DNA of 64,000 nucleotides from Liolophura sinensis (lineage: Eukaryota > Mollusca > Polyplacophora > Chitonida > Chitonidae). Shown piece after piece: positions 1 to 64,000 of the stretch. The notes beneath the pieces are model-generated. The model saw nothing but the letters and a program-made list of their open reading frames with translations. It searched no databases and was not told the DNA's origin. The position numbers were made by a program, and so were the translations under genes. The stretch covers positions 1,678,501-1,742,500 of the forward strand of contig NC_088295.1 of the NCBI RefSeq assembly GCF_032854445.1. Reading direction: 5' to 3'. Each line of letters opens with the position of its first letter. Position 1 is the stretch's first letter.

Positions 1-2150
1 AATGATATCGCCTGATTTATAACTTCCGGATTGATACTCATCGTCACTGGCAACGAGACTTGACTGGTGCTGAAGTACGTGTTTCGTAGAGTGTTCATAG
101 ACTCCTCACATCCAGATATGCCTGCATGGCAGCTTTCAAAAATAATAGTACGTTGTATATATGGTAATCTAGAATCTGTAGAAAACTCATGATGGCCACT
201 TGATGGGAATATGGAATATATAAATCTTCTTTTAAGTCTCGTTTTCTACGCGGAACATGCCGTTTACATGCCGCTTGAATTATGTGACCAAGTGTTCTTT
301 AATCGTGTGATTGATACGTTTTGGGGGCATGATTTATTGCCTTTAACTCCTGTGTGTATATTTCTGGTTGTATGTGAACAGAGGACGCCCATTACCGACC
401 TGTTAAGGGCATTTCGCGATTACAAGTTACATCGGCCGTTAAGCCTCCTTCATACATACAGCCGACGGACGAGCCTTATGATTAAATAGTTCCATCAAGA
501 AAACAATCTCGGCGAAGACCGGGAGTGAGACGTAACAAAATGCCGACAGTAACCGTGATCAGAGTCATTAATGACTATTACATATGGCATAGACGTTGGG
601 GTTTTATTAGGCCTCTGACCAAGTATCTGCTTTAAATTCACCCCAGGCAAGTCTAGCTTACGTGACATACCTGTACTTAAACGATAGCCATCGTTTGTGG
701 TTCAAGGATATGTGTTAAAACGAAACCTAACAGTAACCAAGACCTGCTGACGGCCTCAGTATACATGCTCATACTATATGCATGAAGAGGTATTGCCAGC
801 TTCAAGTGACTAGAAGGTACCTAGATTAATGTATGTCAGTGTTCTTTTGTGTCACAGCTACTTAAACCGTGGACAAGTGTACATCTTAAATATGACGAGC
901 ATAAATGCTCACGCGAAAAAAAGCTAACCGACAGCGGCGATGGTAAGAAAAACAATGATCAGGAATATGGTGCAAACAGACAACCACTATATCAGAAACA
1001 AGGTGAACGACCACCTAAACAACTTTTCAGTGAAGTTAACTAAAGCATTGGCAGCATACTTTCTCCAACAACCGTAAAATAACTAGCATGTATTTCACAG
1101 TCAAATGCCATGTTCTACGCTTTATAAATTCCGCTTCATCTAACTAATACAAGAAATATTTACGACGTAATAGTAAGCCGCTACCATTGAGTTAAGACTG
1201 ACTGGAGAAGGGAACATATCTTCGCGTAGAGTTCGTGCGCCCAAACACGCCAGCATTATCATATGGAACAAGGCCACTAAACGATCGCTATATCAGAACA
1301 GATGCTGAGATTCCAAAAGCATAACATTTCCCCCGCGTGCAGGCTCTTTGATCAGACGACACCACGTCGTGTTCACTCGTCTTCATTCTCAAAGATTCGC
1401 CTTCTTAAAATTTTACGTACGGTTTCCTTTTAATCACTAACTGACAGAAAAACTGCCGTTGTACTACTGCCCGAAGTCCGCATACAGACTGGAGCGGGTT
1501 AATCTTAATTACCACCTAAATAAGCCACCGTGGAATAAGTGGAAGTAACGCGCTATAATAATGTTCTGACACATTCTACATCATAAGATATCACACACAC
1601 GGTGTATTTCTGGAGAAAAGAAAGTTTATGGAGACGTGTTCCTGTGCGATCCGGGGCGTTCATGGCGCACGTGAGCGGAGACTTCCACCAGGGGAGGTAA
1701 TTAATGTAGAGAGTCATGATTTAGGGAGCAAGCCCTTTACGCCAAACTATTTGTATACTGTACTGGATAAATCTGTATTAAATGGAAATCTTTTTTTTTT
1801 TGCCTCTTCTCTGTGTGTTAAGGAAAAATTTAATATCTTTATTAAAGACATTTGCGGGATGTTTGGCTGTGAAGCGGCTGCCTGTGGTGTAACTAGGCAG
1901 ATTGAGCCACAGATTGGGGCGAACTTTTTGCACCTGTTTTATGGTACGGCGATACCCAACTGCATTCGTAGCTTGTTTTTTTGTGCAAAAAATGAATCTA
2001 TTTACACGTTGAAGTTACTGGGCTGTGCTGTTGGAGAGGTAGTGCCATGAAATCCGAATTGCTGGTCTTCTGTGTAACCAACCCTGTTTCCATGGCGTCT
2101 TAAGCCGCTAGGAAAAAATAATGAATTAATAGAAACTAGAGAGAATGGAT
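1..2150. other. Intergenic, no recognisable gene
   Basis: Mostly unique AT-rich sequence. Short open frames exist (an ATG-initiated 92-codon frame at 211-489 and a 140-codon frame at 1628-2050), but neither translates to a recognisable domain and the latter includes a run of ten T. No splice-flanked exon of a known family was recognised. Confidence 0.5.
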
Positions 2151-2151
2151 T

Positions 2152-2192
2152 GACTATACGGCGTCTGACTATACGGCGTCTGACTATACGGC
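2152..2192. repeat. 15-bp direct repeat, about 3 copies
   Basis: Unit gactatacggcgtct repeated just under three times without mismatch. Too short to say more. Confidence 0.8.
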
Positions 2193-3019
2193 AAATTGTG
2201 TTGTTATAACTCATATTACACACTATATAGTAACTGTTCAGGAAGTACTTGCCTTATCTACTATTATACCGCAAGGCCTAACTCAAATAAAGGCTTAAGT
2301 CAAATATAGGCCTAATTCAAATCCAACCATTGGAACTAATATTAGATAGCGATACGGGATCGATGGACATGATTACTAATCCACTTGTACAGAATTAATC
2401 TTTCCAGTTACACGCTAATTTAATTGAATGTCACACACGGCCTCACCTTTGTTCAGAACATGAAAATTGCTTCAGGCTTCATAAACGCCTTGGGGATTGC
2501 CGGGTTTTAAATTATTAATTCTGCACATTTTGAAATGAGGTACATGTAATCAAAATAAAATCATAAGTAAAACATAAGTAAATATATTTAGACAGCTTTA
2601 TTGTCATTACTGCTCTCTTAGTCCATTGATGAATGGGATATTTTTTTTCTTAAGTTATGTGCTTTTCTTTTTTGCGCATGCGGGAATCTGCGAGGTTCGG
2701 GCCGATAGTCAGAATACCACACACGGCCTCGACTTCTGCTAATGGTCATGTCAGACTCTACTGGTATAGCGGCCAGTAATGCTAAGCACTTCTTATCCCT
2801 CCTTCAACCCGTAACTGATTAGGGATGAAAGCTATAATTCAGCAGCTCTTGTTGCTCCTCTGGCTGTCAGTGTCTATTAGTACACCTGCCAAGCTTACCT
2901 ATTCTTACAGAGGTCTGCGCAGGTATATCATGTAATGGATTTGTTAAGTGTGTGCCATACTCTAAAAGAGCATGGCATTGTCCACATTAAAATGATTGCA
3001 AGTTCAGCTCATGCTGCTT

Positions 3020-3141
3020 GCAAGATGCGAATGTTCCTGGGTTTACCCCGGGCTCTGCCCGGTTTCTTCCCACCATAATGCTGGCCCCCGTCGTATAAGT
3101 GAAATACTGCGTAAAAAGCCAATCAAATAAATAAATAAATT
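3020..3141 (+). mobile_element. SINE-like repeat (family S1), + orientation
   Basis: Contains the S1 signature blocks also seen elsewhere in the window: a GC-rich ggctctgcccggtttcttcc block, the block ccaccataatgctgg, then cgtcgtataagtgaaatact, and a tail of (AAAT)n after ccaatca. Other copies lie near 20758, 22478, 22708 (reverse), 23430 (reverse), 28650, 47870, 50190 (reverse) and 56866. The AAAT-rich end is taken as the 3' end because the shortest copies keep only that end, as LINE-mobilised SINEs do. Confidence 0.7.
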
Positions 3142-3211
3142 AATCTGACTGAGTTAACAAAATATTTGCTTTCACATGTTCCAGAAATTTATTTTATACA
3201 GTTCTGCCATA

Positions 3212-3972
3212 CATTACCATTACTTATCCATATTTCCCCATTACCAATATTTCCCCCATTATTTGTCAAGAATTCCCATTTCTTGTCCACATTCCCCACT
3301 ACCATCATTTCCCGCATACCCCATTACCATTACTTGTCTACATTCTCCCATTATCATGACTTGTCCACATTCAACCATTAATGTCATCACTTGTCCACAT
3401 TCTCCCATTACCATACTTGTCCACATTCAACAATTACCATTACTTGTCCACATTCTCCCTGGCCATTACTTTTCCACATTCCACATTATCATTACTTTTC
3501 CACATTCCCCATTACCATGACTTGTCCACATTGAACAATAATCATTACTTGTCCACATTCCACCAATAACATCGCTTACCCACATTCCCCATTACCATTA
3601 CATGTCCACATTCGCCATTACCATTACTTTTCCACATTCCTCATTAACATTACTTTTCCACATTCTCCCATTACCATTACTTGTCCACATTCCCCCATTA
3701 CCATACTTGGCCACTCAACAATTACCATTACTTGTCCAAATTCTCCCTGACCATTACTTGTCCACATTCCCTATTATCATTACTTTTCCACATTTGCCAT
3801 TACCATTACTTGTCCACATTCAACAATAATCATTATCTGTCCACATTCCCCCATCAACATTGCTTATCCACATTCCCCCATTACCATTACTTGTCCACAT
3901 TCCCCCATTACCATTACTTGTCCACATTCCCCATTACCATTACTTGTCCTCATTCCCTTATAATTTGTCCAA
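3212..3972. repeat. Minisatellite, 27-28 bp unit, about 27 copies
   Basis: Diverged direct repeats built around ccattaccattacttgtcca followed by cattcccc. Unit length varies between 27 and 28 bp, so open frames across it drift and do not look like protein. Confidence 0.9.
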
Positions 3973-4085
3973 CTTTGGACACAATTTGGTAACGTACGAA
4001 GGACCAACGAGGCCCTCTTCAGTCAATCAGACTGGCAATGCTGAATGTATTATCCATGTTGACTTCATGTATCGTCGATGAAGTG

Positions 4086-4308
4086 GACATGTAGTGTGTG
4101 TTTGTAGTGCTTAATCAGGACATGTAGTGTTTGTTTGTTGTGTTTAATCAAGACATATATTGTGTGTTTGTAGTGTTTAATCAAGACATGTAGTGTGTGT
4201 TTGTAGTGTTTAATCAAGACGTAGTGCGTGTTTGTAGTGTTTAGTCAGGACATGTAGTGTGTGTTTGTAGTGTTTAATCAAGACATGTAGTGTATGTTCA
4301 TAGTGTTG
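4086..4308. repeat. Minisatellite, about 33-34 bp unit, 6-7 copies
   Basis: Repeats of gacatgtagtgtgtgtttg plus tagtgtttaatcaa with small indels. Distinct in sequence from the arrays on either side. Confidence 0.85.
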
Positions 4309-4845
4309 AAGTTAAACTCGACACGTGGTATGTGTGCTTGATGGCGAGTAAATACGCGCCGCGCCAGCGGCCAGTAAAAGTATAAATCGCCGTGTTCACG
4401 ATTCAAGAAGTGACTGACTATGAGATAGGCTGCTTATACTTCCAGGTATTATGTAATAATTATATCTCGTTTCATAATAAATTCACAGTCATTTCATTTA
4501 AACTTATTGCCACATGCCACCCTTCATGAAACAAATCAAAGCCGTGACGATCAGCTGAAAGTACAGAGCACTAAAGTTATGCATTCGTGTTTGTCCTCGA
4601 CCTGCATCAATTTCTTTGGCCCACAAATAGATTCAATCATCTGACATGGCGTTTCCGCACTAACTCCACTGGAGTTGGAATAGGAAGATATATAAGAAAT
4701 GACGAAATATGTTGAAAAATCTGTGATCAGGAGTGAAGCATGAATGCTGAACATCTACAGGCCACAATCGGACACATCTGACAGATTTGTGAACTTTTGC
4801 CAGCTTATGGGAACGGTCTCCGCAAGCTTCTCGTGGAATTACAGC
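4309..4845. other. Inter-array unique sequence, no gene seen
   Basis: Contains a TATA-like tataaatc near 4381 but no coding sequence that can be recognised on either strand. Confidence 0.4.
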
Positions 4846-4847
4846 GA

Positions 4848-4995
4848 CTTGTGAATACTCCAAGACAGGTGAATACTCGAAGACTTGTGAATACTCCAAG
4901 ACAGGTGAATACTCCAAGGCAGGTGAATATTCCAAGACTTGTGAATACTCCAAGACTTGTGAATACTCCAAGACTTGTGAATACTCCAAGGCTTC
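4848..4995. repeat. Minisatellite, 18-bp unit, 8 copies
   Basis: Unit gtgaatactccaagactt or a close variant occurs at 4851, 4869, 4887, 4905, 4923, 4941, 4959 and 4977. Because 18 is divisible by three, both strands stay open and give VNTPRL-like or EYSQVL-like pseudo-peptides. These are not judged to be protein repeats. Confidence 0.92.
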
Positions 4996-5089
4996 GAGTG
5001 GAATCTCAACACAGATCCATGAGGTATTTCTTTCTGCCGGACAGACTGTGCATGACGACAAATTCCAATGGAACTAACAATAGGGCAGG

Positions 5090-6210
5090 TAGAAATGTCC
5101 TCCGTGAACTAACTGTCAGTAGATTACGTGACATTTCCTCGATGGTGACCGCCAGGTGGATTGTGTAATATTTCACCACAGTCCTCCAGGAACTAACTGT
5201 CAGGTATATTATGTGGCATTTCCGCAATGGTGACCATCAGGTGGATTGTGTGACATTTCCTCTATGGTGACCGTCAGGTGGATTGTGTGATATTTCCTCT
5301 ATGGTGACCGTCAGGTGGATTGGACTGTGTGACATTTCCTCTATGGTGACCGCCAGGTGGATTGTGTGATATATCCTCTATGGTGACCGTCAGGTGGAGT
5401 GTGATATTTCACCACAGTCCTCCAGGAACAAACTGTCAGGTAGATGGTGTGACATTTCCTCTGTGGTGACTGTCAGGTGGATTGTGTGATATTTGCTCAA
5501 TGGTGACCGTCAGGTGGATTGTGTGATATTTCCTCTATGGTGACCGTCAGGTGGATTTGATTGTGTGGCATTTCCTCTATGGTGACCGTCAGGTGGATTA
5601 CGTGACATTTCCTCGATGGTGACCGCCAGGTGGATTGTGTGACATTTCCTCGATGGTGACCGTCAGGTGGATTGTGTGGTATTTCACCACAGTCCTCCAG
5701 GAACAAACTGTCAGGTAGATGGTGTGACATTTCCTCTGTGGTGACCGTCAGGTGGATTGTGTGACATTTCCTCTATGGTGACCGTCAGATGGATTGTTTG
5801 ATACTTCCTCTATGATAACCGTCAGGCAGATTGTGTGACATTTCCTCTATGGTGACTGTCAGGTGGATTGTGTGATATTTTCTTCTATGGTGACCGTCAG
5901 GTGGATACTTCACCACAGTCTTCCGTGAACTAACCGTAAGGCAGATTGTGTGACATTACCTCTTTGGTGACCGTCAGGTGGATTGTGGGATATATCCTCT
6001 ATGGTGACCGTCAGGTGGAGTGTGATGTTTCACCACAGTCCTCCAGGAACTAACTGTCAGGTATATTGTGTGACATTTCCTCTGTGGTGACCGTCAGGTG
6101 GATTGTGTGATATTTCACCACAGTCCTCCAGGAACTAACTGTCAGGTAGATTGTGTGACATTTCCTCTATAGTGACCGTCAGGTGGATTGTGTGACATTT
6201 CATGTAAGGT
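5090..6210. repeat. Minisatellite, 37-bp unit with an interspersed variant unit, about 30 copies
   Basis: The main unit contains gacatttcctctatggtgac then cgtcaggtggattgt. At intervals a longer variant appears with caccacagtcctccaggaac and taactgtcaggtaga (for example near 5170, 5408, 5690, 6030 and 6117), giving a higher-order pattern. Confidence 0.9.
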
Positions 6211-6275
6211 GTCTTATAGGCATGGCCCTCCAGTTAGTCAGTAAAACGCCTTTAATGAACAGACGTCAAAGCAGA

Positions 6276-6320
6276 AATTCGTATACCAGTCGTCAACTAT
6301 AATGGAAGTCGCGCGTAAAT
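6276..6320 (+). repeat. Possible fragment of dispersed family D1
   Basis: The block attcgtataccagtcgtcaa resembles the start of the D1 elements at 34460 and 49675. Only about 40 bp match by eye, so this is tentative. Confidence 0.35.
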
Positions 6321-6809
6321 TATCAAAAGGTCAATTTTCAAAACTATGTTGAAAACTAAAAACCAAAGAAGTAACTAAGAACGTATACAGATTGAGAAAT
6401 GAGGACGAATTCATGTATAGAAAAGCCGTACTGTACCATGTGACTTGTTGAAAGTCTTTTGTTGACATTAATTTCTGTCTCGCCGTGTTCCGGGGACACA
6501 AAAGACACATCTTTCCTTTGGCCTTTCAGTTTTCTTCTCAGTTTACACATGCCCGTGTTAATCGAAGTAAAGGTCAAACGGTTCTGTTGGGCTTTTATCT
6601 TTAGGAATAAAACAGTTAGGTCTCGAAAGTACCGTACTGGCGCTGTCAACTTTGAAACTATCCTGTCGTAATGGCGGCGTGACAGGAAATGTCAAGTTTG
6701 TACAAATGTAAATTCAGATAAGATGTAACATCCGCGTGAAGCTAAAATACTACTGAAAGATACCTTTAGCAGAACGCAAACATAAACATCATGTCACAGA
6801 ATATAACCA

Positions 6810-7317
6810 CGGCAGCTTTTCCATGGAACATATCCACGGAAACATTTCCATGGAACTTTTCCACGGAAACTTTTCCACGGCAACTTTTCCATGGAACATA
6901 TGCCCGGAAAGTTTTCCATGGAACATATCCACGGAAAGTTTTCCATGGAACATATCCACGGAAACTTTTCCACGGCAACTTTTCCATGGAACATATCCCC
7001 GGCAACTTTTCCATGGAACATATCCACGGAAACTTTTCCATGGAACATATCCACGGAAACTTTTCCACGGCAACTTTTCCATGGAACATATCCCCGGCAA
7101 CTTTTCCATGGAACATATCCACGGAAACTTTTCCATGGAACTTTTCCACGGAAACTTTTCCACGGCAACTTTTCCATGGAACATATCCCCGGCAACTTTT
7201 CCATGGAACATATCCACGGAAACTTTTCCATGGAACATATCCACGGAAACTTTTCCATGGAACATATCCACGGAAACTTTTCCATGGAACATATCCACGG
7301 AAACTTTTCCAAGGGGT
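6810..7317. repeat. Minisatellite, 27-bp unit with palindromic core
   Basis: The unit is ttttccatggaacatatcc plus acggaaac, interspersed with shorter ttttccacggcaac modules. The core ttccatggaa is a perfect palindrome. Since 27 is divisible by three, several frames on both strands stay open through the array (up to about 210 codons). These encode monotonous NFSMEHIHG-like or KVSVDMFHG-like strings and are regarded as non-coding. Confidence 0.93.
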
Positions 7318-8750
7318 TTTTTATGGCGCTGGCAGGAAACATGCATGGGTAGAAAAAAAATAGGATATAAATTTCGTTGACGCACGTTTAATGGTTGAAA
7401 CATGCTGTCCAGCATGTGTGAAATGGACATTGAGTAATATAAGACGTGGACTCAAGAAATAGACTTACTCCTCCGGTGTATTTTAGACCGAGTCCAGCTG
7501 TAGTTGTGGGACCGTTTCTGTTGAAGTTTCCCAGGTTCCGCGAGCCCAGTGTGTGAATGAATATCTCGATATTACAGGGCTGACTCGCGGCATTGGGTCG
7601 TATTACATCTGCTGTTTACCGTCTGACCAGTTACACCTTAACGGACTACAGACACAACATGTATCAGGATGAGCACAGATTGTCGTTTTCACCAACCAAA
7701 CTGCGCTAAAATCATCCGTCCAGCACTACCATAAAACAACCACTGACGTTTATTGGATCTTTTTTCTGCCTCGGGGTAACGAAAAATCCAACTTTACGAG
7801 ACACTCCCCGGCGTTCGCCCTTATCTGCACACTTAAAGTAGATAAGACCGAATTTACCCGTTTTTTTTTCTGGACAGTCACACGGGATGCCCCAGGGCTA
7901 CACCGTTTTGTCGGAATGGATTTGGATGTAAAGAAAGTCTTAGGCGCTCCCTGCGTGTCTCAAACTGTCTGACATATTACATCAGCAGTGCAATTTCGTC
8001 CTGACACATAAACGATGACAAGGAATTGTCCCATTACAACAAGCCCAATCTGCTTTTATCCACATGGCCATAAAACTGCAGCTTTCATCTTCGACTCCTG
8101 CAAACTTGGGCGTGTTTGAGCTCTTCAACAAGACGCTCTCAGCCTCTATACAACGCCCGTAGCTACAGGGGCTGATGAGTTTCAGGGAGGAGCCTGTTGT
8201 ATCAGCTGACAAAGGACGGTTTATCTCAATGTTCTAAGCCATGTGTTCTACAGAAGTATCACCTCAGTGATATACCCCTCTGCTTTCTCACTACCAGTAT
8301 CCACACTAACCCGTTTGTCTTCAAAGCTGGAACCTTAGAATCCTGTTATTTTGTTTCTGTTCGGATGTCTTCAAACTTAACACGCCATCATATAAGTAAA
8401 ATCAGAAAGAAAGGAAATGCAAAATTAAAACAATTATTCGATATTTTAAGTGATAAATTGAAACATATAACCATATCAAGATATCTTCTGACATTCCTAA
8501 TAACTCATAGTTAATATAACAAACTCTTTGTTTCTAAATCTTTCTAAATAAACCAACAGATACTAATGAGTATGATATGAAGTAAATGAATGGAAGCAAA
8601 TACAGAGGGCTGGTCGAGGTGCTGCCATTGGTGTTGGTAGAATCTCAGCCTCGGACAGAGACTTTCCGTTGTTCCTGCGCCTCAACGCAACTTTCAACTG
8701 GCTTAATTAGGTTTGAATAAGTTGCCGAATAGTTAAATAAAACTCAGTGT
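7318..8750. other. Unique sequence, no gene recognised
   Basis: No array, known transposon or recognisable exon was seen. The only open frames are short and without family resemblance. Confidence 0.4.
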
Positions 8751-8751
8751 A

Positions 8752-9302
8752 CACTGGGCACATGTACTGTACATTGCACCACCTCGCGTGTGTGCGGAGG
8801 GTACTTGTACTGGGATTACAGCATCAGGGGTATTCACGGTACATGTACTATACATTGCACCATCACGTGTATGTACGCAGGGTACTTGTACTGGGATTAC
8901 AGCATCACGGGTATTCACCGCACATGTACTGTACATTGCACCATCACGTGTATGTATGCAGGGTACTTGTACTGGGATTACAGCATCAGGGGTATTCACG
9001 GTACATGTACTGTACATTGCACCACCTCGCGTGTGTACGGAGGGTACTTGTACTGGGGTTACAGCATCACGGGTATTCACGGTACATGTACTGTACATTG
9101 CACCATCACGTGTATGTATGCAGGGTACTTGTACTGGGATTACAGCATCACGGGTATTCACGGTACATGTACTATACATTGCACCATCACGTGTATGTAC
9201 GCAGGGTACTTGTACTGGGATTACAGCATCACGGGTATTCACGACACATGTACTGTACATTGCACCACCTCGCGTGTGTACGGAGGGTAATTGTACTGGG
9301 AT
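8752..9302. repeat. Minisatellite, 81-bp unit, about 7 copies
   Basis: The motif ggtacttgtactgggattac recurs every 81 bp (about 8800, 8881, 8962, 9043, 9124, 9205 and a variant near 9286). Units include the palindrome-rich stretch ggtacatgtactgtacattg. Because 81 = 27 codons, all three + frames and one - frame stay open, giving 166-228 codon pseudo-ORFs. A degenerate partial unit continues to about 9380. Confidence 0.95.
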
Positions 9303-9380
9303 TGCAGCATCACGGGTATGTATTCACTGGTGTATGTATTCTTTTGTACAAGACATTGCACCATCACGTGTATGCACACA

Positions 9381-12300
9381 TATACATTGTGTACTCACTG
9401 ACCCCGTTCGTACGTACAAGTAAGCGTTCATAAAGCAAGCCAAGTGACTAAATGAGCCCGGTAAAGTTAACCCAGTTTATCATTTAAACACCGGCAGCAA
9501 GTTTTCATATGTTTCTTACGGAAAAGTTTGACTCAGAAAAGAAAATAGCCTGTAGTTAATGTTTTGGCACCTTTCTTCAGTGAGAAGTCATTAGGAAAGT
9601 CCTGGCACGCTATCTAGGCCTCAGGCAGGCAAAAATTGGGTAGACGTCATTAAGTCTATATATCTGGCGAACTGAACAGATCAGACAGAGCAGCAGCCGG
9701 TACAACCGTTGACGGTGGTGAACATGGCGAATTGCCGGGTATTACAAGCTCACGGCTATCCATCTGAAGGCCCCTTGGTACAGAGGAACACGTCGAAGCT
9801 CTGGGAGAGAGGTCCAGGGGCGAAGGCTGCTGTTCGCGTATAACGGCTGTCGAGGTGTGCAGATACAGGCCTGTCTGTCATCAGCTGCATGATTACAGTC
9901 AGTCTGAGCTGAGCAACAGGTGAGGAACTGGATTCTGCTGGATATATTGTCTGATGTCCTCTAGACAAGACTGCAGAAGACGAGAGCATCAGCAAATCAA
10001 AACTAACAATAGAATATGAGCAGAGTGGAAATTGAAAAACGGCCTGCCACAGACAACGACTGCCTACAGAACATCTCAGAAATTAATATGTGGTAAAGAA
10101 AGAGTGATATATATCTCAACTGACAGCAGGGAGCTCTTGGCAAAAGCCTTCAGAGTACACCAGACTTAAACACTCGAAATGAAGGAAAATGTTTTCTAAT
10201 TTTACGGGTTTTCTTGAAACAGGTAATCATTCTTATCGAGAAACCATGTATTCTAAGCATATTTTTATGACATTATGTCACCGACCACTTGCATCCGAGA
10301 TCTCCAGATTAGTAAGACATCCACTTTTTCTCACACACTGCCTGTATTTGGAATAATGTCTCTGTTGAATATGACTCAATTATTCCCTGACCGATAGGAT
10401 ATACAGTACAGTCGAAGCCCTTCGATCAATCATATTTCTTCTGCGCTTTTCCACTAACCCATTCACAGCCAAACACATTTTTTCTCCATCAAATTGGAAT
10501 TTCACAACTTGATTACGATATAATTCTTAGTTTGGAACATTGCCGGAAATTGCAATACCTTCTTGATCCCTAAGCGGTTCTGTCTTTCTTAGATCGCCTG
10601 GAACAAGTTATATTAAAACAGAATGCAGTTATGCTTAATCCCTTGATGGGCTTTTGTCGATCTGTATGACTCAAACGATGTTCCACTTCCACCGTCATAT
10701 TTATTTGAAAAACATCCTTGATACATTTATTACCCTTTTTGTTTGTTTGTTTCATAACTGGTTAAATTCAGACACCATGATATATTTGTGAAAATGTTTG
10801 TTTAAAAAAAGTTGAGAAAAAAACATTTCATTTGAAGACGACTTCGACATTACTTGGCATTGATGAATCCCGTTTTATGTTCGCCGATGAGAGAGGAAAA
10901 TGCTTCCCCAGACAGCAAGGTTTCATGTCTAAGTTTTCTAAAAGGGTATTTAAGGAAAACGACAAGACTTATTCAACACAGTCTAATTATCCCACACTGA
11001 CTAGTGTTATAACGACCATCCCTCGAGCAAATATAACTGATGTGGGGAATCCCTGAATACTGGTCTGGAATGAGGTAAATGTCAGGAATAACGACAGCCC
11101 AGTCTTCATGTTTCTACACGTAACACACCACAGCCGCTCGATTTCTGTCTTTTTATCCGCTGTCTTTTATAATCCCTGACCTTCGAACAGAAGAGCAATC
11201 GTGGCTAACTGTTTGTAACCTGGCGAGACGCTGATCAAAGTGACTGATGTAGTTAAGGGATTGTGTTGGGGAAGACAGGAAAGTATACAGTAAGATGAGA
11301 ACTTCCGTCTGACATTCTGTCTTTCGTGAATTCCAGACCTGCGCATTCTAATTGCCAGTTTACTCAGATTACTTCGGGAATTACGGAAGCTTGTTTTTTC
11401 GATCACGTTCATCGCATCCCGAAATAACAATTAAGGTGTATAAGAGGCTGGAAGTTTTCGGGCCGACTCGGTGGTATTTGCCAGCCAGATGGCGGGAAAT
11501 GCCACGCCTCTGTGGGCCTGCCCGGTCGACTATTATCTGAACCCCTGTGCCTCGGCACGCGTGATTGTCCTTACCCGGACGCCTCGACCCACGGGAAGAT
11601 AAACCTTAATCAGAACTACCCTCCGATCTTCTGGTACTCCGGCAATGACGAGCATTGTTTCTGAACATTTATCTGACGCAACACCCCAGCTTATTGGTCT
11701 AATGTTAGTGCACAGAAAGATTGAGGAGATAAGGGAGGCGTCTCCAGACAAGAGTACCAGCATTGTGCGCCGGAGTCACGTGCTCAGCAGGAAAGTGGCA
11801 TGTTGTGCTATTGTTACACACAGTGTTTGGTTAGTACAGTCTGGAACAATCTGCCTGTCCTTGTTAAACGAGTTGATTTGATTGATATTGCGCTTTTCAC
11901 GACGTTGCAAAATGAAAAAGATGCGACTGAAACAATGGCCTCACTGCATTCACTCACATCCAATTCCGATTGGCCATTTTCACTTTTGTTTATTTGGGGG
12001 CTATATATACACAAACGTCCGTTGACCATTCCCGCCTTTGTCTAATTTTCTGGGCACAGAAATGGCCATGGGCCATTCTCGATTTGATTTAGTAGAACGG
12101 CTATTGACCATTCTCGATTTGCTTTAATCAGGAACAAACTGCAGATTTCTCTTCAGTGGTGTTTACTTACATATTTATTTCATTGGTAGAGCGTGTACTA
12201 ACATGAACGATTTTAATCAAGGTTTACTATCAAGCATCATAGCGTTCCAGATCTATGGCGGTATGCCTTATACGTAGGAGTCTAATTCCTCATCTGGCCG

Positions 12301-13310
12301 TATAAATATCGAGCGTTTTTATATGACCGCAGTGTTTATATGAACAGTTACAATTAAAGCCGAAACTACTGACAACCGCTCTACTTCCAGATACAATTAT
12401 ATGCATGATGAGGATTTTATTAATGAAACTGGTGTTTGAGAATTTGTCGTCGGATATTGTTTTACAGGTTGATGGCCTGAAACTGTGTTCAGCGTGGTAT
12501 ACTCAAGACGTTTTCACTTATATCACAGCTGTTAGGTTTACGGGATTACATCTCCATATTAGGAACCTGACACTTCTCCTGACTTAAAGCACCAGTCCGA
12601 GCAGAGAGAGCGGGATTCTAACACAAGGACATTGGTTAAGGATCTGATGGCTAAAGCTAGGTCTTCCAGAGGCTTGCGGTGACCCCACTCTGACCAGGGT
12701 CAAAACTAGAATCTATACATGTGTTAGTATCGTTTGCCAGTTGCCCTCCATGCGCTTGCGAATTTCTCTCTCTTTTCGTTAGTATGATTCCTGCTTTCGG
12801 TAATGTGAAGTTCTGCTTGTCAGTTTGTTTGCTTTCTGTACAAAAGCTCGAAGTAACCACACAGAGTTGAAGAGAGAGATAACTCTTTTGTCGGCCTAAT
12901 TTATAAATAATTAGGGAAATAATCTTTATGTGCGTTTTATTTCGTCCCCAATCACGCGCTGTAAGTAGTTACTTAAACTGAGTAAGGCGAAATTTTGACG
13001 GCCAAAGTTCGTACGAGCCCAATACTTTTATTTCAGCCAATACTCGAATTTTTTGAATAAAAAGTATATACAATCTGCACCCTCAAATTGTTGCTCATAA
13101 TGCGAAGTTGTTAATGTGTTTGGAACAGAGTTTGTGGCATTGAGCACCCCTAATAGCATTTGGAGATCGGTGATCACATATAAACTCTCTGTCTCCCACA
13201 AATTATTTATTCCGTGGCCTAAATTGTCTGCTGAATGAATAAACTCACTTTAAATCTTCAGTAAAGTCCTGTTTGTCAATAGTACACGGTAGTATGTATG
13301 CTTAACTAAA
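9381..13310. other. About 3.9 kb without recognisable gene
   Basis: Mostly unique. A tatata-like element near 9656 lies about 65 bp before an ATG at 9724 in good context (gaacATGGCG), but that frame stops after 39 codons and is not recognised. Short duplications of ccattctcgattt occur near 12073 and 12109. Confidence 0.4.
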
Positions 13311-13311
13311 T

Positions 13312-13487
13312 CATCAGTGAATCCAGAATACGTGCAGTGTCCCAGTTCATCAGTGAATCCAGAATACGTGCAGTGCCCCAGTTCATCAGTGAATCCAGAA
13401 TACCTGCATTGTACCAGTTCATCAGTGAATCCAGAATATCTGCAGTGTCTCAGTTTATCAGTGAATCCAGAATACGTGCACTGTCCC
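13312..13487. repeat. Minisatellite, 36-bp unit, 5 copies
   Basis: The motif tcagtgaatccagaatacgt recurs at 36-bp spacing (13314, 13350, 13386, 13422, 13458), followed by a short degenerate run of catgccac. The unit is a multiple of three, so open frames on both strands are artefacts. Confidence 0.9.
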
Positions 13488-13489
13488 AC

Positions 13490-14520
13490 ATGCCACGTGC
13501 CACATGCCATATGCCACATGCATCGACGTCAGAGTATCGATCAAACCAGCGTTCTGAGCTGTAAATTCATACCGGGCAATATCCTTCTTATACCTCGCAT
13601 TTACAAGCTTAAATAAAACATGAAACGAGCCTCCTGCCTTTGATTTATCTTGATTGGAATATTAAAGCAGGTAATTCTGAAAGTAGGCTATGCAGAAAGC
13701 ACAAGGTCTTCATATAAGTCTACCGCCTGTAGCGGTATAGATGTAGTTTTATGTAAATGGTCGTTTCACTTAACAATTATGGACTGGGGATACATGTATA
13801 AGCTACAGTTCCCGTCGTGTGCGGCACAGTTGAAATTGTATTGATATAAAAAATACTACAGCACAGAGAGTAAACCAGAGCAGGTAGTTGGCCATAGGTA
13901 GTTGGTAGTTATTAAGCTGATACGATGACGTCTGTAAGGCACAAAATGTAGACCATGACACACAGCCAACACCTGGACAATAACTGGGGCAGGTGAAGAA
14001 ATCATCAGCATTCAAATCTTCTCAGGTTCACTTAGACATGGCATGGCGATGTCTTTATGAAGCCTGCTTCTTCCAAGCCGTGGAGTGTACTAAATGGCGC
14101 CCACGACTATCCCCCTAATCCCGATGTTTCCATTAAGCGGTTTGTGAATTTCAACAATCTTCTGTATATTTACACTGAGCCGTTTTTGATGTCATGCATC
14201 TGGTGCACGTGGATTATCTCACTCGCACCTTGCCACACAAGATGTGATAGTCAATCACGCGCTCATGAGATGGGATTGAATTAAAAAAACACTAACAATA
14301 AAATTAAATATTTCATATATTTTTACTTTTGACTTAACTCAGTTCATCTATAACAGGGTTGGTGAGACTGTGTGACACTTTTAACGATGCTTCAGCAATT
14401 TAGTAATGCCTAGTAAACATGTGCTGGGCATATTAAATGGCTGTGTGTGATCAGAGATAAGTCATTACACTTCTTACGTTACCAAATATCACGCTATCCT
14501 TCTGTCTGGTTATGTGATAC
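13490..14520. other. Unique sequence, no gene recognised
   Basis: No recognisable coding region. A short block near 13855-13885 (acagagagtaaaccagagc) resembles one part of dispersed family D2 but is too short to be sure. Confidence 0.35.
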
Positions 14521-14524
14521 AAGC

Positions 14525-16195
14525 TGTCACTGTTGTCACTGGATATACATTTATTGCTACCAGATATCACACTGACATGTCGTCGCTGATTAACTGCTAC
14601 TAGCTTTTACACTGTAGTCGCTCGACATACATTAGCTGCTACCGATTATCATACTGTAGTGGCTGGTTAACTTGTACAAGTTATCACACTGCAGTCGCTG
14701 GTTAGCTGCTACCTTTCATCACATTGTAGTCGCTGGTTACCTGCGACCTGTTATCGCACTGTTGCCCCTGGGCATACGTTAGCTGGTACCAGTTATCACA
14801 CTGCAGTCGCTGGTTAGCTGCTACCTGTTATCATACTGAAGTCGCTGGGCATACGCTAGCTGCTACCTGTTATCACACTGTAGTCGCTGGTTAACAGCTA
14901 CTAGTTATCACACTGTAGTCACTGAGCATACATTGGCTGCTACCTGTTATCACACTGTAGTCGCTGTTCATCACACTGTAGTGGTTGGTTAACTGGTGCC
15001 AGTTATCACACTGTAGTCCCTGGTTAGCTGCTACCTGTTATCACACTGTAGCCGCTAGGCATACGTTAGCTGCTACCTGTTATCACAGTGTAGTGGCCGG
15101 TTAACAGCTACCAGTTATCACATTGTTATCCCTGGGCTTACGTTTACTGCTACCAGTTATCACACTGTAGTGGCCGGTTAACAGCTACCAGTTATCACAC
15201 TGGAGTCACTGGACATACGTTAGATGTAACCAGTTATCACACTCTAGTGGCTGATTAACTGGTACCAGTTATCACACTGCAGTTGCCGGTTAGCTGCTAC
15301 CAGTTATCACACTGTAGTCACTGGGCATACGTTAGCTGCTACCTGTTATCACACTCTAGTCGCTGGTTAACTGCTACCAGTTATCACACTGTAGTGGCAG
15401 GTTAACTGGTTCCAGTTATCACACTGCAGTCGCTGGTTAGCTGCTACCAGTTATCACACTGTAGTCACTGGGCATACGTTAGCTGCTACCAGTTATTACA
15501 CTGTAGTCGCTGGTTAACAGCTACCAGTTATCACATTGTAATCCCTGGGTTTACGTTTACTGCTACCAGTTATCACACTGTAGTGGCTGGCAAACAGCTA
15601 CCAGTTATCACACTGTAGTCACTGGGCATACGTTAGCTGCTACCTGTTATCACACTCTAGTCGCTGGTTCACTGCTACCAGTTATCACACTGCAGTCGCT
15701 GGTTACCTGCTACCAGTTATCACACTCTAGTCGCTGGACATACGTTAGCTGCTACCTGTTATCACACTCTAGTCGTTGGTTAACAGCTACCAGTTATCAC
15801 ACTGTAGTCACTGGGCATACGTTAGCTGCTACCTGTTATCACACTGTAGTCGCTGGTTAAGAGCTACCAGTTATCACACTGTAGTCGCTGGTTAGCTGCT
15901 ACCAGTTATCACAATGTAAACGCTGGGCTTACGTTAGCTGCTACCAGTTATCACACTGTAGTCACTGGTTAACAGCTTCCTGTTATCACATTGTAATGGC
16001 TGGGCATACGTTAGCTGCTACCAGTTATCACACTCTAGTCGTTGGGTAAACGTTATCCCGGTGTAGTCGAAGGTTAGCTACTACCAGTTATCACATTGTA
16101 ATCCCTGTTTATACGTAAACTGTTACCAGCTATCACACTGTCGTCGAAGATTAACTGCTACCAATTATCCCACGGTAGTGGCCGGTTAACCTCTT
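14525..16195. repeat. Minisatellite alternating 35-bp and 42-bp units, about 45 copies
   Basis: The common core is taccagttatcacactgtag. Units end either with tcgctggttaactgc (35 bp) or with tcactgggcatacgttagctgc (about 42 bp). The two unit types alternate irregularly, so this is a two-component array. It lies just upstream of the Penelope-like remnant. Confidence 0.9.
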
Positions 16196-16479
16196 CTTCC
16201 CATGACATTTAGAGGTTGAGCTGGATTACAGAACAAATTTATGGATAACAACTTCTATTTATTCAGTGAGCGACATTTCGGTATAGGTACTGATAATGTT
16301 ATCAAGCTTAATGATCAATAGGTTACAACAATGGGTATTTTACATGCAGGCTAAGTTGTTGATTTCAAGATATGGACAAAGAGGAAACGTGCAACGGATT
16401 GACAAGATTCACAAGGGAGGGTGGCATTGTTGATTGAGCAATTGGCCAATAGATGAAACATACAAAAAACGAAACATAC

Positions 16480-17160
16480 GTCAGTTGAACAATAGCCTTT
16501 GACAACAATGGGCAAAGATGTCAGTGAGGATGAGGTGGTAGTCTAAGGTTTGTCTGCTGAGATGAGATCACTGTAGGCAGGGGGACTCAGGAATCGATTG
16601 TTTCTGTTAATATGTGACTTTGATTTCAGAATGCTTCAGCATTTCAGTGGCTTCCATCAGCTTTCTTGTACGGTGTTGGTTATATTAGTTTTCAATCGTA
16701 CGGCGGGGATTTAACTTAATATGATCTGATATGGTAGATTTAGAGTCCTGGAATTTTACTGTTCTGGTGCTTCTTGGTTATAAGTGGTAACGGCAATGTA
16801 ATGCAGGTTACATGAGCATTTCATTTCATAAATACAACCTTTGAGAGGTTGGAGGTCGTTTTCCTGAAGCGTTCAAAAGGTCTTTGAGGGTGTTACTGCT
16901 TCTGAAAATGGTATCAGTGTGGACCTGTTTTAAGAGGGGTCTTGTCTGGTTGCCGATGAAGGGGAGTATGGGGTGATGGATACTTAGCTTACAGTTTCGA
17001 TGTTGCAAGATGGCCTGATGATGTGAGAAATTATCTTGTTTTTTAGGTCCAGAGGATAGCTATTCTGTTCAGTAAATACTGTCTTCAGGTAGGCAATCTC
17101 CGAGTCTAGGGTTTATTGATTGCATCATAAATTGACGGTTCTCTTGGTTAGTTGATATGC
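16480..17160 (-). pseudogene. Penelope-like element, C-terminal part (linker and degenerate GIY-YIG)
   Basis: Read on the - strand from about 17130 downward, the frames give EIAYLKTVFTEQNSYPLDLK, then (in a different frame, 17008-16826) HHPILPFIGNQ and RSSNTLKDLL. About 20 codons further on comes GCIYEMKCSCNLHYI (about 16840-16790), and finally RRTRKLMEATEMLKH near 16660. This is the order of the Penelope-like RT C-terminus followed by the GIY-YIG endonuclease (the usual form has a YEI.C...YIG core). Several frameshifts and stops, and the loss of the G after YI, make it a pseudogene. It is separated from its RT half by the 41-bp minisatellite. Confidence 0.7.
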
Positions 17161-17165
17161 TGCCA

Positions 17166-20100
17166 AGTCTAAAAGCTGTTTTGGGCCCTGGTCTAGTTGT
17201 TGAGGTGGTCTAGAAGCTGTTTTGAGTACTGATCTGCTTGTTGAGGTGGTCTAGAAGCTGTTTTGGGTACTGGTCTAGTTGTTGAGGTGGTCTAGAAGCT
17301 GTTTTGGGTCATGGTCTAGTTGTTGAGGTGGTGTAGAAGCTGTTTTGAGTACTGATCTGCTTGTTGAGGTGGTCTAGAAGCTGTTTTGGGTCATGGTCTA
17401 GTTGTTGAGGTGGTCTAGAAGCTGTTTTGGGTTCTGGTCTGGTTGTTAAGGTGGTCTAGACGCTGTTTTGGGTACTGGTCTGGTTGTTGAGGTGGTCTAG
17501 AAGCTGTTTTGGGTACTGGTCTGGTTGTTGAGGTGGTCTAGAAGCTGTTTTGGGTCCTGGTCTGGTTGTTGAGGTGGTCTAGAAGCTGTTTTGAGTACTG
17601 ATCTGCTTGTTGAGGTGGTCTAGAAGCTGTTTTGGGTCCTGGTCTGGTTGTTGAGGTGGTCTAGAAGCTGTTTTGAGTACTGATCTGCTTGTTGAGGTGG
17701 TGTAGAAGCTGTTTTGAGTGCTGATCTGCTTGTTGAGGTGGTCTAGAAGCTGTTTTGGGTCCTGGTCTAGTTGTTGAGGTGGTCTAGAAGCTGTTTTGGG
17801 TTCTGGTCTGGTTGTTGAGGTGGTCTAGAAGCTGTTTTGGGTACTGGTCTGGTTGTTGAGGTGGTCTAGAAGCTGTTTTGGGCCCTGGTCTGGTTGTTGA
17901 GGTGGTCTAGAAGCTGTTTTGAGTACTGATCTGCTTGTTGAGGTGGTCTAGAAGCTGTTTTGGGTACTGGTCTGCTTGTTGAGGTGGTCTAGAAGCTGTT
18001 TTGGGTACTGGTCTGGTTGTTGAGGTGGTCTAGAAGCTGTTTTGGGTCCTGGTTTGGTTGTTGAGGTGGTCTAGAAGCTGTTTTGGGTGCTGGTCTGGTT
18101 GTTGAGGTGGTCTAGAAGCTGTTTTCGGTACTGGTCTGGTTGTTGAGGTGGTTTTGAAGCTGTTTTAGGTCCTGTGGCTATTGAGGTGGTCTTGAAGCTG
18201 TCTTAAGACCTAGTCTGGTTGTTGAGGTGGTGTAGAAGCTGTTTTGGGTCCTGGCCTAGTTGTTGAGGTGATCTAGAAACTGTTTGGGTCCTAGTCTAGT
18301 TGTTGAGGTGGTGTAGAAGCTGTTTTGGGTCCTGGTCTGGTTGTTGAGGTGGTCTATAAGCTGTTTTTGGTTTCCTGGTCTGGTTGTTGAGGTGGTCTAG
18401 AAGCTGTTTTGGGTGCTGGCCTAGTTGTTGAGGTGGTCTAGAAGCTGTTTTGGGTACTGGTCTGGTTGTTGAGGTGGTCTAGAAGCTGTTTTGGGTCCTG
18501 GTCTGGTTGTTGAGGTGGTCTAGAAGCTGTTTTGGGTACTGGTCTAGTTGTTGAGGTGGTCTAGAAGCTGTTTTGGGTGCTGGTCTAGTTGTTGGGGTGG
18601 TCTAGAAGCTGTTTTGGGACCTGGTCTGGTTGTTGGGGTTGTCTAGAAGCTGTTTTGGGTACTGGTCTGGTTGTTGAGGTGGTCTAGAAGCTATTTTTGG
18701 TTTCCTGGTCTGGTTGTTGAGGTGGTCTAGAAGCAGTTTTGGGCCCTGGTCTAGTTGTTGAGGTGGTCTAGAAGCTGTTTTTGGTTTCCTTGTCTGGTTG
18801 TTGAGGTGGCCTAGACGCTGTTTTGGGTCCTGGTCTAGTTGTTAAGGTGGTCTAGAAGCTGTTTTGGGTTCTGGTCTGGTTGTTGAGGTGGTCTAGAAGC
18901 TGTTTTGGGTACTGGTCTGGTTGTTGAGGTGGTCTAGAAGCTGTTTTGGGTCCTGGTCTAGTTGTTGAGGTGGTCTAGAAGCTGTTTTGGGTGCTGGTCT
19001 AGTTGTTGAGGTGGTCTAGAAGCTGTTTTGGAACCTGGTCTGGTTGTTGGGGTTGTCTAGAAGCTGTTTTGGGTACTGGTCTGGTGTTGAGGTGGTCTAG
19101 AAGCTGTTTTTGGTTTCCTGGTCTGGTTGTTGAGGTGGTCTAGAAATTGTTTTGGGCCCTGGTCTGGTTGTTGAGGTGGCCTAGGAGCTGTCTTAGGTCC
19201 TGGTCTAGTTGTTGAGGTGGTCTAGAAGCTGTTTGGGTCCTAGCCTAGTTGTTGGGGTGGTCTAGGAGCTGTTTTGGGTCATGGTCTATTTGTTGAGGTG
19301 GTCTAGAAGCTGTTTTGAGTACTGGTCTAGTTCTTAAGGTGGTCTAGAAGCAGTGTTGGGTCCTGGTCTGGTTGTTGAGGTGGTCTAGAAGCTGTTTTGG
19401 GAACCTGGTCTGGTTGTTGAGGTGGTCTAGAAGCTGTTTTGGGTACTGGTCTGGTGTTGAGGTGGTCTAGAAGCTGTTTTTTGGTTTCCTGGTCTGGTTG
19501 TTGAGGTGGTCTAGAAACTGTTTTGGGTCCTGGTCTGGTTGTTGAGGTGGTCTAGGAGCTGTCTTAGGTCCTGGTCTGGTTGTTGAGGTGGTCTAGAAGC
19601 TGTTTGGGTCCTAGCCTAGTTGTTGGGGTGGTCTAGGAGCTGTTTTGGGTCATGGTCTAGTTGTTAAGGTGGTCTAGAAGCTGTTTTGAGTACTGGTCTA
19701 GTTCTTAAGGTGGTCTAGAAGCAGTGTTGAGTCCTGGTCTGGTTGTTGAGGTGGTCTAGAAGCTGTTTTGGGTACTGGTCTGGTTGTTGAGGTGGTCTAG
19801 AAGCTGTTTTGGGTACTGGTCTAGTTGTTGAGGTGGTCTAGAAGCTGTTTTGGGTGCTGGTCTGGTTGTTGAGGTGGTCTAGAAGCTGTTTTGGGTCCTG
19901 GTCTGGTTGTTGAGGCGGTCTAGAAGCTGTTTTGGGGTACTGGTCTGGTTGTTGAGGTGGTCTAGAAGCTGTTTTGGGTCCTGGTCTAGTTGTTGAGGCG
20001 GTCTAGAAGCTGTTTTGGGTACTGGTCTGGTTGTTGAGGTGGTCTAGAAGCTGTTTTGGGTCCTGGTCTAGTTGTTGAGGTGGTCTAGAAGCTGTTTTGG

Positions 20101-20236
20101 GCCCTGTGGCTATTGAGGTGGTCTTGAAGCTGTCTTAGGTCCTGGTCTGGTTGTTGAGGTGGTGTAGAAGCTGTTTTGGGTCCTGGCCTAGTTGTTGAGG
20201 TGGTCTAGAAGCTGTTTTGGATCCTTGTCTGGTCGT
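17166..20236. repeat. Minisatellite, 41-bp unit, about 75 copies, inside a Penelope-like RT
   Basis: The unit contains ggtctagaagctgttttggg and then tcctggtctggttgttgagg. It is 41 bp long with frequent point variants, for example tactgatctgc and ctagttgttgagg. On the - strand one frame of a unit reads DPKQLLDHLNN, which is contiguous with the codons following the RT motif VDDTF at 20262-20245. The array therefore appears to have grown from the element's own coding sequence. Because 41 is not a multiple of three, the array cannot be translated as a protein repeat. Confidence 0.93.
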
Positions 20237-20766
20237 AATGTTACAAAGGTGTCGTCGACTTTCCTGATCCAACACAATGGAGAAACTAGGGATGTTTTCA
20301 GCGCAGTATTTTCCTGGTAGATCCGGAAGATTTCTCTTGTTACTGGTGATAGTGAGAACCCAATGGTACTCCATGAATTTGTTTATAGAACTCGTCACCC
20401 CACGTGATGTAGGTAGAGGCCATACAGACTGAGGGTCAGGGCGATGATGCCGTCAGTCGACATGGTAGTGTTCAGTATTGTCTCACAGTTAATTGGCGGG
20501 TAATCTTGGGTGAAGAGGTAAACTACTTCGTAGCTCACAAGTTGCTTGAAACGGTCGATATCTTTTATCTGGTTACAGAAGTTGGTGGAGTCTTTAACAA
20601 ATGAACTGAAAGTTTTGCAGAGAGGCGACAATACTTTGCTGAGGTATCGGGCTGCATCATAGTAGACGGTGTCTATACTGCAAACTAATAGCCGGGCTTT
20701 GATAGAACCTTTGTGCAACTTTATAGTTGCTCTGGCTTCGGGAGGGCGTGGGTGGTGGTAAAACAC
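20237..20766 (-). pseudogene. Penelope-like element, reverse-transcriptase core
   Basis: On the - strand the frames give ARYLSKVLSPLCKTF, then KDIDRFKQLVSYEVVYLFT (RT motif A region, about 20560-20515), then in a shifted frame YKQIHGVPLGS (motif B region, about 20385-20354), and then KVDDTFVTL (catalytic motif C, 20262-20237). This order and wording fit Penelope-like RTs. The reading frame changes at least twice and stop codons intervene, so it is inactive. The 5' end of the element is missing: a tail of SINE family S1 (about 20758-20789) immediately adjoins. The rest of the RT is lost or replaced by the minisatellite, and the C-terminus reappears below 17160. Confidence 0.75.
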
Positions 20767-20789
20767 CAGTCAAATAAATGAATAAATAG
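20758..20789 (+). mobile_element. SINE S1, 3' end only
   Basis: gtaaaacaccagtcaaat followed by an AAAT-like tail matches only the last 30 bp of S1. Heavily 5'-truncated. Confidence 0.5.
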
Positions 20790-21010
20790 CCGTGGACACA
20801 TCAAAGTCAGAATCGGTAAACGATCTTTTAACAGTAATCCAGAATTGAACTTCCGACAAGAAATGTAAGAGCTGGCGGTTTAAAAAATGTCTTGTCCTCA
20901 TAATTTTTTTATATTTGGTCCTTCAACTATTCGATTTCGTGCTCAAGAAATCTTTCCTTCAAACACCTGTGGGTTCAAATGGCCGTGGACTTGATTTCGA
21001 CGAGAGTTCA
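20790..21010. other. Unique sequence
   Basis: Nothing recognisable. Confidence 0.3.
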
Positions 21011-21011
21011 G

Positions 21012-21230
21012 ATAGCACCTGGTCGGTTTTACCCAGGTTCTAGCGGTTTCTCACGGTACCTGCATGGTTGGTTTTTCAGGTTCTAGCGGTTTATCGGAAA
21101 CCAGACGAGATAGTTTGGCACGATACCTGGTCGGTTTTTCCCGGGTTTTAGATGTTTATCAGAAACCAAACAAGGTTTCTAGAGTACCTGGTCAGTTTTT
21201 TCAGGAATCTTTCTGGTTTTACCTGGATGC
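21012..21230. repeat. Imperfect repeat of about 42-65 bp, 4 copies
   Basis: The block acctggtcggtttttccc, then aggttctagcggtttatc, then gaaaccagac is repeated with strong divergence starting near 21016, 21058, 21124 and 21185. An old, decaying small array. Confidence 0.65.
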
Positions 21231-22477
21231 CACAAGCATTTCCGGAACCGGTATTTTCGAAATAAGTCAAGGTCAACGGTCTTGCTGTTCTGATAATAAC
21301 GTAAAACTTCTTTCCCACGATAATGCTTTCTTTGCTAAGGTCAACACCGTTGCCTGAAGACACTGATAAAATAAAATATAGCAGAAAAAATATGAACATT
21401 AGATAAGGCGTCTAAACATTGTGGCTATTTGTAAAATAAAGTACAGCAAACCATATGTTCATGTTCTAGAACCTGATCTGTGGCGAAATAATGCAAACAA
21501 ACAAAAACGCGTCATGAGTGAATGACATTGGTTGTAGTTCTCATGAACCAACAACTTTTTGTTATTACAAGTTATTACCACAAAATTAAACTATATTTTA
21601 CATTGAATGTCATACTCTTCTGGGTAAATATGGACGGTGTGTTCAGAATGTCTGGCGCCCCATTTAATAATTACCCACACTTTTTCATAGCCCGGGCTAG
21701 GTACGAATCGTGTTGAATTGAATCACCACGTTGGAGATATAAATTGCTGTAGCTGCAGATGCAGTTTTTGATTAACGACAGCTTATAAACAAGCATGGTA
21801 CACCATTTGGAAACTTGGAAACGCTCCTGAGGAACATTACTTGCGTCTTTCCGGCATCATTTAAAACTGTTGACCACTCCTTATTACATGGCTACGTCGA
21901 AATTTCTTGCTTTCTTGCTACTTTGGCGGTTTGTGCTCAGCGTTCTTTGAGAAATCGGTCTTGTGATTACTGACTACGTATGTCCATTATAGATGATGAC
22001 TGCAAAACGAATGTATGCCAGGGCGGCTAGATTTTATTCTTTTCCCGCTATTTCTACATGCTAGAGGATAAACATATAATTATGTTGAAACATTCCTGTA
22101 AGATGGCACTAAAAGAAAATGCTAATCGTGTTCGATGGATCCGTGTCACAAATTGTGTTAATTATCCAGCAATTAATTTGAACAGAACTCACTTCTTTCC
22201 TTGATCGACAGGAAGTGTGATATGAGATTAGAACAGCATAAATACGGCATGTATTTGAAAAAAACATTATCGCGTTAATATGTGTTACATGTATTTCTAG
22301 CGGCTTAACGATTTCCCAGAAGCCAACGGGTAGATACGATAAAATTCTGCTGAGCAGAAGATACATTTTTAAATATAATAAGAAAGAACAGCTGCTCATA
22401 TGCATCCTGGACTATATTATATCAGTCCCAGATACACTTGTATTTCTCAGAACAAATACTTCCAAGGGTCTGTCAGC
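21231..22477. other. No gene recognised
   Basis: AT-rich unique sequence. Short open frames on both strands without similarity that can be named. Confidence 0.35.
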
Positions 22478-22600
22478 AACCTGCGGATGTCGTGTGTTTC
22501 CACCTTGTCCTGCCCAGTTTCTTCCCACCACAATGCTGGCAGCCGTCGTATAAGTGACAATAAATAAATAAATACTTGAAAATAAATAAATAAAGTGAAA
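22478..22600 (+). mobile_element. SINE-like repeat S1, + orientation
   Basis: Contains cctgcggatgtcgtgtg, cagtttcttcccaccac, aatgctggcagccgtcgta and taagtgac, running straight into (AAAT)n. The block between taagtgaaatatt and the tail is deleted relative to other copies. Confidence 0.65.
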
Positions 22601-22707
22601 AGTTGTGAGTAGTGGTGTCTTTAGTCTTTTTCAGTTCGGCACTCCATCATGGTCTTATATAATACACAAATCTAGCCTTATATTTCACGTTTTGTTATAA
22701 ACTACGA

Positions 22708-22925
22708 CCACTATATTTATTTGTTTATTTATTTATTTATTTATTTATTTGATTGGTGTTTTACGCCGTACTGAAGAATATTTCACTTATACAACGGCGG
22801 CCAGCATTATTGTGGGTGGAAACTTGGCACAGCCCGGGGGAAACCTACGACCATCCGCAAGTTACTTTCCACTTCCACGGCCGGAGAGGAAGCCAGCAAC
22901 GACCGCTATATGTCCCGATCGTGAC
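22708..22925 (-). mobile_element. SINE-like repeat S1, - orientation, longest copy
   Basis: Starts on the + strand with (TTTA)n, then gattggtgttttacgccgta, cacttatacaacggcggcc, agcattattgtgggtgg, cagcccgggggaaacctacg and ggccggagaggaagccagc. This is the most complete S1 copy here and defines the family. No clear tRNA-like head remains. Confidence 0.75.
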
Positions 22926-23013
22926 ACAAATATTGTCATAGATCTTTTTCATTGATGTTGTATGGCACAGATAAATGTACACAGATTGCGATGGGAAGAC
23001 AAAGCATTGCCCA

Positions 23014-23432
23014 GTACAGTATTATAGGTCACAGAATGTGTTGTACAGCATTATAGGTCACAAATTGTATAATACAGCATTATAGGAAAAAGATTGTATA
23101 ATACAGTATAATGCGTCACAGACTGTATAATACAATATTATGGGTCACAGATTGTCTAATACAGTATAATGCGTCACAGACTGTATAATACAGTATTATG
23201 AGTCACAGATTGTCTAATACAGTATTATGAGTTACAGATTGTCTAATACAGCATTATGGTTCAGGAATTGTCTAATACAGTATTATAGGACAAAGATTGT
23301 ATAATACAGTATTATGGGTCAAAGATTGTCAAATACAGTGTTATGGATCAAAGATTGTCTAATACAGTATTATAGGTCAAAGATTGTATATTACAGTAAT
23401 ATGGGTCAAAGATTGTCTAATACAGTATTATA
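23014..23432. repeat. Minisatellite, 29-bp unit, about 14 copies
   Basis: Unit tattatgggtcaaagattgt plus ctaatacag, with variants such as cacagattgtata. The array is interrupted at its right end by an S1 SINE, and a short piece of repeat-like sequence (taatacagtaaatagtatta) reappears after it. Confidence 0.9.
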
Positions 23433-23538
23433 TTTATTTATTTATTTGATTCCCCTTTTACGTCCTACTCAAGGATATTTCATTTATACGACGGTGCCCA
23501 GCATTATGGTGGTAGGAAACAGATCACGGGGGAAACCC
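23428..23538 (-). mobile_element. SINE-like S1 inserted at the end of the 29-bp array
   Basis: (TTTA)n, then tgattccccttttacgtcct, actcaaggatatttcattta, tacgacggtgcccagcatta and a block ending cgggggaaaccc. 5'-truncated relative to the 22708 copy. Flanked on both sides by sequence resembling the 29-bp unit, so it inserted into the array. Confidence 0.7.
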
Positions 23539-23569
23539 ATAATACAGTAAATAGTATTACAGGGAAAAA

Positions 23570-23960
23570 AATGCAGCGATGTTAATTGCAATTTATTAGA
23601 CGTTACTGGTATAGAATTGCTCAAAACGTTGTGTTGTCATCACATTTAACATACAATCATATTTAAACAATGCAAAGGGACCAGGCTTCGGGGATGCTCA
23701 GTCCACCAGCAGAATCCTTGGTTTGCAGGGTTACAGTATAATCAAAGACGTACAGCTTAGAGAGAAAAACAAGAGTTTACTTCAGTTAAGGTTTTTATTT
23801 TAACCGTATATGTAAATGAATAAATAGTAGCAAATAATACGCCCTCTAGTATCATGGCTAAAGCAGAATTCGGTGAAAAAAAATTATGGGTCAAACGTCA
23901 ACATTCGAGGAACAGTGACGATTGAAAAGTGCAGCTGTTCAGATGAAAATGAACAGAGCT
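23570..23960 (+). repeat. Dispersed repeat family D2, copy 1
   Basis: Shares blocks with 46600-47130 and 49310-49510: aatttattagacgttact, tgtcatcacatttaacatac, caatgcaaagggaccaggct and the later block atcatggctaaagcagaatt. No open frame. Probably a non-autonomous element or an old duplicated repeat. Confidence 0.55.
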
Positions 23961-24409
23961 GAGAACACAAGCTGCAGACCCGTCATGGTGAGGTAATCAT
24001 GCATGTAAATGTAAGCCTCGGGTTTCACGCTAGTATAGCTCTCATAAACCATGAAATGACGGAAGGACTGTTACAGTCTTATCACTTTTGCACACTCAGA
24101 AACTACACTTCAAGTACATTGTATTACACAAAGAATAAAAAAGTTTCTACTTGCTTTGTCAAGAGTTTGCTGGTGTACAGGTACGGGTGCAATATGCATA
24201 ACACAACGAGCCTGTCTGAATTGCACATTACTTGATGGGGCACCACCATGCGTTGGGTGCGCAAGGAGAGGTATGCTTCCAGGGAGGTAACTCAGTCAAT
24301 GGTGCCCAAAGGTTTGTCTCCCTTTAACATATGTCCGTACTCCATTGCCATTTAACATATGTTCGTACTCGATTTGGGGGGCAAGACATATCCCGTTATT
24401 GCCGTAAAA

Positions 24410-24602
24410 TATGGAAACCGGTTTAGGACGTTTCGCTTCGCACATGTTGGAACAAGATCTACGGGACGAGGACGGAGCAAATCGTAATGAGTCTCGACCC
24501 TCGGGTTGCGACACGAGGGGAAGAGGACACTGCCATTTGCGCGCGATATGCTCCGTCCTCGTGACGCCGGTCGACCGGCGAGGCGAGGGATTTAATTTCA
24601 CG
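24410..24602. other. GC-rich block with nested inverted repeats
   Basis: In an otherwise AT-rich area this stretch carries an exact 14-bp inverted repeat (acgaggacggagca at 24466-24479 and its complement at 24549-24562), a perfect 16-bp palindrome cgccggtcgaccggcg (24565-24580), and a short ccctcg/cgaggg stem between them. Short frames are open on both strands, but no protein family is recognised. It could be a transposon end, a structured RNA or a fortuitous CpG-rich remnant. Confidence 0.6.
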
Positions 24603-24654
24603 ATTTAATTCATTCAACTCGAACGTTCCTTGCGTATTCCCATCATCAATGAAA

Positions 24655-24850
24655 CATGTCCACTGCTTCTCTTTGCATGAACATGTCCTAATTCATTGCT
24701 TTATATACTTTCTTGGTTGTTAAGTTGAAGGTTGATGTGGAAATTGTTGGTTTGTTGCGATGGCTGACTGGAAAAGTGAATTTTGGTTTCATGGCTTGTG
24801 GATGGTATACGAATAGGTCCTGTCTGTTTTGACACCTAGACTTGCTTCCG
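24655..24850 (-). repeat. Dispersed repeat family D1, reverse partial copy
   Basis: Contains tatatactttcttggttgtt and ggatggtatacgaatagg, the reverse complements of D1 blocks found at 34440-34620 and 49675-49800. Confidence 0.55.
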
Positions 24851-26040
24851 CTTAATACCTTTGTCTTTTTCCGTCTCATAAATAGCTAAATGTAATACCG
24901 TTAGAGTAAGGCCTCGTCAAAGTACAGTTAGACTTTAATTCAACGAACAGACCATCTCGTATCGGCCTACATGTGGTTACATTTCCTAAGCATAATTAGG
25001 ATATTCACCGTAATGGTCGTATTTATTTCCTACAAAGGCAATAATGATCAAACTGCTACAAAGCAGTCTTTTCACAATAGGCGCTGTCAACAGGGGTGTC
25101 CCACATGCAGCCTGCGATGCTTTGATACGTCCCTTAGTTGGTTCAGTGTCCTTGTCGTGAGGACAGGACAGGTTAAAGAGGGAGTGAATGTAACTGGGCA
25201 CAGGATGTACTGGCTATCATCACCCAGGCCAACAGAAATTTACCTGTGGTCCAGTGTGGGAGCTAAGTCTACGGTCCAAAAGGCCGATCGTTTAGACCGC
25301 AACAGGGTCGTGTCGTCACATTTACTTATTAGGCCCCTATGTTTCGAACTCTTCATAATTTCTCTTTCAGCGAAGGTTAGAGTGTTGCCAAACACAAGGT
25401 GTACACATCATAAATCACATGACGGTAATACGACTACTACAGATAGCTCTAAAACAAACAGTGTGTGGCAGCAAATGCTCAAGTGGTGTAACATCATGCC
25501 CTCGAAATAATCTGAACAAGGTCACTGGTTGTGATCAAAGGCCACGACGTGAGTATCGGCCGATGTCTTTGGCCCTCAGCGTGAAATTTTTAATGGGTGA
25601 TGTACGGAAGACCGCACGGGACTATTCGGGCAGATATCCCAGAAAAACAAAGTCAGTATGATGAGGCTTAAATTACAATAAAACACAAAATTAAACGCTG
25701 AATACTATCCAGGTGAAATTTCCCCACTCACACCTGTCTAGTTCTGCAGTTCTCGCACAAGTAAAAAAAATTACACTGTTGAATGCTAGCAATCAGTTGT
25801 AAACATTAGATATGTCACCACATCGATATACTGTTTCTTCAACCTATCCACTTTTATTAACCCCAACATCATAACAACAACATGGAGAGTGACGCATAAC
25901 ACTGATCTTTGTGTAAAATGTAAAGGAAAGCCCAACGAAAAAGCGCGAGTATCTATCTTTGAACAAAAAAAAACTTACAGCGAGGAGAAGTAACAAGCCG
26001 CAATATCAGCGAGAACAACAATTCATGTAAGTTCACACAA
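24851..26040. other. No gene recognised
   Basis: Holds a 179-codon ATG-initiated frame (24971-25510) and an 80-codon frame (25419-25661). Neither resembles a known family, and their composition is like the surrounding non-coding DNA. Confidence 0.35.
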
Positions 26041-26043
26041 ACG

Positions 26044-27225
26044 TAATGAAGCACGGGTGACACTGTGCGAATTGGTGTCTGGTCTCACACAAAACTAGTG
26101 AACTACAGGCGAAACTGTGCGAACTGGTGTCTGGTCACACACAACTAGTGAAGCACGGGCGACACTGTGTAAATTCGTGACTGGTCACACACGTACTTAG
26201 TGAAGTACGGGCGACATTGTGCGAATTCGTGTCTGGTCACACATAACTAGTGAAACACGGGCGACACTGTGCAAATTGGTGTCTGGTCACAAATAACTAG
26301 TGAAATACAGGCGAAACTGTGCGAATTCCTGTCTGGTCACAGACAACTAGAGAAACACTGGTGACACTATGCGAATTTGTGACTGGTCACACACGTATCT
26401 AGTGAAGCACAGGCGAAACTCTGCGAATTCGTGTCTGGTTTCATACATAACTGGTGAAGCACGGGCGACACTGTACGAATTGGTGTCTGGTCACACATAA
26501 CTATTGAAGCACGGGCGGCACTGTGCGAATTGGTGTCTGGTCACACAAATAACTAGTGAAGCAAGGGCGGCACTGTGTGAATTCGTGTCTGGCCACAAAT
26601 AACTAGCGAAGCACGGGTGACACTGTGCGAATTGGGGTCTGGTCACACATATCTAGTGAAGCAAGGGTGACACTGTGTGAATTCGTGTCTAGTTACACAT
26701 AACTAGTGAAGCACGGGTGAAACTGTGTAAATTGGTGTCTGATCACACATAACTAGTGAAGCATGGGCGACACTGTGCGAATTGGTGTCTGGTCACAAAT
26801 AATTGGTGAAATACAGGCGAAACTGTGTGAATTTCTGTCTGGTCACAGACAACTAGAGAAACACTGGCGAGACTGTGCTAATTCGTGACTGGTCACACAC
26901 GTAACTAGTGAAGAACGGACGAAAGTGTGCGAATTCATGTCTGGTCTCATACATAACTATTGAAGCATAGGATGAAACCGTGTAAATTGGTGTCTGGTCG
27001 CACATAACTTGTGAAGCACAGGCGACACTGTGTGAATTTGTGTCTGGTCACACATAACTTGTGAAGCACGGGCGAAACTGTGCGAATAGGTGTTTTATCA
27101 CACATAACTTGTGAAGCACGGATGAAACTGTGTGAATTGGTGTCTGGTCATACATAACTAGTGAAGCACGGGCGACACTGTGCGAATTGGTGTCTGGTCT
27201 CACAAATAACTAGTGAAATACATGG
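26044..27225. repeat. Minisatellite, about 50-bp unit, about 24 copies
   Basis: The unit contains tagtgaagcacgggcgacac, tgtgcgaattggtgtctggt and cacacataac. Ends about 340 bp upstream of the ependymin-related start codon. Confidence 0.92.
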
Positions 27226-27389
27226 CCACTAGACGTTGTAACTTTTCCCATTTTTTCTGACCATGCCAAAACTCGATTGAGAAAGCCCCTCCGGTTTGAA
27301 AGAAATTGAGTAAAAATTAAATAATTTTCTCACTATCTTAGCTCTAGAGGAATTTTAGGCACATGAACAGAGCAGAAAGACCAGGGTGA

Positions 27390-27565
27390 CGCTGGTTGGT
27401 CCTCCATATATTCCTGATATCTTCACTCATCTTCAGGTGACAACCTACGGCTCACGAGTGTGGGCGGATCCTACTCGGCATATAATCCTCCTCCACTCTC
27501 TCCTCCGTCACTCCACGCCACTCCGGTACCACAACCAACACAACTGTCAGCCCTGACCTGTCACA
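27390..27565 (+). promoter_or_regulatory. Putative promoter and 5'UTR of the ependymin-related gene
   Basis: A gggcgg box (27462-27467) and a TATA-like catataatcc (27479 onward) lie 80-105 bp before the ATG. An in-frame TGA at 27554-27556 shows that translation cannot start further upstream without splicing. A second TATA-like ccatatattcc lies near 27404. The transcription start is not determinable from sequence alone. Confidence 0.35.
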
Positions 27566-27706
27566 ATGTTCCGTCTTCTTCTTCTCTCTGCCGTCCTGGC
27601 CGTGGCGCTCGGACAGACGAAGTTCTGCTGCACGCCTGACCAGTGGGAGGGTTACCTGGGAGAGATAGCTGGCTCCGTGGTCAGTGGGACCACCCATCTT
27701 ATCACC
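27566..27706 (+). CDS. EPDR1: Ependymin-related exon 1
   Basis: Signal peptide and N-terminal CxxPxQWEG region, residues 1-47. Donor gtaagc at 27707. Phase 0. Confidence 0.92.
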
Positions 27707-30700
27707 GTAAGCTCAGTCTTCATCACTGAATACACTATCCTCTATAGTAAGAATAAATAACATCGACTTTTTCGTGTGACAGAGCTAGGGCGGTTGCACC
27801 CAGATGTATGTTTTATTCTTTAACCTTGAAAAGCGCCAACGAAGAGAGATGTCCAATGTTTGATCTGATCAGGGTCCCAGATTATTCCTTAATGACAAAA
27901 TACATATCCACAACTGCTATCTGTGTACCATTATTAGTTATGAAGCCAAATTAATTTTTTAACGCTGAAAATTTATTGAAACCCGCAGGTCATGTCAAGG
28001 TCATCCAGCCCTATTCTGCGTCGGCTGTATTGTGAATAACGTTGAGAACGTTACATTTGATCATGAAAGGCCATCAGGTGTCTTGTAATCAAAACTTAAC
28101 TTGGTGGGACTGATCCTCTGAAGTCAAAGGGTTTCTTGAGCAATTATTCCATGTAAGTTAAATTGCGGATAGAAAATACATTGTATTTGGTTATGAATTC
28201 TTCTAGAATGTGGAGCCGGCGTGTCATTTATTCATCTTTCACCCTTTAAATTTAATACGTGTTTAAAATATTGCCAAACGACGTTATTATTAGCTATAAA
28301 TAAAATTTTTCTATTTTGCCAGGGAAATATCAGCATTTCGTACGATTACACCAACACCAAGATGGCTACTTCGTCATACCTGGTGATTGACGGCAAAAAC
28401 CAAGACGTCACAGTCATTATGGATTACCAGAAGGTAAGGCGGTACCAGAAGGAGTATCTCTCTTGTAACAAAACATTGATGGCCATAATACTGAAGTAGG
28501 ATGAATACTGACAGAAAATAAAATCAATGTATTTCTTTCCCTAACCAACGTTTCCTTTTTAGAATATTTTGACCCATTTTGCCTAATTGTTGTATTTGTC
28601 AGTGAACTGTGAGGCTCCATGTGTATATCATTCACATTGTAGCACTTTCATAATGTTGGCCTCCGTCATATAAGTGAAATACTCTCGAGTACGGAGTAAA
28701 ACACTAATCAAATAAATAAATAAATTTACAGTACACAGGGCAAGTGTAACTGTAGCAAGTTGATATTTCTTACAGAAAATGATGTACACAATTATTGGGA
28801 CCCAATGTACCACGTCTCAGTTGACGGGCGATATGATGAAACTCTGTGTACCAGGTGAGTACTGAAATAGCTTCATATAACAATGAGTCTTACGCTGGTT
28901 TTCACATATGACAATGCAAACATATATCGTAGGCAAGCTGGACAGATGACCTAGCTAATACAACCACTTCTCCTGGGTGAGTTCTGACAGATGACCTAGC
29001 TAGTACGACCACTTCTCTTTGGTGAGTTGTGACAGATGACCTAGCTAGTACAACCACTTCCCTTGGGTGAGTTCTGACAGATGACCTAGCTAGTACAACC
29101 ACTTCCCTTGGGTGAGTTGTGACAGATGACCTAGCTAGTACAACCACTTCTTCTGGGTGATTTGTGACAGATGACCTAGCTAGTACAACCACTTCCCTTG
29201 GGTGAGTTGTGACAGATGACCTAGCTAGTACAACCACTTCTCCTGGGTGAGTTCTGACAGATGATCTAGCTAGTACGACCACTTCTCTTTGGTGAGTTGT
29301 GACAGATGACCTAGCTAGTACAACCACTTCCCTTGGGTGAGTTCTGACAGATGACCTAGCTAGTACAACCACTTCTCCTGGGTGAGTTGTGACAGATGAC
29401 CTAGCTAGTATAACCACTTCTCTTGGGTGAGTTGTGACAGATGACCTAGCTAGTACAACCACTTCCCTTGGGTGAGTTGTGACAGATGACCTAGCTAGTA
29501 CAACCACGTGTCCTGAGTGAGTTGTGACAGACTGCCAATCTAGTACAACCACTTCTCCTGGGTGAGTTCTGACAGATGAACCAATACAACCACATGTCTT
29601 GGGTGAGCTCTGACAAATGACCTAGCTAGTACAACCACTTCCCTTGGGTGAGTTCTGACAGATGACCTAGGTAGTACAACCACTTCCCTTGGGTGAGTTC
29701 TGACAGATGACCTAGCCAGTACAACCATTTCTCTTGGGTGAGTTCTGACAGATGACCTAGCTAGTACAACTACTTCTCCTGGGTGAGTTGTGACAGACTG
29801 CCTATCTAGTACAACCACTTCTCCTGGGTGAGTTGTGACAGATGACCTAGCTAGTACAACCACTTCCCTTGGGTGAGTTGTGACAGATGACCTAGCTAGT
29901 ACAACCACTTCTCCTGGGTGAGTTGTGACAGATGACCTAGCTAGTACAACCACTTCTCTTGGGTGAGTTCTGACAGATGACCTAGCTGTACAACCACTTC
30001 TCCTGGGTGAGTTGTGACAGACTGCCAATCTAGTACAACCACTTCCCTTGGGTGAGTTGTGACAGATGACCTAGCTAGTACAACCACTTCTCCTGAGTGA
30101 GTTGTGACAGATGACCTAGCTAGTACAACCACTTCCCTTTGGTGAGTTGTGACAGATGACCTAGCTAGTACAACCACTTCCCTTGGGTGAGTTGTGACAG
30201 ATGACCTAGCTAGTACAACCACTTCCCTTGGGTGAGTTCTGACAGATGACCTAGCTAGTACAACCACTTCTCCTGGGTGAGTTGTGACAGATGACCTAGC
30301 TAGTACAACCACTTACCTTTGGTGAGTTGTGACAGATGACCTAGCTAGTACAACCACTTCTCCTGAGTGAGTTGTGACAGATGACCTAACTAATACAACC
30401 ACTTCCCTTTGGTGAGTTGTGACAGATGACCTATCTAGTACAACCACCTCTCCTGAGTGGGTTCTGACAGATGACCCAGCTAGTACAACCACTTTTCCTG
30501 AGTGAGTTGTGACAGATGACCTAACTAATACAACCACGTGTCCTGAGTGAGTTGTGACAGATGACCTAGCTGTACAACCACTTCTCCTGGGTGAGTTCTG
30601 ACAGATGAACCAATACAACCACGTGTCTTGGGTGAGTTCTGACAGATGACCTAGCTAGTACAACCACTTCTCTAGGGTGAGTTCTGACAGATGACCTAGG

Positions 30701-32488
30701 TAGTACAATCACTTCTCCTGGGTGAGTTATGACAGATGAACCATGTGTCCTGGCTGAGCTGTGACAAATGGCCCAATACACACCACGTGCCCAGGATGAC
30801 CTCTGACAGATGACCCATACAACCACGTGTCCTGGGTGAGTTCTGACGGATGACCTAATACAACCACTTCTCTAGGGTGAGTTCTGACGAATGACAATAC
30901 AAACATATACCGTAGGCGAGTTGGACAGATGACCTAACTAATACAACCACTTCTTCTGGCTAAGTTCTAAGAGAGGGTCTAATACAGCCACGTGTCCTGG
31001 CTGAGTTCTGACAGATGAGCCACTACAACCACGTGTCACACGTGAGCTCTGACAAATGACCCAATATACACCACGTGCTCAGGTTGAGCTCTGACAGATG
31101 ACCCATACAACCACGTGTCCTGGCTGAGTTCTGACAGATGACCCAATACAGCCACGTGTCCTGTGTGAGTTCTAAGAGATGACCCAATACAACCACGTGT
31201 CCTGGCTGAGTTCTGACAGATGACCCATACAACCACGTGCTCAGGTTGAGCTCTGACAGATGACCCATACAACCACGTGTCCTGGCTGAGTTCTGGCAGA
31301 TGACCCAATACAGCCACGTGTCCTGGCTGAGTTGTAACAGATGACCCAATACAACCACGTGTCCTGGGTGAGTTCTGACAGATGACTCATACAACCACGT
31401 GTCCTGGCTGAGTTCTGACAGATAACCCAATACAACCACGTGTCCTGGGCGAGCTCTGACAAATGACCTAATACAACCACATGTCCTGGGTGAGTTCTGA
31501 CAGATGACCTAATACAGCCAAGTGTGCTGGGTGAGCTCTGACAGATGACCTTATACAACCAAGCGTGCTGGCTGAGTTCTGACAAATGACCTAATACAGC
31601 CAAATATGCTGGATAAGTTTTGACAGATGACCTAATATAACCACGTGTCCCGGATAAGTTTTGACAGATGACCTAATATAACCACGTGTCCTACCTGAGC
31701 TCTGACAGACGACCCAATATAACCGTGTGTCCTACGTGAATCTTGACAGATGACCCAATATAGCCACGTGTCCTGGATAAGTTTTGACAGATGACCCAAT
31801 ATAACCACGTGTCCTGGATAAGTTTTGATAGATGACCCAATATAACCACGTGTGTTGGATAAGTTTTGACAGATGACCCAAGATAACCACGTGTCCTGGA
31901 TAAGTTTTGATAGATGACCCAATATAACCACGTGTGTTGGATAAGTTTTGACAGATGACCCAATATAACCACGTGTCCTGGATAAGTTTTGACAGATGAC
32001 CCAATATAACCACGTGTCCTGGATAAGTTTTGACAGATGACCCAATATAACCACGTGTGTTGGATGAGTTTTGACAGATGACCTAATATAATTTTATCCC
32101 ACGTTAAATGCTCCTTGGTGATACAGGCCACGAAAGCTATAAAGTAGATATGAACAAATGTGTAAGTTGTACATAAAATGCAGCCATTGGTTTATCTTTC
32201 TTAAGTAACAGTGCTCCAATGTTCACGACCTTTACGTCTTTGTTTACCCAGACAACGCCATGCCCTCTGGAAAGTTCACGTACGGCGCCGGAAGTACAAC
32301 ACTGGATGCTATGGCTTACCTTGTTCCCGCCGGCCCCGACTCCACCGTATACGTCACAACTACTGTAGGAAACCCATGTGTACCAATTGGAGAAGTCCTG
32401 TATGGGACACCGAACAAAAGTAAGCTAATTGACGGTGTATTCCCATCATCCTTTGAACCAAGCTTGGTTTTTGGTGGGCTGCTTGCTA

Positions 32489-32548
<60 letters not shown>

Positions 32549-33210
32549 AGTGATTGACACCCTGCTCAAGAATATTTTACAAACATAACAGGTCCACTAT
32601 AAGTTTCTTAACCAGTCGGTGACGAGATTTGCTCAGTCTCCAATGTCTCTGTTTGCAATTGCGATAACATTTCCTTAACCAGTGACTAGATTAGTTTATA
32701 TCTGCATGGTGGTTGTGTTTATTTCAGTTCCCACAGTACAGACCATGGGTTATTACAACATCTCACCTGGTATCAAGGACCCACAAATCTTTAACCCACC
32801 GAGCAGCTGCTCTGGACAAAAGTTTCTGGTGAGTCATTTCGAACATATTCATATTGCGACTGGTGTTTTATGGTGTTTTGGAAATGGGTTTGCTATTTAG
32901 AACGACCTTCAACATTTATGTCGGATTAGATTCTCGAATATACAATACAAGTGAAAATTATATCGTTACCGTATGATTTCATAATAATGATTCAAATAAG
33001 GAGAAAAATTTTATGTCACATATGACCTTTAAAAAGTCGAAAAAATAAATGTATGTAATACTGTGGCTACGATTATAACAACTCTTCCTTTTGTAATATA
33101 ACTGCAACTGATCTTTTCTTTTTTTCTTCTGCTCTTGCCTTCAGAAGCCCGCCCCTGTCCTCACCAACTTTCTGATGAAGCACATGCATGCCAAGGTCAC
33201 CAAGCACTGA
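27566..33210 (+). CDS. EPDR1: Ependymin-related protein, six exons
   Basis: Secreted calcium- and lipid-associated glycoprotein family (ependymin / MERP / EPDR); the exact role in invertebrates is not settled. The exons (27566-27706, 28323-28433, 28776-28854, 32252-32419, 32728-32828, 33145-33210) join in frame to 221 codons, the usual family length. Residues 1-16 form a signal peptide (RLLLLSAVLAVALG). The mature protein opens with the family hallmark CCTPDQWEG. Six cysteines (21, 22, 95, 108, 153, 194) suit three disulfides. Other typical stretches are ISYDYTNTKMA, YTIIGTQC, NPCVP and YYNISPGIKDPQIF followed by C194. NxS sites lie at N49 and N177. All introns are GT-AG, and the phases (0, 0, 1, 1, 0) fit. 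An in-frame stop lies just upstream of the ATG. No disabling change was seen, so the gene looks functional. Confidence 0.93.
28323..28433 (+). CDS. EPDR1: Ependymin-related exon 2
   Basis: Acceptor ttttgccag ends at 28322 and donor gtaagg starts at 28434. 37 codons, phase 0. Carries the ISYDYTNTK beta-strand region and the first N-glycosylation site. Confidence 0.92.
28650..28724 (+). mobile_element. SINE S1 fragment in ependymin-related intron 2
   Basis: aatgttggcctccgtcatat, then aagtgaaatactctcgagta, then taaaacactaatcaaat and (AAAT)n. 5'-truncated. Confidence 0.7.
28776..28854 (+). CDS. EPDR1: Ependymin-related exon 3
   Basis: Acceptor tttcttacag ends at 28775 and donor gtgagt starts at 28855. 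79 nt, ends in phase 1. Encodes YTIIGTQC and the fourth cysteine (108). Confidence 0.9.
28935..30890. repeat. Minisatellite, 45-bp unit, about 43 copies, in ependymin-related intron 3
   Basis: The unit contains gacctagctagtacaaccac, ttcccttgggtgagtt and ctgacagat. With a 45-bp unit the - strand stays open over long stretches (up to 216 codons of VVVLARSSVTTHPRE-like pseudo-peptide). It sits between exons 3 and 4 of the gene on the opposite strand, so the frames are not credible genes. Confidence 0.95.
30891..32090. repeat. Minisatellite, 41-bp related unit with a CACGTG per copy, about 29 copies
   Basis: Continues the 45-bp array but with 4 bp fewer per unit (gacccaatataaccacgtgt, cctggataagttttgacaga). 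About two dozen perfect CACGTG E-box hexamers occur here, in the place where the 45-bp units mostly have ccacttc. Ends about 160 bp before exon 4. Confidence 0.93.
32252..32419 (+). CDS. EPDR1: Ependymin-related exon 4
   Basis: Acceptor tttgtttacccag ends at 32251 and donor gtaagc starts at 32420. 168 nt, largest exon, residues 111-166. Includes the NPCVP motif. Confidence 0.92.
32489..32600 (-). repeat. (GATT)15 microsatellite, possibly grown from a decayed S1 SINE
   Basis: Fifteen perfect GATT units (32489-32548) in ependymin-related intron 4. They are followed by gattgacaccctgctcaaga and atattttacaaacata, resembling reverse S1 (gattggtgttttacgccgta, ctcaagaatatttcac). The microsatellite is certain; the SINE link is inferred. 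Confidence 0.8.
32728..32828 (+). CDS. EPDR1: Ependymin-related exon 5
   Basis: Acceptor gtttatttcag ends at 32727 and donor gtgagt starts at 32829. 101 nt. Encodes YYNISPGIKDP and the last conserved cysteine. Confidence 0.92.
33145..33210 (+). CDS. EPDR1: Ependymin-related exon 6 and stop
   Basis: Acceptor cttgccttcag ends at 33144. Encodes 21 residues, ending KVTKH, then TGA. The 3'UTR runs to about 33370. Confidence 0.9.
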   Translation, partial: KPAPVLTNFLMKHMHAKVTKH

Positions 33211-33349
33211 GGTCAGAAAGAATGACGTCATCAAGCACTGAGGTCACACAAAAGGCAAAGAATCATTAAGCATCAAGCACCAAGCATTCCACAGCTGACT
33301 ACTCTACTTATGTTTGTCACGTGTTACTGTCACTTCTTCAAGGCAAAAA

Positions 33350-33355
33350 AATAAA
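33350..33355 (+). terminator. Poly(A) signal AATAAA of the ependymin-related gene
   Basis: AATAAA 140 bp after the stop codon, preceded by an A run. No competing signal lies nearer the stop codon. Confidence 0.75.
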
Positions 33356-33760
33356 ATATATTTTTCCTATAGTTAATTGTCTTTGTAGCTATTATGACTG
33401 ACATTAATTACCATTATCATATATGTTGTCTGAGTATTCGAGGATCTTTATTACTTACCCCCGGTAATGTGATGTACAAAGCAAACTAGACGTGGTGAAA
33501 ATCAGGAATTGGGGATATACCAACTGGTCGCCTGGAATTGGTGCATGAAGCAGAAAGCTATGTAGCAGTTATGGGGAACCAGATTTAACAAATATGCCTA
33601 CTGATTTGTTTGTTAGTTTAACCTCGCTTTCAACTATATCTCGGTGATATCACGCCACTGACACCTTCTAACAGATCTGTTCCAAAGCCGACATATTTAC
33701 AGTGCTACGTCACTGAAAAACAACACTGAAACGAAACACGAGATCTTTACTGGTCCAGGC

Positions 33761-33942
33761 GGTTAGTGATGTGATGGTTAGTGATGTGATGGTTAGTGAT
33801 GTGATGGTTAGTGATGTGATGGTTAGTGATGTGATGGTTAGTGATGTGATGGTTAGTGATGTGATGGCTAGTGATGTGATGGTTAGTGATGCGATGGTTA
33901 GTGATGTGATGATTAGTGATGTGATGGTTAGTGATGATGTGT
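33761..33942. repeat. Minisatellite, 15-bp unit, 12 copies
   Basis: Nearly perfect ggttagtgatgtgat repeats. On the - strand this gives an artefactual (TITSL)n frame. Confidence 0.95.
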
Positions 33943-34440
33943 TGTGACTGTCAGCGAATGCGAATGGGGTGGTGTGTTTGAATCGTGAGCATGCTTTAAT
34001 CAGGAGATCTGCCACGTACCTGCCAAAGAGAGGTGGGTTTGTTCCCACCTGAAAACACATTCTGTTTTACCATATCTTACGCCTTCTGATCCCTTGTGTC
34101 CTGGTGACAACACAGCATTTTGCGTATTTCAAGACCAGTGAGATCTAATAAGTTGAACTTAAGCCATGGTGCTGTGGGACATGTAAATTGCTATTATTTA
34201 TGCATTTACATGAACATTACAATAAAACCATAACTGAGGTAAATTTACAAGAGGCCCTATTTCATTGCTTACGTGTGATCATTTGTCAACCACCAAACGA
34301 TCGTCGCTGCTCTGATTTTACTCTCTGTGCTGTACGTCTTTAATTATATTAGATCATTTCGACCATATAGGCCTCTCCCAAAATAGAAGGCAGGTGACGT
34401 GTACATTTTATGGTGGCCAAGCATTATACCTGGCGATCAA
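33943..34440. other. No gene recognised
   Basis: Unique sequence between the 15-bp array and the D1 element. Confidence 0.35.
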
Positions 34441-34556
34441 AAGGATCTATGCGTGGAAACAGACATTCGTATACCAGCCGTCAACCAAGATGGACGTTCA
34501 TGGTTCATAATCGCAAGGCCCATTCCCAAAACGACGTTCAACACAAACTACCACAG

Positions 34557-34593
34557 AGTGAGTGAGCGAGTGCTTGGGGTTTAACGACGTACT
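34557..34593 (-). mobile_element. SINE S2, 3' end only, with target-site duplication
   Basis: 37 bp (agtgagtgagcgagtgcttg, gggtttaacgacgtact) flanked by caaactaccacag (34544-34556) and caaactaccaaag (34594-34606), a 12/13 match. The other D1 copies lack the insert. The SINE is on the - strand with a (CACT)n 3' tail and is strongly 5'-truncated. Confidence 0.75.
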
Positions 34594-34964
34594 CAAACTA
34601 CCAAAGAACTAAGAAAGTATATAAAGTACGAAAATAGGAAGGAATCATGCAAAGATGAGCAGTCAACACTTTTCAGTGATGTAGGAAAGATGCAAGGTAA
34701 GTTCTAGGTGACTAGTGAAATCCCTACTCAAACCGCGTACCATGCTAGAAGTTGTCGATAATAAATTATGTATCTCAACTGCACTGTGATTGCAACTGTT
34801 CATATACCCGAAGTGGCGATCTAATTCAACACGATGAATATACACCACCCTAGGCCCGAGTTAAGCGGATTTAGACACAGTTATTAAGTACCAGAGATTC
34901 TGTCCATATTTATTTGCAAAAAAAATCATACTCATTGTAAACCTTAAGAAACGTAGAGTGAAGG

Positions 34965-35258
34965 AGTGAGTTAGTGCTTGGTTCAACGTCGTACTTAACA
35001 ATTTTCAGTTATATGACAATGTAGTGTACCTCCTTGTTTGCACGACCGATTTTCCACCGCTTTTTTATCTAGTGCTGCTTTACTGAGACGACTTATCGAA
35101 GGCAAGTAAGCAGCCCCACCTGAGCCATTATACTGATACAGATCAACCAGTCGTTGCACTATGCCCTTAATGCTGAACGCCAAGTAGGGAAGCTACAACT
35201 TCCCCTTTAAGGTCTTAGGTGTGACCCGACCCAGGATTGATCCTGGATCTATCGCCTC
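34965..35258 (-). mobile_element. SINE S2, near full length, with exact 13-bp target-site duplication
   Basis: Flanked by identical cgtagagtgaagg at 34952-34964 and 35259-35271. On the - strand it begins with a tRNA-like head containing a B-box-like ggatcaatcctgggtc and ends in ccaagcactaactcact. The uninterrupted D1 copies near 50118 and 56025 show the empty site. Confidence 0.8.
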
Positions 35259-35310
35259 CGTAGAGTGAAGGCGTTTGATGGAATAACCTTGACACACCAG
35301 GGACGCAGCT

Positions 35311-37360
35311 CCCATAACTAAACATATCAGGTTATGATTTGATTTCATTTAAAAATTACCGTCGAAAGACATTCAGAATAACTCGGTTCAGCTAAATACT
35401 AAGATGAGTTACATTTGACTCCAACATATAACCTCCTGAGCTAATATTTTCCCCAAAAGTGTCAATTAAGAAAAATAAAATGGGAAATCCGTTACTGGAT
35501 GAAACTCTCTTCCTGACGAGATAACATGCATATGAGCCAGCGCAAAGATTCCCACCATCCAAAGTTCGCTCGTGGGTGGCATAAGTAAGCAATATGATAA
35601 CATGAAATCGAATTATACGTATAGTAAGCCAAATACGATCATGCTTTCTATCGATAATGTATTATAAAGTATTGGTAACTTATAAAGTTACATGTACATG
35701 GTAGGTCGCATAATTACAACACAATGCCATGTCTGACATTTGAAGTTCGATGAAGATGTACTTTAGTCTAGACATGTCGAGGTTTTCGTCCATGTTTTTA
35801 AACATAGCCATAGAGTGAATTGCTCGAAGGGAAATCCCGAATAACACTGAATATTCTATTGTCAAAGCCAGATACATATCTGCAGACATCTGGAAGTTTC
35901 AACTTAATGAAGATGACATCTAAATTAACAATTTATTCACGTCGGCAAAATGTCTCCTTAAGGTACTGAGTTATCGTTATTTGAGATTAATACTCTCTGG
36001 CTATTTATCTTCCCAAATAATATAACTCAGATGTGACTGAGACTACTGTAGACATGTCCAGTTGCGCCAGACGTTTTTCCCTACAGCCTCTCAAACAAAG
36101 CGCAGGTATGGATGTATCAACTAGACAAGAGTGATGCGAATTTTTAACCAATTTGCCCAGTGTGTATACCCACGGAAGATTCCACTAAAATGTCAACCAA
36201 AACACACCTGGCAGAGGACTCCAAATCCAGCATTAGAAAATGACGCCCAGCCAAAAAGAAACAAATATCAAAAGCCAGGCCAAAGAATAAATCTGTGCTA
36301 AAATATCTGGGATTACATTACACACAAACCAGGATGTAGTTTGTATCCAGAAAGTTTGTAGCGTCTTGCGACATGAGTAATTTAAATCAAAGCAGAGGCA
36401 CACCCACACAGTTGTTTTCTGTAGAACACGAAGCGAATGTAGCGCCATCTGTTGGTCGAGCAGTAAGAAATGTACATACGATGGAGGATATGGCACCTGA
36501 TCGGCTCAGGGCCTTTACGTCGCCCATCGCAATCTTGAGATTTTCTGTAGCTTTAAGTTCAGTATACTGGACTTTAAAACATTGTCAATGCCGTGCCTTT
36601 GAGTCACAGGGTCATTGGGCTTCTGGTAAAAAACATGCCATTTAGCAGGAGACCATAGATTGGACGATTATATTCATTCTTTGTGCCGTCACCATTCGCA
36701 CAAGTACGTTTATCTGCGAATTTCACACCTTGCCTGGGCCAGGGCGTCTTATAAAGGTCAATTATAGATACTTATGACTGAGCATTTGACCTTTACAAGC
36801 ATACGAAATGAGAAATATAACCTTTGGTAAAACAAACATACCCTTGGACGTTCACATATGTCTATCCAATCCACCGTGGCCCTCTTTCATACATGCTTAT
36901 GTCGCCACTCGGTAAATCTCCAGATCGAACTATATATGCTTCAAAATGTTACAAGCAGTTTAGAATTTAAATGTATATACCACCATTCTTTGAAAAAAAC
37001 CAACAACATATTAATTTACTGCAATTTTTAAATGATAAATCAGAAAATGATGGGTAGAAATCATGTATTAAGGTACGGTAGAGCCACAAACTGACAATCT
37101 GTAAATACACATGCTCGTTGTACACCGACTATATACGTTTCTTGTTGGATGACATATTAAGATAAAATATCGAATTTTCACAACTAAATTTTCCGTCAAC
37201 AACTATTAACTGTATGATAATAATTACTGGCCATTGCTTCATGAATAAGCTTATTGGTAAACAAGTAGTCCAGGAAGAATATTCATAACGAATAAAAACA
37301 TACATGTAGGTATCTCAGTGGCGGTTTGATTGTAATTGTTCATAAGAGCCACATGTTGAT
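35311..37360. other. About 2 kb without recognisable gene
   Basis: Unique AT-rich sequence. Short frames only, for example 36373-36645, not attributable to any family. Confidence 0.4.
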
Positions 37361-37367
37361 GTGATAC

Positions 37368-39085
37368 ACATGTGTGACATCTGTGTGACATCGTCATGGA
37401 GGCAACTGTGTGACATCGTCATGGATACAACTGTGTGACATCGTCATGGATACAACTGTGTGACATCGTCATGGATACAACTCTGTGATAATGTGATACA
37501 CATGGATATTTATACATCCCACAGTACTGGGTGAAGCGCAATAAGATACAACTGTGTGACATAGTCATGGATACAACTGTATGGCATCGTCATGGATACA
37601 ACTGTGTGACATCGTCATAGATACAGCTGTATGACATCGTCATTCATACAACTGCATGACATCGTCATAGATACAACTGCATGACATCGTCATAGATACA
37701 ACTGTGTGACATCGTCATATATACAATTGCATGACATCGTCATAGATACAACTGTGTGACATCGTCATATATACAATTGCATGACATCGTCATGGATACA
37801 ACTCTGTGACATGGTCATAGATACAACTGCATGACATCGTCATAGATATAACTGTGTAACATCGTCATATATACAATTGCATGACATCGTCATAGATACA
37901 ACTGTGTGACATCGTCATATATTACAATTGCATGACATCATCATGGATACAACTGTGTGACATTGTTCATATATACAATTGCATGACATGGTCATAGATA
38001 CAACTGTGTGACATCGTCATGGATACAACTGTGTGACATCGTCATGGATACAGCTATATGATATCGTCATGGATACAACTTGTGTGACATCGTCATATAT
38101 ACAATTGCATGACATCGTCATATATACAACGGCGTGACATAGTCATAGATACAACTGCATGACATTGTCATAGATACAACTGTGTGACATCGTCATGGAT
38201 ACAACTGTATGACATCGTCATGGATACAACTGCATGACATCGTCATAGATATAACTGTGAAACATCGTCATATATACAATTGCATGACATCGTCATATAT
38301 ACAACTGTGTGACATCGTCATAGATATAACTGTATGACATCGTCATATATACAATTGCATGACATCGTCATAGATACACATGTGTGACATCGTCATATAT
38401 ACAACTGCATGACATGGTCATAGATACCAACTCTGTGACATCGTCATGGATACAACTGTGTGACATAGTCATAGATACAGCTGTATGACATCGTCATATA
38501 TACAACTGTGTGACATCGCCTATGGATACAACTGTATGACATCGTCATGGATACAACTGCATGACATCGTCATAGATATAACTGTGTGACATCGTCATAT
38601 ATACAATTGCATGACATCGTCATAGATACAACTGTGTGACATCGTTATATATACAATTGCATGACATCGTCATGGATACAACTGTGTGACATTGTCATAT
38701 ATACAATTGCATGACATCGTCATAGATACAACTGTGTGACATCGTCATGGATACAACTGTGTGACATCGTCATGGATACAGCTATATGATATCGTCATGG
38801 ATACAACTGTGTGACATCGTCATATATACAACTGCATGACATCGTCATATATACAACTGTGTGACATCGTCATGGATACAGCTGTATGACATCGTCATGG
38901 ATACAACTGTGTGACATCGTTATATATACAACTGTGTGACATCGTCATATATACAACTGCATGACATGGTCATAGATACAACAGTGTGACATCGCCATAG
39001 ATACAACTGTGTGATATCGTCATATATACAACTGCATGACATCGTCATAGATACAACTGTGTGACATTGCCAAATATATAACTGC
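37368..39085. repeat. Minisatellite, 25-bp unit with 50-bp higher-order pattern, about 65 copies
   Basis: Unit gtgacatcgtcatggatacaactgt-like. Many stretches alternate tgtgtgacatcgtcatatat with acaattgcatgacatcgtca, giving a 50-bp dimer. One interruption of about 60 bp lies near 37485-37545. Confidence 0.93.
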
Positions 39086-40395
39086 ATGAGCTGGACAGCG
39101 AATTGGTGAAAGGCTCGAAGGATTTTGAAGGAGTATATGAAAACACTTATATCTGATTCAAAAACTTCTGACGAAGATATAAATCATCACATTTTCCATC
39201 AGGTCTATAACAACCAGGACACATCGCAAGACAATCTGGTTTATTACTATCCAAATACGGATAATTTACAGTACTGAAATTGTTCCACATTAATTTCATG
39301 TCGAACCAAAATGCCTCAGCATCAAATTTTGTGTCTTTTCAGGTAAGGGGAGGTAATCATACCTTCACGATACCCATTATTTGAGAGAGTTGTCTTTTCT
39401 TTGGAGAATGGCAAGAGAATGTTTGTTCCCATTTCTAACCAGTTAAACTCTTCATTTTCATTTCTCTCTGGTGAGCATTTCCTCACCCATTTTCTGATTT
39501 CAGGTGGGGAATGGTGTTCAGCTGTATCTATATACCTATCCAGTTCAGCCCAATTTTACTGCAAGAAAGGGATTTTTTAGGTCTATCGACGATCTCAACA
39601 GTTACCAGACTCACCAAAGATATATCGTTTCTCAAAACAGTCTAGGTGATCCAAATAGTGCTACAATGAATGTCGGCGACCTATACCCAACATTATTACG
39701 ACCATTATTACGGTGTCAAAGTTACGTCACAAGGTTTAATTGACAAATCACAAATACAAACACCTCAAACTCCTTGCAAACGCTGATGTATAACAATGAA
39801 TCAGAAAAAGTCAAAAGTGTTTAATTATACTTGACTTTCTAGACTCCGCTCACGCCACTCCTCGGTAAACAATCCGGGTTAAGATATATATTATAAAAAA
39901 TACTTACAATATAAAAGTCTATAGTTAGAGAGTAAAACCGGAGAAGCATAACAGATTAGCAAAGTTGACAAATATTCACACGTGAAATAGGGACTGTGGT
40001 CAAATTAATTCTGTTAAGATTTTCCTCTAACTATTTATGTCAGTGCTTAAAAAGTAGCAACATAACTGCGCCGGGCTTGAGCCAAATAGATGAAGAAAAC
40101 TTCCCAGAAACTAGATTAGTGAGCTTTTTAATCAACAAACAATTACGTCATACACTTCTTGAAAGTACCTGGGCTAAAAACTAATACTGAACGAATAATG
40201 CGAGCAGTTTCAGTAACGCTGGGAATAAAGTTTTCGTCGTTCGAGCTTGAGATCAGAGATGAATGTGCCTCTATGTCTACGCAAGATAGCCATGTATTGT
40301 CTATATAAGATACATATATTCCGGTATGTTATGGAGTATTCAAGATACCCCTGGGTTGTCTACAGTGTTTAGGTTATACCGATGCTGTAATTAAA
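39086..40395. other. No gene recognised; partial D2-like block
   Basis: 39895-40090 resembles the first part of the D2 copy at 46610 (attagagagtaaaaccggag against catagagagtaaaaaccaga, and aagtagcaac near 40050). The rest is unique. Confidence 0.4.
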
Positions 40396-41392
40396 GGAAA
40401 TCCGCATGGTGAACCGTTCACTACACGGCGTGGAACATGGTGTACAGGCTGCCCGGATGAAATCCCTATGACGAACCGTTCATTAAATGTCGTGGAACAT
40501 GGTATACAGACTGTCCAGACGAAATCCTCATGACGAACCGTTCACTACACGTCGTGGAACATGGTATATAGATTGTCGAGACGAAATCTGCATGGCAAAC
40601 CGTTCACTACATGTCTTGGAACATGGTATACAGGCTGCCAAACGAAATCCGCATGGCGAACTGTTCAAAAGTCGTCGTGAAACATGGTATGCAGACTGCC
40701 CAGACGAAATCCGCATGACGAACCGTTCACATACACGTCGTGGAATTTGGTATACAGGCTGTCCAGACGAAATCCGCATGGCGAACCGTTTACTACACGT
40801 CGTGGAACATGGTTTACATGCTGCCCAAACGAAATCTGCATGGCGAACTGTTCAATAGACGTCGTGAAACATGGTATGCAGACTGTCCAGACGAAACCCG
40901 CATGACGAACCGTTTACTACACGTCGTGGAATTTGGTATACAGGCTGTCCAGACGAAATCCGCATTGCGAACCGTTAACTACAGGTCGTGGGACATGGTT
41001 TACAGGCTGCCCAAACGAAATCCGCATGGCGAACTGTTCAATAGACGTCGTGAAACATGGTATACAGACTGTCCAGATGAAATCCGCATGGCGAACCGTT
41101 TACTACACGTCGTGGAATTTGGTATACAGACTGTCCAGATGAAATCCGCATGGCGAACCGTTTACTACAACGTCGTGGAACATGGTATAGAGGTTGTCCA
41201 GATGAAATCCGCATGGCGAACCGTTTACTACACGTCCTGGAACATGGTATACAGGCTGTCCAGACGAAATCCGCATGGCGAACCGTTTACTACATGTCGT
41301 AGAACATGGTATACAGGCTGTCCAGACGAAATCCGCATTGCGAACCGTTTACTACACGTCGTGGAACATGGTATACAGGCTGTCCAGACTCT
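40396..41392. repeat. Minisatellite, about 62-bp unit, about 16 copies
   Basis: The unit contains atggcgaaccgtttactaca, cgtcgtggaacatggtatac, aggctgtccagacgaaatcc and gc. None of the three + frames has a stop in most units, so the frame rotates through all three every 186 bp and yields a 243-codon pseudo-ORF (40740-41471, GTG start). No protein family resemblance. Confidence 0.93.
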
Positions 41393-41569
41393 ACATCTTA
41401 AATACTTAAATTTGAGTGTGCCTGTACATGTGGTGTTTCCTGTCACACCAACTTTAGGACAAGAAGGGTAATTTTAAGTTTGACATCGTTACTTATCTTT
41501 ACTGGGTAGAGATACACTGAAAGAGTCTTCTTTCTAGGGTCTTTACACTGAGTGTAATTCATATCTGAG

Positions 41570-42862
41570 TATATCTATGGATGGAATGTACCGAATCTCT
41601 GACGCTCAGCTTCAGAAGTGTTTCTTTATGATGGGAGGATGTACATGCATCGATTCAACATGCCACGTCTTGACACTGTCACAGGAAATATTGCCATTGG
41701 AAGACTTCAAGCTGGAGAGTCCCAATCTTCCATTTCTAGGCGTCTACACGTCAGCCAGAGCACGATTTCACGGCTTGCTGACCGCTACAACAATACTGGA
41801 ACAACAAATGACCGTCGGCGTTAAGGTCGACCACGTGTCACTACAGCAGCCCAAGATCGTTACGTAAGGGTCCTCCATTTGCGTGACCGTTGTGCTACAG
41901 CTGAAAGCACAGCAGCCAGCATACCGGGACTGAGGAGGATATCCGGTCAGACAGTGCGGAACAGGCTGAGGGAACATGGACTGAGAGCCAGGAGGCCCTA
42001 TGTTGGCATCGTGCTGCGTCCTCACCATCGCGCCAATCGCTCCGATGGTGTAACAACGTGACTGCATGGAATCTACGCAACTAGCGACGCATTTGGTTCA
42101 GTGATGAGTCCAGATTCCTATTGCAGAGACGTGATAGTAGAAACCGGGTTTACAGACGTGCTCACGAACGTTATGCCCCTAACTGCGTACGCCAAGTGGA
42201 CAGATTTGGTGGAGGGAGTGTGATGATGTGGGCAGCAATATCGTATACTGGTCGTACAAATCTTGTCCACGTTCAGGGAAATCTTACGGCCGTACGCTAC
42301 CGAGACACCATCCTGCAGCCACACCTCTTACCTGTAATTGACGTTCAGCGGGAGTTGTTCCAGCAGGACAACGCCAGACCGCACACGGCACGTGTCACAA
42401 GGGACTTTCTCGCCGAAAACAATGTAAATGTGCTACCCTGGCCGTCCCGTTCCCCGGATCTTAACCCAATTGAGCATCTGTGGGATGAACTTGATCGACG
42501 TCTACGTCAACGTCAACCTCAACCCCAAACGCTTCAAGAGCAAGTTGCATGTTTGCAGGAGGAGTGGCAGAACATTCTCCAGGCCTCTATCCAGCGTCTC
42601 ATCCAGTCCATGACAAGGCGTGTCAGAACTGTTATTCGTGCCCGTGGTGGTCACAACAGATACTGACATTCCACTCAAGTGGGAGACTCATTGTGAGTGT
42701 CTTACCTCAAGTTGATGGCCTTGTTGTCTAGATATGGACCCTTCCTTAATCTGTGTAAACAAAATATTTGCAGAATAGCAATTCTTATTTAGTTATGCAT
42801 AATTGAAAAGACTGCATCACCTCCGCAAAAAACCGGGTTATGCGTTTCTTTTTTTGGATAGT
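41570..42862 (+). mobile_element. Tc1/mariner-like transposon, inactivated
   Basis: Transposase remnant followed, about 200 bp downstream, by a terminal-inverted-repeat-like end (about 42817-42862, ending with ctttttttggatagtata). The expected matching 5' end (complement of that sequence) was not found between 41400 and 41620, so the left end appears truncated or strongly diverged. Confidence 0.75.
41645..42666 (+). pseudogene. Tc1-type DD34E transposase pseudogene
   Basis: Cut-and-paste transposase. The N-terminal helix-turn-helix is visible as RLDTVTGNIAIGRLQAGESQ and VSQSTISRLADRYNNTG, followed by GRPRVTTAAQDRYVR. The catalytic region has FSDESRF (first D), QQDNARPHTARV (second D), and SPDLNPIEHLWDELDRR (E, exactly 34 residues after the second D), closing with RARGGHNRY and TGA. 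Disabling lesions: an in-frame TAA at 41822-41824, a frameshift near 42040 (just after HRANRS), and a TAG near 42084. The catalytic triad is intact but the protein cannot be made. Confidence 0.9.
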
Positions 42863-42869
42863 ATACATG

Positions 42870-43440
42870 CCATTACTTCATAAAAGCTACGTGCTAATGT
42901 AATAGACATGACAAGAGTTCATAAAAGCTTCGCGCTGATGTAATAAACGTTTAGTTTTAGCCAGAGTTCAAAAGTCCTTAAAAAATATATACGTCCTGAG
43001 TGTTCATATAGATAGTCACAGACGGAATAGATAGCCAACTAAAGGGAAACAACTCTTTACACATTTTCTTCGCTTTCTCTGCTACCCTACTTTAGTAGCC
43101 ATTTAAACGCGACAGCAAGAAAAGGGAACTCATTGGCGGCAGAAGCGCCCCGACCACCCGGACCAATAATTTTCAAAAAAAATAAATTGGAAAAGGAACA
43201 GAAGCAGAACAAGGGTGAAGACAAATTATCCAGAGATTGTGTGTTTTTTTTTTTTATCACTCCAAATGCATATCAAGTCAATAACTTTCACCGCGTATTT
43301 ATGGCTATGACGTTGTGGTAGGCCTGCTATATTTTGAAGCTTGGCCTGCAGGCTGCTGCCCATGAAACCAGCTATATAATAGCAATGTAGTATATTTAAA
43401 AGACAGAAGGAGTCGGAGAACCGGACTTGTGAGGGCTGGT
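42870..43440. other. No gene recognised
   Basis: Short direct repeat ttcataaaagctacgtgcta / ttcataaaagcttcgcgctg with gatgtaata (42879 and 42918). Otherwise unique. Confidence 0.4.
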
Positions 43441-43449
43441 ATTCGCCCA

Positions 43450-45429
43450 TCAGATACTGGTTCTTTTCTGACTCTGGTTTGCATTGAGTGGACGAATGAT
43501 TGTCACACAATTAGTTGAAATATTTACGCTGATATAATTGCTTACAGATTGCATTAGGCTATCAATACTTTCTAAACATTGATTGCCTATTGTCTGAGAG
43601 TTCAACGAACTGACTGACTGCAGATTTGATATCAATGTTGTTGTGGACATCTCACGGGCGTCTAAGGGAAATGTCCTGTCCCTTCGCCAACTTCGTATCG
43701 TGATGGCGTCTTGCTTTTGCGCGGTAACACGGGATCTTCTGCGTCAAGTGATTTTGCGTTCTGGAGAATCTTCTCGTAAAACAGGTCAAAATCTCGGTTT
43801 TGCCGTATTTTCTGAAGGGTTTTAACAATCAAAGAAGCAATTTCTTGACCTACTACCGCTGACAAATTTGGACTTTGTAATGTTTTACTAAGATTATCGG
43901 AGTGCTGAAGAATGAGGTGTGAGAGTGATATTCTGCAGAAAAGATAAAATTTTCTCATTTGTAACTTCACTCCAATAATCCTAGCTTTCACTTCAGTGTC
44001 TGTCGCACATTGTAGTGCCTCTTCCCACAGATTATATAAAACCTCATAGTCATCAAGAATGCTTCCCAGTGAATTAGCACGAACAGTCCAGCGCGTAGGA
44101 CAAAGTACTGTAACTCGGTGTGTATCGGGTTGAATATTATTGTCAGGTTATCAAACAATGCTTCACGCCTGGGTGAGTATTTGATCAATTTACAGATTTC
44201 GTGCGTAACTTCCAAAACGTCTTTAGTAGCGTTTACCTCTTTGATGGCGTCGTTGCACACAAGATTTAATGAGTGGCCATAACACCGTGTGAACAATGCT
44301 TTCGGTTCCAGCTCCTGTAACCTGACAGCCAAGCCGGATTTTCTCACATTGCTCGCGCCATCATAACATTTCCCTCTGCATTTTCCTATTGATACATTCA
44401 TTCACAAAGAACGTCCCAAATTACTTTTACCAAAGTTTCGGCAGTGATGACGTATACTTTGTAAACCCCAAGGAAATCTTCGTGGACAATAAAATCTATC
44501 CTTTCCTATCTTTCCTATCCACCTAAAAACTAATAGGCCTTCGAGCTGTTCATGATTTGAAACGTCAGCTAACTTATCTACCATTATTCAGTAAAACTCG
44601 GAGCGATGGACAGATTTCAGAATTTCATTTATGACCTGTCTTGAAAGAACACCAATCATTTCATACTGAATTTCTTGCGACACATTTTTTTTTATTTCCT
44701 TTCTAACCACTGTAGAATAGACTGGTCGTCACTTCCACGCAAAATGAGAAGCTGCGTGAAGTTCCCATCGTCTTCATCTGCAGCAGCACTGCTTCCACGG
44801 AATGGTAAACCTTGTAGACATGAGTGATGTATATTTTCAAATATTATATTATTATTATATATAATGCAACTATTTTCCGCCTTTTCTTCAGCATGTGCCT
44901 GAATGAGGGTTTCGCCAGTATCTCTAGCAGTTGCTGGTAAGGTAATGTGACGTTCAACGGCTCCTTTATGACACTTGCTAGCTTCGTGTTCTCTAAATAC
45001 GCCCTCTGCTTCTTTCCAGTTGCTGAAACCTTTAGATGTGAAAGTGGGCCCAGCCTTACTGCTGAATGATAACCTTGACGAAAAAGTAACGTTTTGGCAT
45101 ACAAAACAGAAAGCTAAGTCGGTATTTTCTTGATAATGCAACCAGGTGTATTTATCAAACCATTCTGTTTGAAATGTTCGTTTACCGGTAACGATAGTTT
45201 TTTTGTTTTCCAAACTCACGGAACGGAAAATCAAACGATCTGAGTTGATTGGGAGTAGATTACACACGTGTCGTGCGAGTAGCCTACGCTGTGGGCTTAT
45301 TTGGGACACAGATGTCGAAGGCGCGTTGTCAACACATTGAGGGTTTTCTTCGACAGCCTCTGCCGGGTGAGACGGATTCTGATGAATTTCTGAACGTGAT
45401 CTTAGACAGAAATAGTTTAGAATCGACAT
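43450..45429 (-). pseudogene. hAT-family transposase pseudogene (ZMYM1/DUF4371-like)
   Basis: On the - strand from ATG 45429. A TTF-type zinc finger occupies roughly residues 80-165 (KRTFQTEWFDKYTWLHYQE, FCFVCQ, GFSNWKEAEGVFREHEASKC, H). Then follow LPFRGS and GNFTQLL of the DUF4371 domain, VDKLADVSNHEQL, IVHEDFLGVYKVYVITAET, KCRGKCYDGASNV and CYGHSLNLVCNDAIKEV, and a hAT-type C-terminal segment (ILQNAKSLDAEDPVLPRKSK). The reading frame shifts near 44690, 44500 (within the VHEDF block) and 43990, and there is a stop just before the CRGKCYDGASN part. The dimerisation tail is truncated. No terminal inverted repeats or 8-bp duplication were found. Confidence 0.88.
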
Positions 45430-45954
45430 TTTCCTCGAAATAATTAAGTTTGAGTAAATCGATCAATGAATTAACCAAAATGCAATTGGAGTACCTCTAC
45501 AAGTAGGTCTACACCTGCAATAGAATCAACCGGTTACTGGACAGTATTTATACACAGGCTGTTATATCAAACCAGCGCCATCTGTGTTGGCCCAAAATAG
45601 TGCCATTTGCCGAGTCTGCTGACGGCCCACAGATTTAATATCGTTAAAGTGAGTAAATTATCCGCAAAAGTATACTCTTTGGGACTTTAAATATAGATGA
45701 CGGCGTCATTTTCCGATATGTATGATCGTTTTGGCCCCGAATTTCGAAAATTTATTTGACACTAGGTGAAAAAAAAATGGTAGGCCTACCCCAGTAATGT
45801 ACGGTAACGAAAGATGTATTACTCGAGGTCCAATTTTCGCTACCCAGTGAACGTTTGACGCCCATATTTCTCCCCAACACTTGTATTTTTCTGCGCCACT
45901 GGGCACCGATATGAGCGTCAATAATAAGAATTCAGCACTTCATATATCTTATAG
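45430..45954. other. No gene recognised
   Basis: Unique sequence between the hAT remnant and the foldback element. Confidence 0.35.
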
Positions 45955-46108
45955 AGGATATTGCACAGTGAAAGTTGAATATGATAAATATCTCTCGAGT
46001 GAGGGGTGAAAATGATAACCCACAAGAAGCGATGCGTCGAGTAGGTTGTCATTTCCACCTTTCACGAAAAAAGTATTAATGATATTCAACGCTCACTGTG
46101 CAATATTC
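45955..46108. mobile_element. Foldback MITE-like hairpin, about 154 bp
   Basis: Arms atattgcacagtgaaagttg (from 45958) and the complement of caacgctcactgtgcaatat (to 46107) match at 22 of 24 positions. The inner parts (gaggggtgaaaatgataacc and ggttgtcatttccacctttc) are also complementary. Nearly the whole unit would fold on itself. No coding capacity. Confidence 0.75.
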
Positions 46109-46600
46109 TGTTTATTATTTATATTTTGATAATATCAGGATTTTGTGTATTTGAACAAGTTTAAACAATGCTTTAAGCTGTAGGCCTTCACAGACTTGCG
46201 TATATAGTAGGGCGTCGCACATGACATCTTGTATGACGTCATGTCTTGTTGCCTGACGTAAGAAATGTTAAAGTTTAGCGGTCCCCAGACTCCGTGGCCT
46301 ATGCGGCTCCCGAACCCTCGCCTATTGGGCTGAGATAGTCGGGGCAATCCTAATTTGCTTTCACCGCCCCTGAAACTCAATAATTTCCAAGCTGTAATGT
46401 TGTCGACGTTCAGTAATTTTTTTCAGAATGAAAAACATTTGTTCTAATAGGAAGTTGGCTTTGTTATTGTTTGTTCTCAAAACAATGAATGTTGTTCATT
46501 GTAAATAAATATTTCCGATGTAGCAAAAAAGATCAAATAGAGATCAAATGACTATGTAATTCAGCTGACGTGTATTGGTGTCCATCCGTCATAAAACATT
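46109..46600. other. No gene recognised
   Basis: Unique AT-rich sequence. Confidence 0.3.
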
Positions 46601-46604
46601 TCAA

Positions 46605-47130
46605 AGCCATAGAAATATAAGGAGAGACTTACAACATAGAGAGTAAAAACCAGAGCAGCGGCGACAGTGGGGTGTTCGGCAAATGACATGTATTACCGGT
46701 GGGATGCAGACTCTTGTCGATTTTCCTTTCTCAGGGTTTTGTTCTAACTGTGCATGTATGTGACTAAAGAGTAGCAATTTAACGGGCTCTAGGACCATGG
46801 CTTAAGCAGAATTAGATAATAAAAATGCCTTGATGAAAGTTGCAAATTATTAGACATCACTAGTCTAGAATTATTCACAATGTTGAATTTTCATCACATT
46901 CAATATACAATAGCATTAAACAATGCAAAGGGACTAGGCTTGGTGGATGCTTGGGCCATCAGCAGATAGCATTAAACAATGCAAAGGGACTAGGCTTGGT
47001 GGATGCTTGGGCCATCAGCAGATAGCATTAAACAATGCAAAGGGACTAGGCTTCGTGGATGCTTGGGCCATCAGCAGAATGCTGGTTTATGCAGCCATAT
47101 AAATAAAAACTTACAGCTTAGGGATTAAAA
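46605..47130 (+). repeat. Dispersed repeat family D2, copy with internal triplication
   Basis: Blocks catagagagtaaaaaccaga, accatggcttaagcagaatt and caatgcaaagggactaggct are shared with 23570-23960, and some with 49310-49510. A 56-bp segment starting tagcattaaacaatgcaaag is present three times in tandem (46911-46966, 46967-47022, 47023-47078) with a single difference in the third copy. Confidence 0.7.
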
Positions 47131-47860
47131 CAAATCACACAAAAGTCACACCATGGTTTACTGGTGCGATTTTGCTTCAAAAATGTTTGTGATGTGCAAG
47201 CGATCAATTCTTTAACACGTGAGTAGGTCTATAAATTTACAAGCTTTGAAAAAACCTGAGAGAAGGGAGATCACTCTCACTGACCAATGCCGCGGTGAAG
47301 TTCGCCGTTGGACTGCATGGTTGTAGATGACAAATACTGCACACTGTCTTGCTTGTGAGTGCCGTCTTACCGTGTCATGTTCTGTTGTTAATCTATATTC
47401 AGAAAAGATTATACCGGGTCGCCATATTAAATTCATGCTGAAGGGGCTGCATACGTTACTACCGTTTAAAGTTTGTACAACTATCACACTGTCATCATTG
47501 CCCTGGTTTTACTCTCTTATTTTTTCTTTTTTATTGAAAAAAAGAGAGTTGGAGAGTACTGTCTAAACCATTACATAAAATAACATTCTCCACTTAACGA
47601 TGTTTCAAGTCGGCTGGTAATCCTCAAAATACTTCGAATATGTTATTGTATGAACAGGTGGATCTGAACAGGTGCTGTAATATTTATAACATGCATAGCT
47701 ATTGGGGCCTTCCATCACGGTGGCTACATGAAACCTGAGCCGTCGAATCCCACGTGTCTTCCAACAATATGGTGTGCATATCTGTACGTCACATGTGGGA
47801 AAGTTTGTCAGTACCCAGCCAAATGTCGGTGGTTTACTCCAGGCACTTCAGGTTTGTCCA
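47131..47860. other. No gene recognised
   Basis: Unique sequence with short frames only. Confidence 0.3.
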
Positions 47861-47861
47861 C

Positions 47862-47952
47862 ACATAAAGCTCACCGCCATTGTATAAGTGAAGATGCTGG
47901 ATCATGGCCTTAAATAACAATCAAATAAATAAACATATAAATAAATATATAT
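47862..47952 (+). mobile_element. Diverged SINE S1 fragment
   Basis: aaagctcaccgccattgtat and aagtgaagatgctgg, followed by aacaatcaaataaataaaca and an AAAT-rich tail. Confidence 0.55.
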
Positions 47953-48850
47953 AGAGCTCATTTTATCCAATGTATAAGCATTTGTAGCAGGAAGACTGAG
48001 TTCGTTTTCTGACATCTAATGAAGAACATACTCATATCTTTACTTGTCCAAAAGGGCTGGTAAAGAAATGTAATATTCTACTTTCAACACTACTAATATC
48101 TGCCTCAAAAATGAGAAGAAATAGGGTATTGGTGACGGATTATTGGAAGGTCCGTTATTGGATATTGAAAGAAACCGTCCATGAATAAAAAAAACCTTTA
48201 TTGTCTTGCCTTTATAGGAACCGGTTGTATTTGTATCTGTTTCAACCTTATTTTTAATGAAAAGACAATAGATGGTTGTTAATATGTTTAGTGTCTCTTA
48301 TGTCGTGGCAATGTCAGTAACTGAGTGACGGTGGAATGGGAAGTTGGCAAGGCAATGCTACGGTTTATGTCGGACGATCTAACGAGACATAAAACTGGCG
48401 AATGAGAGTAACAGGGGATATTAAATAATCTTATATTATTTTATTAATATTAAATAATTACTGACAACGGCTATAGCAGCTTCCCTTGCCCTACCCCACC
48501 CCACAATCGTCTCCTTCAACGTATGCGGTTACATTACAGTATTACATTTCTGGGAATATGCTCACCTTTCTTTCGTGTGGTAGGTTGTGTGTGTCTGTAT
48601 AAGTGGGTATGTATATATCTAATATTTGAGGTAGGACGAACGTCTGTCAAATTTAGTGACATGTTCTTAATATTTTCTGCCTGGAGACGTTTTTCGTAAA
48701 CACAAGGGAAAGACTTACACAGACTTTCTTGGAAGTCATTTCCACCGTGTGATATTCATCATAAAACTCCATCAAGTACTGATCTAATGTCAGCTATGTT
48801 TGGTAGAGGAAAGGCTTCTCTGGTTTACTCTCCATGCTGTAGTATTATGT
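47953..48850. other. No gene recognised
   Basis: AT-rich unique sequence. Confidence 0.3.
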
Positions 48851-48856
48851 ATCGTA

Positions 48857-49131
48857 CATTAAACTGAAGCCCCAAAATCCCAGTCACTCATCATCTATAC
48901 ACTAAACTGAAGCCCCAAAATCCCAGTCACTCATCATCTATACATTAAACTGAAGCCCCAAAATCCCAGTCACTCATCATCTATACACTAAGCTGAAGCC
49001 CCAAAATCCCAGTCACTCATCATCTATACACTAAGCTGAAGCCCCAAAATCCCAGTCACTCATCATCTATACACTAAGCTGAAGCCCCAAAATCCCAGTC
49101 ACTCATCATCTATACATTAAACTGAAGCCCC
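48857..49131. repeat. Minisatellite, 43-bp unit, 6.3 copies, very homogeneous
   Basis: aaactgaagccccaaaatcc begins at 48861, 48904, 48947 and then every 43 bp to 49119, with only tacattaaac / tacactaagc variation. Low divergence suggests recent expansion. Confidence 0.95.
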
Positions 49132-49309
49132 AGTTGATTTTTTTGGAAAATAAATCTAATACAAGGGACTACAGTATGAAGTATAAACCTAGAGCGTCGA
49201 GAACATTGTGATAGTTTGCAAATGGTCCGTTGAAATTACATTGTCAGATTACCTCGGTATTTCATTTTAATTGTTCATGTAAATTTGTCATCTCCTAACC
49301 TCATGTGTG

Positions 49310-49510
49310 AAGAAGAATAGAGTCTAAAATGTAGCAATGTTGATAGCCATTTATTAAACGTCATAGGTCTAAAATAACTTCAGATGTTATGTTTTGTTGT
49401 CATCACATTTAATAGGCATCTTCATGAAAACAATGAATATGTCTAAGGACGAGGCATCAGGCATGCTGGATTAATGTTTTTTACTAGACAAATTTGTATG
49501 GCAGCATGTC
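49310..49510 (+). repeat. Dispersed repeat family D2, partial copy
   Basis: Blocks atttattaaacgtcatag, tgttgtcatcacatttaata and aaacaatgaatatgtctaag resemble the 23570 copy. Confidence 0.5.
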
Positions 49511-49665
49511 GTCCGTGGCATGCTTCTACTGTACATACACACATATTCTATGGATTTCACACGAGGGGTGGTTCAAACCCGGCACTGGTCTGGAAAATGG
49601 AAGCGTAATTTACGGGCGGGCATGGCGGGGGTCTTGTTAACTGTATCCTGTGGACGACAATACTG

Positions 49666-50162
49666 TATCTATGAGTCGAAACAGACATTCGTACACCAGC
49701 CCTCAACCAAGATGGACGATCCTTGACAATAACTGCAAGGCCAATTCCCAAAATGAATAAATGCAAACTATCAAAGAACTAAGAAACTATATAATGTACG
49801 AAAATAGGACAGAATCGTGCAAAGAGAAGTAGTCAAGAGTTTTGAATGATGTTTGAAAGACGCAAGGTATGTTCTGGGCGACTTGAGTGAATTTGTGCAC
49901 AATACTAGGATATAAGTTGTCGATAATAATATATCTCAGTTGCGCTTTGATTTTAACTGTTCATATATCCAACGTGGTGATCTAATTCGCCACGAGGAAT
50001 ATACAGCCCCCTACGGCCCCGGTTTAAGCGGAATTAGACACAGTCATGAACCAGAGTGTCAGAGATTCTGGACGCTCTGACCATATTTACTTAAAAGAGA
50101 ATTATACTCATTGGAATTGGAGTTGCGGCGTTTGACGGAATAACCTTGACACATAAGTATTT
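49666..50162 (+). repeat. Dispersed repeat family D1, uninterrupted copy
   Basis: Same block order as 34443-35290 without the two SINE insertions: acagacattcgtacaccagc, aagaactaagaaactatata, gttgtcgataataatatatc and gcgtttgacggaataacctt. Confidence 0.7.
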
Positions 50163-50189
50163 GCAGTAATAACTTGAGACGTAGATGTA

Positions 50190-50198
50190 TGTATGTAT

Positions 50199-50229
<31 letters not shown>

Positions 50230-50350
50230 TATTATTTATTTATTTATTTATTTATTTGACTGGCATTTATTTATTTATTTGACTGGCATTTTGCGATCAG
50301 TATTATGGTGGGAGAAAACCGGATAGAGCCCGTGAGGAACGACTATCTGC
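50190..50350 (-). mobile_element. SINE S1, - orientation, with expanded ATTT tail
   Basis: A long (TTTA)n tract (about 50195-50265) with a duplicated tttgactggcattt, then gcgatcagtattatggtggg and gataga, then gcccgtgaggaacgac. Internally deleted relative to the 22708 copy. Confidence 0.65.
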
Positions 50351-53150
50351 TTGGTTGATTGCCATATTGTTTAGTGAATTCCGTATTGCACCATATATAC
50401 TGTATCATACTTTCTACCCAACTTGTTATAAACAATATAGCATTTTAAAATTCCTGTTACATGTATAGTATAGATTAGACCCCCTTAGAGGCCAGTGACA
50501 GGGGGAATTCTTCCGTAAATTCATAAAGCATTAAAGTTTATATTTCAGTAAATGACAACAAAATAAGCCACTTACTCACACGTGCATGATACAATTCTTC
50601 TCTTAGAAAGTGGTTTGTTTACCACGGTATGTAAACCACCCGGCCAGATGAGCATAGAGTGAAAGGGACAACGGTAACGGGGCAATCTGTCTCTGGGAAC
50701 TGACTGGAGACATCACGCTGTATGTACCCGCGTACCTGTACTGTATACGCTATGCACCGACAGTCCCGACCCCTCGCGATTACTACACAAATATACCTAT
50801 CACTTTGTCCGATTAATCAGACCCACAGACAGAGCGCTAGCCCGACCGGTGCGTCAATACAGCTATTTGTCGCCCTTCCCTCATATATCGCCCAATAACA
50901 ATAAATATACATACATCTGGTGTATACGCGCGTGGTGTGAAAACGCAGCCTTTGTACGGCCGTGTGACTGGAGATGTCAAACACGGCTCCCGGAGCGACA
51001 TACGGCTATACCAGCAGGACCTGGACACGCCTTTATACGGTAACCAGTACTTACATCGATATCTGGCCTTCTAAGCCCAATGGTGGACACCTATTTGACA
51101 GTTATAAGGCCACTTAGCAGAAAATCGGTTCTTTTCCCACTACAAACGGGGTTCTAAACGCCGACATAATGTGTGAAATCATTGAAAATGGACAGGATGT
51201 TAGATAGCCGTGCCGGCTTACAAAGGGTTGAATTAGACCGATGACTGGCTGTTGTCGAACTATTGTAACCATTCACGTGTGACAGGCCCAGGGTAATCCG
51301 CTACCTGTGTGCCAGAGACGGTTTCATCAACCGTACCCTAAACGAACCTCCGCTATCTGCTCCACATCCAGATCTTGCCAATTTCTCCGAATATGATATT
51401 GGACACTGGTTTACCCCATATTCTTCCCCAACAACCCTCGGCTGACGTTGGTCACATTTAGCTTACGTTGTCCGAGTAGCTTTCTGAACACAGAAAACCG
51501 TGTAGTGGTTATTGCCGTAGTATAACAACAACATTATTTCACGTTTATGTCCAGGTTTGACGCAGCGACGCGAAATTCTTAGAGCCGAGCTGTGACACTT
51601 GAGGATAGAAAAGGCTAATGGAGTCGCCTCCTGCATTGCCAGGCCACTCCACTTTATACAACATAACTTGTATTACACTATATATGTGAGGAGTGGTTTC
51701 GGGTGCAGATTACAGATGCTTTACTCTCCCATATTTACTTTGTACACGTTTTTATTTTGCCGACTCTGTGAATCGGTTATCAGTTGCCCTGCTGGGTTCC
51801 ATTGAGTCGGATACTGTAACACCAATCGGTTCACCAGATCAGGGGGTGAGAAAAACTTTAAAGAATGCGATTCATGAAATCCGATTTTAATTGGGTATGG
51901 TCGTTGCCTAGGCATAGGTTTGAAAGGTGAAGACGGGGGCGGGGCCTGTTCTCCAACTTGTGCATATGTAAGAGGCTGTGTGGAGCTGTGGGCCTGTGTA
52001 CAGGCTGACTGACGGGCTCCTTCTGACTGCCAATCACTCTTCCTCAAGCACTGCTGGCTGAGAAGAACGGAAAATTGATAGATCTGAGTCGGTTGCTTAC
52101 CATTTCTCTCTGACTCCCCTGGAAAACGTCTCGCTCAGGTTGGTCTTACCGCTAAGTTAAGAAGGCAGTGGTTTCTCTTATCCCGCCGCCGGTCAGGGAA
52201 CATGTGTATGTGAGAAGAGGACAGCCGAAGTATGGTACTGGTTGTCCACTGGCAATGAGGCCTCCCTTGTCACCAATCTTCGCTGGCAGCCGAGTTCCAG
52301 GGTCAGTGTCTTTGTTACAGACTTGGTTAGACTCACCCTTACTACGTCTCAGGCGGACCTGTCCTTTCTTACAGGATTTTCCCTACATTTGTAAAGATAT
52401 CTTACAATTTGTTAAATTTTAATATTTACATGGAATTCCAAGCGCTGTTGCAAGTAGATATTTGTTAGATATTCATGTGGTGACATTAGATTATGTAACC
52501 AATTTGTATTTTCGACAATTCCACCGTGTAACATGTGTGGATCTAATTCGTGAAAATTGTTCTGTTGTCATTTCAGACCACCGTTGTTTCTGATTGGGTA
52601 CAACTGGCCTCAACCACGGCTGGCTTAAACACCGGAAACTTCTTCTTTCTAATGGTGAAATATCCTGTGCTTTATCAACACTACCATAGTCTTGTGATGT
52701 TTAATAAGCATTAAGGGGGACAGAAAGGGCTTACAGAGCTGTGTATAACAGACAGTACCTATGTGTGGGTAGCCGACCCCTGTCAGACGTAGCGCGGGGT
52801 GTGAAAAGAGCTCAGTAACCCATACCCAGCGGGAAGGGATTGTTCACGGGATGTGCTAATGTTCTCCTCCATCAGGCCCTCCTCTACTCCCCTTACCTGG
52901 CTTTGTCATACCGTAATTTGTGTCTCGTTTTTTCTATTGGAGTTAACCGGCCCACATCGGGAGAAGTAAACAGGCAGTTCTAGGGCTGTATTCAAGTCTA
53001 CATCGTAGCGTCAGGCCGTCCAGGAATACTTTGCGGTTATTATATCAAAGGAGAAGCTTAATTAATTCCAGGCTTTTAACACCGCCGTAGTTCATTATAT
53101 ATACATACATATATGTCAGTTTCTCCGCAATCTTGGGTGTTCTAACCAAC
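50351..53150. other. Upstream region of netrin; no separate gene seen
   Basis: 2.8 kb almost free of tandem repeats and, from about 50.6 kb, less AT-rich than the rest of the window. Plausibly holds netrin promoter and 5'UTR sequence. An in-frame TAG at 53088-53090 closes the netrin frame upstream. A TATA-rich stretch (cattatatatacatacatat, from 53093) lies about 55 bp before the ATG but could be simple AT sequence. Confidence 0.4.
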
Positions 53151-54210
53151 ATGGCGAACGTGGGCCAGGGCAGAAATTGTACTAGCGGAGGCCCATCCTG
53201 TCAGAAGACTGTGATGTGGTTAGTACTGTGTTTATGGCTGCTCTCTCTCTGCAATGTGTCAGATGGTCAGTACCTGGGCATGTTTGAAGCCCAGAGGGCC
53301 CCACCTGACCCATGTTATGACGAGAGCGCTGACCCCCGGACATGCGTTCCGGACTTCGTGAACGCGGCTTTTGGCAAAGCCGTTACGGCATCCAGCACGT
53401 GTGGTTCTCCGCCAAATGGCTACTGTAAGTCCACCACGGACAAAGATGGTAAAGTTATCCGTAACTGTTATATATGTGATGCGAATCACCCGAAGCGACG
53501 ACACCCCTCGTCCTACCTCACCGATCTGAACAATCCAAATAACTTAACCTGTTGGATGTCCGAGCCATTCGTCCAGTACCCTCAAAATGTTACCCTCACC
53601 CTGAGTCTAGGCAAGAAATACGAGCTGACGTATATCAGTTTACAATTCTGTTCGGCCAGACCAGATTCCATGGCAATTTTTAAAAGCGTGGACTACGGTA
53701 AATCCTGGGTGCCGTTTCAGTATTATTCCAGCGAATGTAAGAAAATGTACAGTAAGAACCCCCGGGCTGTGGTGACCAAAGTTAACGAACAGGAAGCTCT
53801 ATGTACGGACGCTTACAGTAACATTGACCCTCTTAGCGGGGCCAGGGTGGCCTTCAGCACCCTCGAGGGACGGCCATCGGCCTACGACTTTGAGAATAGT
53901 CCGGTCCTTCAGGACTGGGTAACGGCCACTGACATCATGATTGTTTTCAACAAACTAAACACATACGGGGATGAAGAGGTGGATGACGAAGGGGCCCGGG
54001 AAAGTTACTACTACTCCCTGTCCGACTTCGCTGTCGGTGGCAGATGTAAGTGCAATGGTCACGCGTCAAAGTGCAGCACAGAGAGGGACGGCAAAGAGAT
54101 TTGTGACTGTAAGCACAACACTGCCGGTGTGGACTGTGAACGCTGCAAACCGTTTCACTACGACAGGCCCTGGGCTCGAGCCACACAGCGACAGGCAAAC
54201 CAGTGCGTCG
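53151..54210 (+). CDS. NTN1: Netrin, first coding exon (partial gene)
   Basis: Secreted axon-guidance ligand for DCC/neogenin and UNC5 receptors. The exon encodes 353 residues. A hydrophobic signal segment (about residues 21-39, [14 protein letters not shown]) is followed by the complete laminin N-terminal domain VI (about 50-298), with [67 protein letters not shown] and [11 protein letters not shown]. Laminin-EGF repeat 1 begins at C299 ([20 protein letters not shown]) and runs to ANQCV. Donor gtaagt follows at 54211 in phase 1, so the next exon should complete an Ala-like codon, as in ANECVACNC of other netrins. ATG 53151 has good context (aaccaacATGGCG) and an upstream in-frame stop. Later LE repeats and the NTR domain lie outside the window. 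Confidence 0.95.
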
Positions 54211-54843
54211 GTAAGTCACCAGCATTCCTTTTAGCCTTCTTTTTTTCACATAACGAAAATATAAATCACTGTAATTGTAATGAAAATACAAAAACACAGG
54301 TTTATTTACAGTATTAATTATCCGTGCGTTTAATGGAAAACATCCAGTCTTATTAGTTTCCCTAGAATATCATATTAGATAGATTCTCCTTTAGTGAGCG
54401 GCTTCTCAGTATACTTAGACCTACCCCATTCTGCTGTACTCGGAGCTTTATAAGCTGCACGTGGAGTAAATTGGCCGCGATCGTTGCGCCTGTCATAACA
54501 CTGCTCTACCATATTTACAAGTTCATGTCACACACAAGCCGACTTGTTACTGTCTGCGCTCTACACCGTTTGATGTTGAAGTATTTACGGCTAAACAGCT
54601 GTGCGCGATTTACAATTCTACAGGGGAGATCCGAACACAGCAATTCGCTACCCAGTCTACGTTAAAATAATACCCTTTTTTCTGACCTGCTTTTTTAGTA
54701 TACAATTACTGACTTTTTTGCCCCTTTTATTATTATTTTTATTTATTTTCTGGCTGCTCTGATCTTGTCCTACATTATCATACATCTACCGCGGTGTATT
54801 CTTTGGCTGTAGACAGTAGAGATGCTATCTTGAATTTAATCTT

Positions 54844-55126
54844 AGGCTGTTGCACTATAATCAAGATAGACAAGACACTGCCTGGCTGTTACACTATATG
54901 TGAGATAGACAAGACACTTTCTGGCTGTTACACTATATGTGAGATAGACAAGACACTTTCTGGCTGTTACACTATATGTGAGATAGACAAGACACTTTCT
55001 GGCTGTTACACTATGTGAGATAGACAAGACACTTTCTGGCTGTTACACTATATGTGAGATAGACAAGACACTTTCTGGCTGTTACACTATATGTGAGATA
55101 GACAAGACACTTTCTGGCTGTTACAC
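54844..55126. repeat. Minisatellite, 39-bp unit, about 7 copies, in netrin intron
   Basis: ctggctgttacactatatgt plus gagatagacaagacacttt, nearly identical between copies. One copy has a 2-bp loss (cactatgtgag near 55013). Confidence 0.94.
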
Positions 55127-55334
55127 CATACCCGGGCTTTGCCACGCGTGTTCAGACGACAAGTCACGAAATGCAGATCTTTGTCCTTGCTACTTTTCAC
55201 AATTCACCCACTCGATCTTATAAACATATAAAGGTAACTGACACAACCGGGACAACTGTATAATGTCATTTCTTCAGCATACACAATTATGCACCGTCAG
55301 TGTACTCAAACATCGAACGTATAACCCGGGTAGT

Positions 55335-55395
55335 TGTCCATCACACTGTATATTTGTCCATCACAGAGTATATTTGTCCATCACAGTGTATATTT
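55335..55395. repeat. 20-bp repeat, 3 copies
   Basis: ccatcacagtgtatatttgt-like units with one or two differences. Confidence 0.75.
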
Positions 55396-55683
55396 TACAA
55401 ATTTTATTTTCTACTACATATTTGTATTATGACAATTTAATATAGGCTTAATCGATAAAGAAAACTGAATGCAGTAAATGTCAGTTATGAGAAGTATATT
55501 TATTATATTAATATTTTTATTTCATTTTGTGGATTGTCAGATTTTGTTAAGCTGAAGTAGTTCCCTACGTATGCCTTCCATGGGTAAATTGTTAACTTAC
55601 AAATATTAGTTAGTTGAAGATACAGCATCAAAGGAGATTTGTGTGTTATGTGTTAACTGAGTAATACTGGCGTTTGTATATTT

Positions 55684-56062
55684 CATCTACGTATACCAAC
55701 CGTCAACAAAAGGTCGTCGCTCCAGGTCAATAATCGCAAGACCAATTCCGAAAACAACGTTCAACACAAATCGCCAAAGAACTGAGAAGGTATAAGAGGT
55801 ACGAAGTTAGTGAGGAGTCATTCCAAGAGAATCTTCGAGAAGCAATAAAAAATGTGTCTCAGCTTTGATTGCACTTGTCATATATCCCAATATATCTAAT
55901 TCAACACGATGAATATACATCCCTAGACCCGGTAGTGGAATCATGAAGCAGAGTGCCAGAAATTCTGGACGCTGTGTCCATATTTACTCACAAGAGAATT
56001 ATATTCATTGTAAAACTTAATAAAAAGAGTGAAGGCGTTTGATGGATTAACTCTGACACAGC
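55684..56062 (+). repeat. Dispersed repeat family D1, shorter copy
   Basis: Blocks acgtataccaaccgtcaac, ccaaagaactgagaaggtat, ctaattcaacacgatgaata and gagtgaaggcgtttgatgg. Shows the S2 empty site. Confidence 0.65.
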
Positions 56063-56071
56063 TACTTCATG

Positions 56072-56216
<145 letters not shown>

Positions 56217-56865
56217 GCAAACGAGACGCAATGTATATCCATCAGATACATGGACAAGGCGATTATTTGGAACTTAAATCACCGAGTACATTGGACATCT
56301 CAGTGTACTTGACCTGCATTTAATTTCACTTGTAATGATTTTCTTCGACTTCGTGAAATCTGAAGGAAGACTAGCTTTATTGTAATAGTCACACGGTTCA
56401 GTGTACCGAAGTTCTCGATCTGTTCGTTTTCGCTATTTTCGATAACCGGGGCTGTTTCTTTCCCCTCGGCAATGCACGTAGCCGGTATAGTGGAATCTTC
56501 CAGTTTGATGTGGGATTCTTCATCCCTGTATATGTAGATACTGTCAAAACATTTTTGTCCTTCGTTGTCAGTTTTAAGATTAAGTTTTCTAATAACAATA
56601 AAATTAAGTCAGACTTGTCTCATCGATAGAAACGCCTTAGTATTCTGAAGCAAGGCTTGCTTCATATTTGTGTGTAATTCCACTTTATCTGCATGGGGCG
56701 AAGGGTTGTGTATCGCTCTTGTTGAATAAAACGACTGTATTGGATATATGAACAGTCCCAGTCAATGCCCAGCCGTGATACCTTTTGGGATTTACAACAG
56801 GTTTTATGCTAACGTCTGGATATTGATTAAATTCATGTGTCTAGAACACGCCTTACGTCCTTCGC

Positions 56866-56903
56866 GTACCATAAAACACCAATCCAGTAAATAAAAAAAA
56901 TCT
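56866..56903 (+). mobile_element. SINE S1, 3' end only
   Basis: taccataaaacaccaatcca then gtaaataaaaaaaat. 5'-truncated. Confidence 0.5.
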
Positions 56904-56929
56904 AAAACTTTGACTGTTTATCTTTACAT

Positions 56930-57080
56930 GAATAATTTCCTAATTTGTTTTTTATATATACTTTCTTTGTTGGTTCATGTTGAGTGCTGTCATGGAACTT
57001 AGTCTTGTGATTACTGACCTAGAACAATTATGGATGGTATACGAATGTCTGCTTCGACGCCTGAATCGTAGACATTTTCT
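56930..57080 (-). repeat. Dispersed repeat family D1, reverse partial copy
   Basis: tatatactttctttgttggt and ggatggtatacgaatgtctg, then cttcgac, are complements of D1 blocks. Confidence 0.6.
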
Positions 57081-58134
57081 TAAATGTCACATTGTTTGTG
57101 TCAAAATGTAAAATGAACTTATAACTATAAAACCTGAAGTTTATATGTCGTACAGCAGGAGGTTAATCGGTCACTGGTATTGCGCTACATAGATTCACGG
57201 TTGTATTTCTCCTCGTGGTATGTGGCAATTCGAGGGTGTTCATCTTAGCTGCACTGTTAATTAGTACTCTCTCCTCCAGTGTAAGACTGCCCCCGAGCAC
57301 AGTATACAACTGTTCAAGCCACACGTCACATTGTCCATGTATACAACACGCCCCTCGCCTTGATCATCGTGTCATAAGCTCTCTCTGCTGCTGATTGAAG
57401 TTTAATGTGTAAAAGGAATCCATTAGGTCCTGAAAAGCCGATGCCGTGACGGGTGGGCCATTTAATACCCAGATCAGTGTGCTCTGCAGAGATAGACCGG
57501 AATTGACGCCTAAGTCGCTATAGACGTGTTCGAGGTAGATGATAAAGTGTTGCTGACAGTGACAATTCAACAATGGCCAAACGAAGGATTATGTTCTGAA
57601 TGAAGGGGACTTGTTTAGAGGAGGAACAAGTGCCTGCAGCAACAGCCTGCTTGATTGACCACAAACTGAGTTTAAAGTAAGAATTGTTATCTGTTGTCAC
57701 CTAATAAAATAACGCCTTGGTTACACAGGTAGAATGTGCCAGATCCCTACAGGTACACAGCTTCAGAACCCCCACCCCATCTCCCAATTCCGGTCCACAT
57801 GCCCGGAGCGGCAAGTGTACTGCCGATAGGGACAAGGCAACTATCTTCATTAGCTGTCTGCTAAACATATTACACCTTAACTTTGTTTCCCCAAAGAGAG
57901 GGAATGGGCAATAGCCGTGTGGCAAAACCTGTTAGCGAGTCTATACCCATCGATAAAGCAGCCGGTTAGACCGCCAAACTACGCTTACTAACTCTCTCCA
58001 GAACGGCTCCAGACCAAGCTAAGCAGTAAATCACTTTGCTCGTTTGTCTAATTCCATGCAGGGGAATTTTGGCGTTTTCTGTATGTAAATAGAAAAGAAA
58101 GTGACGGAGTGACAGAAACATAGCGCATTAATAC

Positions 58135-58204
58135 CGTGTTCCAGTGTATCGTGGTGCCGTGTTCCAGTGTATCGTGGTGCCGTGTTCCAGTGTATCGTGG
58201 TGCC
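58135..58204. repeat. 23-bp repeat, 3 perfect copies
   Basis: ccgtgttccagtgtatcgtg plus gtg, three times. Confidence 0.9.
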
Positions 58205-58903
58205 GGAGGGCATGTGGTGTTGATATGGTAAGCCAATTGTAGTGTGATTAGACTGGTGTTGGAATCAGTACGGACAGCCGGGGCCGGGGACGGTTTGTTC
58301 TCACGGCACATATGCCACTCTGCCACAGCTCCATACGGCCCCAGGTTAGTCATCTATGTACCTTCACACTTTACAATTAGTCAACCTTGATTAAATATTT
58401 ACACTACACCTTTCCTATATTTAATTAGTCTGTTCTTTATTTAGCTTGCCCAAAGAAAGGGAGGGGCAGGGGGAAGGGGCAGGGGGAGGGTAAAACTTTA
58501 TCAATGGTAAAAGATAAACACATCCCACATGCTGTTAGCCATCTCTCTTGCTCTGTGGTAATGGTTAGTCCTACTGAACACGTGGAAAAAAAACTTCACC
58601 AGCGTTTATGAATGGCAAATGGGACTAAAAATATTTACAAAATATACGTTTGAACTAAAGTGGATTTTTTGAAGTTCAGTTTCACAGGGCGTTGGTTAAG
58701 TAGCTTGGTTGAAGAACTACTCGTGTTGAAGCGCAGGCACTGTTGTGTGGTAATCAGGTGATATGTCGAGAATGCGGAGACGTTACTAGAGCTGGGGCAC
58801 GACTATTGTAACACACTATGAAATCATCGGCTCGGAAAATCGCCGCAAATAAGATATTTCAAAAAGAACATATTCTATTGATTGTTTATGATACTCAATA
58901 TCC

Positions 58904-59537
58904 GAGGCGTGGTTAGGTTACTGCTTGTTTCTGTGGATCAAGGTGCAGCTGGGAGGCGTGGTTGGGTTACTGCTTGTTTCTGTGGGTCAAGGTGCAGCTG
59001 GGAGGCGTGGTTGGGTTACTGCTTGTTTCTGTGGGTCAAGGTGCAGCTGGGAGGCGTGGTTGGGTTAGTGGTTGTTTCTGTGGATCAAGGTGCAGCTGGG
59101 AGGCGTGGTTGGGTTAGTGGTTGTTTCTGTGGATCAAGGTGCAGCTGGGAGGTGTGGTTGGGTTAGTGCTTGTTTCTGTGGATCAAGGTGCAGCTGGGAG
59201 GCGTGGTTGGGTTAGTGCTTGTTTCTGTGAGTCAAGGTGCAGCTGGGAGGCGTGGTTGGGTTAGTGTTTGTTTCTGTGGATCAAGGTGCAGCTGGGAGGC
59301 GTGGTTGGGTTAGTGCTTATTTCTGTGGGTCAAGGTGCAGCTGGGAGGCGTGGTTGGGTTAGTGCTTGTTTCTGTGGATCAAGGTGCAGCTGGGAGGCGT
59401 GGTTGGGTTACTGCTTGTTTCTGTGGATCAAGGTGCAGCTGGGAGGCGTGGTTGGGTTACTGCTTGTTTCTGTGGATCAAGGTGCAGCTGGGAGGTGTGA
59501 TTGGTTACTGCTTGTTTCTGTGGGTCAAGGTGCAGCT
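58904..59537. repeat. Minisatellite, 49-bp unit, about 13 copies, in netrin intron
   Basis: gggaggcgtggttgggttag, tgcttgtttctgtggatcaa and ggtgcagct. Very homogeneous. Open frames of about 90 codons are by-products. Confidence 0.95.
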
Positions 59538-60077
59538 TGATATATACGATGTGTTGATACTGCTGAGTTGTGTGAACAAGAAGGCCACAGAAATTGTTCT
59601 TTTGGAAACAGAGCCGTAAACATCCCGCTAATAAGACAGGAATAGTCTGAGCAAGCCTGTTTATCACGTCTATGAATTTATCCATTAAATAAAAGGTCTT
59701 AAAATAGTACATGAGATGCCACAACGGATTCACGGGTAATTATAAACAGAAACTTGAGGTTATACAGAAATAAGGTAAATGTTGATTTTCCAACATTTCG
59801 ACTTCATAGTTAAGAATATAGAGATCTAAAAACATGTGCAAGGTCGAGGATGTCCTTTCTCTACATTTATAAATGACGTGGGAATACACAGATATAAACA
59901 CTGCATGCAATGGATATTTTTGACATATGCATTAATAACTTTATTACGGCCTACATTTGTTTTCGATCAAACTGCGACATTCACATGTAACCTATGACAA
60001 TTCTTTCCAAGCCACTGATATGGATCGTACCTTTTCCACAGTAAATTTGTGATAGATTATTGGAAGTGGGTTTCCTT

Positions 60078-60240
60078 TGACTGTCTGCTGTCATACAAAA
60101 CACAGGACTATGCGATGTTATACAAAACACAGGACTATCTGCTGTCATACAAAACACAGGACTGTGCGATGTTATACAAAACACAGGACTATCTGCTGTC
60201 ATACAAAACACAGGACTATCTGCTGTCATACAAAACACAG
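60078..60240. repeat. Minisatellite, 27-bp unit, 6 copies
   Basis: ctatctgctgtcatacaaaa plus cacagga, alternating with a ctatgcgatgttat variant. The unit is a multiple of three, giving pseudo-peptides on both strands. Confidence 0.92.
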
Positions 60241-62178
60241 GGATTACATAGGATAGAAGGGGCTGCCATCCAAATGTACCAGCAATCCAGGACGTACCGT
60301 TTGAGACATTCGGCAGCTAAATGGGCTATAAAGCAAACCTAGCGGATTAGCCAAAGGCCGAACATTCCCTGGTATGTCACCTTTAAGCAGCAAAAGGTGT
60401 GTAATTGAAACGACAAATAGGGTGGCCTAGTAGTGGTGACAGAGTAAATTTACCGGCTGAGGTTGATATCACTGTCTGCTAGAGGCCTCTGGTTTACCTC
60501 GCTGCTATCTACATTGTCCAGACAACCAGGTACGAGGAGGGCCTACACGTTCATGTCGTCACTTCTAACGTACAGCCCGCTAGCTTTCACCACAAGATAA
60601 CCACGTCCACACACCCACACTTTATGGCGGCTTCTCCTCCGTCTGTCAGACTACCACAAAATGATAGCATTCACGAAAAGTGCGAAACATGAACAAAATA
60701 TGTACCAGACGCTAACTATGGAGGCTTAAGGCAATCTTGGTAGCTTCTATATAATAGGAAAATATTCTGTAAGAATACGGGCCTACAATATGTAGATCTA
60801 GAATGTCGGCAAGTGTTCTGATATTAGCTATACTTAATATATCGTTCAGACTTAGCAATATCAGTATATAGATATTCTTTCTGCCTATGTGCCATTCGGA
60901 AGAAAGGAGTTGAACCATCGAAATTTCACAATGATAAATCGAAAAGCTTGGAGATGGAAGCTTTTTATAGTGTCTTGTAATCCTTGGGGAAGCGTTACAA
61001 TAGTAAATCTGTTTGTGAGATCTGCCCACGGACCATTCTTACCTGATCCCATCACCCCACCCCCGCCCCCAAAACGATTAGCTGTCCGCACCGACAGGTG
61101 TGAAACCATTGTCCCCTGTGCTAACACCTCTCATCCGCTCGCCCTTTTCTCCTCCGAGAACGCTGGTCATTTCCTTTACAACAACTTCTCTTTAATGTCC
61201 GTCAGGAACAATGCCTTTGTATTGCTGTCTTTTGATCGGCAGAAAATACTAACTGCTTCCAATCATTATCAGACACTTGAGTTGAGAAAGGGACCATCCC
61301 TAGTCCTTCACCAATCCACTCATTTCAACCTGACGGGTGCCCTGCCTTCTTCACACGACCCCTTACCTGTCCAGACAGAGCCTTTACTGACTTTAACAGG
61401 CAATAGAATCTGACCAAAGTTGATGTACTACTCCAGGCTAATAAGCGACACTGTAATAAGCGACACTGTAACAGCCGCTTTGTTATTTGCACCAGAAAAG
61501 GCCACTTTAGCTTTGCGGAATTCGGTTTGTAAAAAGGACATCGCATGTGCCCCGATGTGCCTCGGAGAAAAATTCAATTGCTGCAAGATAAAAGTGTCCA
61601 TATATAACTCATGTTGAAAATCGAGCAACTGGTTGGCAGCTGTGGGATAACCAAATGTCACACTACTATGTTAATTAATCCTACTCTTCTGTGACAAGAT
61701 TTGCAACATTCTTCGACATCTACACCACGATAGATAATCAGTATTTGTATCATGGAATTAACATTTCTTCACTGCATTCCTTACAATGAAATAACTGATA
61801 TATTTCCTGATTGACTATGTGGTGTTTAGAAGGGAAGGTTTCGAATTCAAGACGAAATGTGTGCAAGTTACAGTCAGAATTTGGGGATACGTCTGCCTGG
61901 TCTTCTCTCTGTATTCATGGCGGCTACGATAGGTTCGGTTGTCCCTCCGTCTATCTTTCATGTTTTATGTTTCCCCTGAGTAATGGTATATCTGATGGAA
62001 CTGTCACAGGCCCCCAGTTCTGGCCGGTGGTCCCGGCTTGGTGGTCTTAACAAGCCCAGAAACAGGTATCACTAACACGACAAATGTGTGCACACTTACT
62101 TCTGTCCATGGCGCTATTGTTGGGCAGGTGTTAGCCGATAAGATGGCCAGATAAGATAAGATAGTATAGCGAACGGTA

Positions 62179-62602
62179 CATGTGTCGCTCGGTAGACCGC
62201 CTTGTTGCCTGTATTATCTTGTCAGACGCGTGCGTTACACGGGCTGTCTGATTGTCGTACATGTACATGTGTCGCTCGGTAGACCGCCTTGTTGCCTGTA
62301 TTATCTTGTCAGACGCGTGCGTTACACGGGCTGTCTGATTGTCGTACATGTACATGTGTCGCTCGGTAGACCGCCTTGTTGCCTGTATTATCTTGTCAGA
62401 CGCGTGCGTTACACGGGCTGTCTGATTGTCGTACATGTACATATGTCGCTCGGTAGACCGCCTTGTTGCCTGTATTATCTTGTCAGACGCGTGCGTTACA
62501 CGGGCTGTCTGATTGTCGTACATGTACATATGTCGCTCGGTAGACCGCCTTGTTGCCTGTATTATCTTGTCAGACGCGTGCGTTACACGGGCTGTCTGAT
62601 TG
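62179..62602. repeat. Minisatellite, 87-bp unit, 5 nearly perfect copies
   Basis: atgtgtcgctcggtagaccg starts at 62180 and 62267 and then every 87 bp. Only an atgtgt/atatgt difference was seen between copies. The unit is CpG-rich with an ACGCGT site. 87 = 29 codons, so both strands stay open (154 and 173 codons). Confidence 0.96.
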
Positions 62603-64000
62603 GATTCACTGATAACACTGATAACTATTACATTACACGTCAATGAAACCATTACACCGGAACTAGGGATTTACAGCACGGCTTATTAAGCTGTCTTCAT
62701 CTTACGAAGGCTGCAGATTCTCATTTCTCTGTTACCTGGCCTATCATCGTCTGGTAACATACGCGCATGGTTTCGTCAAGGGCGGGAATACCGACAGGCG
62801 TAGGTGTACAGTACTCTCCAGGAACTCTCCATGGCATCTTCTGTTACAAATACTTTGAAGACCTGAACTAGTCAATTGTCAAAACCGCGATTTTCATACT
62901 GAGCTGTCATCGGGACACGATGTCAACACCACAGCTGTAGAGAACATACCTTATAATTATGGTGGAGATATACTCGAACCTAGTATGGAGTCATTACGGT
63001 TTGTGGTATTTTTGACCTAGCCATTAAACTCGGATGCCGTGTTAGACTGTGTACTCGGTATCGTCATACGTTCGTATAAAGATGAGAAAAGAATGCGATT
63101 TAATCCGCCTGTTTCAACGCCATATTGTTCACACATAGTTTGGTAGTGAGCATATTCCTTAACAAATTCTTCTCTCCCAGTGTGTCTCCGATTTTGTCAA
63201 TTAAGTCATTTTCACATTCCCGTGGCTGTAATGTTGTACCTAGCCAATGTAAAGCAGAAAAGAGGTAGGTGTAAACAGATATGGCCTGATTAACAGTAAT
63301 GCTCACTTGCCGTTTGGGATCCTCTACTCGGCGGGAGAGATTCTTTTTGATCCTATTTTATGATGTTCATTCTGCACGAGTTTGCCAGAGTGAGTACTCG
63401 ACTGTGTTCATTCACATGGAAAGGCTATCCCAATACTACACAGACATTCAGCATTCTAGCCCTGATGGCCAAACGTGTTGCAGGCTTGTTGGCCACTGTG
63501 TTGTCGCAATAGAGCGTAAACCAGCGATTTGTGGTAAACTCAAAATTCATTTTACCCTCTCTTACAATGGGAAGCGGGATAAAGGGGAAGTCACCGCTGG
63601 AGGTCCGGGGGTCAGTGTGTCAACTTCAATGCTTTTGTCGTAACTGTCTAACACAGCTCTCGTAACCAGCTGACTTCGCTCTCTTCAACGCCGAGATTAT
63701 GTCATCATTACATTGTCAAATCTGAGATGCTCTTCCCTGTAATTTGCCGCTAGTCCAAACTGCAGTACCCTGTGTTACAGACCGTTTAACTCACGTGTTT
63801 TAACGCTATGCTGTACACAGGCGTAAGTTGCCCCTACTGTATATCACCTAAAGATTATATAGCATTTTTTGAATGATTGATTCGACCATTTTATAGGACC
63901 ACCGAAGAGTTAGTTTCTTATCAGAAAACCTTCATTGTTGGTGTGTATCATTTTAATTCCTTCATTTCCTCTAAACGTGCATTTTTACATACAAAACTTT

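What the first reader, a model, noticed from the sequence alone, without database searches (positions are those of the whole stretch)
16480..20766. A 3.1 kb minisatellite that arose from, and splits, a Penelope-like reverse transcriptase
Seen: on the - strand, RT motifs A, B (GVPLGS) and C (KVDDTF) run into DPKQLLDHLNN, and that short coding segment is the 41-bp repeat unit, present about 75 times. On the far side of the array the same element resumes at EIAYLKTVF and its degenerate GIY-YIG tail, about 90 residues' worth of RT having been lost. Inference: local duplication of RT coding DNA just after the catalytic VDD seeded the array, while the flanking RT part was deleted.
Basis: partly seen in the sequence, partly recalled or inferred. 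Interest (0 to 1): 0.75.

Follow-up and report, generated by a model that had tools for sequence, protein, structure and literature searches.

The report
Minisatellite born inside a dead retrotransposon
About 75 tandem copies of a 41-letter DNA unit grew out of the reverse-transcriptase gene of an old, broken jumping element; it is a clear case of a known way in which such repeats are born, and a second array of the same unit elsewhere in the genome means it either happened twice or was copied.

Summary
Window 17167-20233 is a 41-bp array of 74.8 copies inside a decayed Penelope-like reverse transcriptase (minus strand, homology about 20766-16202). The first unit is the element's own sequence just after the catalytic VDD. 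Array-free relatives in the same genome carry it once and read on into normal RT. In the two array-free copies that keep both edges, ACCA recurs exactly 41 bp apart where units join, as the short-direct-repeat model of minisatellite birth predicts (Haber and Louis, via passages of PMC6947457). Corrections: 166-180 bp of RT (55-60 codons) is missing, not 90 residues; homology resumes about 20 residues before EIAYLKTVF; and a second array (40.1 copies) lies in another copy of the element on C3, with a different 3' break and about 288 bp missing. So the deletion was not part of one founding event. One birth then copying, or two births, is unresolved. The array is out of frame and probably functionless. 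New member of a known kind; modest interest.

The parts
17167..20233 (-). 41-bp minisatellite, 74.8 copies; unit consensus (minus strand) ACCAGGACCCAAAACAGCTTCTAGACCACCTCAACAACCAG
   Evidence: TRF; unit parsing; 73 units carry 169 substitutions in 2982 sites against the consensus (5.7%)
20188..20236 (-). leading fragment and first, native unit: continuous with the RT reading frame after VDDTFVTLRPDK
   Evidence: aligned with array-free L030 near 4067-4115
20234..20766 (-). 5' remnant of the Penelope-like RT: YYDAARYLSKVLSPL, SYEVVYLFTQ and KVDDTF in one frame, GVPLGS in another
   Evidence: protein search: 42 matches including itself, the best relative at 63% identity over query residues 1-81
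16202..17166 (-). 3' remnant of the same element: end of the RT (including EIAYLKTVF), degenerate GIY-YIG-like tail (by eye) and 3' UTR
   Evidence: blastn with L030 4283-5293, 73.8% over 1046 columns
17164..17168 (-). 3' array/element junction: truncated last unit joined to sequence matching L030 from 4281; 166-180 bp of RT missing

Best explanation
The array is a minisatellite born inside the RT gene of an old Penelope-like retrotransposon family. SHOWN: the unit is the element's own coding DNA just after motif C; array-free copies carry it once; ACCA recurs exactly one period (41 bp) apart in the two array-free copies that keep both edges; the seam between units reads as the right-hand neighbourhood of that repeat running into the left-hand one. 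INFERRED: slipped-strand replication or unequal exchange between the two short repeats made a two-copy duplication. Further unequal exchange or conversion expanded it to about 75 copies here and about 40 on C3, with local re-duplication (similarity at lag 123 bp over 885 bp). Separate or stepwise deletions removed the RT stretch on the 3' side in each copy. The array codes for nothing (41 is not a multiple of 3) and is most likely neutral.
For: Array and flanks. Array-free copies L030, L032, C11/L081 and C9/L083. ACCA pair at spacing 41 in L030 and L032; in L030 it extends to ACGACCAA/ACAACCAA, 7 of 8. C11 has lost the left edge by an internal deletion that ends at the unit boundary, and shows CAGACCAGGACCC at the left of its unit. 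Protein level: DPKQLLDHLNN against NPQSLLDHLNT and DPSALLDHLNS in relatives. Doubled unit against L032: 89.6% over 48 bp, E 2e-13. Age: units differ from the consensus by about 6% in both arrays, against flank tip branches of about 0.07-0.11, so the arrays are old. Different 3' junctions. Local re-duplication.
Against: The short repeat is modest (4-8 bp). In a 210-bp stretch of L030 at least seven other spacings between 10 and 119 bp score as high or higher (only the top eight printed), so its strength alone is not unusual; the argument rests on its position at the seam. In L032 no 8-base window reaches 6 of 8 matches at spacing 41; only the shorter AACCA repeats. The two-copy stage was not found. 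L076-type relatives appear by eye to carry an 8-bp repeat (CAACACCA) about 45 bp apart at the same place (sequence; spacing counted by hand) but show no array, so a short repeat is not sufficient.
Confidence: 0.85

Rival explanations
1. One birth, then copying (a finer version of the best explanation): a few units arose in one element or its source lineage, that array-bearing sequence was copied to a second place by retrotransposition or DNA duplication, and each array then grew on its own.
For: Identical 41/41 consensus in both arrays. Units are as alike between arrays (0.878) as within C3 (0.874). Frequency-weighted sharing of unit variants exceeds label shuffles (P 0.0018; 0.016 without the commonest shared variant, 0.027 without three). 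Unit divergence is near the age of the copies.
Against: The unweighted variant-sharing test, done first, is not significant (7 shared, 4.5 expected, P 0.11). Only 1 exact unit type is shared, the consensus itself. The flank tree is star-like; its best topology pairs the window with L032, and the three topologies with window+C3 have AU P 0.53, 0.25 and 0.11. Window 15001-23000 and L029 share no DNA outside the element except SINE-like and TATT-like stretches.
Confidence: 0.5
2. Two births (the other finer version): the ACCA pair 41 bp apart is a weak hot spot, and two different copies of the family each gave rise to an array with the same unit.
For: The seed repeat is present in array-free copies, so any copy could produce the same period and seam. 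The flank tree shows no window+C3 lineage. The region is prone to minisatellites: 27.6% of this window lies in 24 arrays.
Against: Arrays of this unit are rare: among 35 other loci counted by hand, six matches span the unit and each matches it once. Weighted sharing of variants.
Confidence: 0.4
3. The array is older than the element or independent of it, and the element inserted into or beside it.
For: None found.
Against: The unit is homologous to the RT codons at its own position and in register on the 5' side, in this copy and in the C3 copy; no array of this unit outside the element at up to 2 mismatches in 29 bases.
Confidence: 0.02
4. The array is maintained by selection, for example as a coding repeat or a small-RNA source.
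For: TE-derived tandem repeats that yield piRNAs are described for Drosophila virilis Helitron-2 (PMC12910113, passages); nothing here bears on it directly.
Against: Out-of-frame period with stop codons, copy-number and junction differences between the two loci, no Rfam match at gathering score in the window or in five loci.
Confidence: 0.05

Closest known systems
Minisatellites seeded by short direct repeats (Haber and Louis 1998; the paper itself not read, taken from passages of PMC6947457 and PMC3389668)
   Same: Unit bounded by a short direct repeat in the unduplicated sequence; tandem growth afterwards.
   Different: Here the repeat is at or below the low end (4-8 bp; the review quotes 5-10 bp), and the seed lies in retroelement coding DNA.
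TE-derived tandem repeats listed in PMC9659126 (passages and table rows), including LINE-1 ORF2-derived Pvc20 and CR1-derived HinfI
   Same: Tandem repeat derived from a retrotransposon, in some cases from its ORF.
   Different: The source is a Penelope-like element (the word Penelope occurs 0 times in that paper's main text), and the unit is a 41-bp piece of the RT core.
Soybean Gmr9/GmOgre-associated minisatellites (PMC9659126 table row)
   Same: Minisatellite inside a retrotransposon family.
   Different: LTR element, in the stretch between 3' UTR and LTR; here in RT coding DNA, and only two loci were found with the array.
Asparagine-rich insertions between RT core and thumb in Adineta vaga Pen3/Pen4 (PMC3846280, passages)
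   Same: Extra repetitive DNA near the RT core/thumb border of a Penelope element.
   Different: Those are described as keeping a coding frame; here the copy is dead, and the array is a 41-bp out-of-frame tandem.

Membership tests
Minisatellite seeded by short direct repeats | Unduplicated ancestral sequence carries the unit once | tested here: met
   L030, L032, C11/L081 and, more divergently, C9/L083
Minisatellite seeded by short direct repeats | Short direct repeat spaced by exactly one period at the unit seam | tested here: met
   ACCA at spacing 41 in L030 and L032, the two array-free copies with both edges; 7 of 8 bases in L030. Not exceptional in strength within L030; no 8-base window at 6 of 8 in L032
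Minisatellite seeded by short direct repeats | Two-copy founder allele | not testable with these tools
   Needs sister species or population data
Penelope-like element | Penelope-type RT | tested here: inconclusive
   An RT is met: intact relative L076 hits RVT_1 over its cut-off (33.9 against 29.6 bits), L072 just under it (28.9); the two window fragments alone hit nothing. The window piece finds these relatives in the genome. The assignment to Penelope among RT classes rests on recalled motifs and was not tested with a tree
Penelope-like element | C-terminal GIY-YIG endonuclease | tested here: inconclusive
   By eye, GVVYQLKCSCNNSYIGETGRPL in L076 and a degenerate counterpart in the window; no Pfam GIY-YIG hit
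Penelope-like element | Pseudo-LTRs, partial tandem or inverted ends | tested here: inconclusive
   L032 carries an inverted piece of the element's 3' end next to its RT piece; no such piece was noted for the window copy, and the ends were not mapped
Penelope-like element | Hammerhead ribozyme (found in some members, not defining) | tested here: inconclusive
   No Rfam match at gathering score in the window or in L029, L030, L032, L062, L076; the copies are partial

The most novel reading that the evidence does not exclude
An RT-disrupting minisatellite travelled with its retrotransposon: a short array born in the catalytic region of one Penelope-like element was itself copied to a second locus (helped in trans by intact elements), so that the retroelement dispersed a minisatellite that had already destroyed its own reverse transcriptase.
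Probability: 0.3. Interest if true: 0.45.

Novelty: new member of a known kind. Interest (0 to 1): 0.3.

Why it matters
It is a clean natural test of the short-direct-repeat model of minisatellite birth: ancestral single-copy sequence, seed repeat, period and seam can all be read in one genome, in two arrays. It adds a Penelope-like RT core to the transposable-element parts known to seed tandem repeats. Beyond that it is ordinary, in a region where over a quarter of the DNA is minisatellite.

Tried and rejected
Rfam on the window and five loci for ribozymes: nothing at gathering score. Pfam for a GIY-YIG domain in an intact relative: nothing. PDB sequence search with that relative: one weak match to an RNA-directed DNA polymerase chain (8bgj_A, E 0.0044), not used. 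Tree of five family copies to tell one birth from two: unresolved (a sixth copy, C9, was aligned in one block and dropped before the tree). Unweighted variant-sharing test: not significant; the weighted test is, but it was chosen after seeing the first. Units of the window's arrays (period at least 10, at least 3 copies) against L029, L030, L032 and L062-L080: only rows from this array matched. TRF on L030, L032 and the 19 relatives L062-L080: arrays elsewhere in several, none at the unit. C11, C13 and C9 (L081-L083) were read, not run through TRF; the C13 piece (L082) does not reach the unit.

Papers. Search listings: 5 papers; 10; 6; 4; 3; 8 listed of 20. Passages only: PMC6947457, PMC3389668, PMC3833285, PMC9659126, PMC12910113, PMC3846280, PMC11167929. 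In what I saw, none describes an RT-derived Penelope minisatellite; this is not proof of absence from print.

Full report
WHAT IS THERE. TRF finds a 41-bp array at 17167-20233 with 74.8 copies and 89% matches. On the minus strand the 5' flank (20766-20234) encodes pieces of a Penelope-like reverse transcriptase: YYDAARYLSKVLSPL, SYEVVYLFTQ and KVDDTFVTL in one frame and GVPLGS in another. The naming of these motifs is recalled knowledge. The array begins as the direct continuation of the VDD frame (DPKQLLDHLNN). Because 41 is not a multiple of three the frame rotates, and a stop follows the first unit. The 3' flank (17166-16202) is the rest of the element, with EIAYLKTVF and a degenerate tail.

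ARRAY-FREE RELATIVES. A unit pattern search (29 bases, up to 2 mismatches) found 96 matches: 95 in the window array and in a second array on C3 (matches at 4180966-4182535; TRF array L029 3964-5631, 40.1 copies), and one at C6:57415083; the reversed control pattern gave 0. The C6 locus (L030) is an array-free copy: the window's 5' flank, unit and 3' flank align to it in order (3' flank 73.8% over 1046 columns). It reads VDDTFATLRPNQGPKQLLNHLNNQHSRTKFTMETEVNQQLPFLDV in one frame. Further array-free copies are L032 (C6:80969487), C11 (L081) and, more divergent, C9 (L083). A DNA census with 971 bases of L030 gave 121 rows, most of them single array units. By my hand count they include 35 loci besides the two arrays, L030 itself and more distant relatives among them; six of the 35 match across the unit, each once (40 of 41 candidates scored, and the tool calls such counts lower bounds). 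A protein search with the 97-residue RT piece gave 42 matches, the window itself included. Of 19 relatives read (L062-L080), VDD could be found in 17; 13 of these show LLDHLN or LLDHLD right after it, 2 are frameshifted, 1 has a short deletion and 1 diverges. None of the 19 has a TRF array at that place.

HOW IT STARTED. In L030 and in L032, the two array-free copies with both edges, ACCA occurs at two places exactly 41 bp apart, at the seam of the array units; in L030 the match extends to 7 of 8 bases (ACGACCAA/ACAACCAA). The array seam CAACAACCAGACCAGG is the right-hand neighbourhood (CAACAACCA) running into the left-hand one (ACCAGACC...); C11 shows CAGACCAGGACCC at the left of its unit. 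This is what slippage or unequal exchange between the two short repeats would produce, the model of Haber and Louis as summarised in PMC6947457 (passages). Against this: in L030 at least seven other spacings have repeats as good or better, and in L032 no 8-base window reaches 6 of 8 at spacing 41. The argument rests on position and not on strength. C11 shows another event at the same edge: an internal deletion that ends at the unit boundary.

HOW IT GREW AND DECAYED. The 73 window units after the first differ from the consensus at 169 of 2982 sites (5.7%), and 39 C3 units at 92 of 1595 (5.8%). The flanks' tip branches are about 0.07-0.11 in a star-like tree, so the arrays are old, with some later turnover. 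A stretch at 18174-17290 matches itself at a 123-bp lag over 885 bp (824 identical), the mark of local re-duplication. On the 3' side the window array ends in a truncated unit joined to sequence matching L030 from 4281; 166 or 180 bp are missing, depending on how the partial unit is counted. The C3 array ends after a full unit and resumes near L030 4403, with 288 bp missing. The deletions are therefore separate or stepwise, not one founding event.

ONE BIRTH OR TWO. For one birth: identical consensus, between-array unit identity (0.878) equal to that within C3 (0.874; window 0.897), and frequency-weighted sharing of unit variants (P 0.0018; 0.016 to 0.027 after dropping top variants). Against: the unweighted test, done first, gives P 0.11; only the consensus unit itself is shared exactly; the flank tree does not group the two copies and cannot reject it (AU test); and the compared stretches share no DNA outside the element except SINE-like and TATT-like repeats. 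I leave it open, slightly in favour of one birth.

CONTEXT. 27.6% of the window is in TRF arrays of period 10 or more with at least three copies, at 24 places. The array is one of many here; what sets it apart is that its source can still be read. A review of TE-derived repeats lists ORF-derived satellites from LINE-1 and CR1, but the word Penelope does not occur in its main text (PMC9659126, passages). Adineta vaga Penelope elements carry asparagine-rich insertions between the RT core and the thumb (PMC3846280, passages).

VERDICT. A well-documented new case of a known process; interest 0.3.

Noticed in passing
L032 2375-3230 (C6 about 80970361-80971216): A second minisatellite (53-bp and related periods) begins at the 3' end of another copy of the same element family: about half of its unit matches the window element's 3' end at 16254-16228 (26 of 27 bases). 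The family may thus have seeded two different minisatellites.
   Followed up: partly
window 1-64000: 27.6% of the window lies in 24 minisatellite arrays (period 10 or more, at least 3 copies). Their sources were not traced beyond a comparison with the fetched element copies.
   Followed up: partly
window 22729-22898; L030 3722-3907; several places in L029: A high-copy SINE-like repeat (TTTATTTGATTGGTGTTTTACGCC...): 45 of 47 rows of one genome search fall on it (76-93% identity). It interrupts L030, and a related insert in the C3 copy's 5' flank shows an apparent target-site duplication AATATCCCAGTC (by eye). From memory it resembles a bivalve SINE; the host was not identified.
   Followed up: no
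L076-L078, L080, just after VDD: Another Penelope-like subfamily carries an 8-bp repeat (CAACACCA) about 45 bp apart at the same RT position (sequence, spacing counted by hand) and has no array: a natural control for how rarely such seeds expand.
   Followed up: no
L032 1277-1501: Inverted piece of the element's 3' end next to the RT piece, like the inverted pseudo-LTR arrangements described for Penelope elements in PMC3846280 (passages).
   Followed up: no
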